Shown in pieces: positions 1 to 64,000 of a DNA stretch of 64,000 nt. Numbering within the stretch: the first letter of the stretch is position 1; each line of letters opens with the position of its first letter. Origin of the DNA: Pararhodobacter aggregans. Its GTDB lineage: Bacteria; Pseudomonadota; Alphaproteobacteria; Rhodobacterales; Rhodobacteraceae. The DNA is taken from contig NZ_QDDR01000009.1 of NCBI RefSeq assembly GCF_003075525.1, forward strand, positions 1-64,000. Direction: 5' to 3'. Under the pieces are notes generated by a model. It searched no databases and had not been told where the DNA came from. It was given only the letters and a program-made list of their open reading frames with translations. The position numbers and the translations under genes are program-made.

Positions 1-195
<195 letters not shown>

Positions 196-201
196 ACACC
201 G

Positions 202-2325
202 TCAAGCGTATTTCTTCTGGATCTCGTCCGAGATGTTCTGCGGCACGGCGTCGTAATGGTCGAACTGCATCGTGAACACCGCGCGGCCCGAGGACATCGA
301 GCGCAGGTTGTTGATGTAGCCGAACATGTTCGCCAGCGGGACCATCGCGTTGATGACGTTCGCGTTGCCGCGGCTGTCCTGGCCCTGAACCATGCCACGA
401 CGGCTGGTCAGGTCCCCGATGATCGAACCGGTGTATTCTTCCGGCGTGACGACCTCGACCTTCATGATCGGCTCGAGCAGCTTGGCGCCGGCCTTCTTCA
501 GGCCTTCGCGCATGCCGGCACGGGCCGCGATCTCGAACGCGAGAACCGAGGAGTCGACGTCATGGTAAGCACCGTCGATCAGCGACACCTTGAAGTCGAT
601 CACCGGGAAGCCCGCGAGCGGACCCGAATCCATCACCGACTTGATGCCCTTCTCGACGCCCGGCACGTATTCCTTCGGAACCACGCCGCCGACGATCTGG
701 TTCGAGAACGAATAGCCCTCGCCCGGTTGGGTCGGTTCGATCACCAGCTTGATGCGGGCGAACTGGCCGGTGCCGCCGGTCTGCTTCTTGTGGGTATAGT
801 CGACCTCGGCCTTGTGGCTGATGGTCTCACGATACGCCACCTGCGGGGCACCGATGTTGGCCTCGACCTTGAACTCGCGCTTCATGCGGTCGACGAGGAT
901 GTCGAGGTGGAGTTCGCCCATCCCCTTCATGATCGTCTGGCCCGATTCGAAGTTCGTCTCGACGCGGAACGAGGGGTCTTCGGCCGCGAGGCGAGCGAGG
1001 GCGAGGCCCATCTTCTCCTGGTCGGCTTTCGACTTCGGTTCCACGGCGATCTCGATCACCGGCTCGGGGAAGGTCATGGTTTCCAGCACGACCGGTTTGG
1101 ACGGATCGCAGAGCGTGTCCCCGGTGGTGGTTTCCTTCAGACCCGCCAGCGCGATGATGTCGCCCGCATAGGCTTCGTCGATCTCTTCGCGGTTGATGGC
1201 GTGCATCATCATCATCCGGCCGACGCGCTCGCGCTTGCCCTTCGTCGAGTTCAGCATCGAGTCGCCCTTTTTCAGGACGCCCGAATAGATCCGGGTGAAG
1301 GTCAGCGAACCCACGAAGGGGTCGTTCATGATCTTGAACGCCAGAGCCGAGAAGGGCTCGTCGTCATTGGCATGACGCTCGATGTTACGGGTTTCCGTAT
1401 CGTCGCCCGGGGCGAAGCCGACATAGGCCGGAACGTCCAGCGGACCCGGCAGGAAGTCGATCACCGCGTTCAGCAGCGGCTGCACGCCCTTGTTCTTGAA
1501 GGCCGAACCGGCGAAGACCGGGAAGAAGGCCATGGCCAGCGTGCCCTTGCGGACCAGCTTGCGCAGGGTTTCCTCGTCGGGCTCTTCACCCTCGAGGTAG
1601 GCCATCATCGCGTCGTCGTCCTGCTCGACGGCAAGCTCGATCAGCTTGGCGCGCCATTCGTCGGCCAGCTCCTTGAGCTCGTCACGGATCGGTTGACGGA
1701 CCCAGCTCGCGCCGAGGTCTTCGCCCTTCCAGACCCATTCTTCCATCTTGATCAGGTCGATCTGGCCTTCGAGCTTGTCTTCGGCACCGATCGGCAGGCA
1801 GACCGGGCAGGGGGTCCCGCCGGTACGGTCCTTGATCATCTCGACGCACTTGAAATAGTCGGCGCCGATCTTGTCCATCTTGTTGACGAACACGATCCGC
1901 GGAACCTTGTAGCGGTCAGCCTGACGCCAGACGGTTTCGGTCTGCGGTTCGACACCGGCGTTGGCGTCGAGCAGGCAGACAGCCCCGTCGAGCACGGCCA
2001 GCGAACGCTCGACTTCGATGGTGAAGTCGACGTGGCCGGGGGTGTCGATGATGTTGAAGCGGTATTTGGTATCCGAGGTGCCATCAGCGGTCGGATCTTC
2101 CTGGCGCTGCCAGAAAGTGGTCGTCGCGGCCGAGGTGATGGTGATCCCGCGTTCCTGTTCCTGCTCCATCCAGTCCATGGTCGCGGCGCCGTCGTGGACT
2201 TCGCCGAGTTTGTGGGACTTGCCGGTGTAGTAGAGGATACGCTCGGTCGTGGTGGTCTTGCCGGCATCGATGTGGGCCATGATGCCGAAGTTGCGGTATC
2301 GCTTGAGCGGATATACGCGGGCCAT
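202..2325 (-). CDS. fusA: Elongation factor G
   Basis: EF-G is the GTPase that drives ribosomal translocation and, with RRF, ribosome recycling in the cytoplasm. The 707-residue length is normal. The G1 loop [15 protein letters not shown] lies at residues 17-31, the G2/G3 region includes [11 protein letters not shown] and DTPGHVDF, and G4 is NKMDK. Domain IV has the conserved [17 protein letters not shown] segment. The start [16 protein letters not shown] is typical. It sits 12 nt after rpsG and before tuf, the standard str operon order. No anomalies seen. Confidence 0.98.
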
Positions 2326-2337
2326 GATCGGAATTCC

Positions 2338-2808
2338 TTACCAGCGATAATGGCTGAACGCTTTGTTCGCGTCGGCCATTTTGTGGGTGTCTTCGCGCTT
2401 CTTCACCGCGGTGCCGCGGTTGTTGACCGCGTCCGAAAGCTCGCCGGCGAGGCGCTCTTCCATGGTGTTCTCGTTGCGCTTGCGGGCGGCGGTGATCAGC
2501 CAGCGGATCGCCAGGGCCTCACGACGCTCGGTGCGGACTTCGACGGGGACCTGATAGGTCGCACCGCCGACGCGGCGCGAGCGCACTTCGACCGACGGCT
2601 TGATGTTGTCGAGGGCTTCGTGGAACACCTCGATCGGGGCGCGCTTGAGGCGCTTCTCAACGCGGTCGAGCGCGTTGTAGACGATCGATTCGGCCACCGA
2701 CTTCTTGCCGTCGACCATCAGGTTGTTCATGAATTTCGTCAGCACGGTATCGCCAAACTTGGCGTCCGGCAGGACAGCGCGCTTTTCAGCAGCGTGACGA
2801 CGCGACAT
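2338..2808 (-). CDS. rpsG: 30S ribosomal protein S7
   Basis: S7 is a primary 16S rRNA-binding protein that nucleates the 30S head and contacts the E-site tRNA. The 156-residue length and the start [20 protein letters not shown] are normal, as is the internal run [20 protein letters not shown]. The C-terminal tail [14 protein letters not shown] is the usual alphaproteobacterial form. It lies 12 nt downstream of rpsL and 12 nt upstream of fusA. In enterobacteria S7 represses this operon; no such site was identified here. Confidence 0.98.
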
Positions 2809-2820
2809 GGGGGTCTCTCC

Positions 2821-3192
<372 letters not shown>

Positions 3193-3546
3193 TCACATCG
3201 CCTTATCTTGCGGCCCGTTCAACCACCGCTCGTCAGCGAGGTATCCGGGGGCAGTTCTTCGTCTCGCACCCTGCGCGTCCGCAAAGCACAAAACCGCCGA
3301 TGCGCCCATTCCGAGGGTTGGCATCGCGGTGGAATTTCAGAGGATCGGGGCTTGCACCGCCCGGATCATGACCACAACTGTGTTCTAAGCCCCAGAAGCA
3401 GCGCATGCCGACCCCGGGTGGCCGCCGTATAGGGGGAGTCGCGGGCCTTGTCAACATGGCTCGCCGGGCCCTTACCCCGGCGTCGCGCCGCGTTGCCCGC
3501 CCTGCCCCGCGCTGCTAGGCTGGCGCAAAAATGAAGGGGCAGAGGC
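3193..3546. other. Intergenic region upstream of rpsL
   Basis: This 354-nt region separates rpsL (minus) from the rhamnosyltransferase-like gene (plus). It holds the str-operon promoter at 3426-3454 and, on the minus strand, a leader of roughly 230 nt before rpsL. I see no credible coding region and no obvious terminator in it. Confidence 0.6.
3426..3454 (-). promoter_or_regulatory. Near-consensus sigma-70 promoter of the rpsL operon
   Basis: On the minus strand a perfect -35 TTGACA (3454-3449) is followed by a 17-nt spacer and a -10 TATACG (3431-3426). The position and spacing fit a housekeeping promoter for rpsL-rpsG-fusA-tuf. It implies a long 5' leader of about 230 nt. Transcription start is inferred only. 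Confidence 0.7.
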
Positions 3547-4386
3547 ATGCGTCTCCCAGGCTATTTTTCCCGGCGCCGGGTGGCGCAGAATGCCCAGGTG
3601 ATCGGCCTATGCCGCTTTTCCTACCCGGCCATCGGTGGCTTCAAGACCGAGCACGACAGCCCCGGGGAACGCGCCCGCTTCCTCTATGCGCCCGAGCGTC
3701 TGGACGAGCGGTTTCGCCTGTTCGAGATCTTCACCCTGCCCTCGATCCGCAGCCAGACCAACGACGATTTCACCTTCGTCATCGTCATCGGCGAGGATTT
3801 CCCGCCCGAGCGCGAGGAACAGCTGCGCGCCCTGACCGCCGACATTCCGCAGATCGTCATCCAGGCCCATGCCCCCGGCCCCCACCGCGAGGTGATGGCC
3901 CGGGCCATCAATTCGGTGCGCGAGAAGGGCAAGTATTCGATCCAGTTCCGGCTGGACGACGACGACGCCATGGGCGTGGGCTATATCCACAAGCTGCGCA
4001 ATATGCTGTTCCAGCATTTCCCGCTGTTCGAGGGCTCGCGCCATGTGGCGCTGAGCTTCACCCGCGGCTGGCACGCGACCGGCACGCCCGACGGGATCCT
4101 GGCCGAACCCGCCAAGGCCCATTACCCGACCGCCGCGCTGGCCATCGTCTTCCGCCCCGATGTCGACCTGACGGTGATGAACTTCGCCCATCACCAGGTC
4201 TGGCAGCACATGCCGACCATCAGCCGCGTCGACAACGACATGTTCATCCGCGGGGTGAACAGCTTCAACGATTCCGGCGACCGGCTGGGCGAGAACATGA
4301 AGCTCCTGACCCGCGAGCAGGAGGATCGGTTCCAGCGCGCCTTCGGCGTCAATGCGGAATGGGTGCGCGCGCGCGCCGGGCGCTAG
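3547..4386 (+). CDS. Putative rhamnosyltransferase / glycosyltransferase
   Basis: This 279-residue protein resembles the putative rhamnosyl transferase family (Pfam Rhamno_transf type). The family signature IGLCRFSYPAIGGFK lies near residue 20, followed by LFEIFTLPSIRSQTNDDFTF, typical of a GT-A fold start. The acidic cluster FRLDDDDAMG around residue 139 is the likely metal and nucleotide-sugar site. The acceptor is unknown. Many relatives begin close to the IGLCRFSYP motif, so translation could start a few codons downstream of this ATG. Its last 38 nt overlap the 3' end of the convergent EamA gene. Confidence 0.75.
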   Translation: MRLPGYFSRRRVAQNAQVIGLCRFSYPAIGGFKTEHDSPGERARFLYAPERLDERFRLFEIFTLPSIRSQTNDDFTFVIVIGEDFPPEREEQLRALTADIPQIVIQAHAPGPHREVMARAINSVREKGKYSIQFRLDDDDAMGVGYIHKLRNMLFQHFPLFEGSRHVALSFTRGWHATGTPDGILAEPAKAHYPTAALAIVFRPDVDLTVMNFAHHQVWQHMPTISRVDNDMFIRGVNSFNDSGDRLGENMKLLTREQEDRFQRAFGVNAEWVRARAGR

Positions 4387-5239
4387 CCCGCTCGCGGTAG
4401 AAGGTGAAAAGCCCGGTCCCCACCACCAGCCCCGCGCCCAGCTGGGTCAGCGTATCCGGCCATTCGGCGAAAAGCGCGAAGCCCAGCACCAGCGCCCAGA
4501 TCAGCCCGGTATAGCGGAAGGGCGTGACGAAGCCCAGTTCCCCGGTGCGGACCGCGCTGACCGTCAGGACATAGCCGCCGACGATGAAGGCCGAGGTCCC
4601 CAGCAGCAGCAGCGCCGCGGTGCCCGAGGGCAGGACGAAACTCTCGGTCGCGCTGCCCGCCAGGCCGAACAGCATCACCCCCACCGCATTGGCCAGCGCG
4701 ATGGTCAGCGAGGGGACCGAGCGCGACATGCGCCGGGTCAGCAGATCCCGCGTGGTGACGAAGCCGATGCAGACCAGCGCATAGACGGCATAGCGGTCAA
4801 AGCCCCCCGCCTCGGGCCGCACGATCAGCAGCACGCCCAGGAAGCCCACCGCGATCGCCGTCATCCGCCGCCAGCCGACCGTCTCGCCCAGAAACAGCGC
4901 GGCCCCCAGCGTCACGGTCAGCGGCAGCGCCTGCATGATGGCGGTCAGGTTGGCGATCGGCGTGTGATAGAGCGCCTGCAGGAAGAACCAGGTGGCGCCG
5001 GTGTCGGCCAGGGTGCGCACCAGCACCAGCCAGCGATCGCCCCGGGCGATGGCGACGCGGAACGCCCCCTTCCGCCAGGCCAGCACCACCAGCACCAGAC
5101 TCACCCCCAGCCCGCGCCAGACCAGCGTCTGGAACATCGGCAGCTGCGACGACAGCAGCTTCATGATCGCATCGGACAGGGTGAACGAGGCCATGCCCGC
5201 CACCATCAGAAGCGCGCCGCGCGCATTGTCGGTCAGCAT
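4349..5239 (-). CDS. EamA/DMT-family transporter
   Basis: This is a membrane protein of about 296 residues with ten hydrophobic segments and two EamA repeats: GALLMVAGMASFTLSDAIM near the start and a second copy beginning around VYALVCIGFVTTRD. DMT transporters of this type export or import metabolites such as amino acids or S-adenosylmethionine; the substrate is not predictable here. I chose the ATG at 5239 because GGAGGGG lies 5 nt upstream, although the frame stays open 13 codons further. It overlaps the rhamnosyltransferase-like gene tail to tail. Confidence 0.85.
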   Translation of the reverse strand: MLTDNARGALLMVAGMASFTLSDAIMKLLSSQLPMFQTLVWRGLGVSLVLVVLAWRKGAFRVAIARGDRWLVLVRTLADTGATWFFLQALYHTPIANLTAIMQALPLTVTLGAALFLGETVGWRRMTAIAVGFLGVLLIVRPEAGGFDRYAVYALVCIGFVTTRDLLTRRMSRSVPSLTIALANAVGVMLFGLAGSATESFVLPSGTAALLLLGTSAFIVGGYVLTVSAVRTGELGFVTPFRYTGLIWALVLGFALFAEWPDTLTQLGAGLVVGTGLFTFYRERASARRARAPIPH

Positions 5240-5346
5240 CTCACCCCTCCGCCCCGGGACCGGACCCTCCTCCGGCACCCGCCCCCTCCGCCGGTATCAT
5301 TTAACAGGTGAACGGGGAAGGCCCTGCCGGAGGGCACCGCCCCCGC

Positions 5347-5395
5347 CTCTTCGTTCTGCAAATATCCCGGGGGGTGCGGGGGGCTGGCCCCCCGC
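5347..5395 (+). repeat. TTCTGCAAATATCC element, copy 1
   Basis: The 14-nt core TTCTGCAAATATCC (5354-5367) is followed by a G-rich spacer and a hairpin, GCGGGGGG/CCCCCCGC with loop CTGG, at 5376-5395. The same core plus a different hairpin occurs at 18462-18514 (minus) and 18970-19028 (plus). It lies between the rpoC terminator and the EamA gene and runs antisense to both. The role is unknown. Confidence 0.8.
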
Positions 5396-5484
5396 TTCCG
5401 TCGCCCGAGGCGCCCGCGACAGCGGGCAACGAGGGCGAAACCCCTCCCCCGCCCCGGCAACGAACAGGACAACGAACAGGGCAA

Positions 5485-5516
5485 CGAAAAAACCCCCGCA
5501 ACCGGGGTTGCGGGGG
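5485..5516 (-). terminator. Intrinsic terminator after rpoC
   Basis: On the minus strand a 10-bp GC-rich stem (arms 5507-5516 and 5493-5502, loop 5503-5506) is followed directly by a T-run (A-run 5487-5492 on the plus strand). It starts 25 nt past the rpoC stop, so it should end the rpoBC transcript before the EamA gene. Just beyond it lie imperfect 12-nt tandem repeats of the type AACGAACAGGAC (about 5458-5486). Confidence 0.9.
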
Positions 5517-5540
5517 GTCATGTCTGTCAGGCCACAGGCC

Positions 5541-9761
<4,221 letters not shown>

Positions 9762-9791
9762 CTCAACGTCCTTGAAGGGGGTACGGGAAGG

Positions 9792-9819
9792 GTAGGATGG
9801 GCAATATTGCCCATCCTAC
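9792..9819. repeat. 28-bp GTAGGATGGGCAAT palindrome, copy 1 (rpoB-rpoC gap)
   Basis: This is a perfect 28-bp inverted repeat with no spacer: arm GTAGGATGGGCAAT followed by its exact complement. It lies 13 nt past the rpoB stop and 31 nt before the rpoC start. Identical copies occur at 15472-15499 and, with one base changed, inside fdhD at 53870-53897. In the mRNA it could form a 3'-end-stabilising stem as REP elements do. Confidence 0.9.
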
Positions 9820-9832
9820 GGAGCGAGCTGCC

Positions 9833-13969
<4,137 letters not shown>

Positions 13970-14114
13970 GCTCGGTATCACCTTTCATTCGTTCGCGGAT
14001 GCGCCTGCCGTCGGGCCTCGGCCGGGCTGCACCCCATGCGAATCAGAAGCGGAGGCTCCATTCCTGCGGTCCGTCCCAAAGGACCGCTCCCGAGCCTCGG
14101 CTGCTTCGGGAAGG

Positions 14115-14130
14115 GGGTTTCGCGAAACCC
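14115..14130. repeat. Perfect 16-bp palindrome in the rplL-rpoB spacer
   Basis: GGGTTTCGCGAAACCC is self-complementary and lies mid-way in the 257-nt rplL-rpoB spacer. In other bacteria this spacer carries a partial terminator or RNA processing site that sets the ribosomal protein to polymerase ratio. No U-run follows it on the minus strand, so processing or mRNA stability is as plausible as attenuation. Confidence 0.5.
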
Positions 14131-14226
14131 GCTGCCGGAAGCTGCCTCAGAAACAGCTTGGGCCGGGCCCGGACGATGCCGGACCCAGCCTGTTCGTGCC
14201 GTCAGGGTGCGGGGCACCCCACCGGA

Positions 14227-14604
14227 TTACTTCAGCTCGACCTTGGCGCCAGCCGCTTCGAGCTTCTTCTTCAGCTCTTCGGCTTCCGACTTCGAAGCTT
14301 GCTCTTTCACGGCTTTGCCGCCGGCTTCGACCAGGTCTTTGGCTTCTTTCAGGCCCAGACCGGTGATGCCGCGCACTTCCTTGATCACGTTGATCTTGTT
14401 GGCGCCGGCGTCGACGAGGATCACGTCGAACTCGGTCTTTTCTTCCACGGCTTCAGCAGCCGCGGCCGGACCGGCAGCCATCATCACAGCGCCGCCAGCG
14501 GCGGGCTCGATGCCGTACTCGTCCTTCAGGATTTGCTTCAGTTCCTGAGCCTGCAGCAGGGTCAGGTTCACGATTTGCTCGGCGAGAGCTTTCAGATCAG
14601 CCAT
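14227..14604 (-). CDS. rplL: 50S ribosomal protein L7/L12
   Basis: L7/L12 forms the flexible stalk dimers that recruit translation GTPases such as EF-G and EF-Tu. It has 125 residues: an N-terminal dimerisation region ([21 protein letters not shown]), an alanine-rich hinge near residues 37-52, and the C-terminal domain ending [13 protein letters not shown] with the conserved [12 protein letters not shown] helix. It lies 69 nt downstream of rplJ. Nothing unusual. Confidence 0.98.
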
Positions 14605-14673
14605 TTTCAGGTTCCATTCTAACAGGGGTTTGCCGACATGAGGGGGTTAACCGCCACGCGGGCCAAGGATTGC

Positions 14674-15189
14674 TCAAGCGGCTTCCCGCTCCTCCAGGGT
14701 GGAGAGGATGCCCGCGATGTTCGAAGCAGGCGCGCCAATCGCACCGGCGATGCTGGAAGCCGGGGCCCCGATGCACGCCACGACGGAAGCGATGAGCTCC
14801 TCGCGCGACGGCAGTTCGGAGACGGCCTTGACACCATCCGGATTGAGCGCCGTGCCACCCATCGAGCCGCCAAGGATCTCGAATTTCTTGTTATCCTTGG
14901 CGTAGCCGATCGCCACCTTCGCCGCAGCGACGGGGTCTTCGGAATAGGAAAGCACGGTCATGCCCGTCAGAAGGTCACCGATGCTTGCGCAGGGCTTTCC
15001 TTCAAGGGCGATCTTGGCGAGCTTGTTCTTGGCAACGCGCACGGAACCGCCGGCGGCACGCATGCGCGCCCGCAGATCCTGCATCTCGGCAACCGTCAGA
15101 CCCGCGTAGTGTGCAACCACGACCACGCCAGAGCTTTCGAAGATCTGGCCGAGTTCCTCGACCAACGCTTCTTTTTGGGCTCTATCCAC
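14674..15189 (-). CDS. rplJ: 50S ribosomal protein L10
   Basis: L10 anchors L7/L12 dimers to 23S rRNA and, as the L10-L12 complex, typically represses its own operon. The 171-residue protein is read from a GTG at 15189 (peptide [20 protein letters not shown]). GGAG lies 8 nt upstream. The frame remains open upstream to 15348, but that part is the structured leader and is not conserved protein. The C-terminus [15 protein letters not shown] is the L12-binding helix region. A leader matching the L10 type precedes it. Confidence 0.96.
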
Positions 15190-15420
15190 AGGTATGCTCC
15201 AAGTTTGGGGGTTGCCCCCCGGCTCAAGTCTGCCCGGACCGGCGGGATCGCTCCCTAAGGCCGGGCGTCGGGTCCGAAAGGAACCGAGGCCAAAACCGCC
15301 CGAGGAATGCCCGAAGGGACCCCCGGTAGAAATGCGTCTCGTTCCCATCTCAGGCAGGAGATTAAGCCTTACCTAAACCCTTTCGGGTCCGATGCAAGGC
15401 ACCCACCGTCTCGGACAGGA
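15190..15420 (-). promoter_or_regulatory. L10 (rplJL) leader RNA, probable
   Basis: Between rplA and rplJ the minus strand carries a long untranslated leader. Its conserved-looking core is GAGACGGTGGGTGCC, then a short hairpin, then CTTAATCTCCTGCCTGAG and ATGGGAACGAGACG, at about 15329-15412. This resembles the proteobacterial L10 leader with its kink-turn-like L10-binding site. The L10-(L12)4 complex would bind it and reduce rplJ-rplL translation. The identification comes from memory of the family pattern, not from a covariance search. Confidence 0.65.
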
Positions 15421-15471
15421 CAGGGCGTCACCGCCCCGCCATCCCACGGGCCGAAACCCGGGGAATTCATC

Positions 15472-15499
15472 GTAGGATGGGCAATATTGCCCATCCTAC
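15472..15499. repeat. 28-bp GTAGGATGGGCAAT palindrome, copy 2 (rplA-rplJ gap)
   Basis: This perfect 28-bp inverted repeat is identical to the rpoB-rpoC copy. It lies 6 nt past the rplA stop, upstream of the L10 leader. Again it sits just 3' of a stop codon within a polycistronic run. Confidence 0.9.
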
Positions 15500-15505
15500 A
15501 GGCAC

Positions 15506-16204
15506 TCACTGCGCCGTGGCCGAAGCCAGGTCGACGCTGACGCCCGGGCCCATGGTCGAGCTGAGCGACACTTTCTTCAGGTAGGCACCCTTGGCGCCCG
15601 AAGGCTTCGCCTTCGACACCGCGTCGACGATGGCGCGGACGTTCTCGGCCAGCTTCTCGGGCGCGAACGACACCTTGCCGACGCCGGCGTGGATGATCCC
15701 CGCCTTCTCGACCTTGAACTGGACCTGACCGCCCTTGGCGTCCTTGACCGCCTGCGCGACATCCATGGTCACCGTGCCCACTTTCGGGTTCGGCATCAGG
15801 TTGCGCGGGCCGAGGATCTTGCCCAGACGGCCGACCAGCGGCATCATGTCCGGGGTGGCGATGCAGCGGTCGAAGTCGATGGTGCCGCCCTGGATGGACT
15901 GCATCAGCTCTTCGGCGCCGACGATATCCGCACCGGCGGCCTGGGCTTCTTCAGCCTTGGCGCCCCGGGCGAAAACCGCCACGCGCACCGTCTTGCCGGT
16001 GCCGTTGGGCAGCGACACGACGCCGCGGACCATCTGGTCGGCGTGGCGCGGGTCGACGCCGAGGTTGATCGCCACTTCGACGGTCTCGTCGAATTTGGCC
16101 GAGGCCGCGCCCTTGACCAGGGTCACCGCATCTTCGACCGAGAGGCTGGTCTGGGTCCCGAAGGCTTCGCGAGCCTTGGCCGTCCGTTTACCGATCTTGG
16201 CCAT
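15506..16204 (-). CDS. rplA: 50S ribosomal protein L1
   Basis: L1 forms the mobile stalk that helps eject E-site tRNA, and in many bacteria it represses the L11 operon. It has 232 residues starting [16 protein letters not shown]. Typical segments are [25 protein letters not shown] and [14 protein letters not shown]. The C-terminus [18 protein letters not shown] is normal. It starts 3 nt past the rplK stop, so the two are probably translationally coupled. The 28-bp palindrome lies just after its stop codon. Confidence 0.98.
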
Positions 16205-16207
16205 GAC

Positions 16208-16660
16208 TTACCCCTTCACCTCGATACCGCAGCTCTTGGCCGAGCCGAGGATGATCTGCATCGCGCCTTCGATGTCGGTGGCGTTGAGATCCTTCATCTT
16301 CGCTTCGGCGATCTCGCGGACCTGCTTGACGGTCACGGAGCCGGCGACCTCGCGGCCGGGCTTCGTCGAGCCCTTGGCGCGGTTGCGCTTGCCGACGGGC
16401 TTCAGGCCGGCGGCCTTCTTCAGGAACCACGACGCAGGCGGGGTCTTCAGCTCCAGGCTGAACGACTTGTCCTGGTAATAGGTGATCACGACCGGAACCG
16501 GCGAGCCGGGCTCCATGTCCGCAGTCCGCGCGTTGAAGTCCTTGCAGAACTGCATGATGTTGATGCCGCGCTGACCCAGGGCCGGGCCGACGGGCGGGGA
16601 CGGGTTGGCTTGACCCGCCTTCACTTGCAGCTTCAGCTGCCCGATAATCTTCTTGGCCAT
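16208..16660 (-). CDS. rplK: 50S ribosomal protein L11
   Basis: L11 forms the GTPase-associated centre with 23S rRNA and is needed for RelA activation and thiostrepton binding. It has 150 residues. The N-terminal domain has [23 protein letters not shown] and the rRNA-binding C-terminal domain contains [18 protein letters not shown] short insertion ([20 protein letters not shown]) makes it slightly longer than the enterobacterial form, as is common in alphaproteobacteria. It lies 87 nt after nusG. Confidence 0.98.
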
Positions 16661-16747
16661 CTGGCCGCTCCTTCTCTCACACGGCCCCGGACCGGGACCT
16701 GCTTAGTGGTTCGGCTGGGACCTTGGCCCCGCCTCCCACGCGAACAC

Positions 16748-17281
16748 TCAGGCCCCTTTGGTGACCTGAGTGAATTCCAGTTCGACCGGCGTTGGCCGGC
16801 CGAAGATCGAGACCATGACCTTCAGGCGGCCATTGTCGTCGTCCACTTCCTCGACCATGCCCGAGAAGCCGTCGAAGGGCCCGTCGGACACTTTCACCTG
16901 CTCGCCGATCTCGAAGCGGATCAGGTTGCGCGGCGCTTCCTGGCCTTCCTCGACGCGGTTGAGAATCAGGTTGACCTCATCGTCGCGCATCGGGCTGGGC
17001 TTGCCGGGCTGACCCAGAAAGCCGGTGACCCGGTTGATCGAGGTGACCAGGTGATAGGTCCGGTTCGACATCTCCATGCGCACCAGCACATAGCCGGGCA
17101 TGAAGCGCCGCTCGGACGTCACCTTTTTGCCGCGACGGACCTCGATGACCTCCTCGGTCGGCACGAGCACCTCTTCGACCTCGTCCTCAAGCCCCGCCTC
17201 GGCGGCAGCCTGGCGAATTGCTTCGGCGACCTTCTTCTCGAAGTTCGAGAGGACGCTCACCGAATACCACCGCTTGGCCAT
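16748..17281 (-). CDS. nusG: Transcription termination/antitermination protein NusG
   Basis: NusG is an elongation factor that binds RNA polymerase through its N-terminal domain and Rho or S10 through its C-terminal KOW domain. It has 177 residues from the ATG at 17281 (start MAKRWYSVSVLSNFEKKVAE). The NGN domain runs to about residue 115, and the KOW segment is EQVKVSDGPFDGFSGMVEEV near residues 125-145. The frame is open upstream to 17377, but that extension is not conserved. It follows secE in the usual secE-nusG pair. Confidence 0.97.
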   Translation of the reverse strand: MAKRWYSVSVLSNFEKKVAEAIRQAAAEAGLEDEVEEVLVPTEEVIEVRRGKKVTSERRFMPGYVLVRMEMSNRTYHLVTSINRVTGFLGQPGKPSPMRDDEVNLILNRVEEGQEAPRNLIRFEIGEQVKVSDGPFDGFSGMVEEVDDDNGRLKVMVSIFGRPTPVELEFTQVTKGA

Positions 17282-17490
17282 GCCATTTCCCCGTCTGCCC
17301 CAGCCTTCAGCCGGCGCGTATTTCCGTTTCATGTCAAAGGCTTGCGCCCGACCAGATCGCAAAACTCCGGCAGACAAAAAATGTGCGCACCGAATCGGTG
17401 CGCGCCATCGTGCCGGGTATTGCTGGTGCCTTTATCGTTCCCGGCCGCAAGTTTCAAGGGCCCGGGCCGGATTTCGCGTCCTGCGCGGCC

Positions 17491-17688
17491 TCAGCTCACC
17501 AGCCCCAGAAGCGCGCCGAGACCGGTGCGGATCAGGAGGTCGACGAGGAAGAAGAACACCGCCGTCAGGCCGGTCAGCGCCAGCACCATGACGGTGCTCA
17601 CGCCGACTTCGCGGCGGGTCGGCCACGAGACCTTGGCGGTTTCCGAACGCACCTGCTGGAGGAAGGTCAACGGATTGGTCCGGGCCAT
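17491..17688 (-). CDS. secE: Preprotein translocase subunit SecE
   Basis: SecE is the small essential subunit clamping SecY in the inner-membrane Sec channel. It has 65 residues from the ATG at 17688, preceded by AAAGGTG. An amphipathic segment FLQQVRSETAKVSWPTRREV is followed by one transmembrane helix (about residues 33-55). The conserved KVSWPTRRE motif is intact. This is the short single-helix form usual in alphaproteobacteria. It lies between tRNA-Trp and nusG, the standard arrangement. Confidence 0.96.
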   Translation of the reverse strand: MARTNPLTFLQQVRSETAKVSWPTRREVGVSTVMVLALTGLTAVFFFLVDLLIRTGLGALLGLVS

Positions 17689-17860
17689 GGTCACACCTTT
17701 GCGGGATCGAAGGGCCGCGCGGGGCAGCGACGCGGCGGTTGGCGCCGAGATACGCCGGAGGGGCGCGCCTTTCAACCCACCGGGGCCGCTGGCGCCCATT
17801 CCGCGGGCACGAAGCCGCCGATGTTGACGTTTCTGCAACACAGCGATGGCGGGAGGGAGG

Positions 17861-17936
17861 TGGCAGGGGCAGCAGGGTTCGAACCCGCGACCTACGGTTT
17901 TGGAGACCGTCGCTCTACCGGCTGAGCTATACCCCT
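17861..17936 (-). tRNA. tRNA-Trp (CCA anticodon)
   Basis: This 76-nt tRNA includes an encoded 3' CCA. The acceptor stem pairs AGGGGTA with TGCCCCT. The D arm contains TAGCTCAGCCGGTAGAGC, the anticodon stem-loop is ACGGT-CTCCAAA-ACCGT with anticodon CCA, and the T arm contains GGTTCGAACC. It lies immediately upstream of secE, a common alphaproteobacterial placement. Confidence 0.97.
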
Positions 17937-18461
17937 ATCCTGCGCCGGGGGTTACGGCACCGGGCGGGGGAAATCAAGGGGCGAATTGGCCCGCAGGGAC
18001 AGCTTTCCCGCGGGCGCGCGCAAGCGCCCTGCCTGCCGACCCGCGCCCGACGTCAACTCCCTGTGATTCGCCCGACCGGAGGCACCCGCCATGGCCCGCA
18101 AGCGGGTGATTCCGGGCGGGATCGGCGCGGATGGCGAGAATTTCGCGCGCCTCAGGCGCCCCGGCGCCAGCTGCTCGGCAATCGGTACCGCTGGCCGGTG
18201 CTGGCGGCGGGGCGCCACGGATCCCGCGGACGGTGACGGCCCGGCAGAGGGGCGGCCCTGTTCGGACCGGGCTGGAAGACAGTCTCTTCGTCTTGCGCGG
18301 GGGCTGGCGGGTTCAAACGCACAGCAGGTCGTCAAGGTCCGGCGGATCATCGGGGATCCAGGGCACGACATCGCCACGCTTGACGAGGCGCGGGCGATCC
18401 CGGACCTGCAGGCGGGGATCGGGTCGCCCCCTGTGCGGCCCTGCCCCCGAGGCAGCCGGGG

Positions 18462-18514
18462 CCAAGGGGGTTTTCCACCCCCTTGGATCCCCCGAGGATA
18501 TTTGCAGAACAAAG
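18462..18514 (-). repeat. TTCTGCAAATATCC element, copy 2
   Basis: On the minus strand the core TTCTGCAAATATCC (18509-18496) is followed by a 9-nt G-rich spacer and a hairpin with 9-bp stem CCAAGGGGG/CCCCCTTGG and loop TGGAAAA (18486-18462). The loop is identical to that of copy 3 while the stem bases differ with pairing kept. Confidence 0.85.
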
Positions 18515-18969
18515 ATGGCAGGCGGTCTGGATACCGAAAACGCGCCGCGTTGACTGATGGGGATTGGGGACGGCTCGGCAGGCAAGCTCGCCATGGGGCG
18601 CAGACACGCGACGTTCCTCTGGCCCGCCGAGCCAGCCGCCCGAGAGGGAGAGACTGGCGGGGCGCCGATCGGAGGCTTCGCGGACATGTGCCGCGCGCCC
18701 CTGCCCGGGATCTGTTCGCACCAGTCTGATGCGCCAACCACCGCTCCGGCAGGGTCCCATTGCGGGGGCGCGGCGCCTCAGACCCCAACAGTCTCCACGC
18801 GCGCGGCTTTTGCCTCAGCACGGCTTCTCCCGACCGTCAGGCCGCGGCCCTGCCCCCGCCATCAGGGCATCGCCGCGACGCCGCGTGCCACTGCTGCATC
18901 AGGAGGCCCGGCAGGCCGCCGCCCGCAGGCCCGGAACTCCGAATTAACCTTAATGCCCTGTTACCGCGC

Positions 18970-19028
18970 CCTTCTTTGTTCTGCAAATATCCTCCGGGTG
19001 GGTCCGGGAGGGTGGAAAACCCTCCCGG
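18970..19028 (+). repeat. TTCTGCAAATATCC element, copy 3
   Basis: The core TTCTGCAAATATCC (18979-18992) is followed by an 11-nt G-rich spacer and a hairpin with 9-bp stem CCGGGAGGG/CCCTCCCGG and loop TGGAAAA (19004-19028). Upstream CTTTG is also shared with copy 2. It lies just beyond the dapA terminator and runs towards dapA. Confidence 0.85.
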
Positions 19029-19060
19029 GGGTGCCACGGGCACCGAAGCCCCGGATGGGG

Positions 19061-19090
19061 CACAACAGAAAAGGGCGGCCGAAGCCGCCC
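19061..19090 (-). terminator. Intrinsic terminator after dapA
   Basis: On the minus strand GGGCGGC-TTCG-GCCGCCC (19090-19073) is followed by TTTTCTGTTG. A 7-bp GC stem with a UUCG tetraloop and a U-rich tail is a classic intrinsic terminator, 24 nt past the dapA stop. Confidence 0.93.
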
Positions 19091-19114
19091 CTGCCCGACC
19101 CGCGACGGGGAAAC

Positions 19115-19990
19115 TCAGTTCAGGATGCCCGCGTGGCGCATCGCCGCGTCGATCGCCTCGGCGGTCTTCTCGGTCACGCCCAGAAGCGGCAGCCGCACCT
19201 CGGTCGAGCAGCGGCCCAGCCGCGACAGGCCGTATTTCGCCCCCGCCAGCCCCGGCTCCAGAAAGATCGCCGTGTGCAGCGGCATCAGCCGGTCCTGATA
19301 CTCAAGCGCGCGGGCGTAATCGCCGGCCAGCGTCGCTTCCTGGAATTCGGCGCAGAGCTTCGGCGCGACATTCGCGGTCACGGAAATGCAGCCGACGCCG
19401 CCATGGGCGTTGAAGCCCAGCGCCGTCGCATCCTCGCCCGAGACCTGGACGAAATCCGCCCCGCAGCTGGCACGCTGCATCGAGACGCGCTCGATCTTGC
19501 CGGTCGCGTCCTTGACGCCGATGATCGAGGGCAGCTTGGCCAGCTCGCCCATCGTCTCGGGCAGCATGTCGACGACCGACCGCCCGGGGATGTTGTAGAT
19601 GATGATCGGCAGCGCCGAGGCCTGGGCGAGCGCGGTGAAATGCGCGATCAGCCCGGCCTGGGTCGGCCGGTTGTAATAGGGCGTCACGACCAGAGCCGCA
19701 TCGGCGCCGACCGCTTCGGCGTGTTTGAGCAGACGGATCGCCTCGGCCGTGTTGTTCGAGCCGGCACCGGCCACCACGGGCACGCGGCCCTTGGCAACCT
19801 TGACGACGAAGGCCACGACCTCTTCATGCTCGTCATGCGTCAGCGTCGGGCTTTCGCCGGTGGTGCCCACGGGAACCAGCCCGTGCGAACCCTCGGCGAT
19901 CTGCCATTCGACCAACGATTCGAGCGCCTCGTAATCGACCGCACCGTTCCTGAACGGCGTGACCAGCGCGGGAAGCGAACCCCGGATCAT
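19115..19990 (-). CDS. dapA: 4-hydroxy-tetrahydrodipicolinate synthase
   Basis: DapA condenses pyruvate with aspartate semialdehyde, the first committed step of the diaminopimelate/lysine pathway, which also feeds peptidoglycan. It has 291 residues, the normal length. The pyruvate-site TTGES lies at 43-47, the active-site Tyr in [10 protein letters not shown] is at about 132, and the Schiff-base Lys in IGVKDATGK is at about 160. It is divergent from the lytic transglycosylase gene, with 111 nt between their starts, and ends in its own terminator. Confidence 0.97.
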
Positions 19991-20101
19991 GTCTTGCTCC
20001 TCTTGGCAGCCTGCCGCCGGTGCCAGTCTCCTGACCCCTTTGTGTGTTGCGCAGGCATCCTGTGCGACTAGACTCTTGAACGCCCCTTTTCAAGAGCATC
20101 C

Positions 20102-22069
20102 ATGCGCCTGCTGAAGACCCTGATGACCGCCGCAACCCTCGTCGCGGCCCAAGTCCCCCTTGCCCGGCCCACCCTGGCCTGGGAGGGCGCGCCGCCGCCC
20201 CGTGCCGCGGGCGCCATCGGCGCGCTGGTCAGCGCCGTGCGGCTGGGCGACGTCGACCGCTTCCAGATCCTGCGCGAGGCGGCGGGGCCGATCGGCGTGC
20301 GCATCGCCACCTGGCGGATCCTGCGCGAGGGGATCGCCGGGGATCTTTCGACCTATGCCGCCTTCGCCACCCATCACCAGGACTGGCCGGGGATGGACCT
20401 GCTCTATACCCGGGCCGAGGCCCGGCTGGCCGGCGAGCCGCCCGAGGCGGTGCTGAGCTGGCTCAGCCTGCATCCGCCCCGCACCTCGGAGGGCTATCTC
20501 GCCCGGCTCAGGGCCGAGGTGGCGCTGGGGCGCGACCCGGCCGGGACGCTGCGCGCGCTCTGGCTGGGCTATCCGCTGACCGAGGCGATCGAGACGGATC
20601 TGCTGACCCGCTTCGGCGACCAGCTGCGCCCGCTCGCCGCCGAGAGGCTGGATGCGATGCTCTGGGAGGGCGAGCGCGCGGCCTCCGAGCGGATGATCCC
20701 CCTCGTCGGGGCCGCCGATGCGGCACTGGCCCGCGCGCGGCTGGCATTGCAGGCCCGGGCCGACGGGGTCAACGCGCTGATCGACGCGGTGCCCGCGGCG
20801 CGTGCCAATGACCCGGGGCTGGCCTATGACCGGTTCTACTGGCGCCTGAACCGGGGGCTTCAGGACGAGGCGGCCGAGCTGATGCTCTCCGTCTCGCCCG
20901 ACAACCTTGGCCGGCCCGAGAAATGGGCCGCCCAGCGCGCGCGCCTCGCCCGGCGGGCGATGGAGGCGGGCGAATACGAAACCGCCTTGGCCCTCGCCGC
21001 GCGGCATGGTCTTACCGACAACGGCACCAGCATGGCCGACCTCGAATGGCTGGCGGGTTACGTGGCGCTGCGCTTTCTCGACCGGCCCGCCGAGGCGCTG
21101 GCGCATTTCCAGACGCTGAGGAACCGCTCGGTCAGCCCGATCACGCTGGGCCGCGCCGGCTATTGGGAGGGACGCGCGCAGGAGGCTCTGGGCAATGCCG
21201 AGGCGGCGCGCGAGGCCTTCGCCTTCGGCGCGCAATATCAGACGGCGTTCTACGGCCAGCTGGCGGCGGAACGGCTGGGGATGGACCTTGATCCGGCCCT
21301 GATCGCGGCGCCCGGCTATCCCGACTGGCACGACACGCCGCTGGCCTCCTCGGACCTGCTGCAGGCCGCGCTCCTCCTGCATGACGCGGGTCAATGGCAT
21401 GAGGCGCGGCGCTTCACCCTGCAGCTGGCCTCGACCCTGACCGACGAGGCCCAGCTCGGCGCGCTGGCGCAGCTCTGGCTCGACCGGGGCGAGCCGAACT
21501 TCGCCCTGCGCATCGCCAAGGAGGCCATCGGCCGCGGCATTCTGCTGCCCAACGCCTATTTCCCGGTGACCGAGCTGGCGCAGGCCGACCTGCTGGTGCC
21601 CGCCGATCTGACGCTGGCCATCGCCCGGCGGGAAAGCGAATTCGACCCGCGTGTCACCAGCCATGCCGATGCGCGGGGCCTGATGCAGGTCATGCCCGCG
21701 ACCGGACGGCATACGGCGCGGCGGCTGGGACTGCCTTTCGAAGAAGGGTGGCTGACCTCGGACCCGGCCTATAACGCAAGGCTGGGCGCGGGCTATCTGC
21801 AGGAAATGTCCGAGCTGTTCGGCGGCACCCTGTCGATGGTCAGCGCCGCCTACAACGCCGGCCCCGGCCGCCCCCGCCGCTGGGCCCAGGAGTACGGCGA
21901 CCCGCGCGACCCGGACGTGGACCCGGTCGACTGGGTCGAGATGATCCCCTTCAGCGAGACCCGCAACTACGTGATGCGCGTCACCGAATCGGTCATCATC
22001 TACCGCGCGCTGCTGTCCGGCCAAAGCACCCCGATCCGCCTGACCGCCCTCCTGCGCGGCGAGGGGTGA
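20102..22069 (+). CDS. Soluble lytic murein transglycosylase (Slt family)
   Basis: A periplasmic enzyme that cleaves MurNAc-GlcNAc bonds to form anhydromuropeptides. The 655-residue protein has an N-terminal signal peptide (MRLLKTLMTAATLVAAQVPLA), a long alpha-helical superhelix and a C-terminal GH23 domain. The catalytic Glu is in ARRESEFDPRV near residue 510, followed by GLMQVMPATG and later AYNAGPGRP. It is probably monocistronic, divergent from dapA and convergent with the cold-shock-domain gene. A weak promoter-like TTGCGC-N16-TAGACT lies upstream (about 20057-20084). Confidence 0.93.
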   Translation: MRLLKTLMTAATLVAAQVPLARPTLAWEGAPPPRAAGAIGALVSAVRLGDVDRFQILREAAGPIGVRIATWRILREGIAGDLSTYAAFATHHQDWPGMDLLYTRAEARLAGEPPEAVLSWLSLHPPRTSEGYLARLRAEVALGRDPAGTLRALWLGYPLTEAIETDLLTRFGDQLRPLAAERLDAMLWEGERAASERMIPLVGAADAALARARLALQARADGVNALIDAVPAARANDPGLAYDRFYWRLNRGLQDEAAELMLSVSPDNLGRPEKWAAQRARLARRAMEAGEYETALALAARHGLTDNGTSMADLEWLAGYVALRFLDRPAEALAHFQTLRNRSVSPITLGRAGYWEGRAQEALGNAEAAREAFAFGAQYQTAFYGQLAAERLGMDLDPALIAAPGYPDWHDTPLASSDLLQAALLLHDAGQWHEARRFTLQLASTLTDEAQLGALAQLWLDRGEPNFALRIAKEAIGRGILLPNAYFPVTELAQADLLVPADLTLAIARRESEFDPRVTSHADARGLMQVMPATGRHTARRLGLPFEEGWLTSDPAYNARLGAGYLQEMSELFGGTLSMVSAAYNAGPGRPRRWAQEYGDPRDPDVDPVDWVEMIPFSETRNYVMRVTESVIIYRALLSGQSTPIRLTALLRGEG

Positions 22070-22099
22070 CAGCCAAGGGCCTGCACGCGGGCCGATGCG

Positions 22100-23830
22100 T
22101 CAGCGCCGCCGTTGCGACCGGGCTCCGGCTTTCTGCACCATGGCCGCCCGCCGCTGCTCGGCTTCGACTGCGTGCTCGGGGCAACAACTGCCGCAGGTGC
22201 ATCGGTAATATCCGTTGCTGCATTGGCTCAGGTCGCGGCTGTCGACGATCGCGCCGCAATCCTTGCCCAGGCAATGGTTCAGATAGTGTTTCCTGCCGAC
22301 CTCGGCACAGCCGGGCATCGCGCAATAGAAGACCGTGCAGCGATAGGCGGCACTGAATGGGCGCGTCACGATCCTGTCCGTCTCAGGGTCATGAACCCTC
22401 ACCTCGACGCGGGAATATCGGAAATCCGGCTTCATGATCTTGCCGCAGCAGCGGCAGGCCAGTCGGGCACTCACTTCGATCAGCCGATTGAGATACCCTG
22501 CAAGCTTGACCGGGAAGTCCCGCCGTTCCGGCTGCGGCGCCTGCGCATAATCGCGGCCGAAATAGCTCAGCCAATCATAGAGCGTGTAGTCGAACGGTGA
22601 TTTCTCCAGATCGGGGATATTCTGCGGATCCTTGCACTCGCGGCCCCGGCAATAATGCTTGCCCCCCTTCTCCCAATATCTCGCCTCGCAGGAAAGCGCG
22701 GGCCCCAGCGTGCGGCAACTGGGAAAGACCGCCTTGAAGCCCGGGTCGTCCAGCGACAGCGACCCCGCCAGCAGGGCCTCCCACAGCTGGTGAAAGAAGA
22801 CCGCTTCGAGACTGGGGTCGCTGTTGCCATCCCAGACCAGCGGCAGAAATCTGCTGAGGACAAAGCACTCCGGATCATGGCGCAGCCAGGCCGACTGCGC
22901 CACGTCGTCGACGAAGCTGCGGTCCCTGTTCGCGATCTTCTGCTTGACCCTCAGCTTCTCGAAAAAGGGCGCCAGCGCCGGGTTGGCGGTGAAATCGTCA
23001 AACCCGCGGAACCGGCGGCGATAGATGGCGCGAACGTAGTCCAGGGGCTCGTCCCCGGCCTCGGCCGGGGCCCGACCTTCCAGCCGTTTCTGAACCGCCT
23101 GTTTGGCGAAAAGCGCGAGACGCTCCCGCTGCGGACCGAGTGTCTCGGGGCGATCGATCACCCCCTCGAACACGCAGGCCAGCACGAAGCTGAACGGCAA
23201 CTCACCGATCTTGCTGGCGAAGAACCGCGTGCGGTCGGCCGTCGATCCGGCCTTGAGCCAGGCGATCCATTCGCCATGTCTTGCGTCGAAATACGAGGCG
23301 GGCACATGACGAAAGCCGTCATCCAGGGCCGCCAGCCCGGCCAGTCCGATACCATCGAGCAACCGTATCTGCCGGGCCTGATCCCTGAGCATGCCGACCA
23401 CGCGTCTCGCCGCCGCGGACCCTGGCAGGAGGGCAGTCAGAAGAGGCATCACCCAATCGTTGTCGCGCCGATTGATCAGCGAGAGGAGCAGGTCGCGATA
23501 GGTAAAATCGGCCAGCATCCGCTCCAGCGCCTGCGGCCCGCGCAGGTATGTCGCCAGAGCCGCCGTCTCGAATGTCTCGATATCGCGGCAGAGGCTGACG
23601 CCCTGCGCGCGTTTCTTGCCGTTTTCCACCTGCACGGCGAAGACCGCGAAATCGCCTTCGTCGGGTGCGGGCCCGGCAATCTGGCTGCGGTGAACGAAGA
23701 TATCGTCGCCGTCGATACTCGTGATGAAGCCGAAATCATTCTCCCGGCCGGTCTTGTGGTTCTCGCCGCCGAACCATTTCACGCGACCGATGGACAGGCT
23801 GGCGCCGGATTGAGGAAGCGTCACTGTCAT
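22100..23830 (-). CDS. Cold-shock-domain protein with cysteine-rich C-terminus, function unknown
   Basis: I do not recognise this 576-residue family. Residues 12-80 look like a cold-shock domain: GRVKWFGGENH, then DFGFITSIDGDDIFVH, which correspond to RNP1 and RNP2, with a longer loop than CspA. Residues 90-370 are helical with no known catalytic motif. A CEARYW...HYCRGREC motif lies near 380-398. The last 120 residues contain several possible zinc-binding pairs: CRCCG (about 460), CTVFYCAMPGC (about 500), CLGKDCG (about 522) and YRCTCGSCCPEH (about 541-552). Nucleic-acid binding is a fair inference; nothing further. GC content looks lower than in neighbours. AAGGGTGA precedes the ATG. Confidence 0.8.
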   Translation of the reverse strand: MTVTLPQSGASLSIGRVKWFGGENHKTGRENDFGFITSIDGDDIFVHRSQIAGPAPDEGDFAVFAVQVENGKKRAQGVSLCRDIETFETAALATYLRGPQALERMLADFTYRDLLLSLINRRDNDWVMPLLTALLPGSAAARRVVGMLRDQARQIRLLDGIGLAGLAALDDGFRHVPASYFDARHGEWIAWLKAGSTADRTRFFASKIGELPFSFVLACVFEGVIDRPETLGPQRERLALFAKQAVQKRLEGRAPAEAGDEPLDYVRAIYRRRFRGFDDFTANPALAPFFEKLRVKQKIANRDRSFVDDVAQSAWLRHDPECFVLSRFLPLVWDGNSDPSLEAVFFHQLWEALLAGSLSLDDPGFKAVFPSCRTLGPALSCEARYWEKGGKHYCRGRECKDPQNIPDLEKSPFDYTLYDWLSYFGRDYAQAPQPERRDFPVKLAGYLNRLIEVSARLACRCCGKIMKPDFRYSRVEVRVHDPETDRIVTRPFSAAYRCTVFYCAMPGCAEVGRKHYLNHCLGKDCGAIVDSRDLSQCSNGYYRCTCGSCCPEHAVEAEQRRAAMVQKAGARSQRRR

Positions 23831-24026
23831 TCACCCTTGCATCACCGGGACCACCGCACCTGATGGGGCCCCGGCGCCAGAGGTAATGGGCAGAGCCCCC
23901 GCCGTCCATGCGTTTGAGCGGCTCAATGGGGCGAAAAATCGGGCCACAACAGGGTCATGACGACTGCAAGCACCGCCGCCGCAGGTATCGGCAACGTTCT
24001 TGATGGGCGATCACGCGAGGGGCAAG

Positions 24027-24116
24027 TGGCGGAGACGAAGGGATTCGAACCCTCGAGACGGTTTCCCGTCTGCACCCTTAGCAGGGGTGTGCCTTCGACC
24101 ACTCGGCCACGTCTCC
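24027..24116 (-). tRNA. tRNA-Ser (GCU anticodon)
   Basis: This 90-nt class II tRNA has an encoded CCA. The acceptor stem pairs GGAGACG with CGTCTCC. The anticodon stem-loop is CACCC-CTGCTAA-GGGTG with anticodon GCU. The long variable arm is GCAGACGGGAAACCGTCTC and the T loop TTCGAAT. It lies between the cold-shock-domain gene and the ferredoxin gene. No second copy of its 3' end, as an integration event would leave, was seen in the window. Confidence 0.97.
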
Positions 24117-24306
24117 ACCGCCCCGTATATTGGCCCGGATGCCGGAGAACAAGGGCTTTCTGGCCGGATTCTCGGGGCGGGACGGGACAGACCGCATATC
24201 GAGCCAGACCGCTGATTTCCTGCGATATTCCCCGCGGGAACGGCAGATCGCCCTAGGCCTGGTGGCGCGGGGCGATCCGGCGGGCGCGACTCGCAGGGGC
24301 CCGGCC

Positions 24307-24618
24307 TCAGCCCGGCAGATGCAGGACCAGACCGTCCAGCGCTTCGGTCACCGGGATCTGGCACGCGAGGCGCGAGGCCCCGCCCACGTTCTCGGCGAAA
24401 TCCAGCATGTCCTGTTCGAGGGTTCCGGGGCCGCCGACCCGCGCCAGCCAGTCCGGGGCCACATGCACATGGCAGGTCGCGCACGAGCATGCCCCGCCGC
24501 ATTCGGCGAGGATGCCCGCCACATCGGCCCGCCGCGCGGCCTCCATCACGCTGAGGCCGGGCTCGGCCGCGACAACCTGCGTGGCGCCGCCCGGGGCGAC
24601 GAAATGGATCTCGATCAT
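24307..24618 (-). CDS. 2Fe-2S ferredoxin, adrenodoxin/plant type
   Basis: This 103-residue electron carrier has cysteine spacing Cys40-x5-Cys46-x2-Cys49-x36-Cys86, which fits adrenodoxin-like [2Fe-2S] ferredoxins. As the last gene of the dioxygenase operon it most likely passes electrons to the Rieske oxygenase encoded upstream. Some dioxygenases use this ferredoxin class instead of a Rieske ferredoxin. A GGAG precedes the ATG, 18 nt after the SDR stop. The NAD(P)H-dependent reductase it would need is not in the window. Confidence 0.9.
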   Translation of the reverse strand: MIEIHFVAPGGATQVVAAEPGLSVMEAARRADVAGILAECGGACSCATCHVHVAPDWLARVGGPGTLEQDMLDFAENVGGASRLACQIPVTEALDGLVLHLPG

Positions 24619-24636
24619 GGGAAACTCCGCGATGGA

Positions 24637-25353
24637 TCAGGCGCCGCAGCCCATCCCGCCCGAGACGCCCAGCGCCTCGCCGGTGATGAAGCCCGCGTCC
24701 TCGGAACAGAAAAAGGCGATGGCGGCGGCGATTTCCCCGGGCTGGCCGAGGCGCCGCAGCAGGGTCAGCCGGGCCATGTCCTCGCGGATCCGGGGGCCGA
24801 CCTCGGCCACCGCGCGGTCGACCATCGGCGTCTCGACCGGGCCGGGAAGGACCGCATTCACCGTGATAGCATAGCGCGCGTTTTCCCGGGCCAGCGACCG
24901 GCCGAAGCCCAGAAGCCCGGCCTTCGCGGCCGCATAGACCGCGCCGCCCCTGGAGCCCAACCGCCCGGCTTCGGAGGAAACCAGCACGATCCGCCCCCAG
25001 CCCCGGGCCTGCATGCCGGGCAGGACCCCGTGGCAGAAGGCGAAGGCGCTCTCCAGGTTCACGGCCAGCAGACGCTGCCAGTCGGCGGGGCCGGTCGCGG
25101 TGAAGAAGGCGTGCTGATCGGCGCCTATGTTGTTGACGAGGATGTCGAAACCCTCGCCCGCCAGAAACCCGGCGACCGCCGCTGTGTCGGTCCCGTCCAG
25201 CGCCACGAAGCGCGCGCCGGTCTCGGCCGCCAGAGCCTCGCCCGCCACCGCGTCGCGGTCGACGAAAGCCACCGCGCAGCCGTCGCGGACCAGCCGCCGC
25301 ACCGCCGCGGCCCCGATCCCCGCCGCCCCGCCGGTCACCAGCGCGCGGCGCAT
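24637..25353 (-). CDS. SDR-family oxidoreductase, probable cis-dihydrodiol dehydrogenase
   Basis: A short-chain dehydrogenase of 238 residues from the ATG at 25353, which overlaps the upstream stop as TGATG. The cofactor loop TGGAAGIG lies at 7-14, NNIG at 74-77, catalytic Ser at 126/127, Tyr140 and Lys144 (YAAAK). In this operon the natural role is rearomatising a cis-dihydrodiol made by the Rieske dioxygenase, giving a catechol and NADH. That assignment rests on context; acyl or hydroxyacyl substrates remain possible. A longer in-frame start is unlikely because it runs into the enoyl-CoA hydratase gene. Confidence 0.85.
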   Translation of the reverse strand: MRRALVTGGAAGIGAAAVRRLVRDGCAVAFVDRDAVAGEALAAETGARFVALDGTDTAAVAGFLAGEGFDILVNNIGADQHAFFTATGPADWQRLLAVNLESAFAFCHGVLPGMQARGWGRIVLVSSEAGRLGSRGGAVYAAAKAGLLGFGRSLARENARYAITVNAVLPGPVETPMVDRAVAEVGPRIREDMARLTLLRRLGQPGEIAAAIAFFCSEDAGFITGEALGVSGGMGCGA

Positions 25354-26150
25354 CAATGGCCCGTGAAGCGCGGCGTGCGCTTTTCGATCACCGCGGCCAG
25401 GCCTTCTCGGCTGTCGGCGGTGGCGGAGAGCCCGGCGACGGTCCGCGCCTCCTCCGGCAGGCAGCGCTCCACATCCAGCGCGTTCCACAACAGCCGCTTG
25501 GCTGCCGATTGCGCCAACGGCGCACCCTGGGCGTAAAGCGCGGCGGTGGCCCGGGCGTCGGCCGCCAGATCCGCGTCCGCGACCATCCGGGTGATGAGGC
25601 CGATGCGCTCGGCCTCCGCCGCCTCGACCACGCGATTGGACAGCACGATCTCGGCCGCCCGGCGGAAGCCCACCAGATGCGGCAGGATCACCGAGGCGCC
25701 GCCATCGGGCGCCATGCCGACCCGGGTGGCGCCCGCCATGAACTTCGCCCCAGCGCCCGCGATGACGATATCCGAGGCGCAGACGAGGCCCAGCCCGCCC
25801 CCGCCCGCCGCGAAGCCCTGCACCTCGGTCACCACCACCGCATCCAGCCGGATCAGCGCGCCGATGGCCATCTGCAGCCAGGCCGTGACCTCGCGCAGGA
25901 AATCGCCCAGCCCCTCGCCCATCGCGGCGAATTCGCGGACATCGCCGCCCGCGCAGAAATTCCGCCCGGCGCCGCGCAGATGCACGACCCGCACCCCCGG
26001 CTCGCGATGACAGCGCATCACGGCAGCATGCAGCGCCTGCATCAGGGCGATGTTCATGCCATTGGCGGCCTCGGGCCGATTCAGGGTGATCGTGGCCACG
26101 CCTGCGTCACAGGACAGCAGCACGGGGCCTTCGGCAATCCAGTCGGTCAT
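25353..26150 (-). CDS. Enoyl-CoA hydratase/isomerase-family protein
   Basis: A crotonase-fold protein of 265 residues (ATG at 26150; an in-frame GTG at 26156 overlaps the upstream stop and is also possible). Oxyanion-hole segments are RNFCAGGDVREFA and EVQGFAAGGGGLGLVCASD. In the usual catalytic Glu positions the sequence reads GMAPDGGAS, with Asp at one expected Glu site, so hydratase activity is not certain and isomerase or hydrolase chemistry is possible. Its place in the dioxygenase operon suggests that part of the pathway uses CoA thioesters. Confidence 0.85.
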   Translation of the reverse strand: MTDWIAEGPVLLSCDAGVATITLNRPEAANGMNIALMQALHAAVMRCHREPGVRVVHLRGAGRNFCAGGDVREFAAMGEGLGDFLREVTAWLQMAIGALIRLDAVVVTEVQGFAAGGGGLGLVCASDIVIAGAGAKFMAGATRVGMAPDGGASVILPHLVGFRRAAEIVLSNRVVEAAEAERIGLITRMVADADLAADARATAALYAQGAPLAQSAAKRLLWNALDVERCLPEEARTVAGLSATADSREGLAAVIEKRTPRFTGH

Positions 26151-26152
26151 GC

Positions 26153-26674
26153 TCACACCAGGAAGGAAAGGGTAAAGACGGGGCGGGCGTTGTTCACCAG
26201 CCCGATTTTCTTGCGCACCAGCCGGAAGGCGCCATCGACCAGCCGCAGCCGGTACTCGTTGCGCGCCGCCCAGAGGGTTTCGCCGCGCAGATTGTCCTCG
26301 TAGATCAGGACATTGGCACGAACCGAGACTTCGGCCCCCTCGACCGCGACCACCTCGATATTCGAGATGAGCCGCGCCAGTTCCGAGCGCGGGGTCTGGG
26401 TGTGTCGGCGGCCGGTCTTCAGCTGCTCGACCCGCACCTTGATGCGCGAGCGGTTGTCGTACAGGATCGACATCTGCCGCTCGGGGTCGGTGTCATGGCC
26501 ATTGGCGGGGACCCAATAGATCGCGTCGTCCTCCCAAAGCTGTTCCCAGGCGTCATAGGCATGGGTGTCCTGCAACCGGGCCTCCAGATAGAGGAATTGC
26601 GCCACGCGGTGGTGCAGATCGACGGGGCTCAGCGCCGCCAGATCCACGGGTTTTTCGGCAAGCATCGGGTCCAT
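26153..26674 (-). CDS. Aromatic-ring-hydroxylating dioxygenase, beta subunit
   Basis: The small structural subunit of a Rieske non-haem iron dioxygenase, 173 residues from the ATG at 26674 with AGGAG 8 nt upstream. Recognisable segments are VAQFLYLEARLQDTHAYDAWEQLWEDDAIYWVPAN and RLISNIEVV, and the C-terminal NARPVFTLSFLV. It would form alpha3beta3 hexamers with the preceding gene product. It starts 6 nt after the alpha-subunit stop and ends within a few bases of the enoyl-CoA hydratase start, so the genes are tightly coupled. Confidence 0.93.
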   Translation of the reverse strand: MDPMLAEKPVDLAALSPVDLHHRVAQFLYLEARLQDTHAYDAWEQLWEDDAIYWVPANGHDTDPERQMSILYDNRSRIKVRVEQLKTGRRHTQTPRSELARLISNIEVVAVEGAEVSVRANVLIYEDNLRGETLWAARNEYRLRLVDGAFRLVRKKIGLVNNARPVFTLSFLV

Positions 26675-26679
26675 CGCAG

Positions 26680-27936
26680 TCACTCCTGCATCAGGCTGAG
26701 GTAATGCCGCCAGATCCCGCGCTGGGGCACTTCGTCGGTCGAATGGGCGACGCGGAAACCGTTCTCGTCGCGGCGTTCGCGGTGCAGGCCGCGCGACAGG
26801 ACCAGCCACTCGGGGTCATGGATCAGCGCCCCGCGGTGGTTGCGCTCGTACATCTCGGTATCGTCGGCCAGCAGCAGCCCGGCGGGGCCCACCGAGCCCA
26901 TGGTCTGCTGCCGCAGCCGCCGGTTGATGTCCGGCGCGCCCTTGAACTGGACGGCGGTGACATGCTGGATCGTCTCGTCCACCGCCATCGGCTGCAGGAC
27001 GAAAAGCTGGATCTCGGCGATGAACAGGTTCGGGAAGATCATGGTATGCGGCGAGCCGTCGATCATGATCTGCCGCGCCCGGTCGTCGCCATAGGCCGCT
27101 TTCATCGCCGCCGTGTACTCGGGCAGCCGCTCCTCCGAGGTGCCGAACCATTTCAGCGGCGTATCGAGGCGGCGCCACTCCGGCCGCAGGTCGAATTCCG
27201 TGTGCCCGTTGCCATAGTCGCGGGTCAGCGCGGTGGAATCCTTGCCATAGAGATTGGCGATCCCGCTCTTCGTCACCTGAAAGATCGAGGCATGGACGAA
27301 ACCGGGGTGATAGCCGTCGGTCTCGTTCTCCAGCATGAACTTCCAGTTGGCCCGGGTGCGATGCTGCAGGAAACCCGCGGTCAGCTCCAGCTCGCCGGTC
27401 GGGGAATTGTCGCACAGCTGATCGAGCGCCGCTTTCGCGCCCCCCAGATGCTCCATCAGCGTTGGCCCCTCCGCCGCCATCGAGCCGAAGACGAAGCCGC
27501 GATAGATGCCGATCCGCGCCACCTTGCCCAGACCCACGCCGGCCTTCGACACCCCCTCATAGCCGTCGGGCAGGGCGTAGCCCATCAGCTCGCCGGTATT
27601 GGCGAAGGTCCAGGAATGGTAGGGGCAGGTGAAGGTCGCGCGGTTGCCCTGCTTGTAGGCGCAAAGCTGGTTGCCCCGATGCGGGCATTTGTTCAGCAGC
27701 AGCCGGATCTCGCCCTGCCGGTCGCGCACCATCAGCACCGGGGTCGGGCCGATCGACTTGGTGACGTAATCGTTGGCGTTCGGCACCTCGCTCTCATGGC
27801 CGATATAGACCCAGGTGCGGTGCCAGATCCGGCGCATCTCCTCCTCGAAGATCTCCCGGTCGGTATAGAGCCGGCTGTGAACGCGCGCGGGTTCGATCAG
27901 GGAATCGATCCGCGGAAGGGTTGATGTCTCGGTCAT
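26680..27936 (-). CDS. Aromatic-ring-hydroxylating dioxygenase, alpha subunit
   Basis: The catalytic subunit, 418 residues, hydroxylates an aromatic ring with O2. The Rieske [2Fe-2S] ligands are Cys84-x-His86 and Cys104-x2-His107 (CPHRG and CPYHSW). The mononuclear iron site is His210 and His215 in GYHPGFVH, with Asp207 as the likely electron bridge between subunits. The sequence resembles benzoate/anthranilate- and phenylpropionate-type oxygenases; the actual substrate is not readable from the sequence. It is the first gene of the minus-strand operon, divergent from the ABC importer. Confidence 0.94.
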   Translation of the reverse strand: MTETSTLPRIDSLIEPARVHSRLYTDREIFEEEMRRIWHRTWVYIGHESEVPNANDYVTKSIGPTPVLMVRDRQGEIRLLLNKCPHRGNQLCAYKQGNRATFTCPYHSWTFANTGELMGYALPDGYEGVSKAGVGLGKVARIGIYRGFVFGSMAAEGPTLMEHLGGAKAALDQLCDNSPTGELELTAGFLQHRTRANWKFMLENETDGYHPGFVHASIFQVTKSGIANLYGKDSTALTRDYGNGHTEFDLRPEWRRLDTPLKWFGTSEERLPEYTAAMKAAYGDDRARQIMIDGSPHTMIFPNLFIAEIQLFVLQPMAVDETIQHVTAVQFKGAPDINRRLRQQTMGSVGPAGLLLADDTEMYERNHRGALIHDPEWLVLSRGLHRERRDENGFRVAHSTDEVPQRGIWRHYLSLMQE

Positions 27937-28247
27937 GGCGGGCTCTCTCGCTCGTCGGGAATCGCCGGATCAATTATCCGAACGTTCGTTCTGTTTTTGA
28001 GAATCGGGCGCCCGGTGTCAAGAGGATTCCGCGCCGCCCGCCATCCGGCGAGGCGCCGCCCCACCCACTTCATTCTGCCACAAATACGCTCTTTTTCCTG
28101 AAACATCCGCCGCTTCCCGGCAAAAACCGCCATCCGAAATGTCGGATTGATTGCTGGCCACCCTTCGTATAAATTGACCGAACGATCTGACGATTATTCG
28201 GCGAAACGCCCGCCAGATCGCCCGAACACACGGTCAGGGAGGACCCG
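27937..28247. promoter_or_regulatory. Divergent control region, dioxygenase operon / ABC importer
   Basis: This 311-nt, relatively AT-rich intergenic region separates the two arms of the aromatic locus. The palindrome CGAACGTTCG (27979-27988, in context ATCCGAACGTTCGTTC) resembles a TetR-family operator. A second CCGAACGATC lies at about 28178-28187 near the importer side. Sharing of the motif on both sides suggests one regulator controlling both operons. No TetR gene is present in the window. Confidence 0.55.
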
Positions 28248-29396
28248 ATGAACACGCACAAGACCCTTGCCCTCGCGGCACTGCTGGCGGCGCTTGGCGC
28301 CCCGGCGGCGCTGGCGCAGATCCGCATCGGCGCCACGCTGGCCGAGACCGGCCCCGCCGGCGCGCTGGGCGACCCGGAGGCCAGGACGCTCCGCCTGCTG
28401 GTCGAGCAGATCAACGCCGCGGGCGGCGTGCTGGGCGAGCCGCTGGAACTGGTGCTCTATGACGATGGCGGCGACCCGAACAACGCCCGCACCTTCGCCA
28501 CCCGGCTTGTCGAGCATGACGAGGTCGTCGCGATCATCGGCGGGACCACCACCGGCACCTCGCTCGCCATCCGCTCGGTCGCCGAGGAAGAGGAAATCCC
28601 CTTCATCTCGCTCGCCGGCGGGATCGAGATCATCGACCCGGTGCAGCCCTTCACCTTCAAGACCCCGCATACCGACCGCATGGCCTGCGAGAAGATCTTC
28701 GAGGACATGCAGGCGCAGGGGATCGCCCGGATCGGCATGATCTCGGGCACCGACGGGTTCGGGGCCTCGATGCGCACCCAATGCCTCTCGGTCGCCGAAG
28801 CCTACGGGATCACCGTGGCGGCGGATGAAAGCTATGCGCCGGGCGACGCCGACATGGTCCCGCAGCTGACCAACATCCGCAACACCGAAGGGTTGCAGGC
28901 GGTCCTGAACCCGGGCTTCGGCGCGGGTCCGGCCATCGTCACCCGCAACTACCGCCAGTTGGGGATCGACCTGCCGCTCTATCAGTCGCATGGCGTGGCG
29001 GGTCAGGCCTTTATCGACCTCTCGGGCGCCGAGAATGCCGAGGGCGTGCGCCTGCCGGGCACCGCGCTGTTGATCGCCGACCAGCTGGCCGGGGATGACG
29101 CCCAGCGCGAGGCGGTCGTGGCCTACCGCGACGCCTATGTCGGGCGCTACAACGAGCCGGTCTCGACCTTCGGCGGCTATGCCCATGACGCGCTGGCGAT
29201 CCTGGTCGACGCCCTCACCCGCAATGGCGAGGCCGATCCCGACCCAGTGGACCTGCGCGAGGCGATCGAGGCGACCTCGGGCCTCGTCGGCACCACCGGG
29301 ATCTACAGCTTCTCGGCCGAGGATCACCTCGGCCTCGACCTCTCGGCCTTCCGGCTGCTGGAGATCCGCAACGGCGGCTGGACACCGGTCCAGTAA
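28248..29396 (+). CDS. LIV-type ABC transporter substrate-binding protein
   Basis: A 382-residue periplasmic binding protein with a Sec signal peptide (MNTHKTLALAALLAALGAPAALA, cleavage before QIRIG). It has the type I fold seen in LivK/LivJ: IGATLAETGPAGALGD, then NAAGGVLGEPLELVLYDDGGDPNNARTF. Family members bind branched-chain amino acids, amides or aromatic acids. Next to a dioxygenase operon, an aromatic carboxylate is the better guess. An AGGGAGGAC SD lies upstream. Confidence 0.92.
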   Translation: MNTHKTLALAALLAALGAPAALAQIRIGATLAETGPAGALGDPEARTLRLLVEQINAAGGVLGEPLELVLYDDGGDPNNARTFATRLVEHDEVVAIIGGTTTGTSLAIRSVAEEEEIPFISLAGGIEIIDPVQPFTFKTPHTDRMACEKIFEDMQAQGIARIGMISGTDGFGASMRTQCLSVAEAYGITVAADESYAPGDADMVPQLTNIRNTEGLQAVLNPGFGAGPAIVTRNYRQLGIDLPLYQSHGVAGQAFIDLSGAENAEGVRLPGTALLIADQLAGDDAQREAVVAYRDAYVGRYNEPVSTFGGYAHDALAILVDALTRNGEADPDPVDLREAIEATSGLVGTTGIYSFSAEDHLGLDLSAFRLLEIRNGGWTPVQ

Positions 29397-29465
29397 CGCC
29401 AGACCGGGCGGCGCCCTTGCAAGCGGGCCGCCGCCCGGCCCCTCCCCCAACCAGCGCGGAACCCC

Positions 29466-30338
29466 ATGGCCGATCTTCTGCAATTCCTGATGTCCGGGCT
29501 CACGGTCGGCGCGGTCTACGCGCTGCTGGCGCTCGGATTCACCATCATCTTCAACGCCTCGGGCGTGGTGAACTTCGCCCAGGGCGAATTCGTCATGCTG
29601 GGCGGCATGGGCACCGCCTTTGCCATCGCCGCGGGCCTGCCGGTGCCGCTGGCGGCGCTGCTGGCGATCCTGGGCACCGCGGCGGTGGGGGTGGCGCTGA
29701 ACCGGCTGGCCATCGCCCCCGCCCGCGGCGCGCCGGTCGTCTCGCTCATCATCATCACCATCGGCGCGGCGATCTTCCTGCAAGGCGCGGCGGGGCTGCT
29801 GTTCGACAAACAGATCCACCGCTACCCGGGCTTTTCCGGCGAGGCGCCGCTGCGGCTGGCGGGCGCGACGCTGCTGCCGCAGAGCCTGTGGGTCATGGCG
29901 GGCGCCGCGCTGACCTTTGCCGCGCTCTGGCTCTTCTTCACCCGTACGCTGACCGGCAAGGCGGTGCTGGCCACGGCCAACAACCCGCTGGCCGCCTCGC
30001 TGGTCGGGATCAACACCAAGGCGATCATGGCGCTGTCCTTCGGCCTGTCGGCGGCCATCGGCGCGGTGGCGGGCGTGCTGGTCACGCCGATCACCATGAC
30101 CGCCTACAACACCGGCGTGGCGCTGGCCCTCTCGGGCTTCGCGGCCGCCATGCTGGGGGGTCTGGGCAACCCCTTGGGCGCGCTGGCGGGCGGCCTGCTG
30201 CTGGGCGTGCTGGAGGCGCTGACCGCGGGCTATGTCAGCTCGCAATACAAGGATGCGGTGTCCTTCATCCTCATCATCCTGGTACTGGCGCTGATGCCGC
30301 AGGGCCTGCTGGGCCGCAAGACGACGGATCGGGTCTAG
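29466..30338 (+). CDS. livH: LIV-type ABC transporter permease (LivH family)
   Basis: The 290-residue inner-membrane permease has about eight transmembrane helices. LivH hallmarks are LTVGAVYALLALGFTIIFNASGVVNFAQGEF at the N-terminus and LGGLGNPLGALAGGLLLGVLE near residue 240, the coupling region. It pairs with the next permease to form the import channel. It lies 69 nt after the binding-protein gene and 4 nt before livM. The symbol denotes the family; the substrate is inferred to be aromatic. Confidence 0.92.
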   Translation: MADLLQFLMSGLTVGAVYALLALGFTIIFNASGVVNFAQGEFVMLGGMGTAFAIAAGLPVPLAALLAILGTAAVGVALNRLAIAPARGAPVVSLIIITIGAAIFLQGAAGLLFDKQIHRYPGFSGEAPLRLAGATLLPQSLWVMAGAALTFAALWLFFTRTLTGKAVLATANNPLAASLVGINTKAIMALSFGLSAAIGAVAGVLVTPITMTAYNTGVALALSGFAAAMLGGLGNPLGALAGGLLLGVLEALTAGYVSSQYKDAVSFILIILVLALMPQGLLGRKTTDRV

Positions 30339-30342
30339 GGAA

Positions 30343-31302
30343 ATGCGGATGAAACCCAAACACCTGTCGCTGCTGGTCCTGACCCTGCTGGTCGTCGCGG
30401 CGCCCTTCTTCTTCCCCTCGGGCTTTTACTACCGGATCGGGGCGCTGATCTTCATCAACGCCATCGCCGTGACCGGGCTGGTCATCCTCATCGGTTACGC
30501 CGGGCAGATCAGCCTCGGCCACGCCGGTTTCGCCGGAATCGGCGCCTATGCCTGCGCGCTGGCGCCCGAGCATCTGGGCCTGCCCCCGGTCGCCGCGATC
30601 CTCCTAGGCACGGCCCTGTCCGCCGCGCTGGCCTGGCTGGTCGGGAAGCCGATCCTCCGGCTGCACGGCTATTACCTCGGCGTTGCCACGCTGGGGCTCG
30701 GCATCCTCATCTCCATGGTTCTGTCGAACGAGGCGCAATGGACCGGCGGCCCCGATGGTATCGCCGTGCCGGACCTCGGGCTCCGGGGGCTGTTGCGCGA
30801 CCTCGGCTGGCGCATCGGCGCGGGGGAGTTGTGGTACGGGCTGGCGGGGACGGTGATGATCCTCGGCGCCTGGCTCGCGCTCAACCTCTTCGACAGCCCG
30901 ACCGGCCGCGCGCTCAGGGCGCTGCATGGCTCCGAGGTGGCGGCGCGGACCATGGGCATCGACGTGGCCCGCCACAAGCTGCACGCCTTCGTCGTCTCGG
31001 CCGTCTATGCCTCGGTCTCGGGCTCGCTGCTGGCGCTGATGAACCGGCTTATCACCCCCGATGTCGCGGGCTTCATGCATTCGGTGCAGATGGTGACCAT
31101 GGCGGTTCTGGGCGGCGTCGGCTCGGTGCTGGGGGCAATCTTCGGCGCCACGATCCTGACCGCGCTGCCGCAGCTGCTGACCGTCTTTCACCAATACGAG
31201 CACATGGTGCTGGGGCTGGTGATGATCCTGGTGATGATCTTCCTGCCCGACGGCCTGCTGCCCAGCCTGATGAAACGCCTGCGCGGGAGGGATGGCGAAT
31301 GA
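30343..31302 (+). CDS. livM: LIV-type ABC transporter permease (LivM family)
   Basis: The 319-residue inner-membrane permease contains the LivM signature [27 protein letters not shown] and, near residue 250, [17 protein letters not shown]. It forms a heterodimer with the LivH-like permease. Its stop overlaps the ATG of the ATPase gene by ATGA (31299-31302), indicating translational coupling. Confidence 0.92.
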
Positions 31303-32090
31303 GCGCACTTCTGGAAATCGACGGGCTGGGCATCGCCTTTGGCGGGATCACGGCGGTGGATGACGTGTCCTTCGCCGTGCGCGCGGGCGAGATCGTCTCG
31401 GTCATCGGGCCGAATGGCGCGGGCAAGACCACGCTGTTCAACATGATTTCGGGCCTTTACCGGCCGTCGCAGGGCAAGGTCCGGCTGGAGGGCGCCGAGA
31501 TCACCGCCATGGAGCCGCATCTGCTGGCCCGGCGCGGGCTGTCGCGGACCTTTCAGAACCTGCAGGTCTTCGGCGAGATGACGCTCTTGGAAAACGTCAT
31601 GGTCGGCCATCACCTGCGTGAAAAGGCCGGGGTGTTGTCCGACCTCCTCGGCCTGCCCGCCTCGCGCCAGAAGACCCGCGCCTCGGCCGAGAGCGCGCTG
31701 GCTTTGTTGGCCCGCGTCGGGCTGGAGAAAGCCGCCTACCGCGCCGCGCGCACCATGTCCTATGGCGCGCTCAAACGGCTGGAGATCGCCCGGGCGCTGG
31801 CTTTGGCGCCGAAGATCCTGCTGCTGGATGAACCCGCCGCCGGTTGCAACGCCGTCGAGACCGAGGAAATCGACCGCCTGATCGCCGAGATCGCCCGCGC
31901 GGGCGTGGCGATCCTGCTGGTCGAGCATGACATGAAGCTGGTGATGAAGATTTCCGCCCATCTCGTGGTCCTCGACCACGGCCGCAAGATCGCCGAGGGC
32001 GCGCCCGCCGAGGTCGCCCGCGACCCGCAGGTGATCGCCGCCTATCTGGGCCAGCACGGACAGGAACAGGTGCTTCATGCTGAAGGTTGA
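31299..32090 (+). CDS. livG: LIV-type ABC transporter ATP-binding protein (LivG family)
   Basis: A 263-residue cytoplasmic ATPase. Walker [10 protein letters not shown] is at 37-45, the signature is [16 protein letters not shown], a variant of LSGGQ common in LivG proteins, and Walker B is [12 protein letters not shown]. The conserved LivG segment [16 protein letters not shown] is present. The start is the ATG at 31299, with GGGAGGG upstream. Its 3' end overlaps livF by 14 nt. Confidence 0.93.
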
Positions 32091-32778
32091 GGGGCTGCGC
32101 GCCCGCTACGGGCGGATCGAGGTGCTGCACGGCATCGACCTGGAGATCGCCTCGGGCGAGATCGTCTGCGTGCTGGGCGCGAACGGGGCGGGCAAGACCA
32201 CGCTTCTGCGCTGCCTGTCGGGCGTGCAGCCCATCGCGGCGGGGAAAATCACCTTCCGCGGCGAGGATCTGCGCCCCCTGCCCGCCCATCGCCGTCTGGC
32301 CCGGGGTCTGGCGCAAAGCCCCGAGGGGCGGCAGATCTTCACCAATCTTACGGTCGAGGAGAACCTGCGCCTCGGCGCATGGCTGCATGCCGATGACCGG
32401 GTGCAGACGGACATGGATCACGCCTTCACCCTGTTCCCGGTGCTGAAGCAGAAGCGGGCGCAGGCGGCGGGGGGCCTGTCGGGCGGGCAGCAGCAGATGC
32501 TGGCGATTGCCCGGGCGCTGATGGGGCGACCGTCCTGCCTGCTGCTGGACGAGCCCTCGATGGGGCTGGCGCCGATTCTGGTGGACCAGATTTTCGACGT
32601 GGTACGGCAGATGAAGGCGCTGGGCGTCACCGTCCTGCTGGTCGAGCAGAACGCCTATGGCGCGCTCCGCATCGCCGACCGGGGCTATGTGCTGGAGACG
32701 GGGCATGTGGCGCTTTCCGGCCCCGCCGCCGGGCTGATCGAGAACCCGCGGATCCGCGAGGCCTATCTGGGCCTCTGA
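32077..32778 (+). CDS. livF: LIV-type ABC transporter ATP-binding protein (LivF family)
   Basis: A 233-residue ATPase partner of LivG. Walker A is [12 protein letters not shown] near residue 35, the signature LSGGQQQMLAIARALM, and Walker B LLLDEPSMGLAP. The LivF-type GLAQSPEGRQIFTNLTVEENL is present. It starts inside the livG coding region (14-nt overlap). It completes a five-gene importer: binding protein, two permeases and two ATPases. Confidence 0.93.
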   Translation: MLKVEGLRARYGRIEVLHGIDLEIASGEIVCVLGANGAGKTTLLRCLSGVQPIAAGKITFRGEDLRPLPAHRRLARGLAQSPEGRQIFTNLTVEENLRLGAWLHADDRVQTDMDHAFTLFPVLKQKRAQAAGGLSGGQQQMLAIARALMGRPSCLLLDEPSMGLAPILVDQIFDVVRQMKALGVTVLLVEQNAYGALRIADRGYVLETGHVALSGPAAGLIENPRIREAYLGL

Positions 32779-32842
32779 CACCGCCCGCATGGACAGGCGC
32801 CCGAATCCCTCTATCCTGCCTTGGGCAGCGGGAGGGCGGCGC

Positions 32843-33817
32843 ATGGCACTGACGGCATTGGCCTATCTGGGCATCCGCTCGGAACGGCTGGAGGATTGGG
32901 GCGATTTCGCCAGCGGGCTTCTGGGCATGCAGCGGATCGACCGGGGCGGCCGGACCCTCGCCTTCCGCATGGACAGCCAGCAGCAACGCCTTCTGGTCAG
33001 CGACGAGGCCGGTGACACGCTGGCCTTCATCGGCTTCGAGGTCGCGGCGAAGGCCGACCTCGACCTCCTTGCCGCGCGGCTCGATGCGGCGGGCACCCCG
33101 GTCCATCCGGGCGATGCAGCGCTGGCCGACCGACGGCAGGTCGGCGCGCTCGTGTGGTTCTTCGACCCGATGGGCAACCGGATCGAGCTGGTCCATGCGC
33201 CGCGCCAGACGCCCGAGCCCTTCACCCCCGGCCGCCCGATCGAGGGCTTCAAGACCGGCCCCCTCGGCATGGGCCATGCCGTCCTGCATGTGAAGGACGT
33301 CGTGGTGATGCTGCCGTTTTACCGCGACCTGCTGGGCTTTCACGTCTCGGATTACGGGCTCACGCCCTATCCGCTCTATTTCTTCCACCTCAACCCCCGG
33401 CACCACAGCTTCGCCATGGTCGGGTCAGGCGGGGCGGGGTTTCACCATTTCATGGTGGAATATCGGAACCTTGACGATGTGGGTCAGGGCTATGACATCG
33501 CAGGGCTCGACCCCGGGCGCATCGCCTATACGCTGGGGCGGCACACCAATGATTACATGACCTCCTTCTACGCCAAGACCCCGTCCGGGTTCTTTGTCGA
33601 AAGCGGCTGGGGCGGGCGGCAGATCGACCCCGCGACATGGGAGCCGCTTGAGACCCATGACGGGCCCAGCTTCTGGGGGCACGAACGGCTCTACCTGCCC
33701 GAGGGGCCGCGGGGAAAGATGCGCGAAATGCGGATGGAGGCCGCACGGCGCGGGGTCCGGGCGCCGCCTCTGGTGGATTGTCCCTGGCTTTACGATCAAT
33801 GGACCGGGGGCCGGTAG
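32843..33817 (+). CDS. Type I extradiol ring-cleavage dioxygenase (VOC family, BphC-like)
   Basis: A 324-residue two-domain vicinal-oxygen-chelate protein. The C-terminal catalytic half has likely Fe(II) ligands His145 (GMGHAVLHV), His202 (FHHFMVE) and Glu253 (FFVESGWGG). Second-shell residues His188 (PRHHSF), His234 (GRHTNDYM) and Tyr243 match the extradiol dioxygenase pattern. It should open a catechol ring adjacent to the hydroxyls. GGGAGGG lies 6 nt before this ATG, so I prefer it to an in-frame ATG 18 codons upstream. It is downstream of the importer and completes the logic of hydroxylate, dehydrogenate, cleave. Confidence 0.9.
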   Translation: MALTALAYLGIRSERLEDWGDFASGLLGMQRIDRGGRTLAFRMDSQQQRLLVSDEAGDTLAFIGFEVAAKADLDLLAARLDAAGTPVHPGDAALADRRQVGALVWFFDPMGNRIELVHAPRQTPEPFTPGRPIEGFKTGPLGMGHAVLHVKDVVVMLPFYRDLLGFHVSDYGLTPYPLYFFHLNPRHHSFAMVGSGGAGFHHFMVEYRNLDDVGQGYDIAGLDPGRIAYTLGRHTNDYMTSFYAKTPSGFFVESGWGGRQIDPATWEPLETHDGPSFWGHERLYLPEGPRGKMREMRMEAARRGVRAPPLVDCPWLYDQWTGGR

Positions 33818-33821
33818 GGGC

Positions 33822-34127
33822 TCAGCCCTGCGGGACCGGCTGGCGCAGGAAGCCGGGAATGCAGGCTTCGAGCCCCGCGGGCAGCACCAGCCAGGCCCCG
33901 GCGGCATAAAGCCGCGCGGTCAGGTCCGGCCCCTCGGACCGCAGGGTCAGGGATACGGGCGAGCGCCCGGTGACCGCGACATCGCCGGGCAGGGCGGCCA
34001 GCAGGCTGGCGGGCGGGAAGGGCACGAAGGCGGCGGGCGCTTCGCCCCCCAGCCGCATGACCAGCGCCAGCGTGGCGATCCAGCCCAGAAACAGGATCGG
34101 CAGCGCCAGCAGCAGGCGCCGGATCAT
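33822..34127 (-). CDS. Small membrane-anchored protein, unknown function
   Basis: I do not recognise this 101-residue protein. An N-terminal hydrophobic segment (MIRRLLLALPILFLGWIATLALVM) acts as anchor or signal, followed by a proline-rich linker and a small beta-rich-looking domain ending LEACIPGFLRQPVPQG. It is the last gene of a four-gene unit and starts 9 nt after the previous stop. Its 3' end faces the extradiol dioxygenase gene with only 4 nt between. Confidence 0.7.
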   Translation of the reverse strand: MIRRLLLALPILFLGWIATLALVMRLGGEAPAAFVPFPPASLLAALPGDVAVTGRSPVSLTLRSEGPDLTARLYAAGAWLVLPAGLEACIPGFLRQPVPQG

Positions 34128-34136
34128 CGGCCCGCC

Positions 34137-35183
34137 TCAGTAATCATGGATATGCTCCAGCCGCAGCCCCCTTGCGTCGAGGCCCCGCAGCGTCTCGGCC
34201 AGATCCGCCACCGGCACGAGGAACAGATGCCGCGTGTCGCCGTAGCCCTGCCGCGGCAGGTCGAGCATCGCGCCCTCCTCCTGCTCCCGGTCCGAGAGCG
34301 CGGTAAAAAGGATCCGGTCATTGCCCGCCATATCGACGAAGCGCGCCCCCTGCCCCGCCCAATCGGCCAGAATGCCGGTCAGTTCGCGGTAGCGCGGCGT
34401 CTCGACCTCATACCCCTCGCCGACCGGGCGCAGCACCGTGACGCCGGGCGTTGCGGCCAGTTGTTCGGGCGTCAGCCCCCCGACTACCATCTGCAAGGTC
34501 AGATCGTCCTGCCCCGTCGCCGCCACCGCCCCGGCGATGGCCCCGGCATAAAGCGCCCGGGTCCGGTGTTCGAGGCCCAGCGCGAAAGCCCGCTCGCGGT
34601 CGCGGAAGACCCCTGTATTCGCCGCATCCAGCGCCGCGGCATCGGCGCGGAAATCATAGCGATACCACGGCACCTGCTGCAGGAAGCGCGCATAACCCGC
34701 CGCCTGCTCGGCCGAGAGCCGGTCCAGCGGCGCCGGTTCCGGGCCGCGGATCAGGGTGGCGATCCGGCCCAGCGTCTCCTCGTAAGCGGCCTTCATCGCC
34801 ATCTCCAGCGTGAAGGACACGCCGATGACATAGATCGTGGTCTTGGTCTCGCCGTCGATCTCGCCCAGCGCGGCGCTTTCGCGGGTCAGGGTGCAGGCCG
34901 AGGACCAGAACCCGGCGATCCCGCGCAGGAAGCCGTAGTCATGGGGATCGCCGGTGCGGATCACCTCGGCGTAATCGTCATAGGCATGGACGATGTGCCA
35001 TTCGGGATAGGTCAAGAGCGTGCGGATCGCGGGCCGGGTTTCCGAGGACAGCGGGGTGTGCGCGACCGGCGCGGCCTCGCCCCGGCACATCGTCTCGACC
35101 CAGAGGACCGGCGCGGCCAGCGCGACGATCACCAGCGCCAGCGCCCCGGCCAGCCAGGCGACGATCTTCAGGATCAGCCTCAT
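34137..35183 (-). CDS. Membrane-anchored protein, unknown function
   Basis: This 348-residue protein starts at the ATG at 35183, overlapping the upstream stop as ATGA. One N-terminal transmembrane helix (MRLILKIVAWLAGALALVIV) is followed by a soluble, probably periplasmic domain with LLTYPEWHIVHAYDDYAEVI, SSACTLTRESAALG and a conserved-looking C-terminal DLAETLRGLDARGLRLEHIHDY. I cannot assign a family or activity. The frame is open further upstream, but that part overlaps the preceding gene. Confidence 0.75.
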   Translation of the reverse strand: MRLILKIVAWLAGALALVIVALAAPVLWVETMCRGEAAPVAHTPLSSETRPAIRTLLTYPEWHIVHAYDDYAEVIRTGDPHDYGFLRGIAGFWSSACTLTRESAALGEIDGETKTTIYVIGVSFTLEMAMKAAYEETLGRIATLIRGPEPAPLDRLSAEQAAGYARFLQQVPWYRYDFRADAAALDAANTGVFRDRERAFALGLEHRTRALYAGAIAGAVAATGQDDLTLQMVVGGLTPEQLAATPGVTVLRPVGEGYEVETPRYRELTGILADWAGQGARFVDMAGNDRILFTALSDREQEEGAMLDLPRQGYGDTRHLFLVPVADLAETLRGLDARGLRLEHIHDY

Positions 35184-35584
35184 TTGCGGACCGAGACCAG
35201 ACCGGCGACCAGCGCCACCGCGCCCAGCCCGATATGCGGCAGGTTGGCAGCGATCCTCAGCCAGCCGAAATCGGGGCCGAGGCTGTCGTTGGTGAAGATG
35301 CCGAAATCGAGGTAACCCCAGCCGGTCAGCAGCCCCGCGACGCCATCGCCCAGATAGGCCGCCCCGAAGAGGATGAGGAAGGTCTGCGCCGCCCGCTGCG
35401 ACCTGAGCCCGGCGAACAGCGCCCAAAGCGCCGAGACGAGGTGCAGCGCGTCATCGAACGGGTCCAGCGCGAAGATGCCGAAGGCCAGCCCCTGATCGTC
35501 GGTCAGCCCGGGAATGTAGTTGATCGCGGCGGCGCCCAGCAGGATCACCGCATAGACAAGGCAAAGAAGGCGGGCGGGGGTCAT
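35180..35584 (-). CDS. Four-helix membrane protein (DUF4383-like), unknown function
   Basis: This 134-residue protein has four predicted transmembrane helices and the motif GIFALDPFDDALHLVSALWALFAG between helices one and two, resembling DUF4383-type proteins. It is coupled on both sides by ATGA overlaps: its ATG (35584) overlaps the FAD-enzyme stop, and its stop overlaps the next gene's ATG. An alternative start eight codons upstream lies within the previous gene. Confidence 0.75.
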   Translation of the reverse strand: MTPARLLCLVYAVILLGAAAINYIPGLTDDQGLAFGIFALDPFDDALHLVSALWALFAGLRSQRAAQTFLILFGAAYLGDGVAGLLTGWGYLDFGIFTNDSLGPDFGWLRIAANLPHIGLGAVALVAGLVSVRK

Positions 35585-37065
35585 GAGCGCTCCAGATACG
35601 TGTCCCAAAGGTTGTTGCGCAGCGTCAGCGCCGGGTCCAGCGCCCGCTTGGCCGCAGCGAATTCCCCGGCCCGCGGATAGGCGGCGCGGAATTGCGCCTC
35701 GGTCGCATGCGGGCGGTAGGGCAGATAGTATGTCCCGCCCAGCGCCACGATCCGTTCAATCAAGGCCTGCGTCATGCGGCGATGATCGGCCTCGGCCCGC
35801 CGGGTCATCTCTTGCGTGAAGGACATGACGGCGGCGATGCGGGGGCTCGGCGAATGGGCCAGCACGCTGTCGGGATCGGCGCCGACATAGCGCAGGGTCA
35901 CGTTCAGGAATTCGACAAAGGCGTCGGGGATCACCTCGCGGCAGACCTCTAGGAAGCCGTCGAAGGCCGCGGGCGGGACGAAATATTCGTGCAGGATGTC
36001 GACCCGGGACGGGTTGCGGTCATCCAGCGTCACCACCGGCTCGTTCATCAGCGAGTTGCGCGTGCTCTCGCCCGCCAGCCTCGGATAGAGCCCGCTTTCC
36101 ACCCACCAGCGCAGGTCCTTCAGCGCCTCGCGCCCGACCTGCGCGCGGTAGATATACGAGGCCAGATGCGCCGTCAGCCCCGATCCGGTGGCGGCCGGCA
36201 GGTCGGACTGGTCGGCGGTGGGGCTGTAGGTCACCAGCATCGCCTCCTGAAACAGCGAGCCGCGCGCGACATTGAGGCGGCCATAGGCCATGGGGATACC
36301 GGGATCGTTCACCGCCTGCAGGAAGGCGGCCGGGAAATCCGCGGCGGGCATCACCGCAAAGGAGGGAGCCAGGCGCTGGTTCGGCACCATGTCCAGCTCC
36401 ATGTCGACAATGAGCCCGATCAGCCCGTAGCCGCCCATCGCCAGCCGGAATAAGTCGGCATTCTCGGTCCGGGACGCGGTGACGAGGCTGCCATCGGGCA
36501 GCACCATCCGCAGCGAGCGCACGGTCGCGCCCATCGGCCCGTAAGGCACCGGCCAGCCATGGGCATTCACCGAAAACGTCGCGGCGACGCCGAAATCGTG
36601 GTTCGACTGCATGACGGCGGGGGAAAAGCCGATGGCGTCCAGCGCCGCGATGACCTGCGACCAGCGCGCGCCGCCGTTGACACGGTAGGTCTGCGTGACA
36701 GGGTCGGGGTCGATCCAGGCGTCATCCACGGTGATGGCGTGCCCGTCCCGCGGGATCGCCTGCCCGCCCATGGAATGCCGGGCGGCGCCCACGTTGACCG
36801 GGCGCCCGGCGGCGCGGGCGGCGGCCAGTTCGGCGCGGAAGACCCCGACCAGCGCCTCGCCCCGGGCGGCGGGGCGGATGTGGGAATGGATCGGCGTGGC
36901 CGAGAGCAGGCTCGCGTCGTTCAGCAGCGTCGGTCCGGCCGCCTCGCCGCCCAGGGTGGCGATCCCGTTGCGGGGTGCCAGTCCCGGCGCCCAGCCGCGA
37001 CCGGCCCAATAGCCCGCCACCGCCCCGCCGCCCAGCAGCAGTCCCCGCCGTGTCAGTTTGCCCAT
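35581..37065 (-). CDS. FAD-linked oxidoreductase, arabinonolactone-oxidase-like
   Basis: A 494-residue protein with a twin-arginine-like leader (GKLTRRGLLLGGGAVAG), suggesting export in a folded state. The PCMH-type FAD-binding domain contains NVGAARHSMGGQAI, in which the His may carry covalent flavin, and VNAHGWPVPYGPMGATVRSLRMVLPDG. The C-terminus resembles the D-arabinono-1,4-lactone oxidase family (YYLPYRPHATEAQFRAAYPR). The substrate is unknown. Two adjacent ATGs (37068 and 37065) follow GGGGGG; the second has better spacing. It is the first gene of a four-gene coupled unit. Confidence 0.83.
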   Translation of the reverse strand: MGKLTRRGLLLGGGAVAGYWAGRGWAPGLAPRNGIATLGGEAAGPTLLNDASLLSATPIHSHIRPAARGEALVGVFRAELAAARAAGRPVNVGAARHSMGGQAIPRDGHAITVDDAWIDPDPVTQTYRVNGGARWSQVIAALDAIGFSPAVMQSNHDFGVAATFSVNAHGWPVPYGPMGATVRSLRMVLPDGSLVTASRTENADLFRLAMGGYGLIGLIVDMELDMVPNQRLAPSFAVMPAADFPAAFLQAVNDPGIPMAYGRLNVARGSLFQEAMLVTYSPTADQSDLPAATGSGLTAHLASYIYRAQVGREALKDLRWWVESGLYPRLAGESTRNSLMNEPVVTLDDRNPSRVDILHEYFVPPAAFDGFLEVCREVIPDAFVEFLNVTLRYVGADPDSVLAHSPSPRIAAVMSFTQEMTRRAEADHRRMTQALIERIVALGGTYYLPYRPHATEAQFRAAYPRAGEFAAAKRALDPALTLRNNLWDTYLERS

Positions 37066-37154
37066 CATGCCCCCCGCGCTGCGACATCGCGCCACGCTAG
37101 GCATGCGCGGATCGGGGTGCAAGCCGGGGGCGACAAACGCTGGCCGTTCGGCGC

Positions 37155-38420
37155 CTATTCGGCCGGATGCGGCAGCGGCGACCAGCCCGGGCCATTGGCC
37201 GGGACCGGCGCCTTGGCGAGGAGGGGCGCAGGCGCAGTAACCGGGGCGGCAACCGGCGCGGGCGCGGTCGGACGGCGCTTTTGCGCCTTCTGCCGCTCGG
37301 CCAGCGCGGCGATGGCGATGCTCAGCGCGATGCCGAGGGGTGGCAGCAGCCAGGCCATCCAGGCGGGATTGTCATAGCCCGCCATCAGCACCTGAAAGAC
37401 CAGCGACAGCACCGTCCCCGCGGCGAAGACCAGAAGCCCGTGGCGCCCCATCAGCCGCAGGGGCGCAGCCCAGGCCTGCCCGCAGAGCACCCGCACCGAG
37501 GCGAGGCTCGCCATCACATAGACCAGCGCCAGGATATGCAGCAGCCGGGGCAGCGAGACATAGGTCTTGTCATGCGCGGTGAAGAGGGGCGGCGCCCCCA
37601 GCCGCTGCGCGCGGGCCATCTGGTGGTTCAGCACCTCGCCCAGCCCCGGCAGATAGCGCCAGGCCAGCACGAGAAGCAGGAACCCCGCCGCCAGCGCGAT
37701 CAGCGCCGGGTGACGCGGCACCAGCCGCTCGCCCTTGCGCATGGCAAGCCCGGTGGCGAGGCCGACCATGAAGATCAGCTGCCAGGACAGGGGGTTGAAG
37801 AACCAGCCGCCCGGATTGGGGTAATTGGGCAGGTTCAGATACCAGATCCCCGCCGCCAGCCACAAAGCCAGCGACAGCGCCAGCAGCAGCCGCGGGCTGC
37901 GCAGGCCGATCAGGATGGCGAAGGGCGCCGCCAGCATCAGCACCGCATAGGCGGGCAGGATGTTCACGTAGCCCAGCTGGTGCGTCAGCAGCGGGATGCC
38001 CAGAAGCGCGGCCTCGGTATTCTCGAACACCTGCCGCAGGTTGATCGTGGTCAGCAACTCCGGCAGGTTGAAGATCAGCGAGCCCCCGGCGAAGATGGCG
38101 ATGGCCCAGAAGGTCAGCAGGATCTGCGCCTGATAGAGGGTCCAGGCCCGCCGCCAGACCGGCTGCACCGCCGGCCAGAGACCGTGCTCGGCCCGTTCCT
38201 CGCCGGAAAAGCGCCCGGCATAGGCCAGCCCCACCGCCACGCCCGAGATGACGAAGAACGCCTCGGCCGCGTCGGAAAAGCCCCAGTTGCGCAGGGTGAA
38301 GCGCTCGTAGGGATTGCCGGGCACATGGTCGATGAAGATCATGACAAGCGCTGCGCCGCGAAAGGCGTCGAGGCGGGGATCGCGGGCCCGCGGCAGGCGG
38401 GGGGCGTCAGACCGGGGCAT
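37155..38420 (-). CDS. opgC: OpgC protein, periplasmic glucan succinylation
   Basis: An integral membrane protein of 421 residues with about ten helices. The OpgC-type start RDPRLDAFRGAALVMIFIDHVPGNPYERFTLRNWGFSDAAE is clear, followed by FFVISGVAVGLAYAGRF. OpgC adds succinyl groups to osmoregulated periplasmic glucans. The C-terminal tail is proline- and alanine-rich. Its ATG (38420) lies 14 nt inside the 3' end of opgH, so the two are translationally coupled. It is the last gene of the opg operon. Confidence 0.92.
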   Translation of the reverse strand: MPRSDAPRLPRARDPRLDAFRGAALVMIFIDHVPGNPYERFTLRNWGFSDAAEAFFVISGVAVGLAYAGRFSGEERAEHGLWPAVQPVWRRAWTLYQAQILLTFWAIAIFAGGSLIFNLPELLTTINLRQVFENTEAALLGIPLLTHQLGYVNILPAYAVLMLAAPFAILIGLRSPRLLLALSLALWLAAGIWYLNLPNYPNPGGWFFNPLSWQLIFMVGLATGLAMRKGERLVPRHPALIALAAGFLLLVLAWRYLPGLGEVLNHQMARAQRLGAPPLFTAHDKTYVSLPRLLHILALVYVMASLASVRVLCGQAWAAPLRLMGRHGLLVFAAGTVLSLVFQVLMAGYDNPAWMAWLLPPLGIALSIAIAALAERQKAQKRRPTAPAPVAAPVTAPAPLLAKAPVPANGPGWSPLPHPAE

Positions 38421-40194
38421 GACCAGCCTCGCGGATCGGCGGCTCGGGCGTGGCGGGCGCGGTCCCGCCCCAGTCGGCGAGGATCGCGTGATAGCGGCGC
38501 ACGACCGGCGCGGGCGCGGCCTCGTCGGGGACGGCAAAGACGCTGCGGCCGATGGCGCGCGAGGTCAGGGCGATGATCAGCGGCGCCACCACCATCGGCA
38601 GGCAGACCGGCGTCAACCAGAGCGTCAGCTCCGGCGCGACCTGCGCCACCAGCACCAGCGCCGCCACGCCGACGGCCGAGATCCAGAGCCCCGCCTGCAC
38701 CCCCTGCCCCAGCGTCAGCGAACCCTCGCCGCGCTGGTTGGCGGGCCAGCCGCCGTCGCGCCCGGCAAAGACCTGCATCACGGCGCGGCTTTGATACATC
38801 AGCATCAGGGGCGCGATGATCGAGGTCAGCGCGATCTCGACCAGCACCGAAAGCCCGGCCTTCAGCCCGCCGCCGAAGCCCCGCGCCCGGCCCGACAGGA
38901 TCGCGCCGGTCAGGATCGCGACCTTGGGCAGCACCAGCAGACCGGCGATGCCGAAGACCAGCGTGGTGATTTCCTTGGTGCGGTCCGAGGGGAAGACCGG
39001 GAACAGCAGATGCGGTTCGGGGAAGTAATCGGGGGGCGGCGCCTTGATGGTGGCGACGATGGAGGCGATCATGAACGCCCCCCAGAGGACCGAGACCAGA
39101 TAGGCGAAGATGCCTTGCAGAAAGACGAAGCGGCTCCACATCGGCAGGCCGGGGGCCAGCAGCAGGCGGATATGCTGCAGGTTGCCCTGGGCCCAGCGGC
39201 GGTCGCGGCGGGCGAAGGCGAGGATGTTCTCGGGCCCTTCCTCGAACGAGCCCTCGATGGCGGGATCGACCCGCACCGCCCAGCCCGCCCGGGCCAGCAG
39301 CGCCGCCTCGACGTAATCGTGGCTGAGGATATGCCCGCCGAAGGGCGGCTTGCCCGAGAGTTCCGGCAGCGCGCAGCTTTCGGCGAAGGCACGCAGGCGG
39401 ACGATGGCGTTGTGGCCCCAGAAGGGCCCGGTCTGCCCCTGCATCCGCGCCAGCCCCCGGGTGAAGACCGGACCATGGAACGCCGCCGCGAATTGCACCG
39501 CGCGACCGAAGAGCGATTGCGCGCCGATGATCCGCGGCAGGGTCTGCAACAGGCCCAGTTTCGGGTCGGCCTGCATCCGCGCGATCATGGTGCGGATGGC
39601 GCCGCCCTCCATCAGGCTGTCGGCATCGAGGATCACGGCATAGTCGTAGGCCCCGCCCGAGCGGCGGATGAAATCCTCGACATTGCCCGCCTTGCGGCCG
39701 CGGTTGTCGTTGCGCCGCCGGTAGAAGATGCGGCCGGTCCCGCCGGTGATCTGCAGGAGCCGGACATAGGCGTGCCGCTCGCGCAAGGCGCCGCCCGCAT
39801 CGCGGGTGTCCGACAGGATGGCGATATCGGCCTCGACCCCGGCCGCACGGATCGACTGATCCATGGCGGCGATGCGGGCGAAGGTGGTGACGGGATCCTC
39901 GTTGCAGATCGGCACCAGAACCACGGTGCGGGGCGCAGGCCCGGCGGCGAGGTCGGGGGCCGCGACCGGACGCGCCGGGGCGAGGCCGGTGAAGGCCAGC
40001 GCCGCGCCCCAGGCCAGCCAGGCGGTCGAGACGAAGATCAGGCTCGACCGCACCACATCCCACAGATCGCGCCCGTCCTGAACCGCCGCCTCGATCAACA
40101 GGACCGTCGCCGCCAGCGCCGCGACCAGCGACAGCGTCAGCGCAAGGGTACGGGTGGCGACAGTGCGCCAGTCAGGGGGAAGGGGCTTTGCCAT
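38407..40194 (-). CDS. opgH: Periplasmic glucan glucosyltransferase OpgH (MdoH), N-terminus possibly split
   Basis: A GT2-family inner-membrane enzyme of 595 residues that polymerises the glucan backbone from UDP-glucose. Visible motifs are VLVPICNEDPVTTFARI, ILDADSLM and the product-binding DRRWAQGNLQH, with several transmembrane helices at both ends. OpgH proteins commonly carry a cytosolic N-terminal stretch with a PPEAPL-MP-Q motif. Here that motif is encoded in a separate upstream frame (40378-40205), leaving this ORF to begin MAKPLPPDW just before the first helix. See the finding on the split. Confidence 0.93.
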   Translation of the reverse strand: MAKPLPPDWRTVATRTLALTLSLVAALAATVLLIEAAVQDGRDLWDVVRSSLIFVSTAWLAWGAALAFTGLAPARPVAAPDLAAGPAPRTVVLVPICNEDPVTTFARIAAMDQSIRAAGVEADIAILSDTRDAGGALRERHAYVRLLQITGGTGRIFYRRRNDNRGRKAGNVEDFIRRSGGAYDYAVILDADSLMEGGAIRTMIARMQADPKLGLLQTLPRIIGAQSLFGRAVQFAAAFHGPVFTRGLARMQGQTGPFWGHNAIVRLRAFAESCALPELSGKPPFGGHILSHDYVEAALLARAGWAVRVDPAIEGSFEEGPENILAFARRDRRWAQGNLQHIRLLLAPGLPMWSRFVFLQGIFAYLVSVLWGAFMIASIVATIKAPPPDYFPEPHLLFPVFPSDRTKEITTLVFGIAGLLVLPKVAILTGAILSGRARGFGGGLKAGLSVLVEIALTSIIAPLMLMYQSRAVMQVFAGRDGGWPANQRGEGSLTLGQGVQAGLWISAVGVAALVLVAQVAPELTLWLTPVCLPMVVAPLIIALTSRAIGRSVFAVPDEAAPAPVVRRYHAILADWGGTAPATPEPPIREAGHAPV

Positions 40195-40204
40195 GGCAAG
40201 GGTC

Positions 40205-40378
40205 TCAGGCCCGGGCCCGGGGGATCACGAGCGACAGAAGCCGGTCGAGGAACGGCACCGGGCGTGCCCGTTCCAGCACCTGATGCGGCATGTCGAGGGG
40301 CGCCTCGGGCGGTGCCCAGAACGGAGCCTCGACCGCGTCGATGCCTGCTTGACCGGTTACGTTTTCATGCGCGCTCAT
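40205..40378 (-). CDS. 57-residue ORF carrying the OpgH N-terminal motif
   Basis: Read from an ATG overlapping the opgG stop (ATGA, 40378-40375) to a TGA 10 nt before the opgH ATG. The peptide includes FWAPPEAPLDMPHQVLERAR, a motif I know from the N-terminus of OpgH proteins such as the Xanthomonas one. It ends VPFLDRLLSLVIPRARA. It is out of frame with opgH by one base; removing one C of the CCCCC run (plus strand GGGGG at 40219-40223) would fuse the two. It is either a real small partner of OpgH, a frameshifted opgH, or a sequencing indel. Confidence 0.7.
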   Translation of the reverse strand: MSAHENVTGQAGIDAVEAPFWAPPEAPLDMPHQVLERARPVPFLDRLLSLVIPRARA

Positions 40379-42000
40379 TGCCGAACCCATTGGTATAGCC
40401 ACGTTTCCGTCAGCGCCCGGCCAAAGCCGGACAGCCGCGCCCGCAATTCCACCACCGCCCCCGCGGGGGCCTGTACCTCGATCACCAGACGCCAAGTCTC
40501 GCTGTCGCCGACCCGGCTGAGGACCATCTCGGTCACCTGCCCGTTCACCGCGCTGACATCAGGGTCAACCTCTTCGGGGTCGATCAGTTCCCCCAAAAGT
40601 CCACCGGCGAAGTCGATGACGAATTTCCGCTTGTCCGGCGCCACCTCGGCCCCGGCCACGCCGGCGACGCCGGACCGGGTCCGCACGACGCGCGCCACGT
40701 CCGTACCCCCGCTGCCCCGGGGCTCCAAGCCCCAGCTCAACCGGTAGGCGACTTCCAGCGCATCCCCAGCCCGGGTCGGGGCCGAGGGCACCCAATAGGC
40801 GACGATGTTGTCGTTGCCCTCGAAGGTCGAGGGGATCTCGATCAGCCGGACGACGCCCTGCCCCCAATCGCCCAGCGGTTCGACCATCAGCGAGGGGCGG
40901 CGCTCGTAATGCGCCTCGGCATCGAGGTAATCGTCGAAACGGCGGCTGCGCTGGATCAGGCCGAAGGATTGCGGCGCGGTCATCGTCAGGTAGGACGAGG
41001 CCAGCCGCGGCGGGTTGTTCAGCGCCCTGAGCAGGGTCTCGCCGCCGCGGGTGTTGACCACCAGATATTCGCTGTCATGCACCGAGACGCGGAAATCGCC
41101 CGTCGCATCGGGATCGGCGCCGCCGAACATGAACATCGAGGTCAGGGGCGCGATGCCCAGCTGCTCGACATCGCGCCTGAGGAACAGCCGCGCGGTCACC
41201 TCCATCTCGGTGTTCTCGCCCGGATGGATGACAAAGCGGTAGGCCCCCGCCACCGACCGGCTTTCCAGCGCCGCGCAGAGCGTGACGCTCTGTTCGCCCG
41301 GCGCGGGACGTTCCAGCCAGAAGGCGGTGAAGCGCGGGAATTCCTCGTCACCCGAGAGCGCGGTATTGACCGCCAGCCCCCGCGCGCTGAGGCCATAGAG
41401 CGTGCCACGCCCCAGCGCCCGGAAATAGCTGGCGCCGAGGAAGGCGACCAGTTCGTCGAAAAGATCGGCACGGTTCAGCGGCGTCAGCAGCCGGAAGCCC
41501 GCGACCCCCGGCATCGGCGCATCGGCCGGGACCTGATCGGCCAGCCCGCCGCGGTATTCGAAATCCGCGGTCGAGAAGGTCATCGGCCGGGCGTTGCCGT
41601 CCACGACCTCGTAGACATGCACCGGCTCGCCGAACAGCCAGCCCAGATGGAAGGCCTGAAGACGCAGCTGCATCCCCGGGTCCTGCCAGCGGGTGCGGTC
41701 GGTGCGGAACTGGATCCGCTGATAGCCATCGTAATCCAGCGCGGCCAGAAAACCCTCGACCTGTTCGGGATCGGGGGCGGCGCTGGCTGCGGCCTGGCGC
41801 ATCCGCTCGGTCAGCAGATCGAAGGAAAAGGCCTCGGCCGCCGGTTCGGCAGGCTGCTCGACCGCCTCCTCGGCCCTCAGGCGCGAGGCAGGCAACAGCG
41901 CAGCCGCCGCAACGCTGCCTGCCAAAGCGGCAAACAGGCGGCGACGGGTCAGGGACGACGAAACAGGAACGCGGGGCGCAGGGCGCGACAGGGTCTTCAA
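40375..42000 (-). CDS. opgG: Periplasmic glucan biosynthesis protein OpgG (MdoG)
   Basis: A periplasmic protein of about 541 residues needed for branching and release of glucans. It carries a twin-arginine-type leader (SSSLTRRRLFAALAGSVAAAALLPASRLRA), then AFSFDLLTERMRQAAA and DYDGYQRIQFRTDRTRW, typical of OpgG. Later landmarks are FEYRGGLADQ and SEYLVVNTRGGETLLRAL. No ATG fits; I chose a TTG at 42000, which has GGAG 7 nt upstream and gives a short n-region. It begins the opgG-orf-opgH-opgC operon. Confidence 0.92.
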   Translation of the reverse strand: MKTLSRPAPRVPVSSSLTRRRLFAALAGSVAAAALLPASRLRAEEAVEQPAEPAAEAFSFDLLTERMRQAAASAAPDPEQVEGFLAALDYDGYQRIQFRTDRTRWQDPGMQLRLQAFHLGWLFGEPVHVYEVVDGNARPMTFSTADFEYRGGLADQVPADAPMPGVAGFRLLTPLNRADLFDELVAFLGASYFRALGRGTLYGLSARGLAVNTALSGDEEFPRFTAFWLERPAPGEQSVTLCAALESRSVAGAYRFVIHPGENTEMEVTARLFLRRDVEQLGIAPLTSMFMFGGADPDATGDFRVSVHDSEYLVVNTRGGETLLRALNNPPRLASSYLTMTAPQSFGLIQRSRRFDDYLDAEAHYERRPSLMVEPLGDWGQGVVRLIEIPSTFEGNDNIVAYWVPSAPTRAGDALEVAYRLSWGLEPRGSGGTDVARVVRTRSGVAGVAGAEVAPDKRKFVIDFAGGLLGELIDPEEVDPDVSAVNGQVTEMVLSRVGDSETWRLVIEVQAPAGAVVELRARLSGFGRALTETWLYQWVRQ

Positions 42001-42242
42001 ATGGCAGCTCCAAGAGAGAATCGGGCCTCTCAGGGCGATGATGCTTTTGCTTTTGCGAAAGAAAAGGCAAGGGGGATGCTGCACGGCAGAAACCCGCGCA
42101 GCGGAATATCGCCTTCGGCCCGGGGAACCGGCAGCGCGCCGGTCAGGCGACTGAAAAGCGGGCAGAAAAATCGTGACTGCCTGCACGACGTGCAAAGCGG
42201 GGAAGCAGGGCCGCACCGGCCCTCTCTGCCCCGCTGATGAGC

Positions 42243-42266
42243 GAAAGGCGGGGCGCCCCGCCTTTC
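42243..42266. terminator. 24-bp perfect palindrome, likely bidirectional terminator hairpin
   Basis: GAAAGGCGGGGC (42243-42254) is followed directly by its exact complement. It lies 14 nt beyond the stop of the acetoacetyl-CoA synthetase gene. The arms end in AAAG/CTTT but no longer U-run follows, so it is a weaker case than a classical intrinsic terminator. Confidence 0.55.
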
Positions 42267-42279
42267 ACATTTCCGACAT

Positions 42280-44271
42280 TCAGCCCCGCTGGCGGGCGAA
42301 ATCCGCGAACCAGTCCAGCGCCGCCGGGTTCTTGGTCGCGTCGCGGCTGGCGACCTTTTCCAGCGGCGCACCCAAGAGCAGCTTGCGGATCGGCACTTCC
42401 ATCTTCTTGCCGGTCAGCGTGGTCGGGATCTCGGGCACCGGCACGATCTCGTCAGGGACATGGCGCGGGCTGCGTTCGGTGCGCAGGCGCTTGACGATCT
42501 CGGCCCGCTTGGCCTCGTCAAAGGTCGCGCCCGCCTGCATCTGCACGAAGAGCGGCATGTAATAGCCGCCCTTGCCGTCCTCGATACAGACGATCAGGCT
42601 GTCGGCGATGCCCTCGATCCCCTCCATGGTGCGGTAGATCTCGGCCGAGCCGATGCGCACGCCGAAGCGGTTGAGCGTCGCGTCCGAGCGGCCCAGCACC
42701 ACGCTGCCGCCGTGGTCGTTGAACTGGACCCGGTCGCCGTGGCGCCAGATCCCCGGATACATGTCGAAATAGCTGTCGAGGTAGCGCGCGTAATCACTGT
42801 CGCCCCAGAAGAAGAGCGGCATCGAGGGCATCGGCTTGCGGATCACCAGCTCGCCCACCTCGCCGATCACCGGCTTGCCGTCCTCGTCGAAGGCCGCCGC
42901 GTCGCAGCCCAGCGCGGGCGCCTGGATCTCGCCCGCCCGGACCGGCATCAGCACCGACCCCACGAGGATCCCCGAGCACAACTCCGTCCCGCCCGATTGC
43001 GTGGTCGAGAAGAGGTCTTCCTTCACCGCCTCATGCACCCAGGCCAGGATTTCCGGCGTGGCGGGCGAGCCGGTCAGCAGCATCGAGCGCATCGCCGACA
43101 GATCGTAATCGCGGCCCGGGACGATGCCCTCCTGCCGGACCATGGTCATGAAGGTGGGCGAGACGCCGAAATGGCTGACCTTGGTCGCCTCGATGATCCG
43201 CCACAGCGCGCCCGCATCCGGCCAGGTCGGGTGCCCGTCATAGAGCGTGACCTTGCCGTTCAGCAGCGGCCCGGTCATCAGCGTGTTCCAGACCATCCAG
43301 CCGGTGGTGGAATAGCAGAAATACGTATCGCCCTCGCCCATGTCGATGGCGAAGCCGCCGTTCTTCAGATGCTCCAGCACGATGCCATGATGGCCCTGCA
43401 CGATGGGCTTCGGCAGCCCCGTGGTGCCCGAGGAGAAGAGCGTCCAGAGCGGGTGATCCGAGGCCACGCGCTCGTAGGCAAAGGCCTCGCGCGGGACATC
43501 GGCGCCGGTAAAGAGGTCGTCCCAGTTCAGCGTCTCGCCGTGGAAGGCCGGGGCCTTGGCCGCGCCTGGCAGGTAGTCGAGCATCACCAGCGTTTTGGCG
43601 CTGGGCAGGTTCGGCAGGATCTTGGCCAGATCGCCGGTGCGGTCAAAATCCTTGCCGCCATAGCGGTAGCCGTTGACGGCGAAGACCAGCGTGGGCTCGA
43701 TCTGGCTGAACCGGTCGATCACCGTCTGCGGCCCGAACTCGGGCGCCGCGGTGGCCCAGGTGGCGCCGATGGCGGTCGAGGCCAGCATGGCGATCACGGT
43801 TTCCGGGATGTTCGGCATATAGGCGACGATGCGGTCGCCCTTCGTCACGCCCAGCGCCCGCAGCTTGGTGGCGAGCTTGCGCACCGCGCCGCCGACCTCG
43901 GCCCAGGACATCGAGGCGATCTCGGGCCGGGTTTCCGAGCAATGGTGCAGCATCGGGCGAGACGGATCGCCGGTGCCCTCATGGCGCAGCACCTGCTCGG
44001 CGTAGTTCAGCCGCGTGCCGGTGAACCAGCGCGTCCGGGGCATCGGCGCATCGGTCATCACCTGATCGAGCGTGCCGTCCATCTCGATCCCGAAGAAATC
44101 GCGCAGCGCCAGCCAGAAGGCGGCGGGATCCTCGACCGACCAGGCGTGCAGCGCGGGATAGCCGTCGAACGACAATCCCCGCGCGGCCAGAAACCGCAGG
44201 AACCGCGTCGCAATCGCCCCCTCAAGCCGGTCCGCCCCGGCCTGCCACAGAATGTCACCGTCGGTCGTCAT
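42280..44271 (-). CDS. Acetoacetate-CoA ligase (acetoacetyl-CoA synthetase)
   Basis: An ANL-superfamily enzyme of 663 residues that activates acetoacetate to acetoacetyl-CoA with ATP, linking ketone bodies or PHB breakdown to central metabolism. Motifs are LFSSGTTGLPKPIVQGHHG (phosphate loop), STTGWMVWN, and the C-terminal hinge/lysine region RTERSPRHVPDEIVPVPEIPTTLTGKKMEVPIRKLL. The N-terminal half (HAWSVEDPAAFW, NYAEQVLR) is typical of acetoacetyl-CoA synthetases rather than AcsA. It is divergent from the Bcr/CflA transporter gene. Confidence 0.93.
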   Translation of the reverse strand: MTTDGDILWQAGADRLEGAIATRFLRFLAARGLSFDGYPALHAWSVEDPAAFWLALRDFFGIEMDGTLDQVMTDAPMPRTRWFTGTRLNYAEQVLRHEGTGDPSRPMLHHCSETRPEIASMSWAEVGGAVRKLATKLRALGVTKGDRIVAYMPNIPETVIAMLASTAIGATWATAAPEFGPQTVIDRFSQIEPTLVFAVNGYRYGGKDFDRTGDLAKILPNLPSAKTLVMLDYLPGAAKAPAFHGETLNWDDLFTGADVPREAFAYERVASDHPLWTLFSSGTTGLPKPIVQGHHGIVLEHLKNGGFAIDMGEGDTYFCYSTTGWMVWNTLMTGPLLNGKVTLYDGHPTWPDAGALWRIIEATKVSHFGVSPTFMTMVRQEGIVPGRDYDLSAMRSMLLTGSPATPEILAWVHEAVKEDLFSTTQSGGTELCSGILVGSVLMPVRAGEIQAPALGCDAAAFDEDGKPVIGEVGELVIRKPMPSMPLFFWGDSDYARYLDSYFDMYPGIWRHGDRVQFNDHGGSVVLGRSDATLNRFGVRIGSAEIYRTMEGIEGIADSLIVCIEDGKGGYYMPLFVQMQAGATFDEAKRAEIVKRLRTERSPRHVPDEIVPVPEIPTTLTGKKMEVPIRKLLLGAPLEKVASRDATKNPAALDWFADFARQRG

Positions 44272-44613
44272 GCTACTGCCTCGTCGTATGGGAATGGCTC
44301 AGCGCGGCCCGGGACCCGCAGGGTCGGTGCGGCACCGGGGGCCGCCGTTCTCGGCATGGGTCGCATGCAGGCTCCTCCCGGCCACCGTTTCGCGCGGCCC
44401 CAAGTGACCCGCCCGGGCGGCGGGGTGCAAGGGGGAAATGCGCGGCTGTCCGCCCAGCGGCAGAGGCGACGAAGCACCGCCGCCGCCCACCTGCGGGGCG
44501 TTTTTCCGCCGGCGCCCCTTGACCCCGGCCCGGAAAAGGCGATTTCCCTTCGGCTGTCGCCGCCCCGCCCGGGGCCTGCGGCACAATTCCCAATTCGCTT
44601 CATAGGTTTCCCG
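44272..44613. other. Divergent intergenic region, no feature recognised
   Basis: This 342-nt GC-rich region lies between the starts of the acetoacetyl-CoA synthetase gene (minus) and the MFS exporter gene (plus). It must hold both promoters, but I cannot pick out convincing -35/-10 elements or operators. The open frames across it show no recognisable protein. Confidence 0.5.
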
Positions 44614-45807
44614 ATGCGCGATCCCCTGTTCCGCATGGCCCTCGTTCTGGGCCTTCTCTCCGCTGTCGGGCCCTTCGCCATCGACATGTACCTGCCGGCG
44701 CTGCCGCAGGTCGCCCAGGACCTCGGCACGACCGAGGCCGGGGCCGGCCTGACGCTGACCGCCTATTTCCTGACCTTCGGCGTGGCGCAGATGATCTGGG
44801 GCCCGATGGCCGATGCCATCGGCCGCCGCAAACCGCTGCTGATCGGCGTGGCGATCTTCCTCGCTGCCTCGGTGCTGGCGGCGCTGGCGCCCGACCTCGG
44901 CACGCTGATCGCCGCCCGCGCCCTGCAGGCGCTGGGCGCCGCGACGCTGATGGCGGTGCCGCGCGCGGTGATCCGCGACATGGCCTCGGGGCCCGAGGCC
45001 GCGCGCATGATGGCGGCGATCATGATCGTCATCTCGGTCTCGCCGATGCTGGCGCCGATCACCGGCTCGCTGGTGCTGGCCTTCGGCACCTGGCGCGAGA
45101 TCTTCGGCGTGCTTGCCGCGGCTTCGGTCGTCAGCCTGCTGCTGATCACGCTGGTCCTGCCCGAGACCCTGCAACCCGAGGACCGCCGCCCGGTCCGCGT
45201 CAGCGCGCTGCTGGCCGGGGCGAAGCGGCTGCTGGGTGACCGGCGCTTCATGGGGCTGACCATGATCGGCGGCTTCGGCATGGCGTCGTTCTTCGTCTTC
45301 CTCGCCACCGGGGCTTTCGTCTATACGCGCGAATTCGGCCTGTCGCCGACCGGCTTCTCCATCGCCTTCGCGATCAATGCGGTGGGCTTCTTCGGCGCCT
45401 CGCAACTGGCGGGGCGGCTGTCGGCGCGGTACGGGATGCAGCGGGTGATCGCCGTGGCGGTCGCCGGTTTCGGCGCTTCGACGGTGCTGCTGGCGATCCT
45501 TGGCTGGGCGGGGCTGGCCTCGCTGGTGGTGGTGGTGGCGGGGCTGCTGATCGCCAACGCCTTCCTCGGCCTCGTGATCCCCACGGCGATGGTCATGGCC
45601 ATGGACCCCCACCCCGATATCGCCGGGCTCGCCTCGTCGCTGGGCGGCACGATCCAGATGCTGACCGGCGGGGTGATGATCGTCGTGACCGGCCTGCTGC
45701 TGGACAATTCCGCCGCCAGCATGACCGCTGCGATCGCGCTTTGCGGGGTGCTGGCCTGGCTGGCCGCGGTGCTGTCGGTGCCGCGGCGCGAGGCGCTGGC
45801 CTCGTGA
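44614..45807 (+). CDS. Bcr/CflA-family drug-resistance MFS exporter
   Basis: A 397-residue major facilitator with twelve predicted helices. The N-terminal signature VGPFAIDMYLPALPQVAQDLGTTEAG is characteristic of Bcr/CflA exporters, and the cytoplasmic loop GPMADAIGRRKPLLIG is the MFS motif A. VPRAVIRDMASGPEAARMMA follows in helix 4-5. It is probably a proton-driven exporter of drugs or small metabolites. The ATG at 44614 precedes MRDPLFRMALVLG. The frame is open upstream but unsupported. Confidence 0.92.
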   Translation: MRDPLFRMALVLGLLSAVGPFAIDMYLPALPQVAQDLGTTEAGAGLTLTAYFLTFGVAQMIWGPMADAIGRRKPLLIGVAIFLAASVLAALAPDLGTLIAARALQALGAATLMAVPRAVIRDMASGPEAARMMAAIMIVISVSPMLAPITGSLVLAFGTWREIFGVLAAASVVSLLLITLVLPETLQPEDRRPVRVSALLAGAKRLLGDRRFMGLTMIGGFGMASFFVFLATGAFVYTREFGLSPTGFSIAFAINAVGFFGASQLAGRLSARYGMQRVIAVAVAGFGASTVLLAILGWAGLASLVVVVAGLLIANAFLGLVIPTAMVMAMDPHPDIAGLASSLGGTIQMLTGGVMIVVTGLLLDNSAASMTAAIALCGVLAWLAAVLSVPRREALAS

Positions 45808-45811
45808 TCCG

Positions 45812-46957
45812 TCACAGGGTGTAAAGCACCCCGGGCGCGGGCAGGCGGGCGAGGAAATCGCCCGTCCGCCTGAGGCCTTCCCGCAGGATCCCGGGCGCAT
45901 TGGCATAGCCGATGCGCAGATGCCCCTCGACCCCCAGCGCCGAGCCGGGGGTGAACAGCACCCCGGTCGCCTGCAGGAGATCCACGCAGAACTCGCGCGA
46001 GGTCATCGGCGCGTCATAGCGCACGAAGGCCGTGGTGCCCGAGCCCGGGCGCACCCAGCTCAGCAGCGGCTGGCTGTCGATCCAGTCCGACAGGATCGCC
46101 AGATTGCCCCGGGTGATGGCGCGCGAACGCTCCAGCACCGCCTCGGCCGCCTCCAGCGCCAGCGTGGCGAAATGATCGTCGATCCGGCCGACGCTGATCG
46201 TGTCATAGTCGCGGTGGATCGAGACGGCGCGCAGCAGCGCCTCGGGCCCGGCGATCCAGCCCAGCCTGAGCCCCGCCAGCGAAAACGCCTTGGACATGCC
46301 CGCGGTGGAGATCCCCTTTTCATAGAGGTCGGCCATCGAGGCGGTGCGCCCGCTCCCCTCCTGATCGGTGCCGCGGTAGACCTCGTCGCAGAGGACCCAG
46401 GCCCCCACCGCCCGGGCAATGCCCGCGATCTCGCGCAGCATCGCTTCGGGGATCAGGGCGCCGGTCGGATTGTTGGGATTGGTCAGCGCGATCAGCCTGG
46501 TGCCCGGCACCGCCAGCGCCCGCAACCGGTCGAGGTCCGGCAGCCAGCCATCCTCGGCCCGCAAATGCAGCGGCTGGACATCGGCGCCGATGCTGGCGGG
46601 GATCGAGTAATGCTGCTGATAGGTCGGCACCACCGCGACCACACGGTCGCCCCGCTCCACCAGGGCCTTGTGAACCAGCATATTGGCGCCGATCGTGCCA
46701 TGGGTGACGATGATGTTCCCGGGCGTCTGACGGCGGTAGAGCGCGGCAATCGCCTGCCGCAGCCGGTCCGACCCTTCGATGGCGCCATAGGTCATCTGCA
46801 TCGGCAGCAGCGCCGAGAGATCCTCGTCATTGCGACCGGCGAGGCGCAGCAGCTCGCGGATGGTCAGGCTTTCGACGCAGGTTTCGGCGAGGTTCCACTC
46901 GCAGCGCGTCTCCCATTCATTCATCCAGATTTCGACCCCGAACGGTTCGATCCGCAT
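45812..46957 (-). CDS. PLP-dependent aminotransferase, class I/II
   Basis: A 381-residue fold-type I enzyme. The start ATG at 46957 has GGAGGG 5 nt upstream. Landmarks are TYGAIEGSDRLRQAIAALY, ALTNPNNPTGALIP, WVLCDEVYRG and the PLP-lysine region GMSKAFSLAGLRLGWIAG. It resembles capreomycidine-synthase-type and other amino-acid aminotransferases; the substrate cannot be named. It is divergent from the LysR gene and converges on the exporter with a 4-nt gap. Confidence 0.9.
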   Translation of the reverse strand: MRIEPFGVEIWMNEWETRCEWNLAETCVESLTIRELLRLAGRNDEDLSALLPMQMTYGAIEGSDRLRQAIAALYRRQTPGNIIVTHGTIGANMLVHKALVERGDRVVAVVPTYQQHYSIPASIGADVQPLHLRAEDGWLPDLDRLRALAVPGTRLIALTNPNNPTGALIPEAMLREIAGIARAVGAWVLCDEVYRGTDQEGSGRTASMADLYEKGISTAGMSKAFSLAGLRLGWIAGPEALLRAVSIHRDYDTISVGRIDDHFATLALEAAEAVLERSRAITRGNLAILSDWIDSQPLLSWVRPGSGTTAFVRYDAPMTSREFCVDLLQATGVLFTPGSALGVEGHLRIGYANAPGILREGLRRTGDFLARLPAPGVLYTL

Positions 46958-47071
46958 TCTGCCCTCCGATCCTTCCGGGAAGTGAGTGTAATACGACATA
47001 TCCGCTCGGGAAGCCCAAACCGGCGCTATCGACACCTTTCCGCCGACGCCGCTTTGGCGCAGGATGCCCGG

Positions 47072-47959
47072 ATGATCGACAAACTCGAAATGCTGATCGC
47101 GCTGGCGCGTGAACGTCACTTCGGCCGCGCGGCCGAGACCTGCCATGTGACGCAGCCGACGCTGTCCTCGGCGATCAAGTCGCTGGAGGACCAGCTGGGC
47201 GTGCAGCTGGTCCAGCGCGGCGCGCGGTTCATCGGCCTCACGCCCGAGGGCGAGCGGGTGCTGGCCCGGGCCAAATCCATCGTGGCCGAGGCGCGGGCGC
47301 TGAAATCCGACGTGGCGGTGGCGCGCGAGGGTCTGTCGGGCACGCTGCGGCTGGGGGTGATCCCGACCGCGCTGGCCTCGGTCCATGACCTGACGCGCCC
47401 CTTTCTGGACAGTCACCCGGGGGTGCGGCTGAGGATCCTGTCGCTCAACAGCCATCTGATCGTGGAAAAGCTGACCGAGTTCGAGATCGACGCAGGCCTC
47501 AGCTATGCCAGCGCCGACCAGCCCGCCGACCGGCTGCCCGGCTACACCACCATGCCGCTGTACGAGGAAAGCTACGCGCTGGTCACCCGCAAGCATCCCG
47601 ACCTGCCCGCCAGCATGGCCTGGGCCGATGTCGCGGGCTACGAGCTGGGGCTTTTGACCCCCGACATGCAGAACCGCCGGATCATCGACCGCAACCTCAA
47701 GCGCGCGGGCGTCGCGGTCACGCCGCGGCTTGAATCGAATTCGATCATCGGGCTGGTCAGCCACGTCACCGAACATCACAGCGCCACGATCCTGCCCTCG
47801 CGCACCGCTGTCTTCTATGCCACGGGCCGCGATCTGGTCTGCATCCCGCTGACCGGCGGCGTCTCGGGCATCGCCGATGTGGCGCTGCTGCTGCCGCCAT
47901 TGGGCCGGCGCACGCTGCTGCTGGATGCCTTCATCGAGAGCATCGCTCAGGAGGTTTGA
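47072..47959 (+). CDS. LysR-family regulator, probable regulator of the fds operon
   Basis: A 295-residue regulator with an N-terminal winged HTH (MLIALARERHFGRAAETCHVTQPTLSSAIKSLEDQLG, residues 7-43) and an effector domain from about residue 90. It lies 87 nt upstream of fdsG in the same direction, a placement seen with FdsR-type regulators of soluble formate dehydrogenase operons. It is also divergent from the aminotransferase gene (114 nt), an alternative target. AGGA precedes the ATG. Confidence 0.88.
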   Translation: MIDKLEMLIALARERHFGRAAETCHVTQPTLSSAIKSLEDQLGVQLVQRGARFIGLTPEGERVLARAKSIVAEARALKSDVAVAREGLSGTLRLGVIPTALASVHDLTRPFLDSHPGVRLRILSLNSHLIVEKLTEFEIDAGLSYASADQPADRLPGYTTMPLYEESYALVTRKHPDLPASMAWADVAGYELGLLTPDMQNRRIIDRNLKRAGVAVTPRLESNSIIGLVSHVTEHHSATILPSRTAVFYATGRDLVCIPLTGGVSGIADVALLLPPLGRRTLLLDAFIESIAQEV

Positions 47960-47977
47960 TAGATACACTCTATCAAA
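47955..47977 (+). promoter_or_regulatory. Putative LysR box upstream of fdsG
   Basis: A perfect 9+5+9 inverted repeat, TTTGATAGA-TACAC-TCTATCAAA, with the T-N11-A form of LysR-type operators. It begins inside the stop codon of the lysR gene and ends 69 nt before the fdsG ATG. It is AT-rich and lacks a U-run, so an operator is more likely than a terminator. Confidence 0.6.
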
Positions 47978-48046
47978 CCACGGAATTTACAATTTGATTG
48001 GCAATCGACTCGCCGGTATCCCGTGATGAACCGACCGGAGAAGCCA

Positions 48047-48526
48047 ATGTCAGCCACACCAGAATTCGGCGATGCGGGTCTTGAGACCCTGCACGAGATC
48101 CTGAACGCCCACCGCGGCATGGAAGGCGCGTTGCTGCCGATCCTTCACGCGGTGCAGGAGGCCTTTGGCCATGTCCCGCAAGAGGCGCTGCCGGTCATCG
48201 CCAAGGACCTGAACATCACCCGCGCCGAAGCGCATGGCGTGATGAGCTTCTACCATGATTTCCGCGAGAATCCGGCCGGTCGCACCGTGCTGAAGCTCTG
48301 CCGGGCCGAGGCCTGCCAATCGGTCGGCGCCGATGCGCTGGCCGATCACGCCCGCGGCAAGCTGGGCATCGACTGGCACGAGACCACCGCCGACGGCGCC
48401 GTGACGCTGGAGCCGATCTTCTGCCTCGGGCTTTGTGCCTGCGGCCCGGCGGCGATGGTCAACGGCAAGCTGGTCGGTCGGGCCGACGTGGCGAAACTGG
48501 ACCGCATTCTGGAAGGGGCGCGCTGA
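48047..48526 (+). CDS. fdsG: NAD-dependent formate dehydrogenase gamma subunit
   Basis: A 159-residue NuoE-like subunit carrying one [2Fe-2S] cluster. Likely ligands are Cys85, Cys90, Cys126 and Cys130 (LCRAEACQ and CLGLCACGP). It relays electrons within the cytoplasmic formate dehydrogenase between FdsA and FdsB. The start is the ATG at 48047 with GGAG 8 nt upstream; an in-frame ATG eight codons earlier has no SD. It is the first gene of the fds operon and its TGATG overlap couples it to fdsB. Confidence 0.94.
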   Translation: MSATPEFGDAGLETLHEILNAHRGMEGALLPILHAVQEAFGHVPQEALPVIAKDLNITRAEAHGVMSFYHDFRENPAGRTVLKLCRAEACQSVGADALADHARGKLGIDWHETTADGAVTLEPIFCLGLCACGPAAMVNGKLVGRADVAKLDRILEGAR

Positions 48527-50052
48527 TGAAGATCTACCTCCCCCTCGATTCGGCCGCCGTGGCACTGGGCGCCGACGACATCGCCGAGGCGATCACCGCC
48601 GAAGCGCAAAAGCGCGGCGTGGCGATCACGCTCATTCGCAACGGTTCGCGCGGGATGGTCTGGCTTGAGCCGATGGCCGAGGTCGCGACCGAGGACGGGC
48701 GCCTGGCCTTCGGGCCGATGACGCCTGAGGACGTGCCGGCGCTGTTCGACGATCTGGCCGCCCATCCCAAGGCGCTGGGCCTGACGGAAGAGCTGGACTG
48801 GATGAAGCGCCAGACCCGCCTGACCTTCGCCCGTTGCGGCGTCGTCGATCCGACCAGCCTGCATGATTACGAACTGCACCACGGCCTCAAGGGCCTGAAG
48901 CGCGCGCTGGGCATGACGCCCGCCGCCATCGTGCAGGAAGTGACCGATTCCGGCCTGCGCGGCCGGGGCGGCGCGGGCTTCCCGACCGGCATCAAGTGGA
49001 AGACCGTCCACGACGCCAGGGCCAGCCAGAAATACATCGTCTGCAACGCCGACGAGGGCGACAGCGCCACTTTCGCCGACCGGATGCTGATGGAAGGCGA
49101 CCCCTTCACCCTGATCGAGGGCATGGCCATCGCCGGGATCGCGGTCGGCGCGACCAAGGGCTATATCTACACCCGCTCGGAATATCCGATTGCCATCACC
49201 CAGATGCAGAAGGCCATCGAGGTCGCCCGCGCGGCCGGGATCCTCGGCCCCCGCGTGCTGGGCTCGGATCACGCTTTCGACATGGAGGTCCGCGTCGGCG
49301 CGGGCGCCTATGTCTGCGGCGAGGAGACTTCGCTGCTGAACTCCCTGGAAGGCAAGCGCGGCGTGGTGCGCGCGAAGCCCCCGCTGCCCGCGCTGCAGGG
49401 CTTCATGGGCAAGCCCACCGTGGTGAACAACGTCATCTCGCTGGCCTCGGTGCCGGTCATCATGGATCGCGGCGCCGCCTTCTACAAGAATTTCGGCATG
49501 GGCCGCTCGCATGGCACCATGGCGCTGCAGATCGCCGGGAACGTGAAATTCGGCGGCCTGTTCGAAACCGCTTTCGGCCTCTCGCTGGGCGAGATCGTCA
49601 ACGAGATTGCTGGCGGCACCGCCTCGGGCCGTCCGGTCAAGGCGGTGCAGGTGGGCGGGCCCTTGGGCGCCTGGTTCCCGACCTCGCTGTTTGACACGCC
49701 CTTCACCTACGAGGATTTCGCGGCCAAGGACGGTCTCATCGGCCACGCCGGTCTGACCATCGCCGACGACAGCACCGACATGCTGAAGATGGCCCGTTTC
49801 GCCATGGAATTCTGCGCCATCGAGAGCTGCGGCAAATGCACCCCCTGCCGGATCGGCGCGGTGCGCGGGGTCGAGACGCTGGACCGGGTGGCGGCGGGCG
49901 ATCCCTCGGCCCTGCCGCTGGTGGCGGATCTGTGCAACACGATGAAATCGGGCTCGCTCTGCGCGCTGGGCGGCTTCACCCCCTATCCGGTGATGTCGGC
50001 GCTGACGCATTTCCCCGACGATTTCGCCACCGCCAAGGCGGCCGCGGAATGA
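48526..50052 (+). CDS. fdsB: NAD-dependent formate dehydrogenase beta subunit (diaphorase)
   Basis: A 508-residue NuoF-like flavoprotein that passes electrons to NAD+. After an N-terminal thioredoxin-like region, the FMN/NAD site is GLRGRGGAGFPTGIKWKTV near residues 143-161, with CNADEGDSATFADR. The C-terminal [4Fe-4S] motif is ESCGKCTPCRIG. The start ATG overlaps the fdsG stop (TGATG). It is followed 34 nt later by two small ORFs not present in the textbook fdsGBACD order. Confidence 0.95.
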   Translation: MKIYLPLDSAAVALGADDIAEAITAEAQKRGVAITLIRNGSRGMVWLEPMAEVATEDGRLAFGPMTPEDVPALFDDLAAHPKALGLTEELDWMKRQTRLTFARCGVVDPTSLHDYELHHGLKGLKRALGMTPAAIVQEVTDSGLRGRGGAGFPTGIKWKTVHDARASQKYIVCNADEGDSATFADRMLMEGDPFTLIEGMAIAGIAVGATKGYIYTRSEYPIAITQMQKAIEVARAAGILGPRVLGSDHAFDMEVRVGAGAYVCGEETSLLNSLEGKRGVVRAKPPLPALQGFMGKPTVVNNVISLASVPVIMDRGAAFYKNFGMGRSHGTMALQIAGNVKFGGLFETAFGLSLGEIVNEIAGGTASGRPVKAVQVGGPLGAWFPTSLFDTPFTYEDFAAKDGLIGHAGLTIADDSTDMLKMARFAMEFCAIESCGKCTPCRIGAVRGVETLDRVAAGDPSALPLVADLCNTMKSGSLCALGGFTPYPVMSALTHFPDDFATAKAAAE

Positions 50053-50086
50053 AACCCGTCCGGCAAGGCGCGTCGGAGGGCTGGTC

Positions 50087-50305
50087 ATGAGCGACACGGT
50101 CAAGGGCCCCGCGTCCTATTTCCCCTCGATCGAAAAGACCTATGGCAAGCCCGTCGACCATTGGCTGGCCATCGCCCGCGAGGGGTTGAAGGACCAGCCG
50201 CATATGGCGGTGGTCGGTGCGCTCAAGGCCAAGCACGGGCTGGGCCACGGCCATGCCAATGCCATCGTCGCCCATGCCAAGGCGCAAAAGGAGGGCAGCC
50301 AATGA
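50087..50305 (+). CDS. DUF4287-like small protein within the fds operon
   Basis: This 72-residue protein starts MSDTVKGPASYFPSIEKTYGKPVDHWLAIA and resembles DUF4287-type proteins (SYFPSIEKTYGKP...HM..V..LK..HGLGHGHANAIVAH). It has an excellent SD (GGAGGG, 7 nt) and lies between fdsB and fdsA on the same strand. Function is unknown. As part of this operon it may assist assembly or stability of the enzyme, which is inference from position. Its stop overlaps the next ORF's ATG (ATGA). Confidence 0.85.
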   Translation: MSDTVKGPASYFPSIEKTYGKPVDHWLAIAREGLKDQPHMAVVGALKAKHGLGHGHANAIVAHAKAQKEGSQ

Positions 50306-50406
50306 CCCCTCCCGACCCCAAAGACCTTCTGACCCTCCTGCGTGGCGAGCTGATCGCCCGCTGCCCCAAGCCAAAAGCCAAACCCCAAGGGGAGACCACG
50401 CCATGA
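50302..50406 (+). CDS. 34-residue coupled ORF between DUF4287-like gene and fdsA
   Basis: The ORF reads MTPPDPKDLLTLLRGELIAR and then a Lys/Pro tail ending CPKPKAKPQGETTP. A SD AAGGAGGG lies 8 nt upstream of the ATG. It overlaps the upstream stop (ATGA) and its own TGA overlaps the fdsA ATG (ATGA at 50403-50406). Such double coupling supports translation. It may be a real microprotein or simply a device that feeds ribosomes into fdsA. Confidence 0.65.
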   Translation: MTPPDPKDLLTLLRGELIARCPKPKAKPQGETTP

Positions 50407-53285
50407 AGGATTTCATCATTCCCTGGGACGATCGCGACTACGGCACCCCTGCCTCGCGGTCTGAAAAGCAGGTCACGCTGACCATTGATGGCTTCGAGGT
50501 GACGGTGCCCGAAGGCACCTCGATCATGCGCGCCGCCTCGCTGGCCGGGATCCAGATCCCCAAGCTCTGCGCCACCGACAGCGTCGAGGCTTTCGGCTCG
50601 TGCCGCCTGTGTCTGGTGCAGATCGACGGCCGCAACGGCACCCCCGCCTCCTGCACCACGCCGGTGGCCGAGGGGCTGACCGTCCACACCCAGAACGAGA
50701 CGCTGAAGCGGCTGCGCAAGGGGGTGATGGAGCTCTACATCTCGGACCACCCGCTGGACTGCCTGACCTGCGCCGCCAACGGCGATTGCGAATTGCAGGA
50801 CATGGCCGGGGCCGTGGGCCTGCGCGACGTGCGCTATGACGCGGTCGACACCCATTTCCGCCCGCGCCATAACGGCCATGCCAACCCGCAATACATGGCC
50901 AAGGACACGTCGAACCCCTATTTCGACTATGACCCGTCCAAATGCATCGTCTGCTCGCGCTGCGTGCGGGCCTGCGAAGAGGTGCAGGGCACCTTCGCGC
51001 TGACCATCCAGGGCCGGGGCTTTGACAGCCGCGTCTCGGCGGGCATGTCGGGCGACACCTTCCTGTCGTCGGACTGCGTGTCCTGCGGCGCCTGCGTGCA
51101 GGCCTGCCCCACCGCCACGCTGGTGGAAAAGTCGGTCGTGGAAATCGGCACGCCCGAACGCTCGGTCATCACCACTTGCGCCTATTGCGGCGTCGGCTGC
51201 TCGTTCAAGGCGGAACTGCGCGGCGATGAGCTGGTGCGCATGGTCCCCCACAAGGACGGCAAGGCCAACCGCGGCCACAGCTGCGTCAAGGGCCGCTTCG
51301 CCTGGGGCTATGCCACCCACAAGGAACGCATCCTCAACCCGATGATCCGCGACAAGATCACTGATCCCTGGCGCGAAGTCAGCTGGGACGAGGCGCTGGG
51401 CTTCGCCGCCAACCGCATGAAGGGCATCATCGCCGAACACGGTCGGCAGTCGGTCGGTGTCATCACCTCGAGCCGCTGCACCAACGAGGAAACCTACCTC
51501 GTGCAGAAGCTGACCCGCGCGGTGTTCCTGAACAACAACACCGATACCTGCGCCCGCGTCTGCCACTCGCCGACCGGCTACGGCCTGGGCCAGACCTATG
51601 GCACCTCGGCCGGGACGCAGAACTTCGACAGTGTCGAGCATTCCGACGTCATCATGGTGATCGGCGCCAACCCCAGCGCCGCGCACCCGGTCTTCGCCAG
51701 CCGGATGAAGAAACGCATCCGCCAGGGCGCCAAGCTGATCGTGGTCGATCCGCGCCGCACCGAAACGGTCGAGGCGGCGCATGCCAATGCGACCCATCAC
51801 CTGCCGCTGCGCCCGGGCACCAACGTGGCCGTGGTCACGGCGCTGGCGCATGTGATCGTGACCGAGGGCCTGATGAACGAGGCCTTCATCCGCGAGCGCT
51901 GCGACTGGGACGAATTCCAGGACTACGCCGAATTCGTCAGCCAGCCGCATCATGCGCCCGAAGCGGTCGAATCGCTGACCGGCGTCCCGGCCGAGACGGT
52001 GCGCGAGGCGGCGCGGCTCTATGCCACCGGCGGCAACGGCGCGATCTATTACGGGCTGGGCGTGACCGAGCACAGCCAGGGCTCGACCACCGTCATCGGC
52101 ATCGCCAACCTCGCCATGCTGACCGGCAACATCGGCCGTCCGGGCGTCGGCGTGAACCCGCTGCGAGGCCAGAACAACGTGCAGGGCTCGTGCGACATGG
52201 GGTCGTTCCCGCATGAACTGCCGGGCTATCGTCACGTCAAGAACGACGACGTGCGCGCGCTGTTCAAAGGGGCCTGGGGCGTCGACATCGACAACGAGCC
52301 GGGCCTGCGCATCCCCAACATGCTGGACGCGGCGGTCGAGGGCAGCTTCAAGGGCCTCTATTGCCAGGGCGAGGACATCCTGCAATCCGATCCCGACACC
52401 AAGCATGTCGCGGCGGGCCTCGCGGCGATGGATTGCGTCATCGTGCATGACCTCTTCCTGAACGAGACGGCGAATTACGCGCATGTCTTCCTGCCGGGCT
52501 CGACCTTCCTCGAAAAGAACGGGACCTTCACCAACGCCGAGCGCCGCATCAACCTGGTGCGCAAGGTGATGGCGCCGAAGAACGGCTACGAGGATTGGGA
52601 AGTCACCCAGATGCTGGCCAACGCGATGGGCGCCAACTGGAACTACGCCCATCCCAGCCAGATCATGGACGAGATCGCGCTGCTCACCCCCTCGTTCGCC
52701 GGGGTGAATTACGACATGCTCGAGGCCAAGAACTCGGTGCAATGGCCCTGCAACGAGAAGGCGCCCGAGGGCACGCCGACCATGCACGTCGACGGCTTCG
52801 TGCGCGGCAAGGGCAAGTTCATCCGCACCGAATACGTGGCGACGGATGAGAAGACCGGCCCGCGCTTCCCGCTGTTGCTGACCACCGGCCGGATCCTCAG
52901 CCAGTACAACGTCGGCGCCCAGACAAGGCGCACCGCGAACGTCGTCTGGCACGATCAGGACGTGCTGGAGATCCACCCCCACGACGCCGAGAACCGCGGC
53001 ATCCGGGACGGGGATTACGTGCGGCTCGCCTCGCGCTCGGGGGAAACCACGCTGCGCGCGACGATCACCGACAAGGTCTCGCCCGGGGTGGTCTACACCA
53101 CCTTCCACCACCCGGACACGCAGGCCAACGTCGTCACCACCGATTTCTCGGACTGGGCCACCAACTGCCCGGAATACAAGGTGACGGCGGTGCAGGTCTC
53201 GCCCTCGAACGGGCCCTCGCAATGGCAGGAAGACTACGCGGCCCAGGCCGAAATGGCCCGCCGCATCCTGCCGGCCGCCGAGTAA
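50403..53285 (+). CDS. fdsA: NAD-dependent formate dehydrogenase alpha subunit (Mo)
   Basis: The 960-residue catalytic subunit oxidises formate to CO2 at a bis-MGD molybdenum centre. The N-terminus has a NuoG-like [2Fe-2S] domain (CATDSVEAFGSCRLC...CTTP), then DCLTCAANGDCELQ, two [4Fe-4S] ferredoxin sites (CIVCSRCVRACEE, CVSCGACVQACP) and CAYCGVGCSF near the Mo domain. The likely Mo ligand is Cys387 in CARVCHSPTGYG, so it is a cysteine, not selenocysteine, enzyme. Residues about 930-960 end the MGD-binding domain. The 5' end is coupled to the 34-residue ORF. Confidence 0.96.
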   Translation: MKDFIIPWDDRDYGTPASRSEKQVTLTIDGFEVTVPEGTSIMRAASLAGIQIPKLCATDSVEAFGSCRLCLVQIDGRNGTPASCTTPVAEGLTVHTQNETLKRLRKGVMELYISDHPLDCLTCAANGDCELQDMAGAVGLRDVRYDAVDTHFRPRHNGHANPQYMAKDTSNPYFDYDPSKCIVCSRCVRACEEVQGTFALTIQGRGFDSRVSAGMSGDTFLSSDCVSCGACVQACPTATLVEKSVVEIGTPERSVITTCAYCGVGCSFKAELRGDELVRMVPHKDGKANRGHSCVKGRFAWGYATHKERILNPMIRDKITDPWREVSWDEALGFAANRMKGIIAEHGRQSVGVITSSRCTNEETYLVQKLTRAVFLNNNTDTCARVCHSPTGYGLGQTYGTSAGTQNFDSVEHSDVIMVIGANPSAAHPVFASRMKKRIRQGAKLIVVDPRRTETVEAAHANATHHLPLRPGTNVAVVTALAHVIVTEGLMNEAFIRERCDWDEFQDYAEFVSQPHHAPEAVESLTGVPAETVREAARLYATGGNGAIYYGLGVTEHSQGSTTVIGIANLAMLTGNIGRPGVGVNPLRGQNNVQGSCDMGSFPHELPGYRHVKNDDVRALFKGAWGVDIDNEPGLRIPNMLDAAVEGSFKGLYCQGEDILQSDPDTKHVAAGLAAMDCVIVHDLFLNETANYAHVFLPGSTFLEKNGTFTNAERRINLVRKVMAPKNGYEDWEVTQMLANAMGANWNYAHPSQIMDEIALLTPSFAGVNYDMLEAKNSVQWPCNEKAPEGTPTMHVDGFVRGKGKFIRTEYVATDEKTGPRFPLLLTTGRILSQYNVGAQTRRTANVVWHDQDVLEIHPHDAENRGIRDGDYVRLASRSGETTLRATITDKVSPGVVYTTFHHPDTQANVVTTDFSDWATNCPEYKVTAVQVSPSNGPSQWQEDYAAQAEMARRILPAAE

Positions 53286-53289
53286 GGCC

Positions 53290-54120
53290 ATGCTGGGTGC
53301 CCGCCCCCGTCCACGCCTGGCGTTCGGCACCTCCCCCCAGGGGGGGATCGTGCCGGGCGAGCGCGTCCTGCCCGAGGAGGTCGCCGTCGCGCTGACCTTC
53401 AACGGCTCGACCCAGGCGGTGATGATGGCGACACCCGATGACCTCGAGGATTTCGCCTATGGCTTCGCGCTGACCGAAGGGCTGGCGCGGCCCGACGAGA
53501 TCGAGAGCCTGGAGGTGGTCGAGACCCCGAAGGGCCTCGACGTGCAGCTCTGGGTGGCCGAGGCCGCCGAGGCCCGGCTCAAGGAACGCCGCCGGGTCAT
53601 GGCCGGGCCGGTGGGCTGCGGGCTGTGCGGGATCGACAGCCTGGAACAGGCGATGCGCGAGATGGCACCGCTGCCCCATGGCGGCTACCGGCTGACGCCG
53701 ACGCAGATCATGGCCGCCGTCGCCGCCCTGCCCGGACAGCAGGCGCTGCATGACCTGACCCGCTCGGCGCATTGCGCGGGGTTCTGGGACGGGACGCGGA
53801 TGGTTGCCGCGCGCGAGGATGTCGGGCGGCACAACGCGCTGGACAAGCTGGTCGGGGCGCTGGTCTCGGGTAGGATGGGCAATATTGCCCATCCTGCGAA
53901 GGGCGCCGTGGTGCTGACCTCGCGCGTGTCCATCGACCTCGTGCAGAAGGTGGCGGCGCTGGGGGCGCCGGTGCTGATCGCCGTTTCGTCCCCCACCGCC
54001 GATGCCGTGGATCTTGCCGACCAGCTCGGCCTTACCCTCATCGCCCAGGCCCGCCCCGAGAGGTTCGAGGCCTTTACCCACACCGACCGCATCGAGACGG
54101 AGCAATCCCATGTCCGCTGA
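53290..54120 (+). CDS. fdhD: Formate dehydrogenase sulfurtransferase FdhD (FdsC), with in-frame palindrome insertion
   Basis: FdhD sulfurates the bis-MGD cofactor before insertion in formate dehydrogenase. The 276-residue protein has the catalytic CGLCG near residues 110-114 and the conserved GRHNALDKLVG near 180-188. Right after this, residues 194-203 ([10 protein letters not shown]) are encoded by a near-exact copy of the 28-bp palindrome found in two ribosomal/polymerase gaps. The frame continues cleanly into VVLTSRVSIDLVQKVAALG. The element therefore replaces or extends a surface loop, apparently without breaking the gene. Its end overlaps fdsD by 11 nt. Confidence 0.94.
   Translation: MLGARPRPRLAFGTSPQGGIVPGERVLPEEVAVALTFNGSTQAVMMATPDDLEDFAYGFALTEGLARPDEIESLEVVETPKGLDVQLWVAEAAEARLKERRRVMAGPVGCGLCGIDSLEQAMREMAPLPHGGYRLTPTQIMAAVAALPGQQALHDLTRSAHCAGFWDGTRMVAAREDVGRHNALDKLVGALVSGRMGNIAHPAKGAVVLTSRVSIDLVQKVAALGAPVLIAVSSPTADAVDLADQLGLTLIAQARPERFEAFTHTDRIETEQSHVR
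53870..53897. repeat. 28-bp palindrome, copy 3, inside the fdhD coding sequence
   Basis: Arm GTAGGATGGGCAAT (53870-53883) is followed by its complement with one change (TGC instead of TAC at the end, base 53896). It is read in the only frame giving RMGNIAHP. The two intercistronic copies (9792-9819, 15472-15499) are perfect. Confidence 0.92.
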
Positions 54121-54334
54121 CAAGATCACCCGCATGGCGAACCAGATCGCCGCCTTCATGACCTCGAAGCCGCATGACGAGGGCGTCGCGGGTCTTGCCG
54201 CGCATATCAACGATTTCTGGGAGCCGCGGATGCGTCGCCAGTTCTTCGACCTGCTCGACGCGGGCGGCGACGGTTTCGCGCCGCTGGTCCTGGAAGCCGC
54301 GCCGCTGATCCGGCGCCCCGCCGCCGCGGCCTGA
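54110..54334 (+). CDS. fdsD: Formate dehydrogenase delta subunit
   Basis: A 74-residue protein that is the usual last gene of fds operons. It is thought to help assembly or stability of the molybdenum enzyme. Features are KITRMANQIAAFMTSKPHDEGVAGLAAHINDFWEPRMRRQFFDLL, typical of FdsD. It starts 11 nt inside the 3' end of fdhD. The C-terminal tail is alanine-rich. Confidence 0.92.
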   Translation: MSADKITRMANQIAAFMTSKPHDEGVAGLAAHINDFWEPRMRRQFFDLLDAGGDGFAPLVLEAAPLIRRPAAAA

Positions 54335-54368
54335 CGGCCGCGGGCGCGCACGCTGGGACGGCCTGGGC

Positions 54369-54881
54369 TCAGCTGCCCGGCTGATCCCAGGCGTTCAGCA
54401 TCAGGGTCGCGGTCACCGCGCAGCCCTGGATGCCGTTGAAATTGCGGATCCGGGCGCGCAGGCGGATTGTCGGCGAATGTTCCGAGATCGTGCCGCCCAT
54501 GTAGGGCGCCAGATCGACGCTGAGGATGCGGATCTGCGTCCTGCTGCCCAGATCGTAGAGCCGCCCCCAGACCACCGCGCCCTCGACCCGGTGCCAGCGC
54601 GGCGCCCGGGCGACATCGCCGCGGAACCGGTAGGTGTTCGACCCGCCGACGGCGAAATTCAGCACCAGTTCGCTGGTCCAGCCGCCAAGCTGGCGCGCAT
54701 TGAGCCGCGCCCGCACCATTTCGGTGCCGACCGGCCAGCCGGAGGCCTCGCAGCCATAGGCATCGCTCAGATAGCCGCCGCCCATGTATTCGGCCTTGGC
54801 CGGCAGCGCCGCCATCAGCGCCAGCGGCAGGGACAGGGCCAGCGGCCGCAGCGCCGTCAGGCATTTGTGGAAAATGGTCAT
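54369..54881 (-). CDS. Secreted protein A of a tandem paralog pair, unknown function
   Basis: A 170-residue protein with a clear Sec signal peptide (hydrophobic MAALPAKA, predicted cleavage before EYMGGG). I do not recognise the family. The mature part has EYMGGGYLSDAYGCEASGW at the start and RNFNGIQGCAVTATLML near the end; two cysteines could form a disulfide. The same layout occurs in the upstream neighbour (54893-55399), so the two form a divergent duplicate pair. The ATG at 54881 has GAGAGGGG upstream, 11 nt after the neighbour's stop. It lies beside the type II secretion genes. Confidence 0.78.
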   Translation of the reverse strand: MTIFHKCLTALRPLALSLPLALMAALPAKAEYMGGGYLSDAYGCEASGWPVGTEMVRARLNARQLGGWTSELVLNFAVGGSNTYRFRGDVARAPRWHRVEGAVVWGRLYDLGSRTQIRILSVDLAPYMGGTISEHSPTIRLRARIRNFNGIQGCAVTATLMLNAWDQPGS

Positions 54882-54892
54882 GACAGCCCCTC

Positions 54893-55399
54893 TCAATTGC
54901 GGCGCAACGCCAGATAGGCGTCGACCCGGCACCCGGGGTGCTCGTTGAAATTGTTGAAGACAAGCACCAGATTATCGAGCGCGGTATCCGTCGGCGAAGG
55001 GATGTTGCCGACGTAATGATAATAGAAATTCATCGTCGGCTCCTCGGGCGACCAGGGGCCGTTCCAGACATAGGTCGCCTGGTCGATGACCTGCGTGTAG
55101 CGATAGTTGCGCACGCTGTTGAAGCGGAAGGCGATGGTCCCGGTCGACAGCAGCAGCGCGACCTGCGTCTGGTCATCGGGATTGCCGGGTGCTCCCTGCG
55201 GTGCCAGCCGCGCCAGAACCTGATGCGTCCCCGTCCAGCCGTATTCGGCGCAGCTGTCGTTCCTGACCACCAGAAACCCGCCCCCCAGAAACTCGGTCTC
55301 TGCTCCGGCCGCCGGGGACGTCGCGCCCAGCGCCAACAGGGTCAATGCGGCCATCCTGGCCCGGCTCTTCCCCCAGGTTCGAGCAATCGCTCCGGTCAT
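54893..55399 (-). CDS. Secreted protein B of a tandem paralog pair, unknown function
   Basis: A 168-residue protein with a signal peptide ending around SPAAGAE. The mature start TEFLGGGFLVVRNDSCAEYGW and the end NNFNEHPGCRVDAYLALRR align with the downstream protein (GGGYL...C...GW and NFN...GC.V.A.L.L). The middle portions differ strongly. Both keep one Cys near each end. An AAGGAG SD precedes the ATG at 55399. An extracellular or periplasmic role is likely; export through the nearby type II system is only a guess. Confidence 0.78.
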   Translation of the reverse strand: MTGAIARTWGKSRARMAALTLLALGATSPAAGAETEFLGGGFLVVRNDSCAEYGWTGTHQVLARLAPQGAPGNPDDQTQVALLLSTGTIAFRFNSVRNYRYTQVIDQATYVWNGPWSPEEPTMNFYYHYVGNIPSPTDTALDNLVLVFNNFNEHPGCRVDAYLALRRN

Positions 55400-55607
55400 G
55401 TCCCGTCTCCTTACCAGCACTACGATGCGCAGACGCTGCTGGCGGAACCGGGCGGGAATGGGGCATTTCAGGTCTGATTTATTGTCGTTAACGATTTGGT
55501 AGGGATTTTCGCGGGTGTTTTTGCGCGATTTCTACCTTGGGTTGATTTCATTGAGAAAACACCCGGAAAACGCGCGCGCCCGTCGCAGGACGGGTCGCGA
55601 TCCCGAC

Positions 55608-56162
55608 TCAGCGCAGCCGGGCCAGATCGGCGGCGATCAGGTCCAGCCGCGCCCGCATCGAACCCGTGGCATCCAGCGGTTCGGGGGCCTGCAGCGTGGC
55701 GGTGAGATCCGCCTGCGCCGCCATCAGCAGCGTCCGCGTGGCGGCCGTGCCCCGGCCCGCGTCGATCTGGCGGCGGGCTTCCTCGTGCCGCGCGGTGCCG
55801 CGCACCGCCAGCGCCGAGAGGCGGATCGCCCCGTCGTGCCGCGCGATCAGCGGATCGGTGGCGGCGACCGCCTCGTCGAAGCGGTTGCCGCGCAGCAGCG
55901 CATGGGCATATTCCAGCTGCAACCGGGAGGCGGCGCTGGCATCGACCCTGCCCATCAGCCGGGCATAGGTGCGGATCGCGATGTCGTAATTGCCGGTCTC
56001 AAGCGCTTGCCGGGCGACCAGATACTCGGATTCCGCGCCGCCACCGGGCAGGGTTCCGGCGTTCTCGCACGAGGCCAGCGCCGTCGCCACGCACAACGCA
56101 GCAACACCGCCCCGGAACCCGCGAAACTCGATCACTGCTCTCACCCTGATTTTTCTTTTCAT
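55608..56162 (-). CDS. TPR-like lipoprotein next to gspC
   Basis: A protein of about 184 residues with a lipobox (ALCVATALASC, Cys lipidation) and a helical repeat region (EYLVARQALETGNYDIAIRTYARLMGR, then LEYAHALLRGNRFDEAVAATDPL) that looks like tetratricopeptide repeats. It is probably anchored in the outer membrane. It is divergent from gspC with 53 nt between starts, so a role in the secretion system, for example as secretin pilot protein, is possible. A GTG at 56135 has a better SD (AGGGTGA) and may be the true start. Confidence 0.78.
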   Translation of the reverse strand: MKRKIRVRAVIEFRGFRGGVAALCVATALASCENAGTLPGGGAESEYLVARQALETGNYDIAIRTYARLMGRVDASAASRLQLEYAHALLRGNRFDEAVAATDPLIARHDGAIRLSALAVRGTARHEEARRQIDAGRGTAATRTLLMAAQADLTATLQAPEPLDATGSMRARLDLIAADLARLR

Positions 56163-56215
56163 CCTAGGCCGAGAGGCGGATAATGTCCAGAAAAACACCC
56201 AGAGGCTGATCGCGC

Positions 56216-56980
56216 ATGACCCTTGCCACGCCCGCCCGCGTGACGACCGCGCCCTCGCACGCGCAAGCGGCGGGGCGGGCCCCGGCGCTGTGGCTGTTTC
56301 CGGCGGCGGCGGTCTGCGGCCTGGGCCTGGGACTGGCCGCCCTCGCCGCCCTTGCCCCTGTCCCGCGCGTGTCCCCCCTGCCCCCGGTCACTGCCCGCGG
56401 GATCGAGGCCGGCTCGGCGCCGGCGGTGCCCGAGGCCGGGCGCGACTGGGCCGCGCTTTTCGGCCGCCCGCCCGCCGCCGTGCCCCCCGCCCTGCCACAG
56501 GCCCCGCCCGCACCCCCGCCAGAGCCCGCCTATGACCCGGCCGACGATTTCGACCCCGACCTCTATGTCCTGCGCGGCCTTGCCGTCGCCACCGACGCCT
56601 CCGAGGGTTTCGCCCTGATCGAGACGCCCGATGGCGCCCTGGTGCTCCGCCGGGGCTCGGTTCTACCCGAGGGCCACGAAATCCTCGAGATCACGGCCGA
56701 AGGCATCGTCATCGACGTCTTCGGCGAGGACGTGGTGATCGGCTTTCAGGAAGACCGGCAATCGGTCGATGGCGCGTTCCATGACGCCGATCTGCGCGGC
56801 CGCAGCGAAGCGCCCGCGGACCGCGCCGACGGCCTCCCGCCCGAGCGTGAAGGCACCTTCGAGGCCTCACCGCTCGACAGCTTCGACCTGCCGCCCGGCA
56901 GCGGCTCGCGCCGCCCCGGCTTTCCCGCCTCCGGCCCTTCGGGCAGCTTCGGACGCGACATGTTCGGCCTGAGCCGATGA
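56216..56980 (+). CDS. gspC: Type II secretion system protein GspC
   Basis: A 254-residue inner-membrane connector between the inner-membrane platform and the secretin. It has one N-terminal transmembrane helix (about residues 23-48), a proline-rich linker, then the homology region YVLRGLAVATDASEGFALIETPDGALVLRRGSVLPEG followed by ILEITAEGIVID, which binds GspD. A C-terminal PDZ domain is replaced by a disordered Gly/Ser/Pro tail. It is the first gene of gspCDEF. Confidence 0.85.
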   Translation: MTLATPARVTTAPSHAQAAGRAPALWLFPAAAVCGLGLGLAALAALAPVPRVSPLPPVTARGIEAGSAPAVPEAGRDWAALFGRPPAAVPPALPQAPPAPPPEPAYDPADDFDPDLYVLRGLAVATDASEGFALIETPDGALVLRRGSVLPEGHEILEITAEGIVIDVFGEDVVIGFQEDRQSVDGAFHDADLRGRSEAPADRADGLPPEREGTFEASPLDSFDLPPGSGSRRPGFPASGPSGSFGRDMFGLSR

Positions 56981-57068
56981 ACCGCCGCCCCCTGTCGGCA
57001 GCGCCGGTCATGGCACCCCGCGTGTCGATGCCCGTTGACGCTGCCTCCTTTTCGGAAACAATTGCCCC

Positions 57069-58997
57069 ATGAGCCGCCTGATTGCCCTGTTCCTTCTGTG
57101 CCTGTACCTCGCTCTTGGCGTCGGGCATCCTGCCGCAGCCCAGCTCAGGCTGGATCTGCGCGACGTCGATCTGCGCAATTACATCCAGCTGGTGGGCGAA
57201 CAGACCGGGCGCAACTTTCTGGTCGATCCCGATGTGCAGGGGACCGTGTCGGTCTTCGCGCCGGTGCCGGTGACGCCCGCCGCGATGTACGAGATCTTCC
57301 TCAACGTGCTGGAGATCAACAACCTGACCATTGTCGAGGGCGAGGGCGTCGACCGCATCGTGCCGATGAACGCGGCCGCAAGCCTTGCCTCGGGGGCGGG
57401 CCGGGTGCCGCGGCCGGGCGCCTATGAGACGCGCGTGATCCCGGTGCCGGGCGGCGATCTGACCGAAGTCTATGACGTGGTGGAGCCCCTGATCGCGCCC
57501 GAGGCGGTGCTGACCCCGGTGCCCTCGGCCGGGCTGCTGATCCTGTCCGACCGCAGCGAGAACATCGGCCGGATCGAGGCGCTGGTCGCCCGGCTGGGTC
57601 AGGCCAGCACCCGCTCGGTCGAGACGATCCCGCTGAACTATGCCCGCGCGGGCGAGATGATCGCGGTCCTGCAGGCGGCCCTGCCCGCCACCGGCGGCGC
57701 GGGCACCATCGCCGCCGATACCGGCGCCAATGCCATCGTGGTGGCCGGCCCGGCCGAATTCCGCAACCGGGTGCGCAACGTGGTCAACCAGCTGGACCAG
57801 CCGCAGCAACGCCCGACCTCGCGCGTGGTGCGGCTGAGCTATGCCCAGGCGACCGACCTCGCCGAGGTGCTGCGCCAGTCGATCGGCGCGGGCGGCGAGG
57901 GCGAGGCCGCGATCACCATCGTCGCCGAGCCGCAGACCAATTCCATTCTGGTGACCGCCCCCCGCGACCGGGTCGACGCCATCGCCCAGGCCGTCCATTC
58001 GCTGGACATCCGCCCGGCACAGGTGCTGATCGAGGCGGTGATCTTCGAGATTTCGGCCGAGAATTTCTCGGATCTCTCGGTGCAGTTCGGGGGCCTTCTG
58101 AACGAGGCCATCGGCGGCGGCACCTCGTTTGCCATGGACGGGCGCTCGTCGCTCATCACGCTGATCTCGCAGGCCATGGCGGGCGGCACGACCACGCCCA
58201 ACCCCGGCAACGGCGGGTTCATCGGCGCCTCGGACGGGAACTTCGCGGCGCTCATCACCGCCATCGCCCGCGAACGCACCACCCGGCTGCTGAGCACGCC
58301 CGCGGTGCTGACGCTGAACAATCAGGAGGCCGAAATCGTCGTGGCGCAGAACGTGCCCTTCGTCACCGGCTCCTATTCCTCGACCCAGGGCGGCTCGGCG
58401 CAGGACCCGTTCCAGACCATCGAGCGGCAGGATGTGGGCCTGACCCTGACCGTGACGCCACAGATCACCGATGACGGCACCGTCCGGATGGCCATCGCGC
58501 AGGAGGTCTCGAACCTGACCGGCTCGACCGCGGCGGCGGGGGGCGAGATCACCGCCCGGCGTCGGCTGTCGACCAATGCGCTGGTGGGCGACGGTGAGGT
58601 CATCATCCTCGGCGGCCTGATCGAGGACAGCTCGACCGCGCAGAACCAGCGCGTCCCGGGCCTGAGCAACATCCCGCTGCTGGGCAACCTGTTCCGCGGC
58701 CGCTCGGTACAGGAGGGGCAGCGCGTGCTCCTCGTGATGCTGCGTCCCCGCATCGTCAGCAGCGAGCGCGACGCCACCCGCATCACGCGGGAGATCGCCC
58801 GCCAGAGCGAGACGCTCAGCCGCCAGATCGCGCCGCGCAACAATGACAGCCTCTATCCCCAGGTCCGCCGCACCGGCTTTCCCTTCGACGGCGTGGACCT
58901 GAACCAGCCCTTCGACGAGACCTATGTCGACCAGGCGGTGCGCGAGCGGCTGTTCCCGCCGCTGCCGCCGCGCCTGAACGTCGGCTCCGGCCAATGA
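57069..58997 (+). CDS. gspD: Type II secretion system secretin GspD
   Basis: The outer-membrane channel subunit, 642 residues with a signal peptide (cleavage near HPAAAQ). The N0 domain starts LRLDLRDVDLRNYIQLVGEQTGRNFLVDPDVQG, followed by three N-type ring repeats, and the secretin core runs from about residue 330 with VLIEAVIFEIS, TPAVLTLNNQEAEIVVAQNVPFVTG, and GGLIEDSSTAQNQRVPGLSNIPLLGNLFRG. The C-terminal tail is short (LPPRLNVGSGQ), and I see no clear pilotin-binding S domain. Confidence 0.95.
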   Translation: MSRLIALFLLCLYLALGVGHPAAAQLRLDLRDVDLRNYIQLVGEQTGRNFLVDPDVQGTVSVFAPVPVTPAAMYEIFLNVLEINNLTIVEGEGVDRIVPMNAAASLASGAGRVPRPGAYETRVIPVPGGDLTEVYDVVEPLIAPEAVLTPVPSAGLLILSDRSENIGRIEALVARLGQASTRSVETIPLNYARAGEMIAVLQAALPATGGAGTIAADTGANAIVVAGPAEFRNRVRNVVNQLDQPQQRPTSRVVRLSYAQATDLAEVLRQSIGAGGEGEAAITIVAEPQTNSILVTAPRDRVDAIAQAVHSLDIRPAQVLIEAVIFEISAENFSDLSVQFGGLLNEAIGGGTSFAMDGRSSLITLISQAMAGGTTTPNPGNGGFIGASDGNFAALITAIARERTTRLLSTPAVLTLNNQEAEIVVAQNVPFVTGSYSSTQGGSAQDPFQTIERQDVGLTLTVTPQITDDGTVRMAIAQEVSNLTGSTAAAGGEITARRRLSTNALVGDGEVIILGGLIEDSSTAQNQRVPGLSNIPLLGNLFRGRSVQEGQRVLLVMLRPRIVSSERDATRITREIARQSETLSRQIAPRNNDSLYPQVRRTGFPFDGVDLNQPFDETYVDQAVRERLFPPLPPRLNVGSGQ

Positions 58998-59004
58998 GCG
59001 GGCC

Positions 59005-60441
59005 ATGAGCGGCACACGGCTGCCCTTTGCCTTCGCCCGCGACAATCAGGTGGCGCTGGACGAAACGACGCTGCTGACCGGGCCTGAGGCGACGATGAAC
59101 GGGTTGCGCGCGGCGCGCCGTGCCGCCGGGCGCCCGGTCGATCCCGAGGCGCTGGACCTCGACGCGTTCCAGGCCCGCCTGTCGCGGCTTTACGACACCG
59201 GCAAGGAAGAGGGCGGCGAGGTCGCCTTCGATCTGGAGGACAATCCCCAGCGCGCCGCCCGCGATATTCTTGAGGATCCCGAGGATGCGCCGGTCATCCG
59301 GCTGGTCAACCAGCTGCTCAGGCAGGCGGTCAGGGGCGCGGCCTCGGACCTGCATCTGGAGCCGCACGAGGACGGGTTGCGGGCCCGGATGCGGATCGAC
59401 GGCACCATGCAGAACGTCTTCGACCGCCGCGACGTGCCCGCCAGGCGCGTCGTGTCACGGCTGAAGGTCATGGCCGGGCTCGACATCGCCGAGACGCGGC
59501 TGCCGCAGGACGGGCGGATCGCCCTCCGGCTGGGCGGGCGGGCCATCGACGTGCGCCTCTCCACCCTGCCCGGCCATCATGGCGAACGGGTGGTGATGCG
59601 GCTTCTCGACCGATCCGGCGGGTTGATGGGGCTGGACCGGCTGGGCCTGTCCGAGGAAAACGCGGCGCGGCTGAACCGGCTGGCGGCGCTGCCCAACGGG
59701 ATCATCCTGGCGACCGGTCCGACCGGGTCCGGCAAGACCACCACGCTCTATTCGCTGCTCAGGCTCGCCGACCGGCGGGAGCGCACGATCCTCACGGTCG
59801 AGGATCCGGTCGAATACGACCTGCCCGGCATCAGCCAGACGCCGGTCAACCCCGAGATCGGGCTGACCTTCGCCCGCGGCCTGCGCTCGATCCTCAGGCA
59901 GGATCCCGATGTGATCCTGGTGGGCGAGATCCGCGACGGCGAGACGGCGCAGGTGGCCTGCGAGGCGGCGCTGACCGGGCATCTGGTCTTTTCCTCGCTG
60001 CACGCCAATTCCGCCCTCTCGGCCGTGGTCCGGCTGCGGGAGCTGGGCGTCGAGGGCTATCTGATCGCCGCCACGCTGCGGGGCGTGATGGCGCAGCGGC
60101 TGGTCCGGCGCCTGTGCCCCGCCTGCGCCCGGCACGCCCCCCCGACCGAGGCCGAGGCCGCCCAGTTCCGCGCCCAGGGCGTCGCGGTCCCCGACACCCT
60201 GCCCCATGCCCGGGGCTGTGACTCCTGCGACGAGACGGGCTTTTCCGGCCGGGTCGGCGTCTTCGACATCCTCGACATCACCGAGGACCTGCGCGCGGCC
60301 ATCGACAGCGACGCCTCCGAGGTCCGCCTTCGCGAGGCCGCAGGTCCCCGCCCGACGCTGATGCAATCGGCGCTGGCGCTGGTGGCCGAGGGCAAGACAT
60401 CCCTCGCCGAAGTGCGCCGCGTGCTGGGTGAAACCCCGTGA
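59005..60441 (+). CDS. gspE: Type II secretion system ATPase GspE
   Basis: The cytoplasmic ATPase powering pseudopilus assembly, 478 residues. Walker A GPTGSGKTTTLYSLL is near residue 238, the Asp box RTILTVEDPVEYD follows, Walker B is ILVGEIRDGETA, and the His box is HLVFSSLHAN. A zinc-binding C-x2-C pair set (CPAC near 371, CDSC near 405) is intact. The N-terminal domain is shorter than in Vibrio EpsE. It starts 7 nt after gspD and overlaps gspF by 4 nt. Confidence 0.95.
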   Translation: MSGTRLPFAFARDNQVALDETTLLTGPEATMNGLRAARRAAGRPVDPEALDLDAFQARLSRLYDTGKEEGGEVAFDLEDNPQRAARDILEDPEDAPVIRLVNQLLRQAVRGAASDLHLEPHEDGLRARMRIDGTMQNVFDRRDVPARRVVSRLKVMAGLDIAETRLPQDGRIALRLGGRAIDVRLSTLPGHHGERVVMRLLDRSGGLMGLDRLGLSEENAARLNRLAALPNGIILATGPTGSGKTTTLYSLLRLADRRERTILTVEDPVEYDLPGISQTPVNPEIGLTFARGLRSILRQDPDVILVGEIRDGETAQVACEAALTGHLVFSSLHANSALSAVVRLRELGVEGYLIAATLRGVMAQRLVRRLCPACARHAPPTEAEAAQFRAQGVAVPDTLPHARGCDSCDETGFSGRVGVFDILDITEDLRAAIDSDASEVRLREAAGPRPTLMQSALALVAEGKTSLAEVRRVLGETP

Positions 60442-61646
60442 AGACCTTCGCCTACACCGCCTATACGCCCGACGGCAAACGCAAGCGCGGCATGGTGGTG
60501 GCCGAGGACGAGGGCGACGCCTCGCAACGGGTGGCGGCGCTGGGGCTCATGCCCTCGACGCTCGAGGCGCAGGGCAAGGCCGTCACCCGCACCCGGCGTC
60601 GCGAGCGGCGGATCGACCGCGATCTGCTCAGCGTCTTCACCCGGCAGATGGCGGTGCTGCTGGGCGCGGGGCTGGCGGCCGATGCGGCATTGGAGGCGGT
60701 GCAGGGGTCGGCCGGGGCGGCACGGATCGAGCGGCTGGCGGCCGAGGCCCGGGCGGGGCTTCTGGAGGGCGAATCCATGGCCGATGCCCTCAGCCGCGCG
60801 GGCGGTGCGCTGCCGCCATGGTACGCGGCGGCGGTGCGGGCCGGGGAGCGGTCGGGCGATCTGGGCGCGGTCTTCAACACTCTGGCCGAGCATCTGGAAA
60901 CCTCGGCCGGGGACCGCGCGGCGATCACCTCGGCGCTGGTCTATCCGGCCTTCGTCACCGTGGTGGCGGTCGTCGTCTGCGCCATCCTGATGACCACCGT
61001 CGCGCCCGAGATCGTGGCGATGTTCGAGGATTCCGGCCGCCCGCTGCCGCCCCTGACCATCGCGGTCATGGGGCTGGTCGACTGGGTGCGGGGCCAGTGG
61101 CCCATGCTGTTGCTGGGCGCGGCGGCGCTGGTCTTCCTGTGGGTCCTGATCGCCCGCACACCCACGCTCAGGGACCGGCGGGACGGCGTGTTCCTGCGCC
61201 TGCCGCTGATCGGGCGGTTCCTCAGGATGGCCGCTGCCGCGCAGTATCTGCGCACGCTGGCCGTGGTCATCAACTCGCGCCTGCCGCTGACCGAGGCGCT
61301 GCGCTTTTCGGCCGGTGTCCTCGATATCGCCCGTTACCGCGCCACGGCCGAGGAGGCGGGCGAGGCGCTGAAACGCGGCGAGAGCCTGAGCCAGGCACTG
61401 GCGCGGCTCCCGTTCCTGCACCCGGTCGCCCGGCAATTGGTGCAGGCGGGCGAGGCTTCGGCCCGGCTGGGGCCGATGACGGAACGGGCGGCGGTGCTGG
61501 CGGAAAGCTGGCTCAGGACCGAACGCAAGCGCGTCTCGGTCATCATCGAACCGGCCAGCATGGTGATCGTCGGCGGCATGGTGCTGACCATCGTGCTGGC
61601 CATCCTGCTGCCGATCTTCGACATGCAGGCGCTGGTCAGCGGCTAG
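60438..61646 (+). CDS. gspF: Type II secretion system inner-membrane protein GspF
   Basis: The 402-residue platform protein has two homologous cytoplasmic helical bundles and three transmembrane helices. Motifs are FTRQMAVLLGAGLAADAALEAV, PPWYAAAVRAGERSGDLGAVF and, in the second repeat, LRTLAVVINSRLPLTEALRF and HPVARQLVQAGEASARLG. The start is a GTG at 60438 overlapping the gspE stop (GTGA). Its last 11 nt overlap the convergent gspN gene. Confidence 0.94.
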   Translation: MKTFAYTAYTPDGKRKRGMVVAEDEGDASQRVAALGLMPSTLEAQGKAVTRTRRRERRIDRDLLSVFTRQMAVLLGAGLAADAALEAVQGSAGAARIERLAAEARAGLLEGESMADALSRAGGALPPWYAAAVRAGERSGDLGAVFNTLAEHLETSAGDRAAITSALVYPAFVTVVAVVVCAILMTTVAPEIVAMFEDSGRPLPPLTIAVMGLVDWVRGQWPMLLLGAAALVFLWVLIARTPTLRDRRDGVFLRLPLIGRFLRMAAAAQYLRTLAVVINSRLPLTEALRFSAGVLDIARYRATAEEAGEALKRGESLSQALARLPFLHPVARQLVQAGEASARLGPMTERAAVLAESWLRTERKRVSVIIEPASMVIVGGMVLTIVLAILLPIFDMQALVSG

Positions 61647-62118
61647 CGATCCGCCAGCCGCCCCCCTCCCACAGCAGCGTTACCGGGCCGCCCTCCGCCT
61701 GAGCGTCAATCCGGCCCTCGCGAAGCTGCCCGTCGAGGCCGACCAGCAGATCGCCCCCCTCCAGCGCCAGCAGGCCCGGCCCTGCCCCCAGCCAGTCGAG
61801 CGCCAGGCTGCCGCTCAGCGCGCCGATCCTGACTGCCGCGCCCTCGGGCTCGGCCCGGGCGGTCGCCTGCCAGTCAGGGCCGCTCAGGCTGAGGTCGAAC
61901 CCGTCCCAGCCCGCCAGCCGCCAGTCGAAGGCCGCGCCCGCCAGATCCCCCTGCCCCTGCGTGAAGCCGCTGTCATCCTCCAGCCCCGCGACCCAGCCGG
62001 GCAGCGCCCAGCCGGTCCGCTCGCTGACCATCCGCAGATGACCCAGCGTGCCCCCGAACACCAGCGCCAGACAGAGACCCAGCCAGAGACCGAGAAAGAC
62101 GGCGAAAGCGCGGATCAT
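61636..62118 (-). CDS. gspN: Type II secretion system protein GspN-like
   Basis: A 160-residue protein with one N-terminal transmembrane helix (MIRAFAVFLGLWLGLCLALVFGG) and a soluble beta-rich domain (GDLAGAAFDWRLAGWDGFDLSLSGPDWQATA...GGDLLVGLDGQLREGRIDAQAEGG), which fits GspN, though shorter than the enterobacterial proteins. It is coupled to gspM by ATGA and overlaps the 3' end of gspF by 11 nt on the opposite strand. The assignment leans on position as well as sequence. Confidence 0.75.
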   Translation of the reverse strand: MIRAFAVFLGLWLGLCLALVFGGTLGHLRMVSERTGWALPGWVAGLEDDSGFTQGQGDLAGAAFDWRLAGWDGFDLSLSGPDWQATARAEPEGAAVRIGALSGSLALDWLGAGPGLLALEGGDLLVGLDGQLREGRIDAQAEGGPVTLLWEGGGWRIASR

Positions 62119-62612
62119 CGCAGCGGCTCCAGTTGCAACTCGGCGTCCACAACACCCGGCGCGCTGCGCTCGATCATCAGGGCCGCCACCCCGTAGCCCG
62201 CAGCGCCGATGCCGTCGATCCAGGGCATCAGATCGGCGAAGGCGACCGATTGCAGGCTCAGTGCCACCCGCCCGTTCGGGGCATTGGCGAGCAGCGTCAC
62301 CGCAGGCCGCAACCCCGCCGCGATGAGCCGCGCCTCGATCCCGCCCAGCCCCACAGGGACGACGCGCCCGGCGTCGGACGGGGCCGCGCGGGGGTCGGGC
62401 AGCGCCGCGATCTCGGCCTGACGGGCGCTGTACCAGGCCTGCGTGGCCCGCGCCGCAGCCAGATCGGCACCGGCGGCGGCGCGCGACTCGAGCAGCGGCA
62501 GCGCCAGCAGCACCACGAAGGCAAGCGGCAGCGCCCCAAGGAGCAGCAGCGCCAGCAGCAGCCTTTCGCGCGGGCTGCGGCGGGCGAGCTGGCGGGCAAG
62601 CGTTGCGATCAT
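62115..62612 (-). CDS. gspM: Type II secretion system protein GspM
   Basis: A 165-residue inner-membrane protein with an N-terminal helix (LLLALLLLGALPLAFVVLLALPLL) after a basic cytoplasmic stretch, and a periplasmic ferredoxin-like domain (RVALSLQSVAFADLMPWIDGI). GspM partners GspL. It is coupled both to gspL and to gspN by ATGA overlaps. Sequence conservation in this family is low, so order supports the call. Confidence 0.83.
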   Translation of the reverse strand: MIATLARQLARRSPRERLLLALLLLGALPLAFVVLLALPLLESRAAAGADLAAARATQAWYSARQAEIAALPDPRAAPSDAGRVVPVGLGGIEARLIAAGLRPAVTLLANAPNGRVALSLQSVAFADLMPWIDGIGAAGYGVAALMIERSAPGVVDAELQLEPLR

Positions 62613-63769
62613 GGCTGCGCCTCCAGCGTCAGCGTGGCGCCGACGCCGCCGTCGGGGTCGATGGCCGAACGGCTGGTGCGCGCGGCCAGACCCACCGCGC
62701 CCAGCGACGCCACCAACGCGTCGAGCGCCTGGAAATCGGCGAGCTTCACCTCGACCGAAAGCCCGTCGGCACCCAGCGTGACCGCCTGCACGTCAGCCCC
62801 GCTCAGCAGCGGCGAGGCCTGCCGCAACAGGTCCAGCGGTCCCAGGGCGGCGACCTCAGGCTGGGCGGCGGCGCGGCGGCGCTCGATCTCGCGCATGACC
62901 TGCACCTCGAGGTCCAGAATGGGGCCCGAAGGCAGCAGGTCCCGACGCACCGCCGCCAGCGTCTCTGCCTGCACCGAGGCCGCCTGCGTCCGGTCGCGGG
63001 CGATCCCCAGACCCTGCGCCCCGGCCCAGCCCAGCGCCCCCAGCACGATCAGCAGCACCGGCCAGACCAGCCGCCGGATCCGGGCCTCGACCCCCTCGGC
63101 ATCGGCGCGGGGATCGCGGGCGAAATCGACCGCAGCCTCGCCCAGCGCCATGACACCGGGGGTCAGCGCAGCCGGCAGGTCCCCGGCCTGCGAGACCAGA
63201 CTCACCCCCTCGAAAAGCCCGGCAAAGGCCGAGGCCGTCTCGCCGGTCAGCAGGACCGCGCGGGGCGGCGCGCTGCCGGCCCGGGCCTCGGCCAGCGCAA
63301 GCGTCAGCATCCGCACCGCCAGCGCGTGTTCGGCGGCGAAGCCATCGGCCGGTCCCAGCCGCGCCACCACCCCGTCGCGATCCGCCTCGATCACCCAGAG
63401 GCCGGGTGCCGTGGGCAGGGCCAGGTAATCCGGCACCAGCCCCCGGCAGCGCGCCGCCGCCGGGCCCAGCGCACCGCGCCAGCGCAGCACCTGCATCCTC
63501 TCGGCGACGGCGACGCGGAACCAATCCTCGGCCCCGTCCAGCCGCGCGGGGCGCACGTCCAGTCCCGGCCCCATCCGGTCCAGAGCTTGCCGCCGCGCCA
63601 CATCCTCGCGCGCGACGCCTTTCAGCGCTGCGGGCAGGCTCAGCGCGATAAGCGGCGCCTCGGCCCCCGGGACCAGCGCGACGAAGGGACCGGCGGGCGG
63701 CGACCCGTCGCCGATCCGCCAGGTCGCAGGCGCGGGCGCGCGTCGGCGGGCAGAGACGGAGTCACGCAT
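62609..63769 (-). CDS. gspL: Type II secretion system protein GspL
   Basis: A 386-residue assembly protein with an N-terminal actin-like cytoplasmic domain (about residues 15-220), a transmembrane helix (RRLVWPVLLIVLGALGWAGAQGLG, near 235-258) and a periplasmic ferredoxin-like domain ending IDPDGGVGATLTLEAQP. It recruits GspE to the membrane. The ATG at 63769 follows the gspK stop closely; an in-frame TTG two codons earlier is also possible. Confidence 0.86.
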   Translation of the reverse strand: MRDSVSARRRAPAPATWRIGDGSPPAGPFVALVPGAEAPLIALSLPAALKGVAREDVARRQALDRMGPGLDVRPARLDGAEDWFRVAVAERMQVLRWRGALGPAAARCRGLVPDYLALPTAPGLWVIEADRDGVVARLGPADGFAAEHALAVRMLTLALAEARAGSAPPRAVLLTGETASAFAGLFEGVSLVSQAGDLPAALTPGVMALGEAAVDFARDPRADAEGVEARIRRLVWPVLLIVLGALGWAGAQGLGIARDRTQAASVQAETLAAVRRDLLPSGPILDLEVQVMREIERRRAAAQPEVAALGPLDLLRQASPLLSGADVQAVTLGADGLSVEVKLADFQALDALVASLGAVGLAARTSRSAIDPDGGVGATLTLEAQP

Positions 63770-63771
63770 TC

Positions 63772-64000
63772 TCAAGGCCTTGGCACAGACATTATCACGG
63801 CGCTGCGGCCCTCGGCCCCGCCCGTGTCCACCACAACAGACCGGCGCAGCACCAAGGTGTCAAGTCGCGCCTCGACCTCCAGCACGAAGCGCCGCGACGC
63901 AGCGCCCAGGCGCAGCGCCTCCAATGCCGTGGCGGCGGGCTCTCCCAGCCGCTGGCGCAGCCAGACCGCCAGAACCTCGGGGCTCGGGACCGGCTCGCTC
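63772..64000 (-). CDS. gspK: Type II secretion system minor pseudopilin GspK, 3' end only
   Basis: Only the last 75 codons are in the window, ending with TGA at 63774-63772. Readable segments include SPEVLAVWLRQRLGEPAATALEAL and RFVLEVEARLDTLVLRRSVVV, matching the C-terminus of GspK, the tip pseudopilin. The reading frame runs off the right end. By order, gspG-gspJ probably lie beyond. Confidence 0.8.
   Translation of the reverse strand, partial: SEPVPSPEVLAVWLRQRLGEPAATALEALRLGAASRRFVLEVEARLDTLVLRRSVVVDTGGAEGRSAVIMSVPRP

What the first reader, a model, noticed from the sequence alone, without database searches (positions are those of the whole stretch)
53870..53897. Mobile-looking palindrome inserted in frame inside fdhD
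A near-perfect 28-bp inverted repeat, otherwise found as two perfect copies in operon gaps 38-44 kb away, lies inside the fdhD frame and encodes [10 protein letters not shown] (residues about 194-203) between the conserved HNALDKLVG and VVLTSRVSIDLVQK segments. Of the three frames of the element only one contains a stop (TAG), and because it is palindromic both strands give the same choices, so it can enter coding regions without breaking them. This parallels the Rickettsia palindromic elements. One base differs from the intergenic copies (53896), which may be drift or selection on the protein.
Basis: partly seen in the sequence, partly recalled or inferred. Interest (0 to 1): 0.78.

Follow-up and report, generated by a model that had tools for sequence, protein, structure and literature searches.

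The report
Transposase-linked palindrome inside the fdhD gene
A 28-letter DNA palindrome scattered through this bacterium's genome, and linked in related bacteria to a small transposase gene, sits readable as protein inside a loop of the formate-dehydrogenase helper FdhD; such in-gene repeats are a known kind, but a sister species offers a natural test of what keeps the copies identical.

Summary
The palindrome has 43 copies (38 perfect) in this genome; the copy at 53870-53897 encodes FdhD residues 194-203. Of 29 aligned relatives only the sister G016 shares them. It is not a clean 28-bp insert (the loop is 12 nt longer than in G015 and G017) and it predates the G000/G016 split.

It is a REP-type (GTAG) element. 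In six related genomes a REP-associated tyrosine transposase (RAYT) is flanked by the palindrome, one copy encoding its C-terminus in the same frame as in fdhD. The cognate RAYT here lacks the catalytic His and Tyr. FdhD of three other species holds another REP family in this loop.

The most interesting result lies beside the finding: at 27 orthologous sites the copies are nearly perfect here (3 changes in 756 bp) but have drifted in G016 (80 changes), where most of this RAYT gene is missing, although flanks evolve equally fast (792 versus 771). This is one genome pair and shows no cause. Intragenic REPs are already described (PMC3733652), so this is a variant of a known kind.

The parts
53870..53897 (.). 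28-bp palindrome inside fdhD (1 mismatch to consensus), encodes [10 protein letters not shown]
53290..54120 (+). fdhD, formate dehydrogenase accessory sulfurtransferase, 276 aa
   Evidence: TIGR00129 177 bits, cut-off 141; aligns to solved FdhD 4pde
50217..53285 (+). formate dehydrogenase alpha subunit, upstream neighbour of fdhD (start codon uncertain)
   Evidence: TIGR01591 948 bits, cut-off 666
9792..9819 (.). perfect copy in the rpoB-rpoC gap; L183, L190 and L236 have a perfect copy within 3 nt of the projected position
15472..15499 (.). perfect copy in the gap between rplA and rplJ, 6 nt after the rplA stop
5541..9761 (-). rpoC, downstream of the copy at 9792
   Evidence: TIGR02386
9833..13981 (-). 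rpoB, upstream of the copy at 9792
   Evidence: TIGR02013
15506..16204 (-). rplA, upstream of the copy at 15472
   Evidence: TIGR01169
14674..15348 (-). rplJ (start codon uncertain; the L10 model begins at residue 58), downstream of the copy at 15472
   Evidence: NF000955

Best explanation
The segment is a copy of a GTAG-type REP element, a non-autonomous palindrome that a REP-associated tyrosine transposase (RAYT) is expected to spread by cutting and rejoining single-stranded hairpin DNA. Shown: the dispersed copies, RAYT genes flanked by the palindrome in related genera, the in-frame copy in fdhD, and its sharing with the sister. Inferred: that RAYT activity put the copy into an ancestor's fdhD, and that it survived because the loop between the HNALDKLVG and VVLTSR segments tolerates extra residues, the palindrome lacks a stop in that frame, and its peptide (RMGNIAHP) is not strongly hydrophobic. 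Most other copies sit within 20 nt after stop codons, where the hairpin is probably transcribed as a 3'-end element. The copy in fdhD today is most likely a tolerated passenger with no special function.
For: 43 copies, 38 perfect. Of 38 intergenic copies here, 30 lie -5 to 20 nt from a gene 3' end; of 82 in other genomes, 66 do. Divergent spacers hold 3 of 43 and 1 of 86 copies. NF047646 REP_Tyr_transpos hits the ORF beside the L009 copy (128 bits, cut-off 80). RAYTs at least 54% identical to the Fuscovulum query occur in 10 of 20 genomes reached through palindrome loci; in 6 of these 10 the palindrome (0-2 mismatches) begins 67-74 nt before the start and again encodes the C-terminus. The fdhD segment is absent from 28 of 29 aligned relatives. 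The same loop holds another REP family in G009 and G013 and G005; that family flanks a second RAYT of this genome. All 8 accepted intragenic copies, in five kinds of gene, use the frame RMGNIAHP.
Against: The cognate RAYT here has Arg for the first His of the HUH motif and Asp at the Tyr115-equivalent, so no present activity is shown. Ten of the 20 sampled genomes show no RAYT of this type, among them the isolate Rhodobacter amnigenus HSP-20 with no match at all. No clean empty site was found, so the insertion event (target, duplication) is unseen; against G015 the net change is +12 nt in fdhD and 0 nt at L021. Unlike canonical GTAG REPs, GTAG here pairs with CTAC at the other end. Copies at the same positions in other genera look resident rather than mobile.
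Confidence: 0.85

Rival explanations
1. The palindromes are now mainly a selected 3'-end RNA or DNA hairpin (mRNA stability, attenuation or protein binding), kept in place by purifying selection; mobility is past history. (Not exclusive of the best explanation, which concerns origin.)
For: RNA hairpin of -21.5 kcal/mol. Tight placement after stop codons. Copies at the same position in other genera at flank identities of 72-84% (L036/L216; W9792/L183, L190, L236). In G016 each stem G or C position has 0-2 changes in 27 copies, while positions 2, 27, 7, 22 and the centre vary.
Against: No copy has a T run of 4 or more within 12 nt (0 of 43), and copies lie in the rplA-rplJ and rpoB-rpoC gaps, so a strong terminator is unlikely. 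It does not explain copies inside fdhD, cobN and a dehydrogenase fusion, nor the link to RAYT. The loci were found by exact match, which biases that comparison.
Confidence: 0.35
2. The fdhD copy arose by recombination or gene conversion that replaced an older REP or loop sequence, not by RAYT-driven insertion.
For: The loop already carries other REPs in relatives; against G015 the alignments give +12 nt in fdhD, +12 at L036 and 0 at L021; at W9792, L015, L022 and L033 the G015 spacer holds a different GTAG-type hairpin.
Against: The 12-nt flanks printed look unrelated by eye, so only the palindrome itself could guide conversion; longer flanks were not compared systematically.
Confidence: 0.3
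3. The segment is ordinary ancestral FdhD coding sequence that happens to resemble the repeat.
For: None found beyond the open frame.
Against: 27 of 28 bases match a repeat with 38 perfect copies; 28 of 29 aligned FdhD relatives lack the residues.
Confidence: 0.01

Closest known systems
GTAG-tagged REPs and their RAYT transposases (REPtrons): PMC3733652 (abstract, sections 5 and 15 and passages read), PMC3686654 (passages), PMC2817692 (search listing only)
   Same: Short palindrome ending in GTAG, dispersed, next to gene 3' ends, often supplying the TAG stop, with RAYT genes flanked by the repeat; intragenic in-frame copies are described, and different REPs at about the same site of recB in two Xanthomonas species.
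   Different: Here GTAG is paired (symmetric GTAG...CTAC palindrome without orientation), and one copy encodes the C-terminus of the RAYT itself. The words Rhodobacter, Paracoccus and fdhD do not occur in the main text of PMC3733652.
Rickettsia palindromic elements (RPE), known here through PMC3733652 and recall; the original paper was not held
   Same: Palindromic repeats lying in frame inside genes.
   Different: PMC3733652 says the R. [quoted passage not shown] this one ends in GTAG, has a cognate RAYT and is mostly intergenic.
REPINs (PMC8049555, passages read)
   Same: RAYT-linked non-autonomous repeats forming hairpins; E. coli genomes with the RAYT hold more of them.
   Different: A REPIN is two inverted REPs with a spacer; here there is one 28-bp palindrome without a spacer.

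Membership tests
GTAG REP superfamily | 20-40 bp palindromic repeat, dispersed in many copies | tested here: met
   28 bp, 43 copies; exact palindrome
GTAG REP superfamily | GTAG tetranucleotide at one end | tested here: met
   GTAG begins the consensus on both strands
GTAG REP superfamily | the GTAG is unpaired (outside the stem) | tested here: not met
   in the predicted fold all but the central 4 bases pair, GTAG included; a rarer asymmetric relative, mostly GTAGGATGGGCGATTCGCCCATCC, has no TAC after it
GTAG REP superfamily | mostly intergenic, close to gene 3' ends | tested here: met
   30 of 38 intergenic copies here, 66 of 82 elsewhere
RAYT-associated repeat (REPtron) | repeat flanks a RAYT gene | tested here: met
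   both sides in 6 of 10 genomes with this RAYT type; one side only in this genome
RAYT-associated repeat (REPtron) | HUH and Tyr residues present in this genome's cognate RAYT | tested here: not met
   DRLH for DHLH and Asp for Tyr
RAYT-associated repeat (REPtron) | RAYT binds or cuts the repeat | not testable with these tools
   needs purified protein
REPIN | two inverted REPs separated by a spacer | tested here: not met
   single palindrome, no spacer
Rickettsia palindromic element | CGTC terminal tag (as given for R. conorii in PMC3733652) | tested here: not met
   ends are GTAG/CTAC
Intrinsic terminator | hairpin followed by a T run | tested here: not met
   0 of 43 copies have 4 or more T in a row within 12 nt on either side
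MITE | target-site duplication at a clean empty site | tested here: inconclusive
   5 of 37 judged sites lack the element in G016, but none aligns as a clean empty site

The most novel reading that the evidence does not exclude
The RAYT protein preserves its palindromes in place, at fixed genomic addresses, rather than merely adding new copies, and may do so without cleavage chemistry. This genome keeps a full-length RAYT ORF without its catalytic His and Tyr, and its copies are nearly perfect; the MAG HJF.31 (G286) also has Asp at the Tyr position and at least 12 exact copies; the sister G016 has lost most of the gene, and at the same addresses its copies have drifted, most of all in the T of GTAG, while the hairpin stem stays. 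That would make the protein a domesticated hairpin-binding factor with the palindromes as its sites.
Probability: 0.25. Interest if true: 0.8.

Novelty: new variant of a known kind. Interest (0 to 1): 0.55.

Why it matters
It adds a RAYT/REP family of Rhodobacteraceae whose palindrome is fully symmetric and overlaps its own transposase gene, and shows one enzyme loop (FdhD) holding different REP families in different species. More important, the G000/G016 pair makes an open question testable: whether bacterial REP populations persist by copying to new places, by selection on each copy, or by something that depends on the RAYT protein.

Tried and rejected
Rejected: the 'no transposase' reading. 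Pfam Y1_Tnp found nothing in this genome nor in G016 and G004, but this was a false negative of that model: NF047646 hits three places here. Rejected: the intragenic call at L032, because its recognisable domains begin at residue 236 or later while the element is at codons 196-205; it is left out of the intergenic counts too. Rejected: a strong intrinsic terminator. No structure prediction of FdhD was run: single-sequence models are described as often poor, and an alignment with relatives from the genome search was not among the inputs listed as allowed.

Limits of the counts. My gene calls are home-made (codon usage trained on 24 ORFs of this window) and were applied unchanged to other genera. 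The FdhD alignment has 30 rows from 31 matching genomes: G022 gave no locus and was left out, as was a second hit in G019; G005 is partial; 12 of the 29 relatives are only 28-31% identical. The 3-versus-80 comparison was chosen from G000 copies; choosing from all 22 G016 copies within 3 mismatches (21 mapped) gives 2 versus 35. Some of the 80 changes come from an indel that shifts an ungapped comparison (L008). Six of 43 sites (L003, L014, L022, L032, L034, L039) could not be judged in G016. The count of 12 of 83 changed conserved positions in the G000 RAYT is not by itself a sign of decay: an apparently intact RAYT (L308) changes 15 of 98 in the same kind of count, the other four 2 to 5.

Full report
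What is there. The palindrome at 53870-53897 is real and far beyond chance: 3 matches in the window against 0 in 100 shuffles, 43 copies at up to 3 mismatches in 5.08 Mb, 38 of them perfect, and none for the reversed control. The two other copies of the window lie in the rpoB-rpoC gap (9792) and between rplA and rplJ (15472); these genes were identified with NCBIfam models. The fdhD copy encodes [10 protein letters not shown], residues 194-203 of 276.

Is it an insertion? The FdhD search matched 31 of 40 genomes; 30 sequences (this one and 29 relatives, 12 of them only 28-31% identical) were aligned. Only the sister G016 has the segment, as GRMGKNAHPT. Loops in G015 and G017 are 18 residues, this one is 22, so the net gain is 12 nt, not 28. 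The insertion is therefore older than the G000/G016 split and not clean. In the sequence alignment to solved FdhD 4pde the extra residues fall at gaps in this stretch. Three further FdhD genes, of G009, G013 and G005, carry a different repeat there, GTAGGGTGCGTGC-NN-GCACGCAC: for G009 and G013 the repeat coordinates fall inside the gene (one mismatch in G013), for G005 it is read from the sequence. So 5 of the 9 FdhD genes at 69% identity or more carry one of two REP families in this loop; in G015, G017, G006 and G012 I recognise none, though the G006 loop could by eye be a decayed copy.

What kind of element. The palindrome begins with GTAG on both strands. RAYT-like ORFs appeared unexpectedly: in L009 (this genome), L220 and L237 the gene finder put a copy inside the C-terminus of such an ORF. 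NF047646, REP-associated tyrosine transposase, matches the L009 ORF with 128 bits and a Fuscovulum protein with 149 bits, cut-off 80; Pfam Y1_Tnp had missed it. Among 20 genomes reached through palindrome loci, 10 have a RAYT at least 54% identical to the Fuscovulum query (one of the ten is that genome itself). In six of these ten the palindrome (0-2 mismatches) begins 67-74 nt before the start and again at codon 151 or 152, where it encodes [10 protein letters not shown] (RRMGNTAHPT in L312) at the C-terminus. G290, G291 and G292 have more altered copies or only some of them; G299 gave no row in that scan. The other 10 of 20 genomes have only weaker RAYT matches or none; records titled MAG are among them, but so is the isolate Rhodobacter amnigenus HSP-20. 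A second RAYT here (C10:53185) is flanked by the second REP family, and a third is partial with a stop.

State of the cognate RAYT. In the alignment to TnpArep 4er8, the position of Tyr115 (Y115F is a catalytic mutant in PMC8266576, passage seen) corresponds to Asp in G000, and the first His of the HUH motif is Arg. Twelve of 83 positions invariant in five RAYTs of this type are changed; by the same kind of count the five themselves change 2 to 15, so the number alone shows no decay, only the two catalytic positions do. The ORF is otherwise open. In the MAG HJF.31 (G286) the Tyr position is also Asp. In G016 330 bp of the 531-bp ORF have no counterpart; 29 bp stand in their place. Its two other RAYTs, 47 and 49% identical to the query, have different flanking hairpins.

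Where the copies lie. With the home-made gene finder, copies here fall in convergent (14), same-direction (19) and divergent (3) spacers, 5 inside ORFs and 2 undecided; 86 copies in 80 loci of other records (3 of them from G016) give 30, 46, 1, 4 and 5. A gene 3' end lies -5 to 20 nt away for 30 of 38 intergenic copies here and 66 of 82 elsewhere; in at least 3 and 22 the TAG of the element is the stop codon. No copy here has a T run. Of the five ORFs here, L032 is probably a spurious N-terminal extension; the others are FdhD, CobN (codons 48-57), a carnitine dehydrogenase-thioesterase fusion (codons 323-332, before the thioesterase domain at 345) and the RAYT. Elsewhere the four are the CobN of Frigidibacter (L216, same codons, named by likeness to L036), an EamA transporter C-terminus (L181) and two RAYTs (L220, L237). 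All use the frame RMGNIAHP; with about five independent genes this is suggestive only.

The sister comparison. Of 43 sites, 37 could be judged in G016: the element is present at 32 (27, two more with small deletions, three more) and absent at 5. At the 27 pairs G000 differs from the consensus at 3 of 756 bases and G016 at 80. Flanks of 23 sites with G015 as outgroup show 792 changes on the G000 side and 771 on the G016 side in 21,735 columns, so the lineages evolve equally fast. Choosing sites from G016 instead gives 2 versus 35 at 21 of 22 copies. In G016 the changes concentrate at positions 2, 27, 7, 22 and the centre, while each stem G or C position has 0-2 changes. G004 has 24 copies at up to 3 mismatches; one perfect copy is listed (list truncated), and its best RAYT match is 48%. 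Copies also occur at the same place in other genera: W9792 in L183, L190 and L236 at 82-84% flank identity, L036 in L216 at 72%; these were found by exact match, so no rate can be taken from them.

Reading. The fdhD copy is best explained as an old REP copy, spread originally by a RAYT of this type and tolerated in a permissive loop. What keeps the copies uniform here is open: selection on a 3'-end hairpin, RAYT binding, or a recent loss of RAYT activity. Decay of REPs after RAYT loss has been proposed before (PMC3686654, passages), and E. coli genomes with RAYT hold more REPINs (PMC8049555, passages). The added value here is the comparison at identical addresses with a rate control; it is one pair of genomes and cannot show cause.

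Literature. Intragenic GTAG REPs, TAG stops supplied by REPs, and different REPs at about the same site of recB are described in PMC3733652 (abstract, sections 5 and 15, passages). A search for RAYT with Rhodobacteraceae or FdhD and one for Rhodobacter or Paracoccus with palindromic repeats listed no paper that by its title describes this family; only the best 12 of 27 and 15 of 1,310 hits were listed and seen, and subscription journals are mostly not held. What I say of Rickettsia elements comes from PMC3733652 and recall; the original paper was not held.

Noticed in passing
L036:3001-3028 (G000 C21:16858-16885) and L216:6432-6459: The same palindrome lies in frame at codons 48-57 of CobN in this genome and at the same codons of a like gene in Frigidibacter sp. 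SD6-1 (72% flank identity); G016 has it with 1 mismatch, and G015 aligns with 12 nt fewer there.
   Followed up: partly
L021:3001-3028: A perfect copy lies between the dehydrogenase and thioesterase domains of a carnitine dehydrogenase fusion, with no length difference to G015.
   Followed up: partly
L292, L295, L297, L299 (RAYT genes of G017, G012, G015, G016): These RAYT genes carry GTAGGGTGGG-type hairpins inside their own coding sequence, in frame (peptides such as VGFHPT...VGWNPT).
   Followed up: no
L015, L022, L033 and window 9792, against G015: At these four spacers G015 has a different GTAG-type hairpin in place of this palindrome, which suggests turnover of REP families at fixed addresses.
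   Followed up: partly
G000 contig ends: C3:189, C4:329980, C5:421, C19:231: Four of 43 copies lie within 500 bp of a contig end; whether this is more than chance was not tested. Chunks beside two of them (L018, L033) match the same places of G016.
   Followed up: no
CP059262.1 (L164 and others): A chromosome titled Exiguobacterium profundum carries many copies of this palindrome and a RAYT of this type; the title looks wrong for what is probably a Rhodobacteraceae MAG.
   Followed up: no
window 14000-14096 (-): Rfam finds the Rhodo-rpoB RNA just upstream of rpoB (62.9 bits).
   Followed up: no
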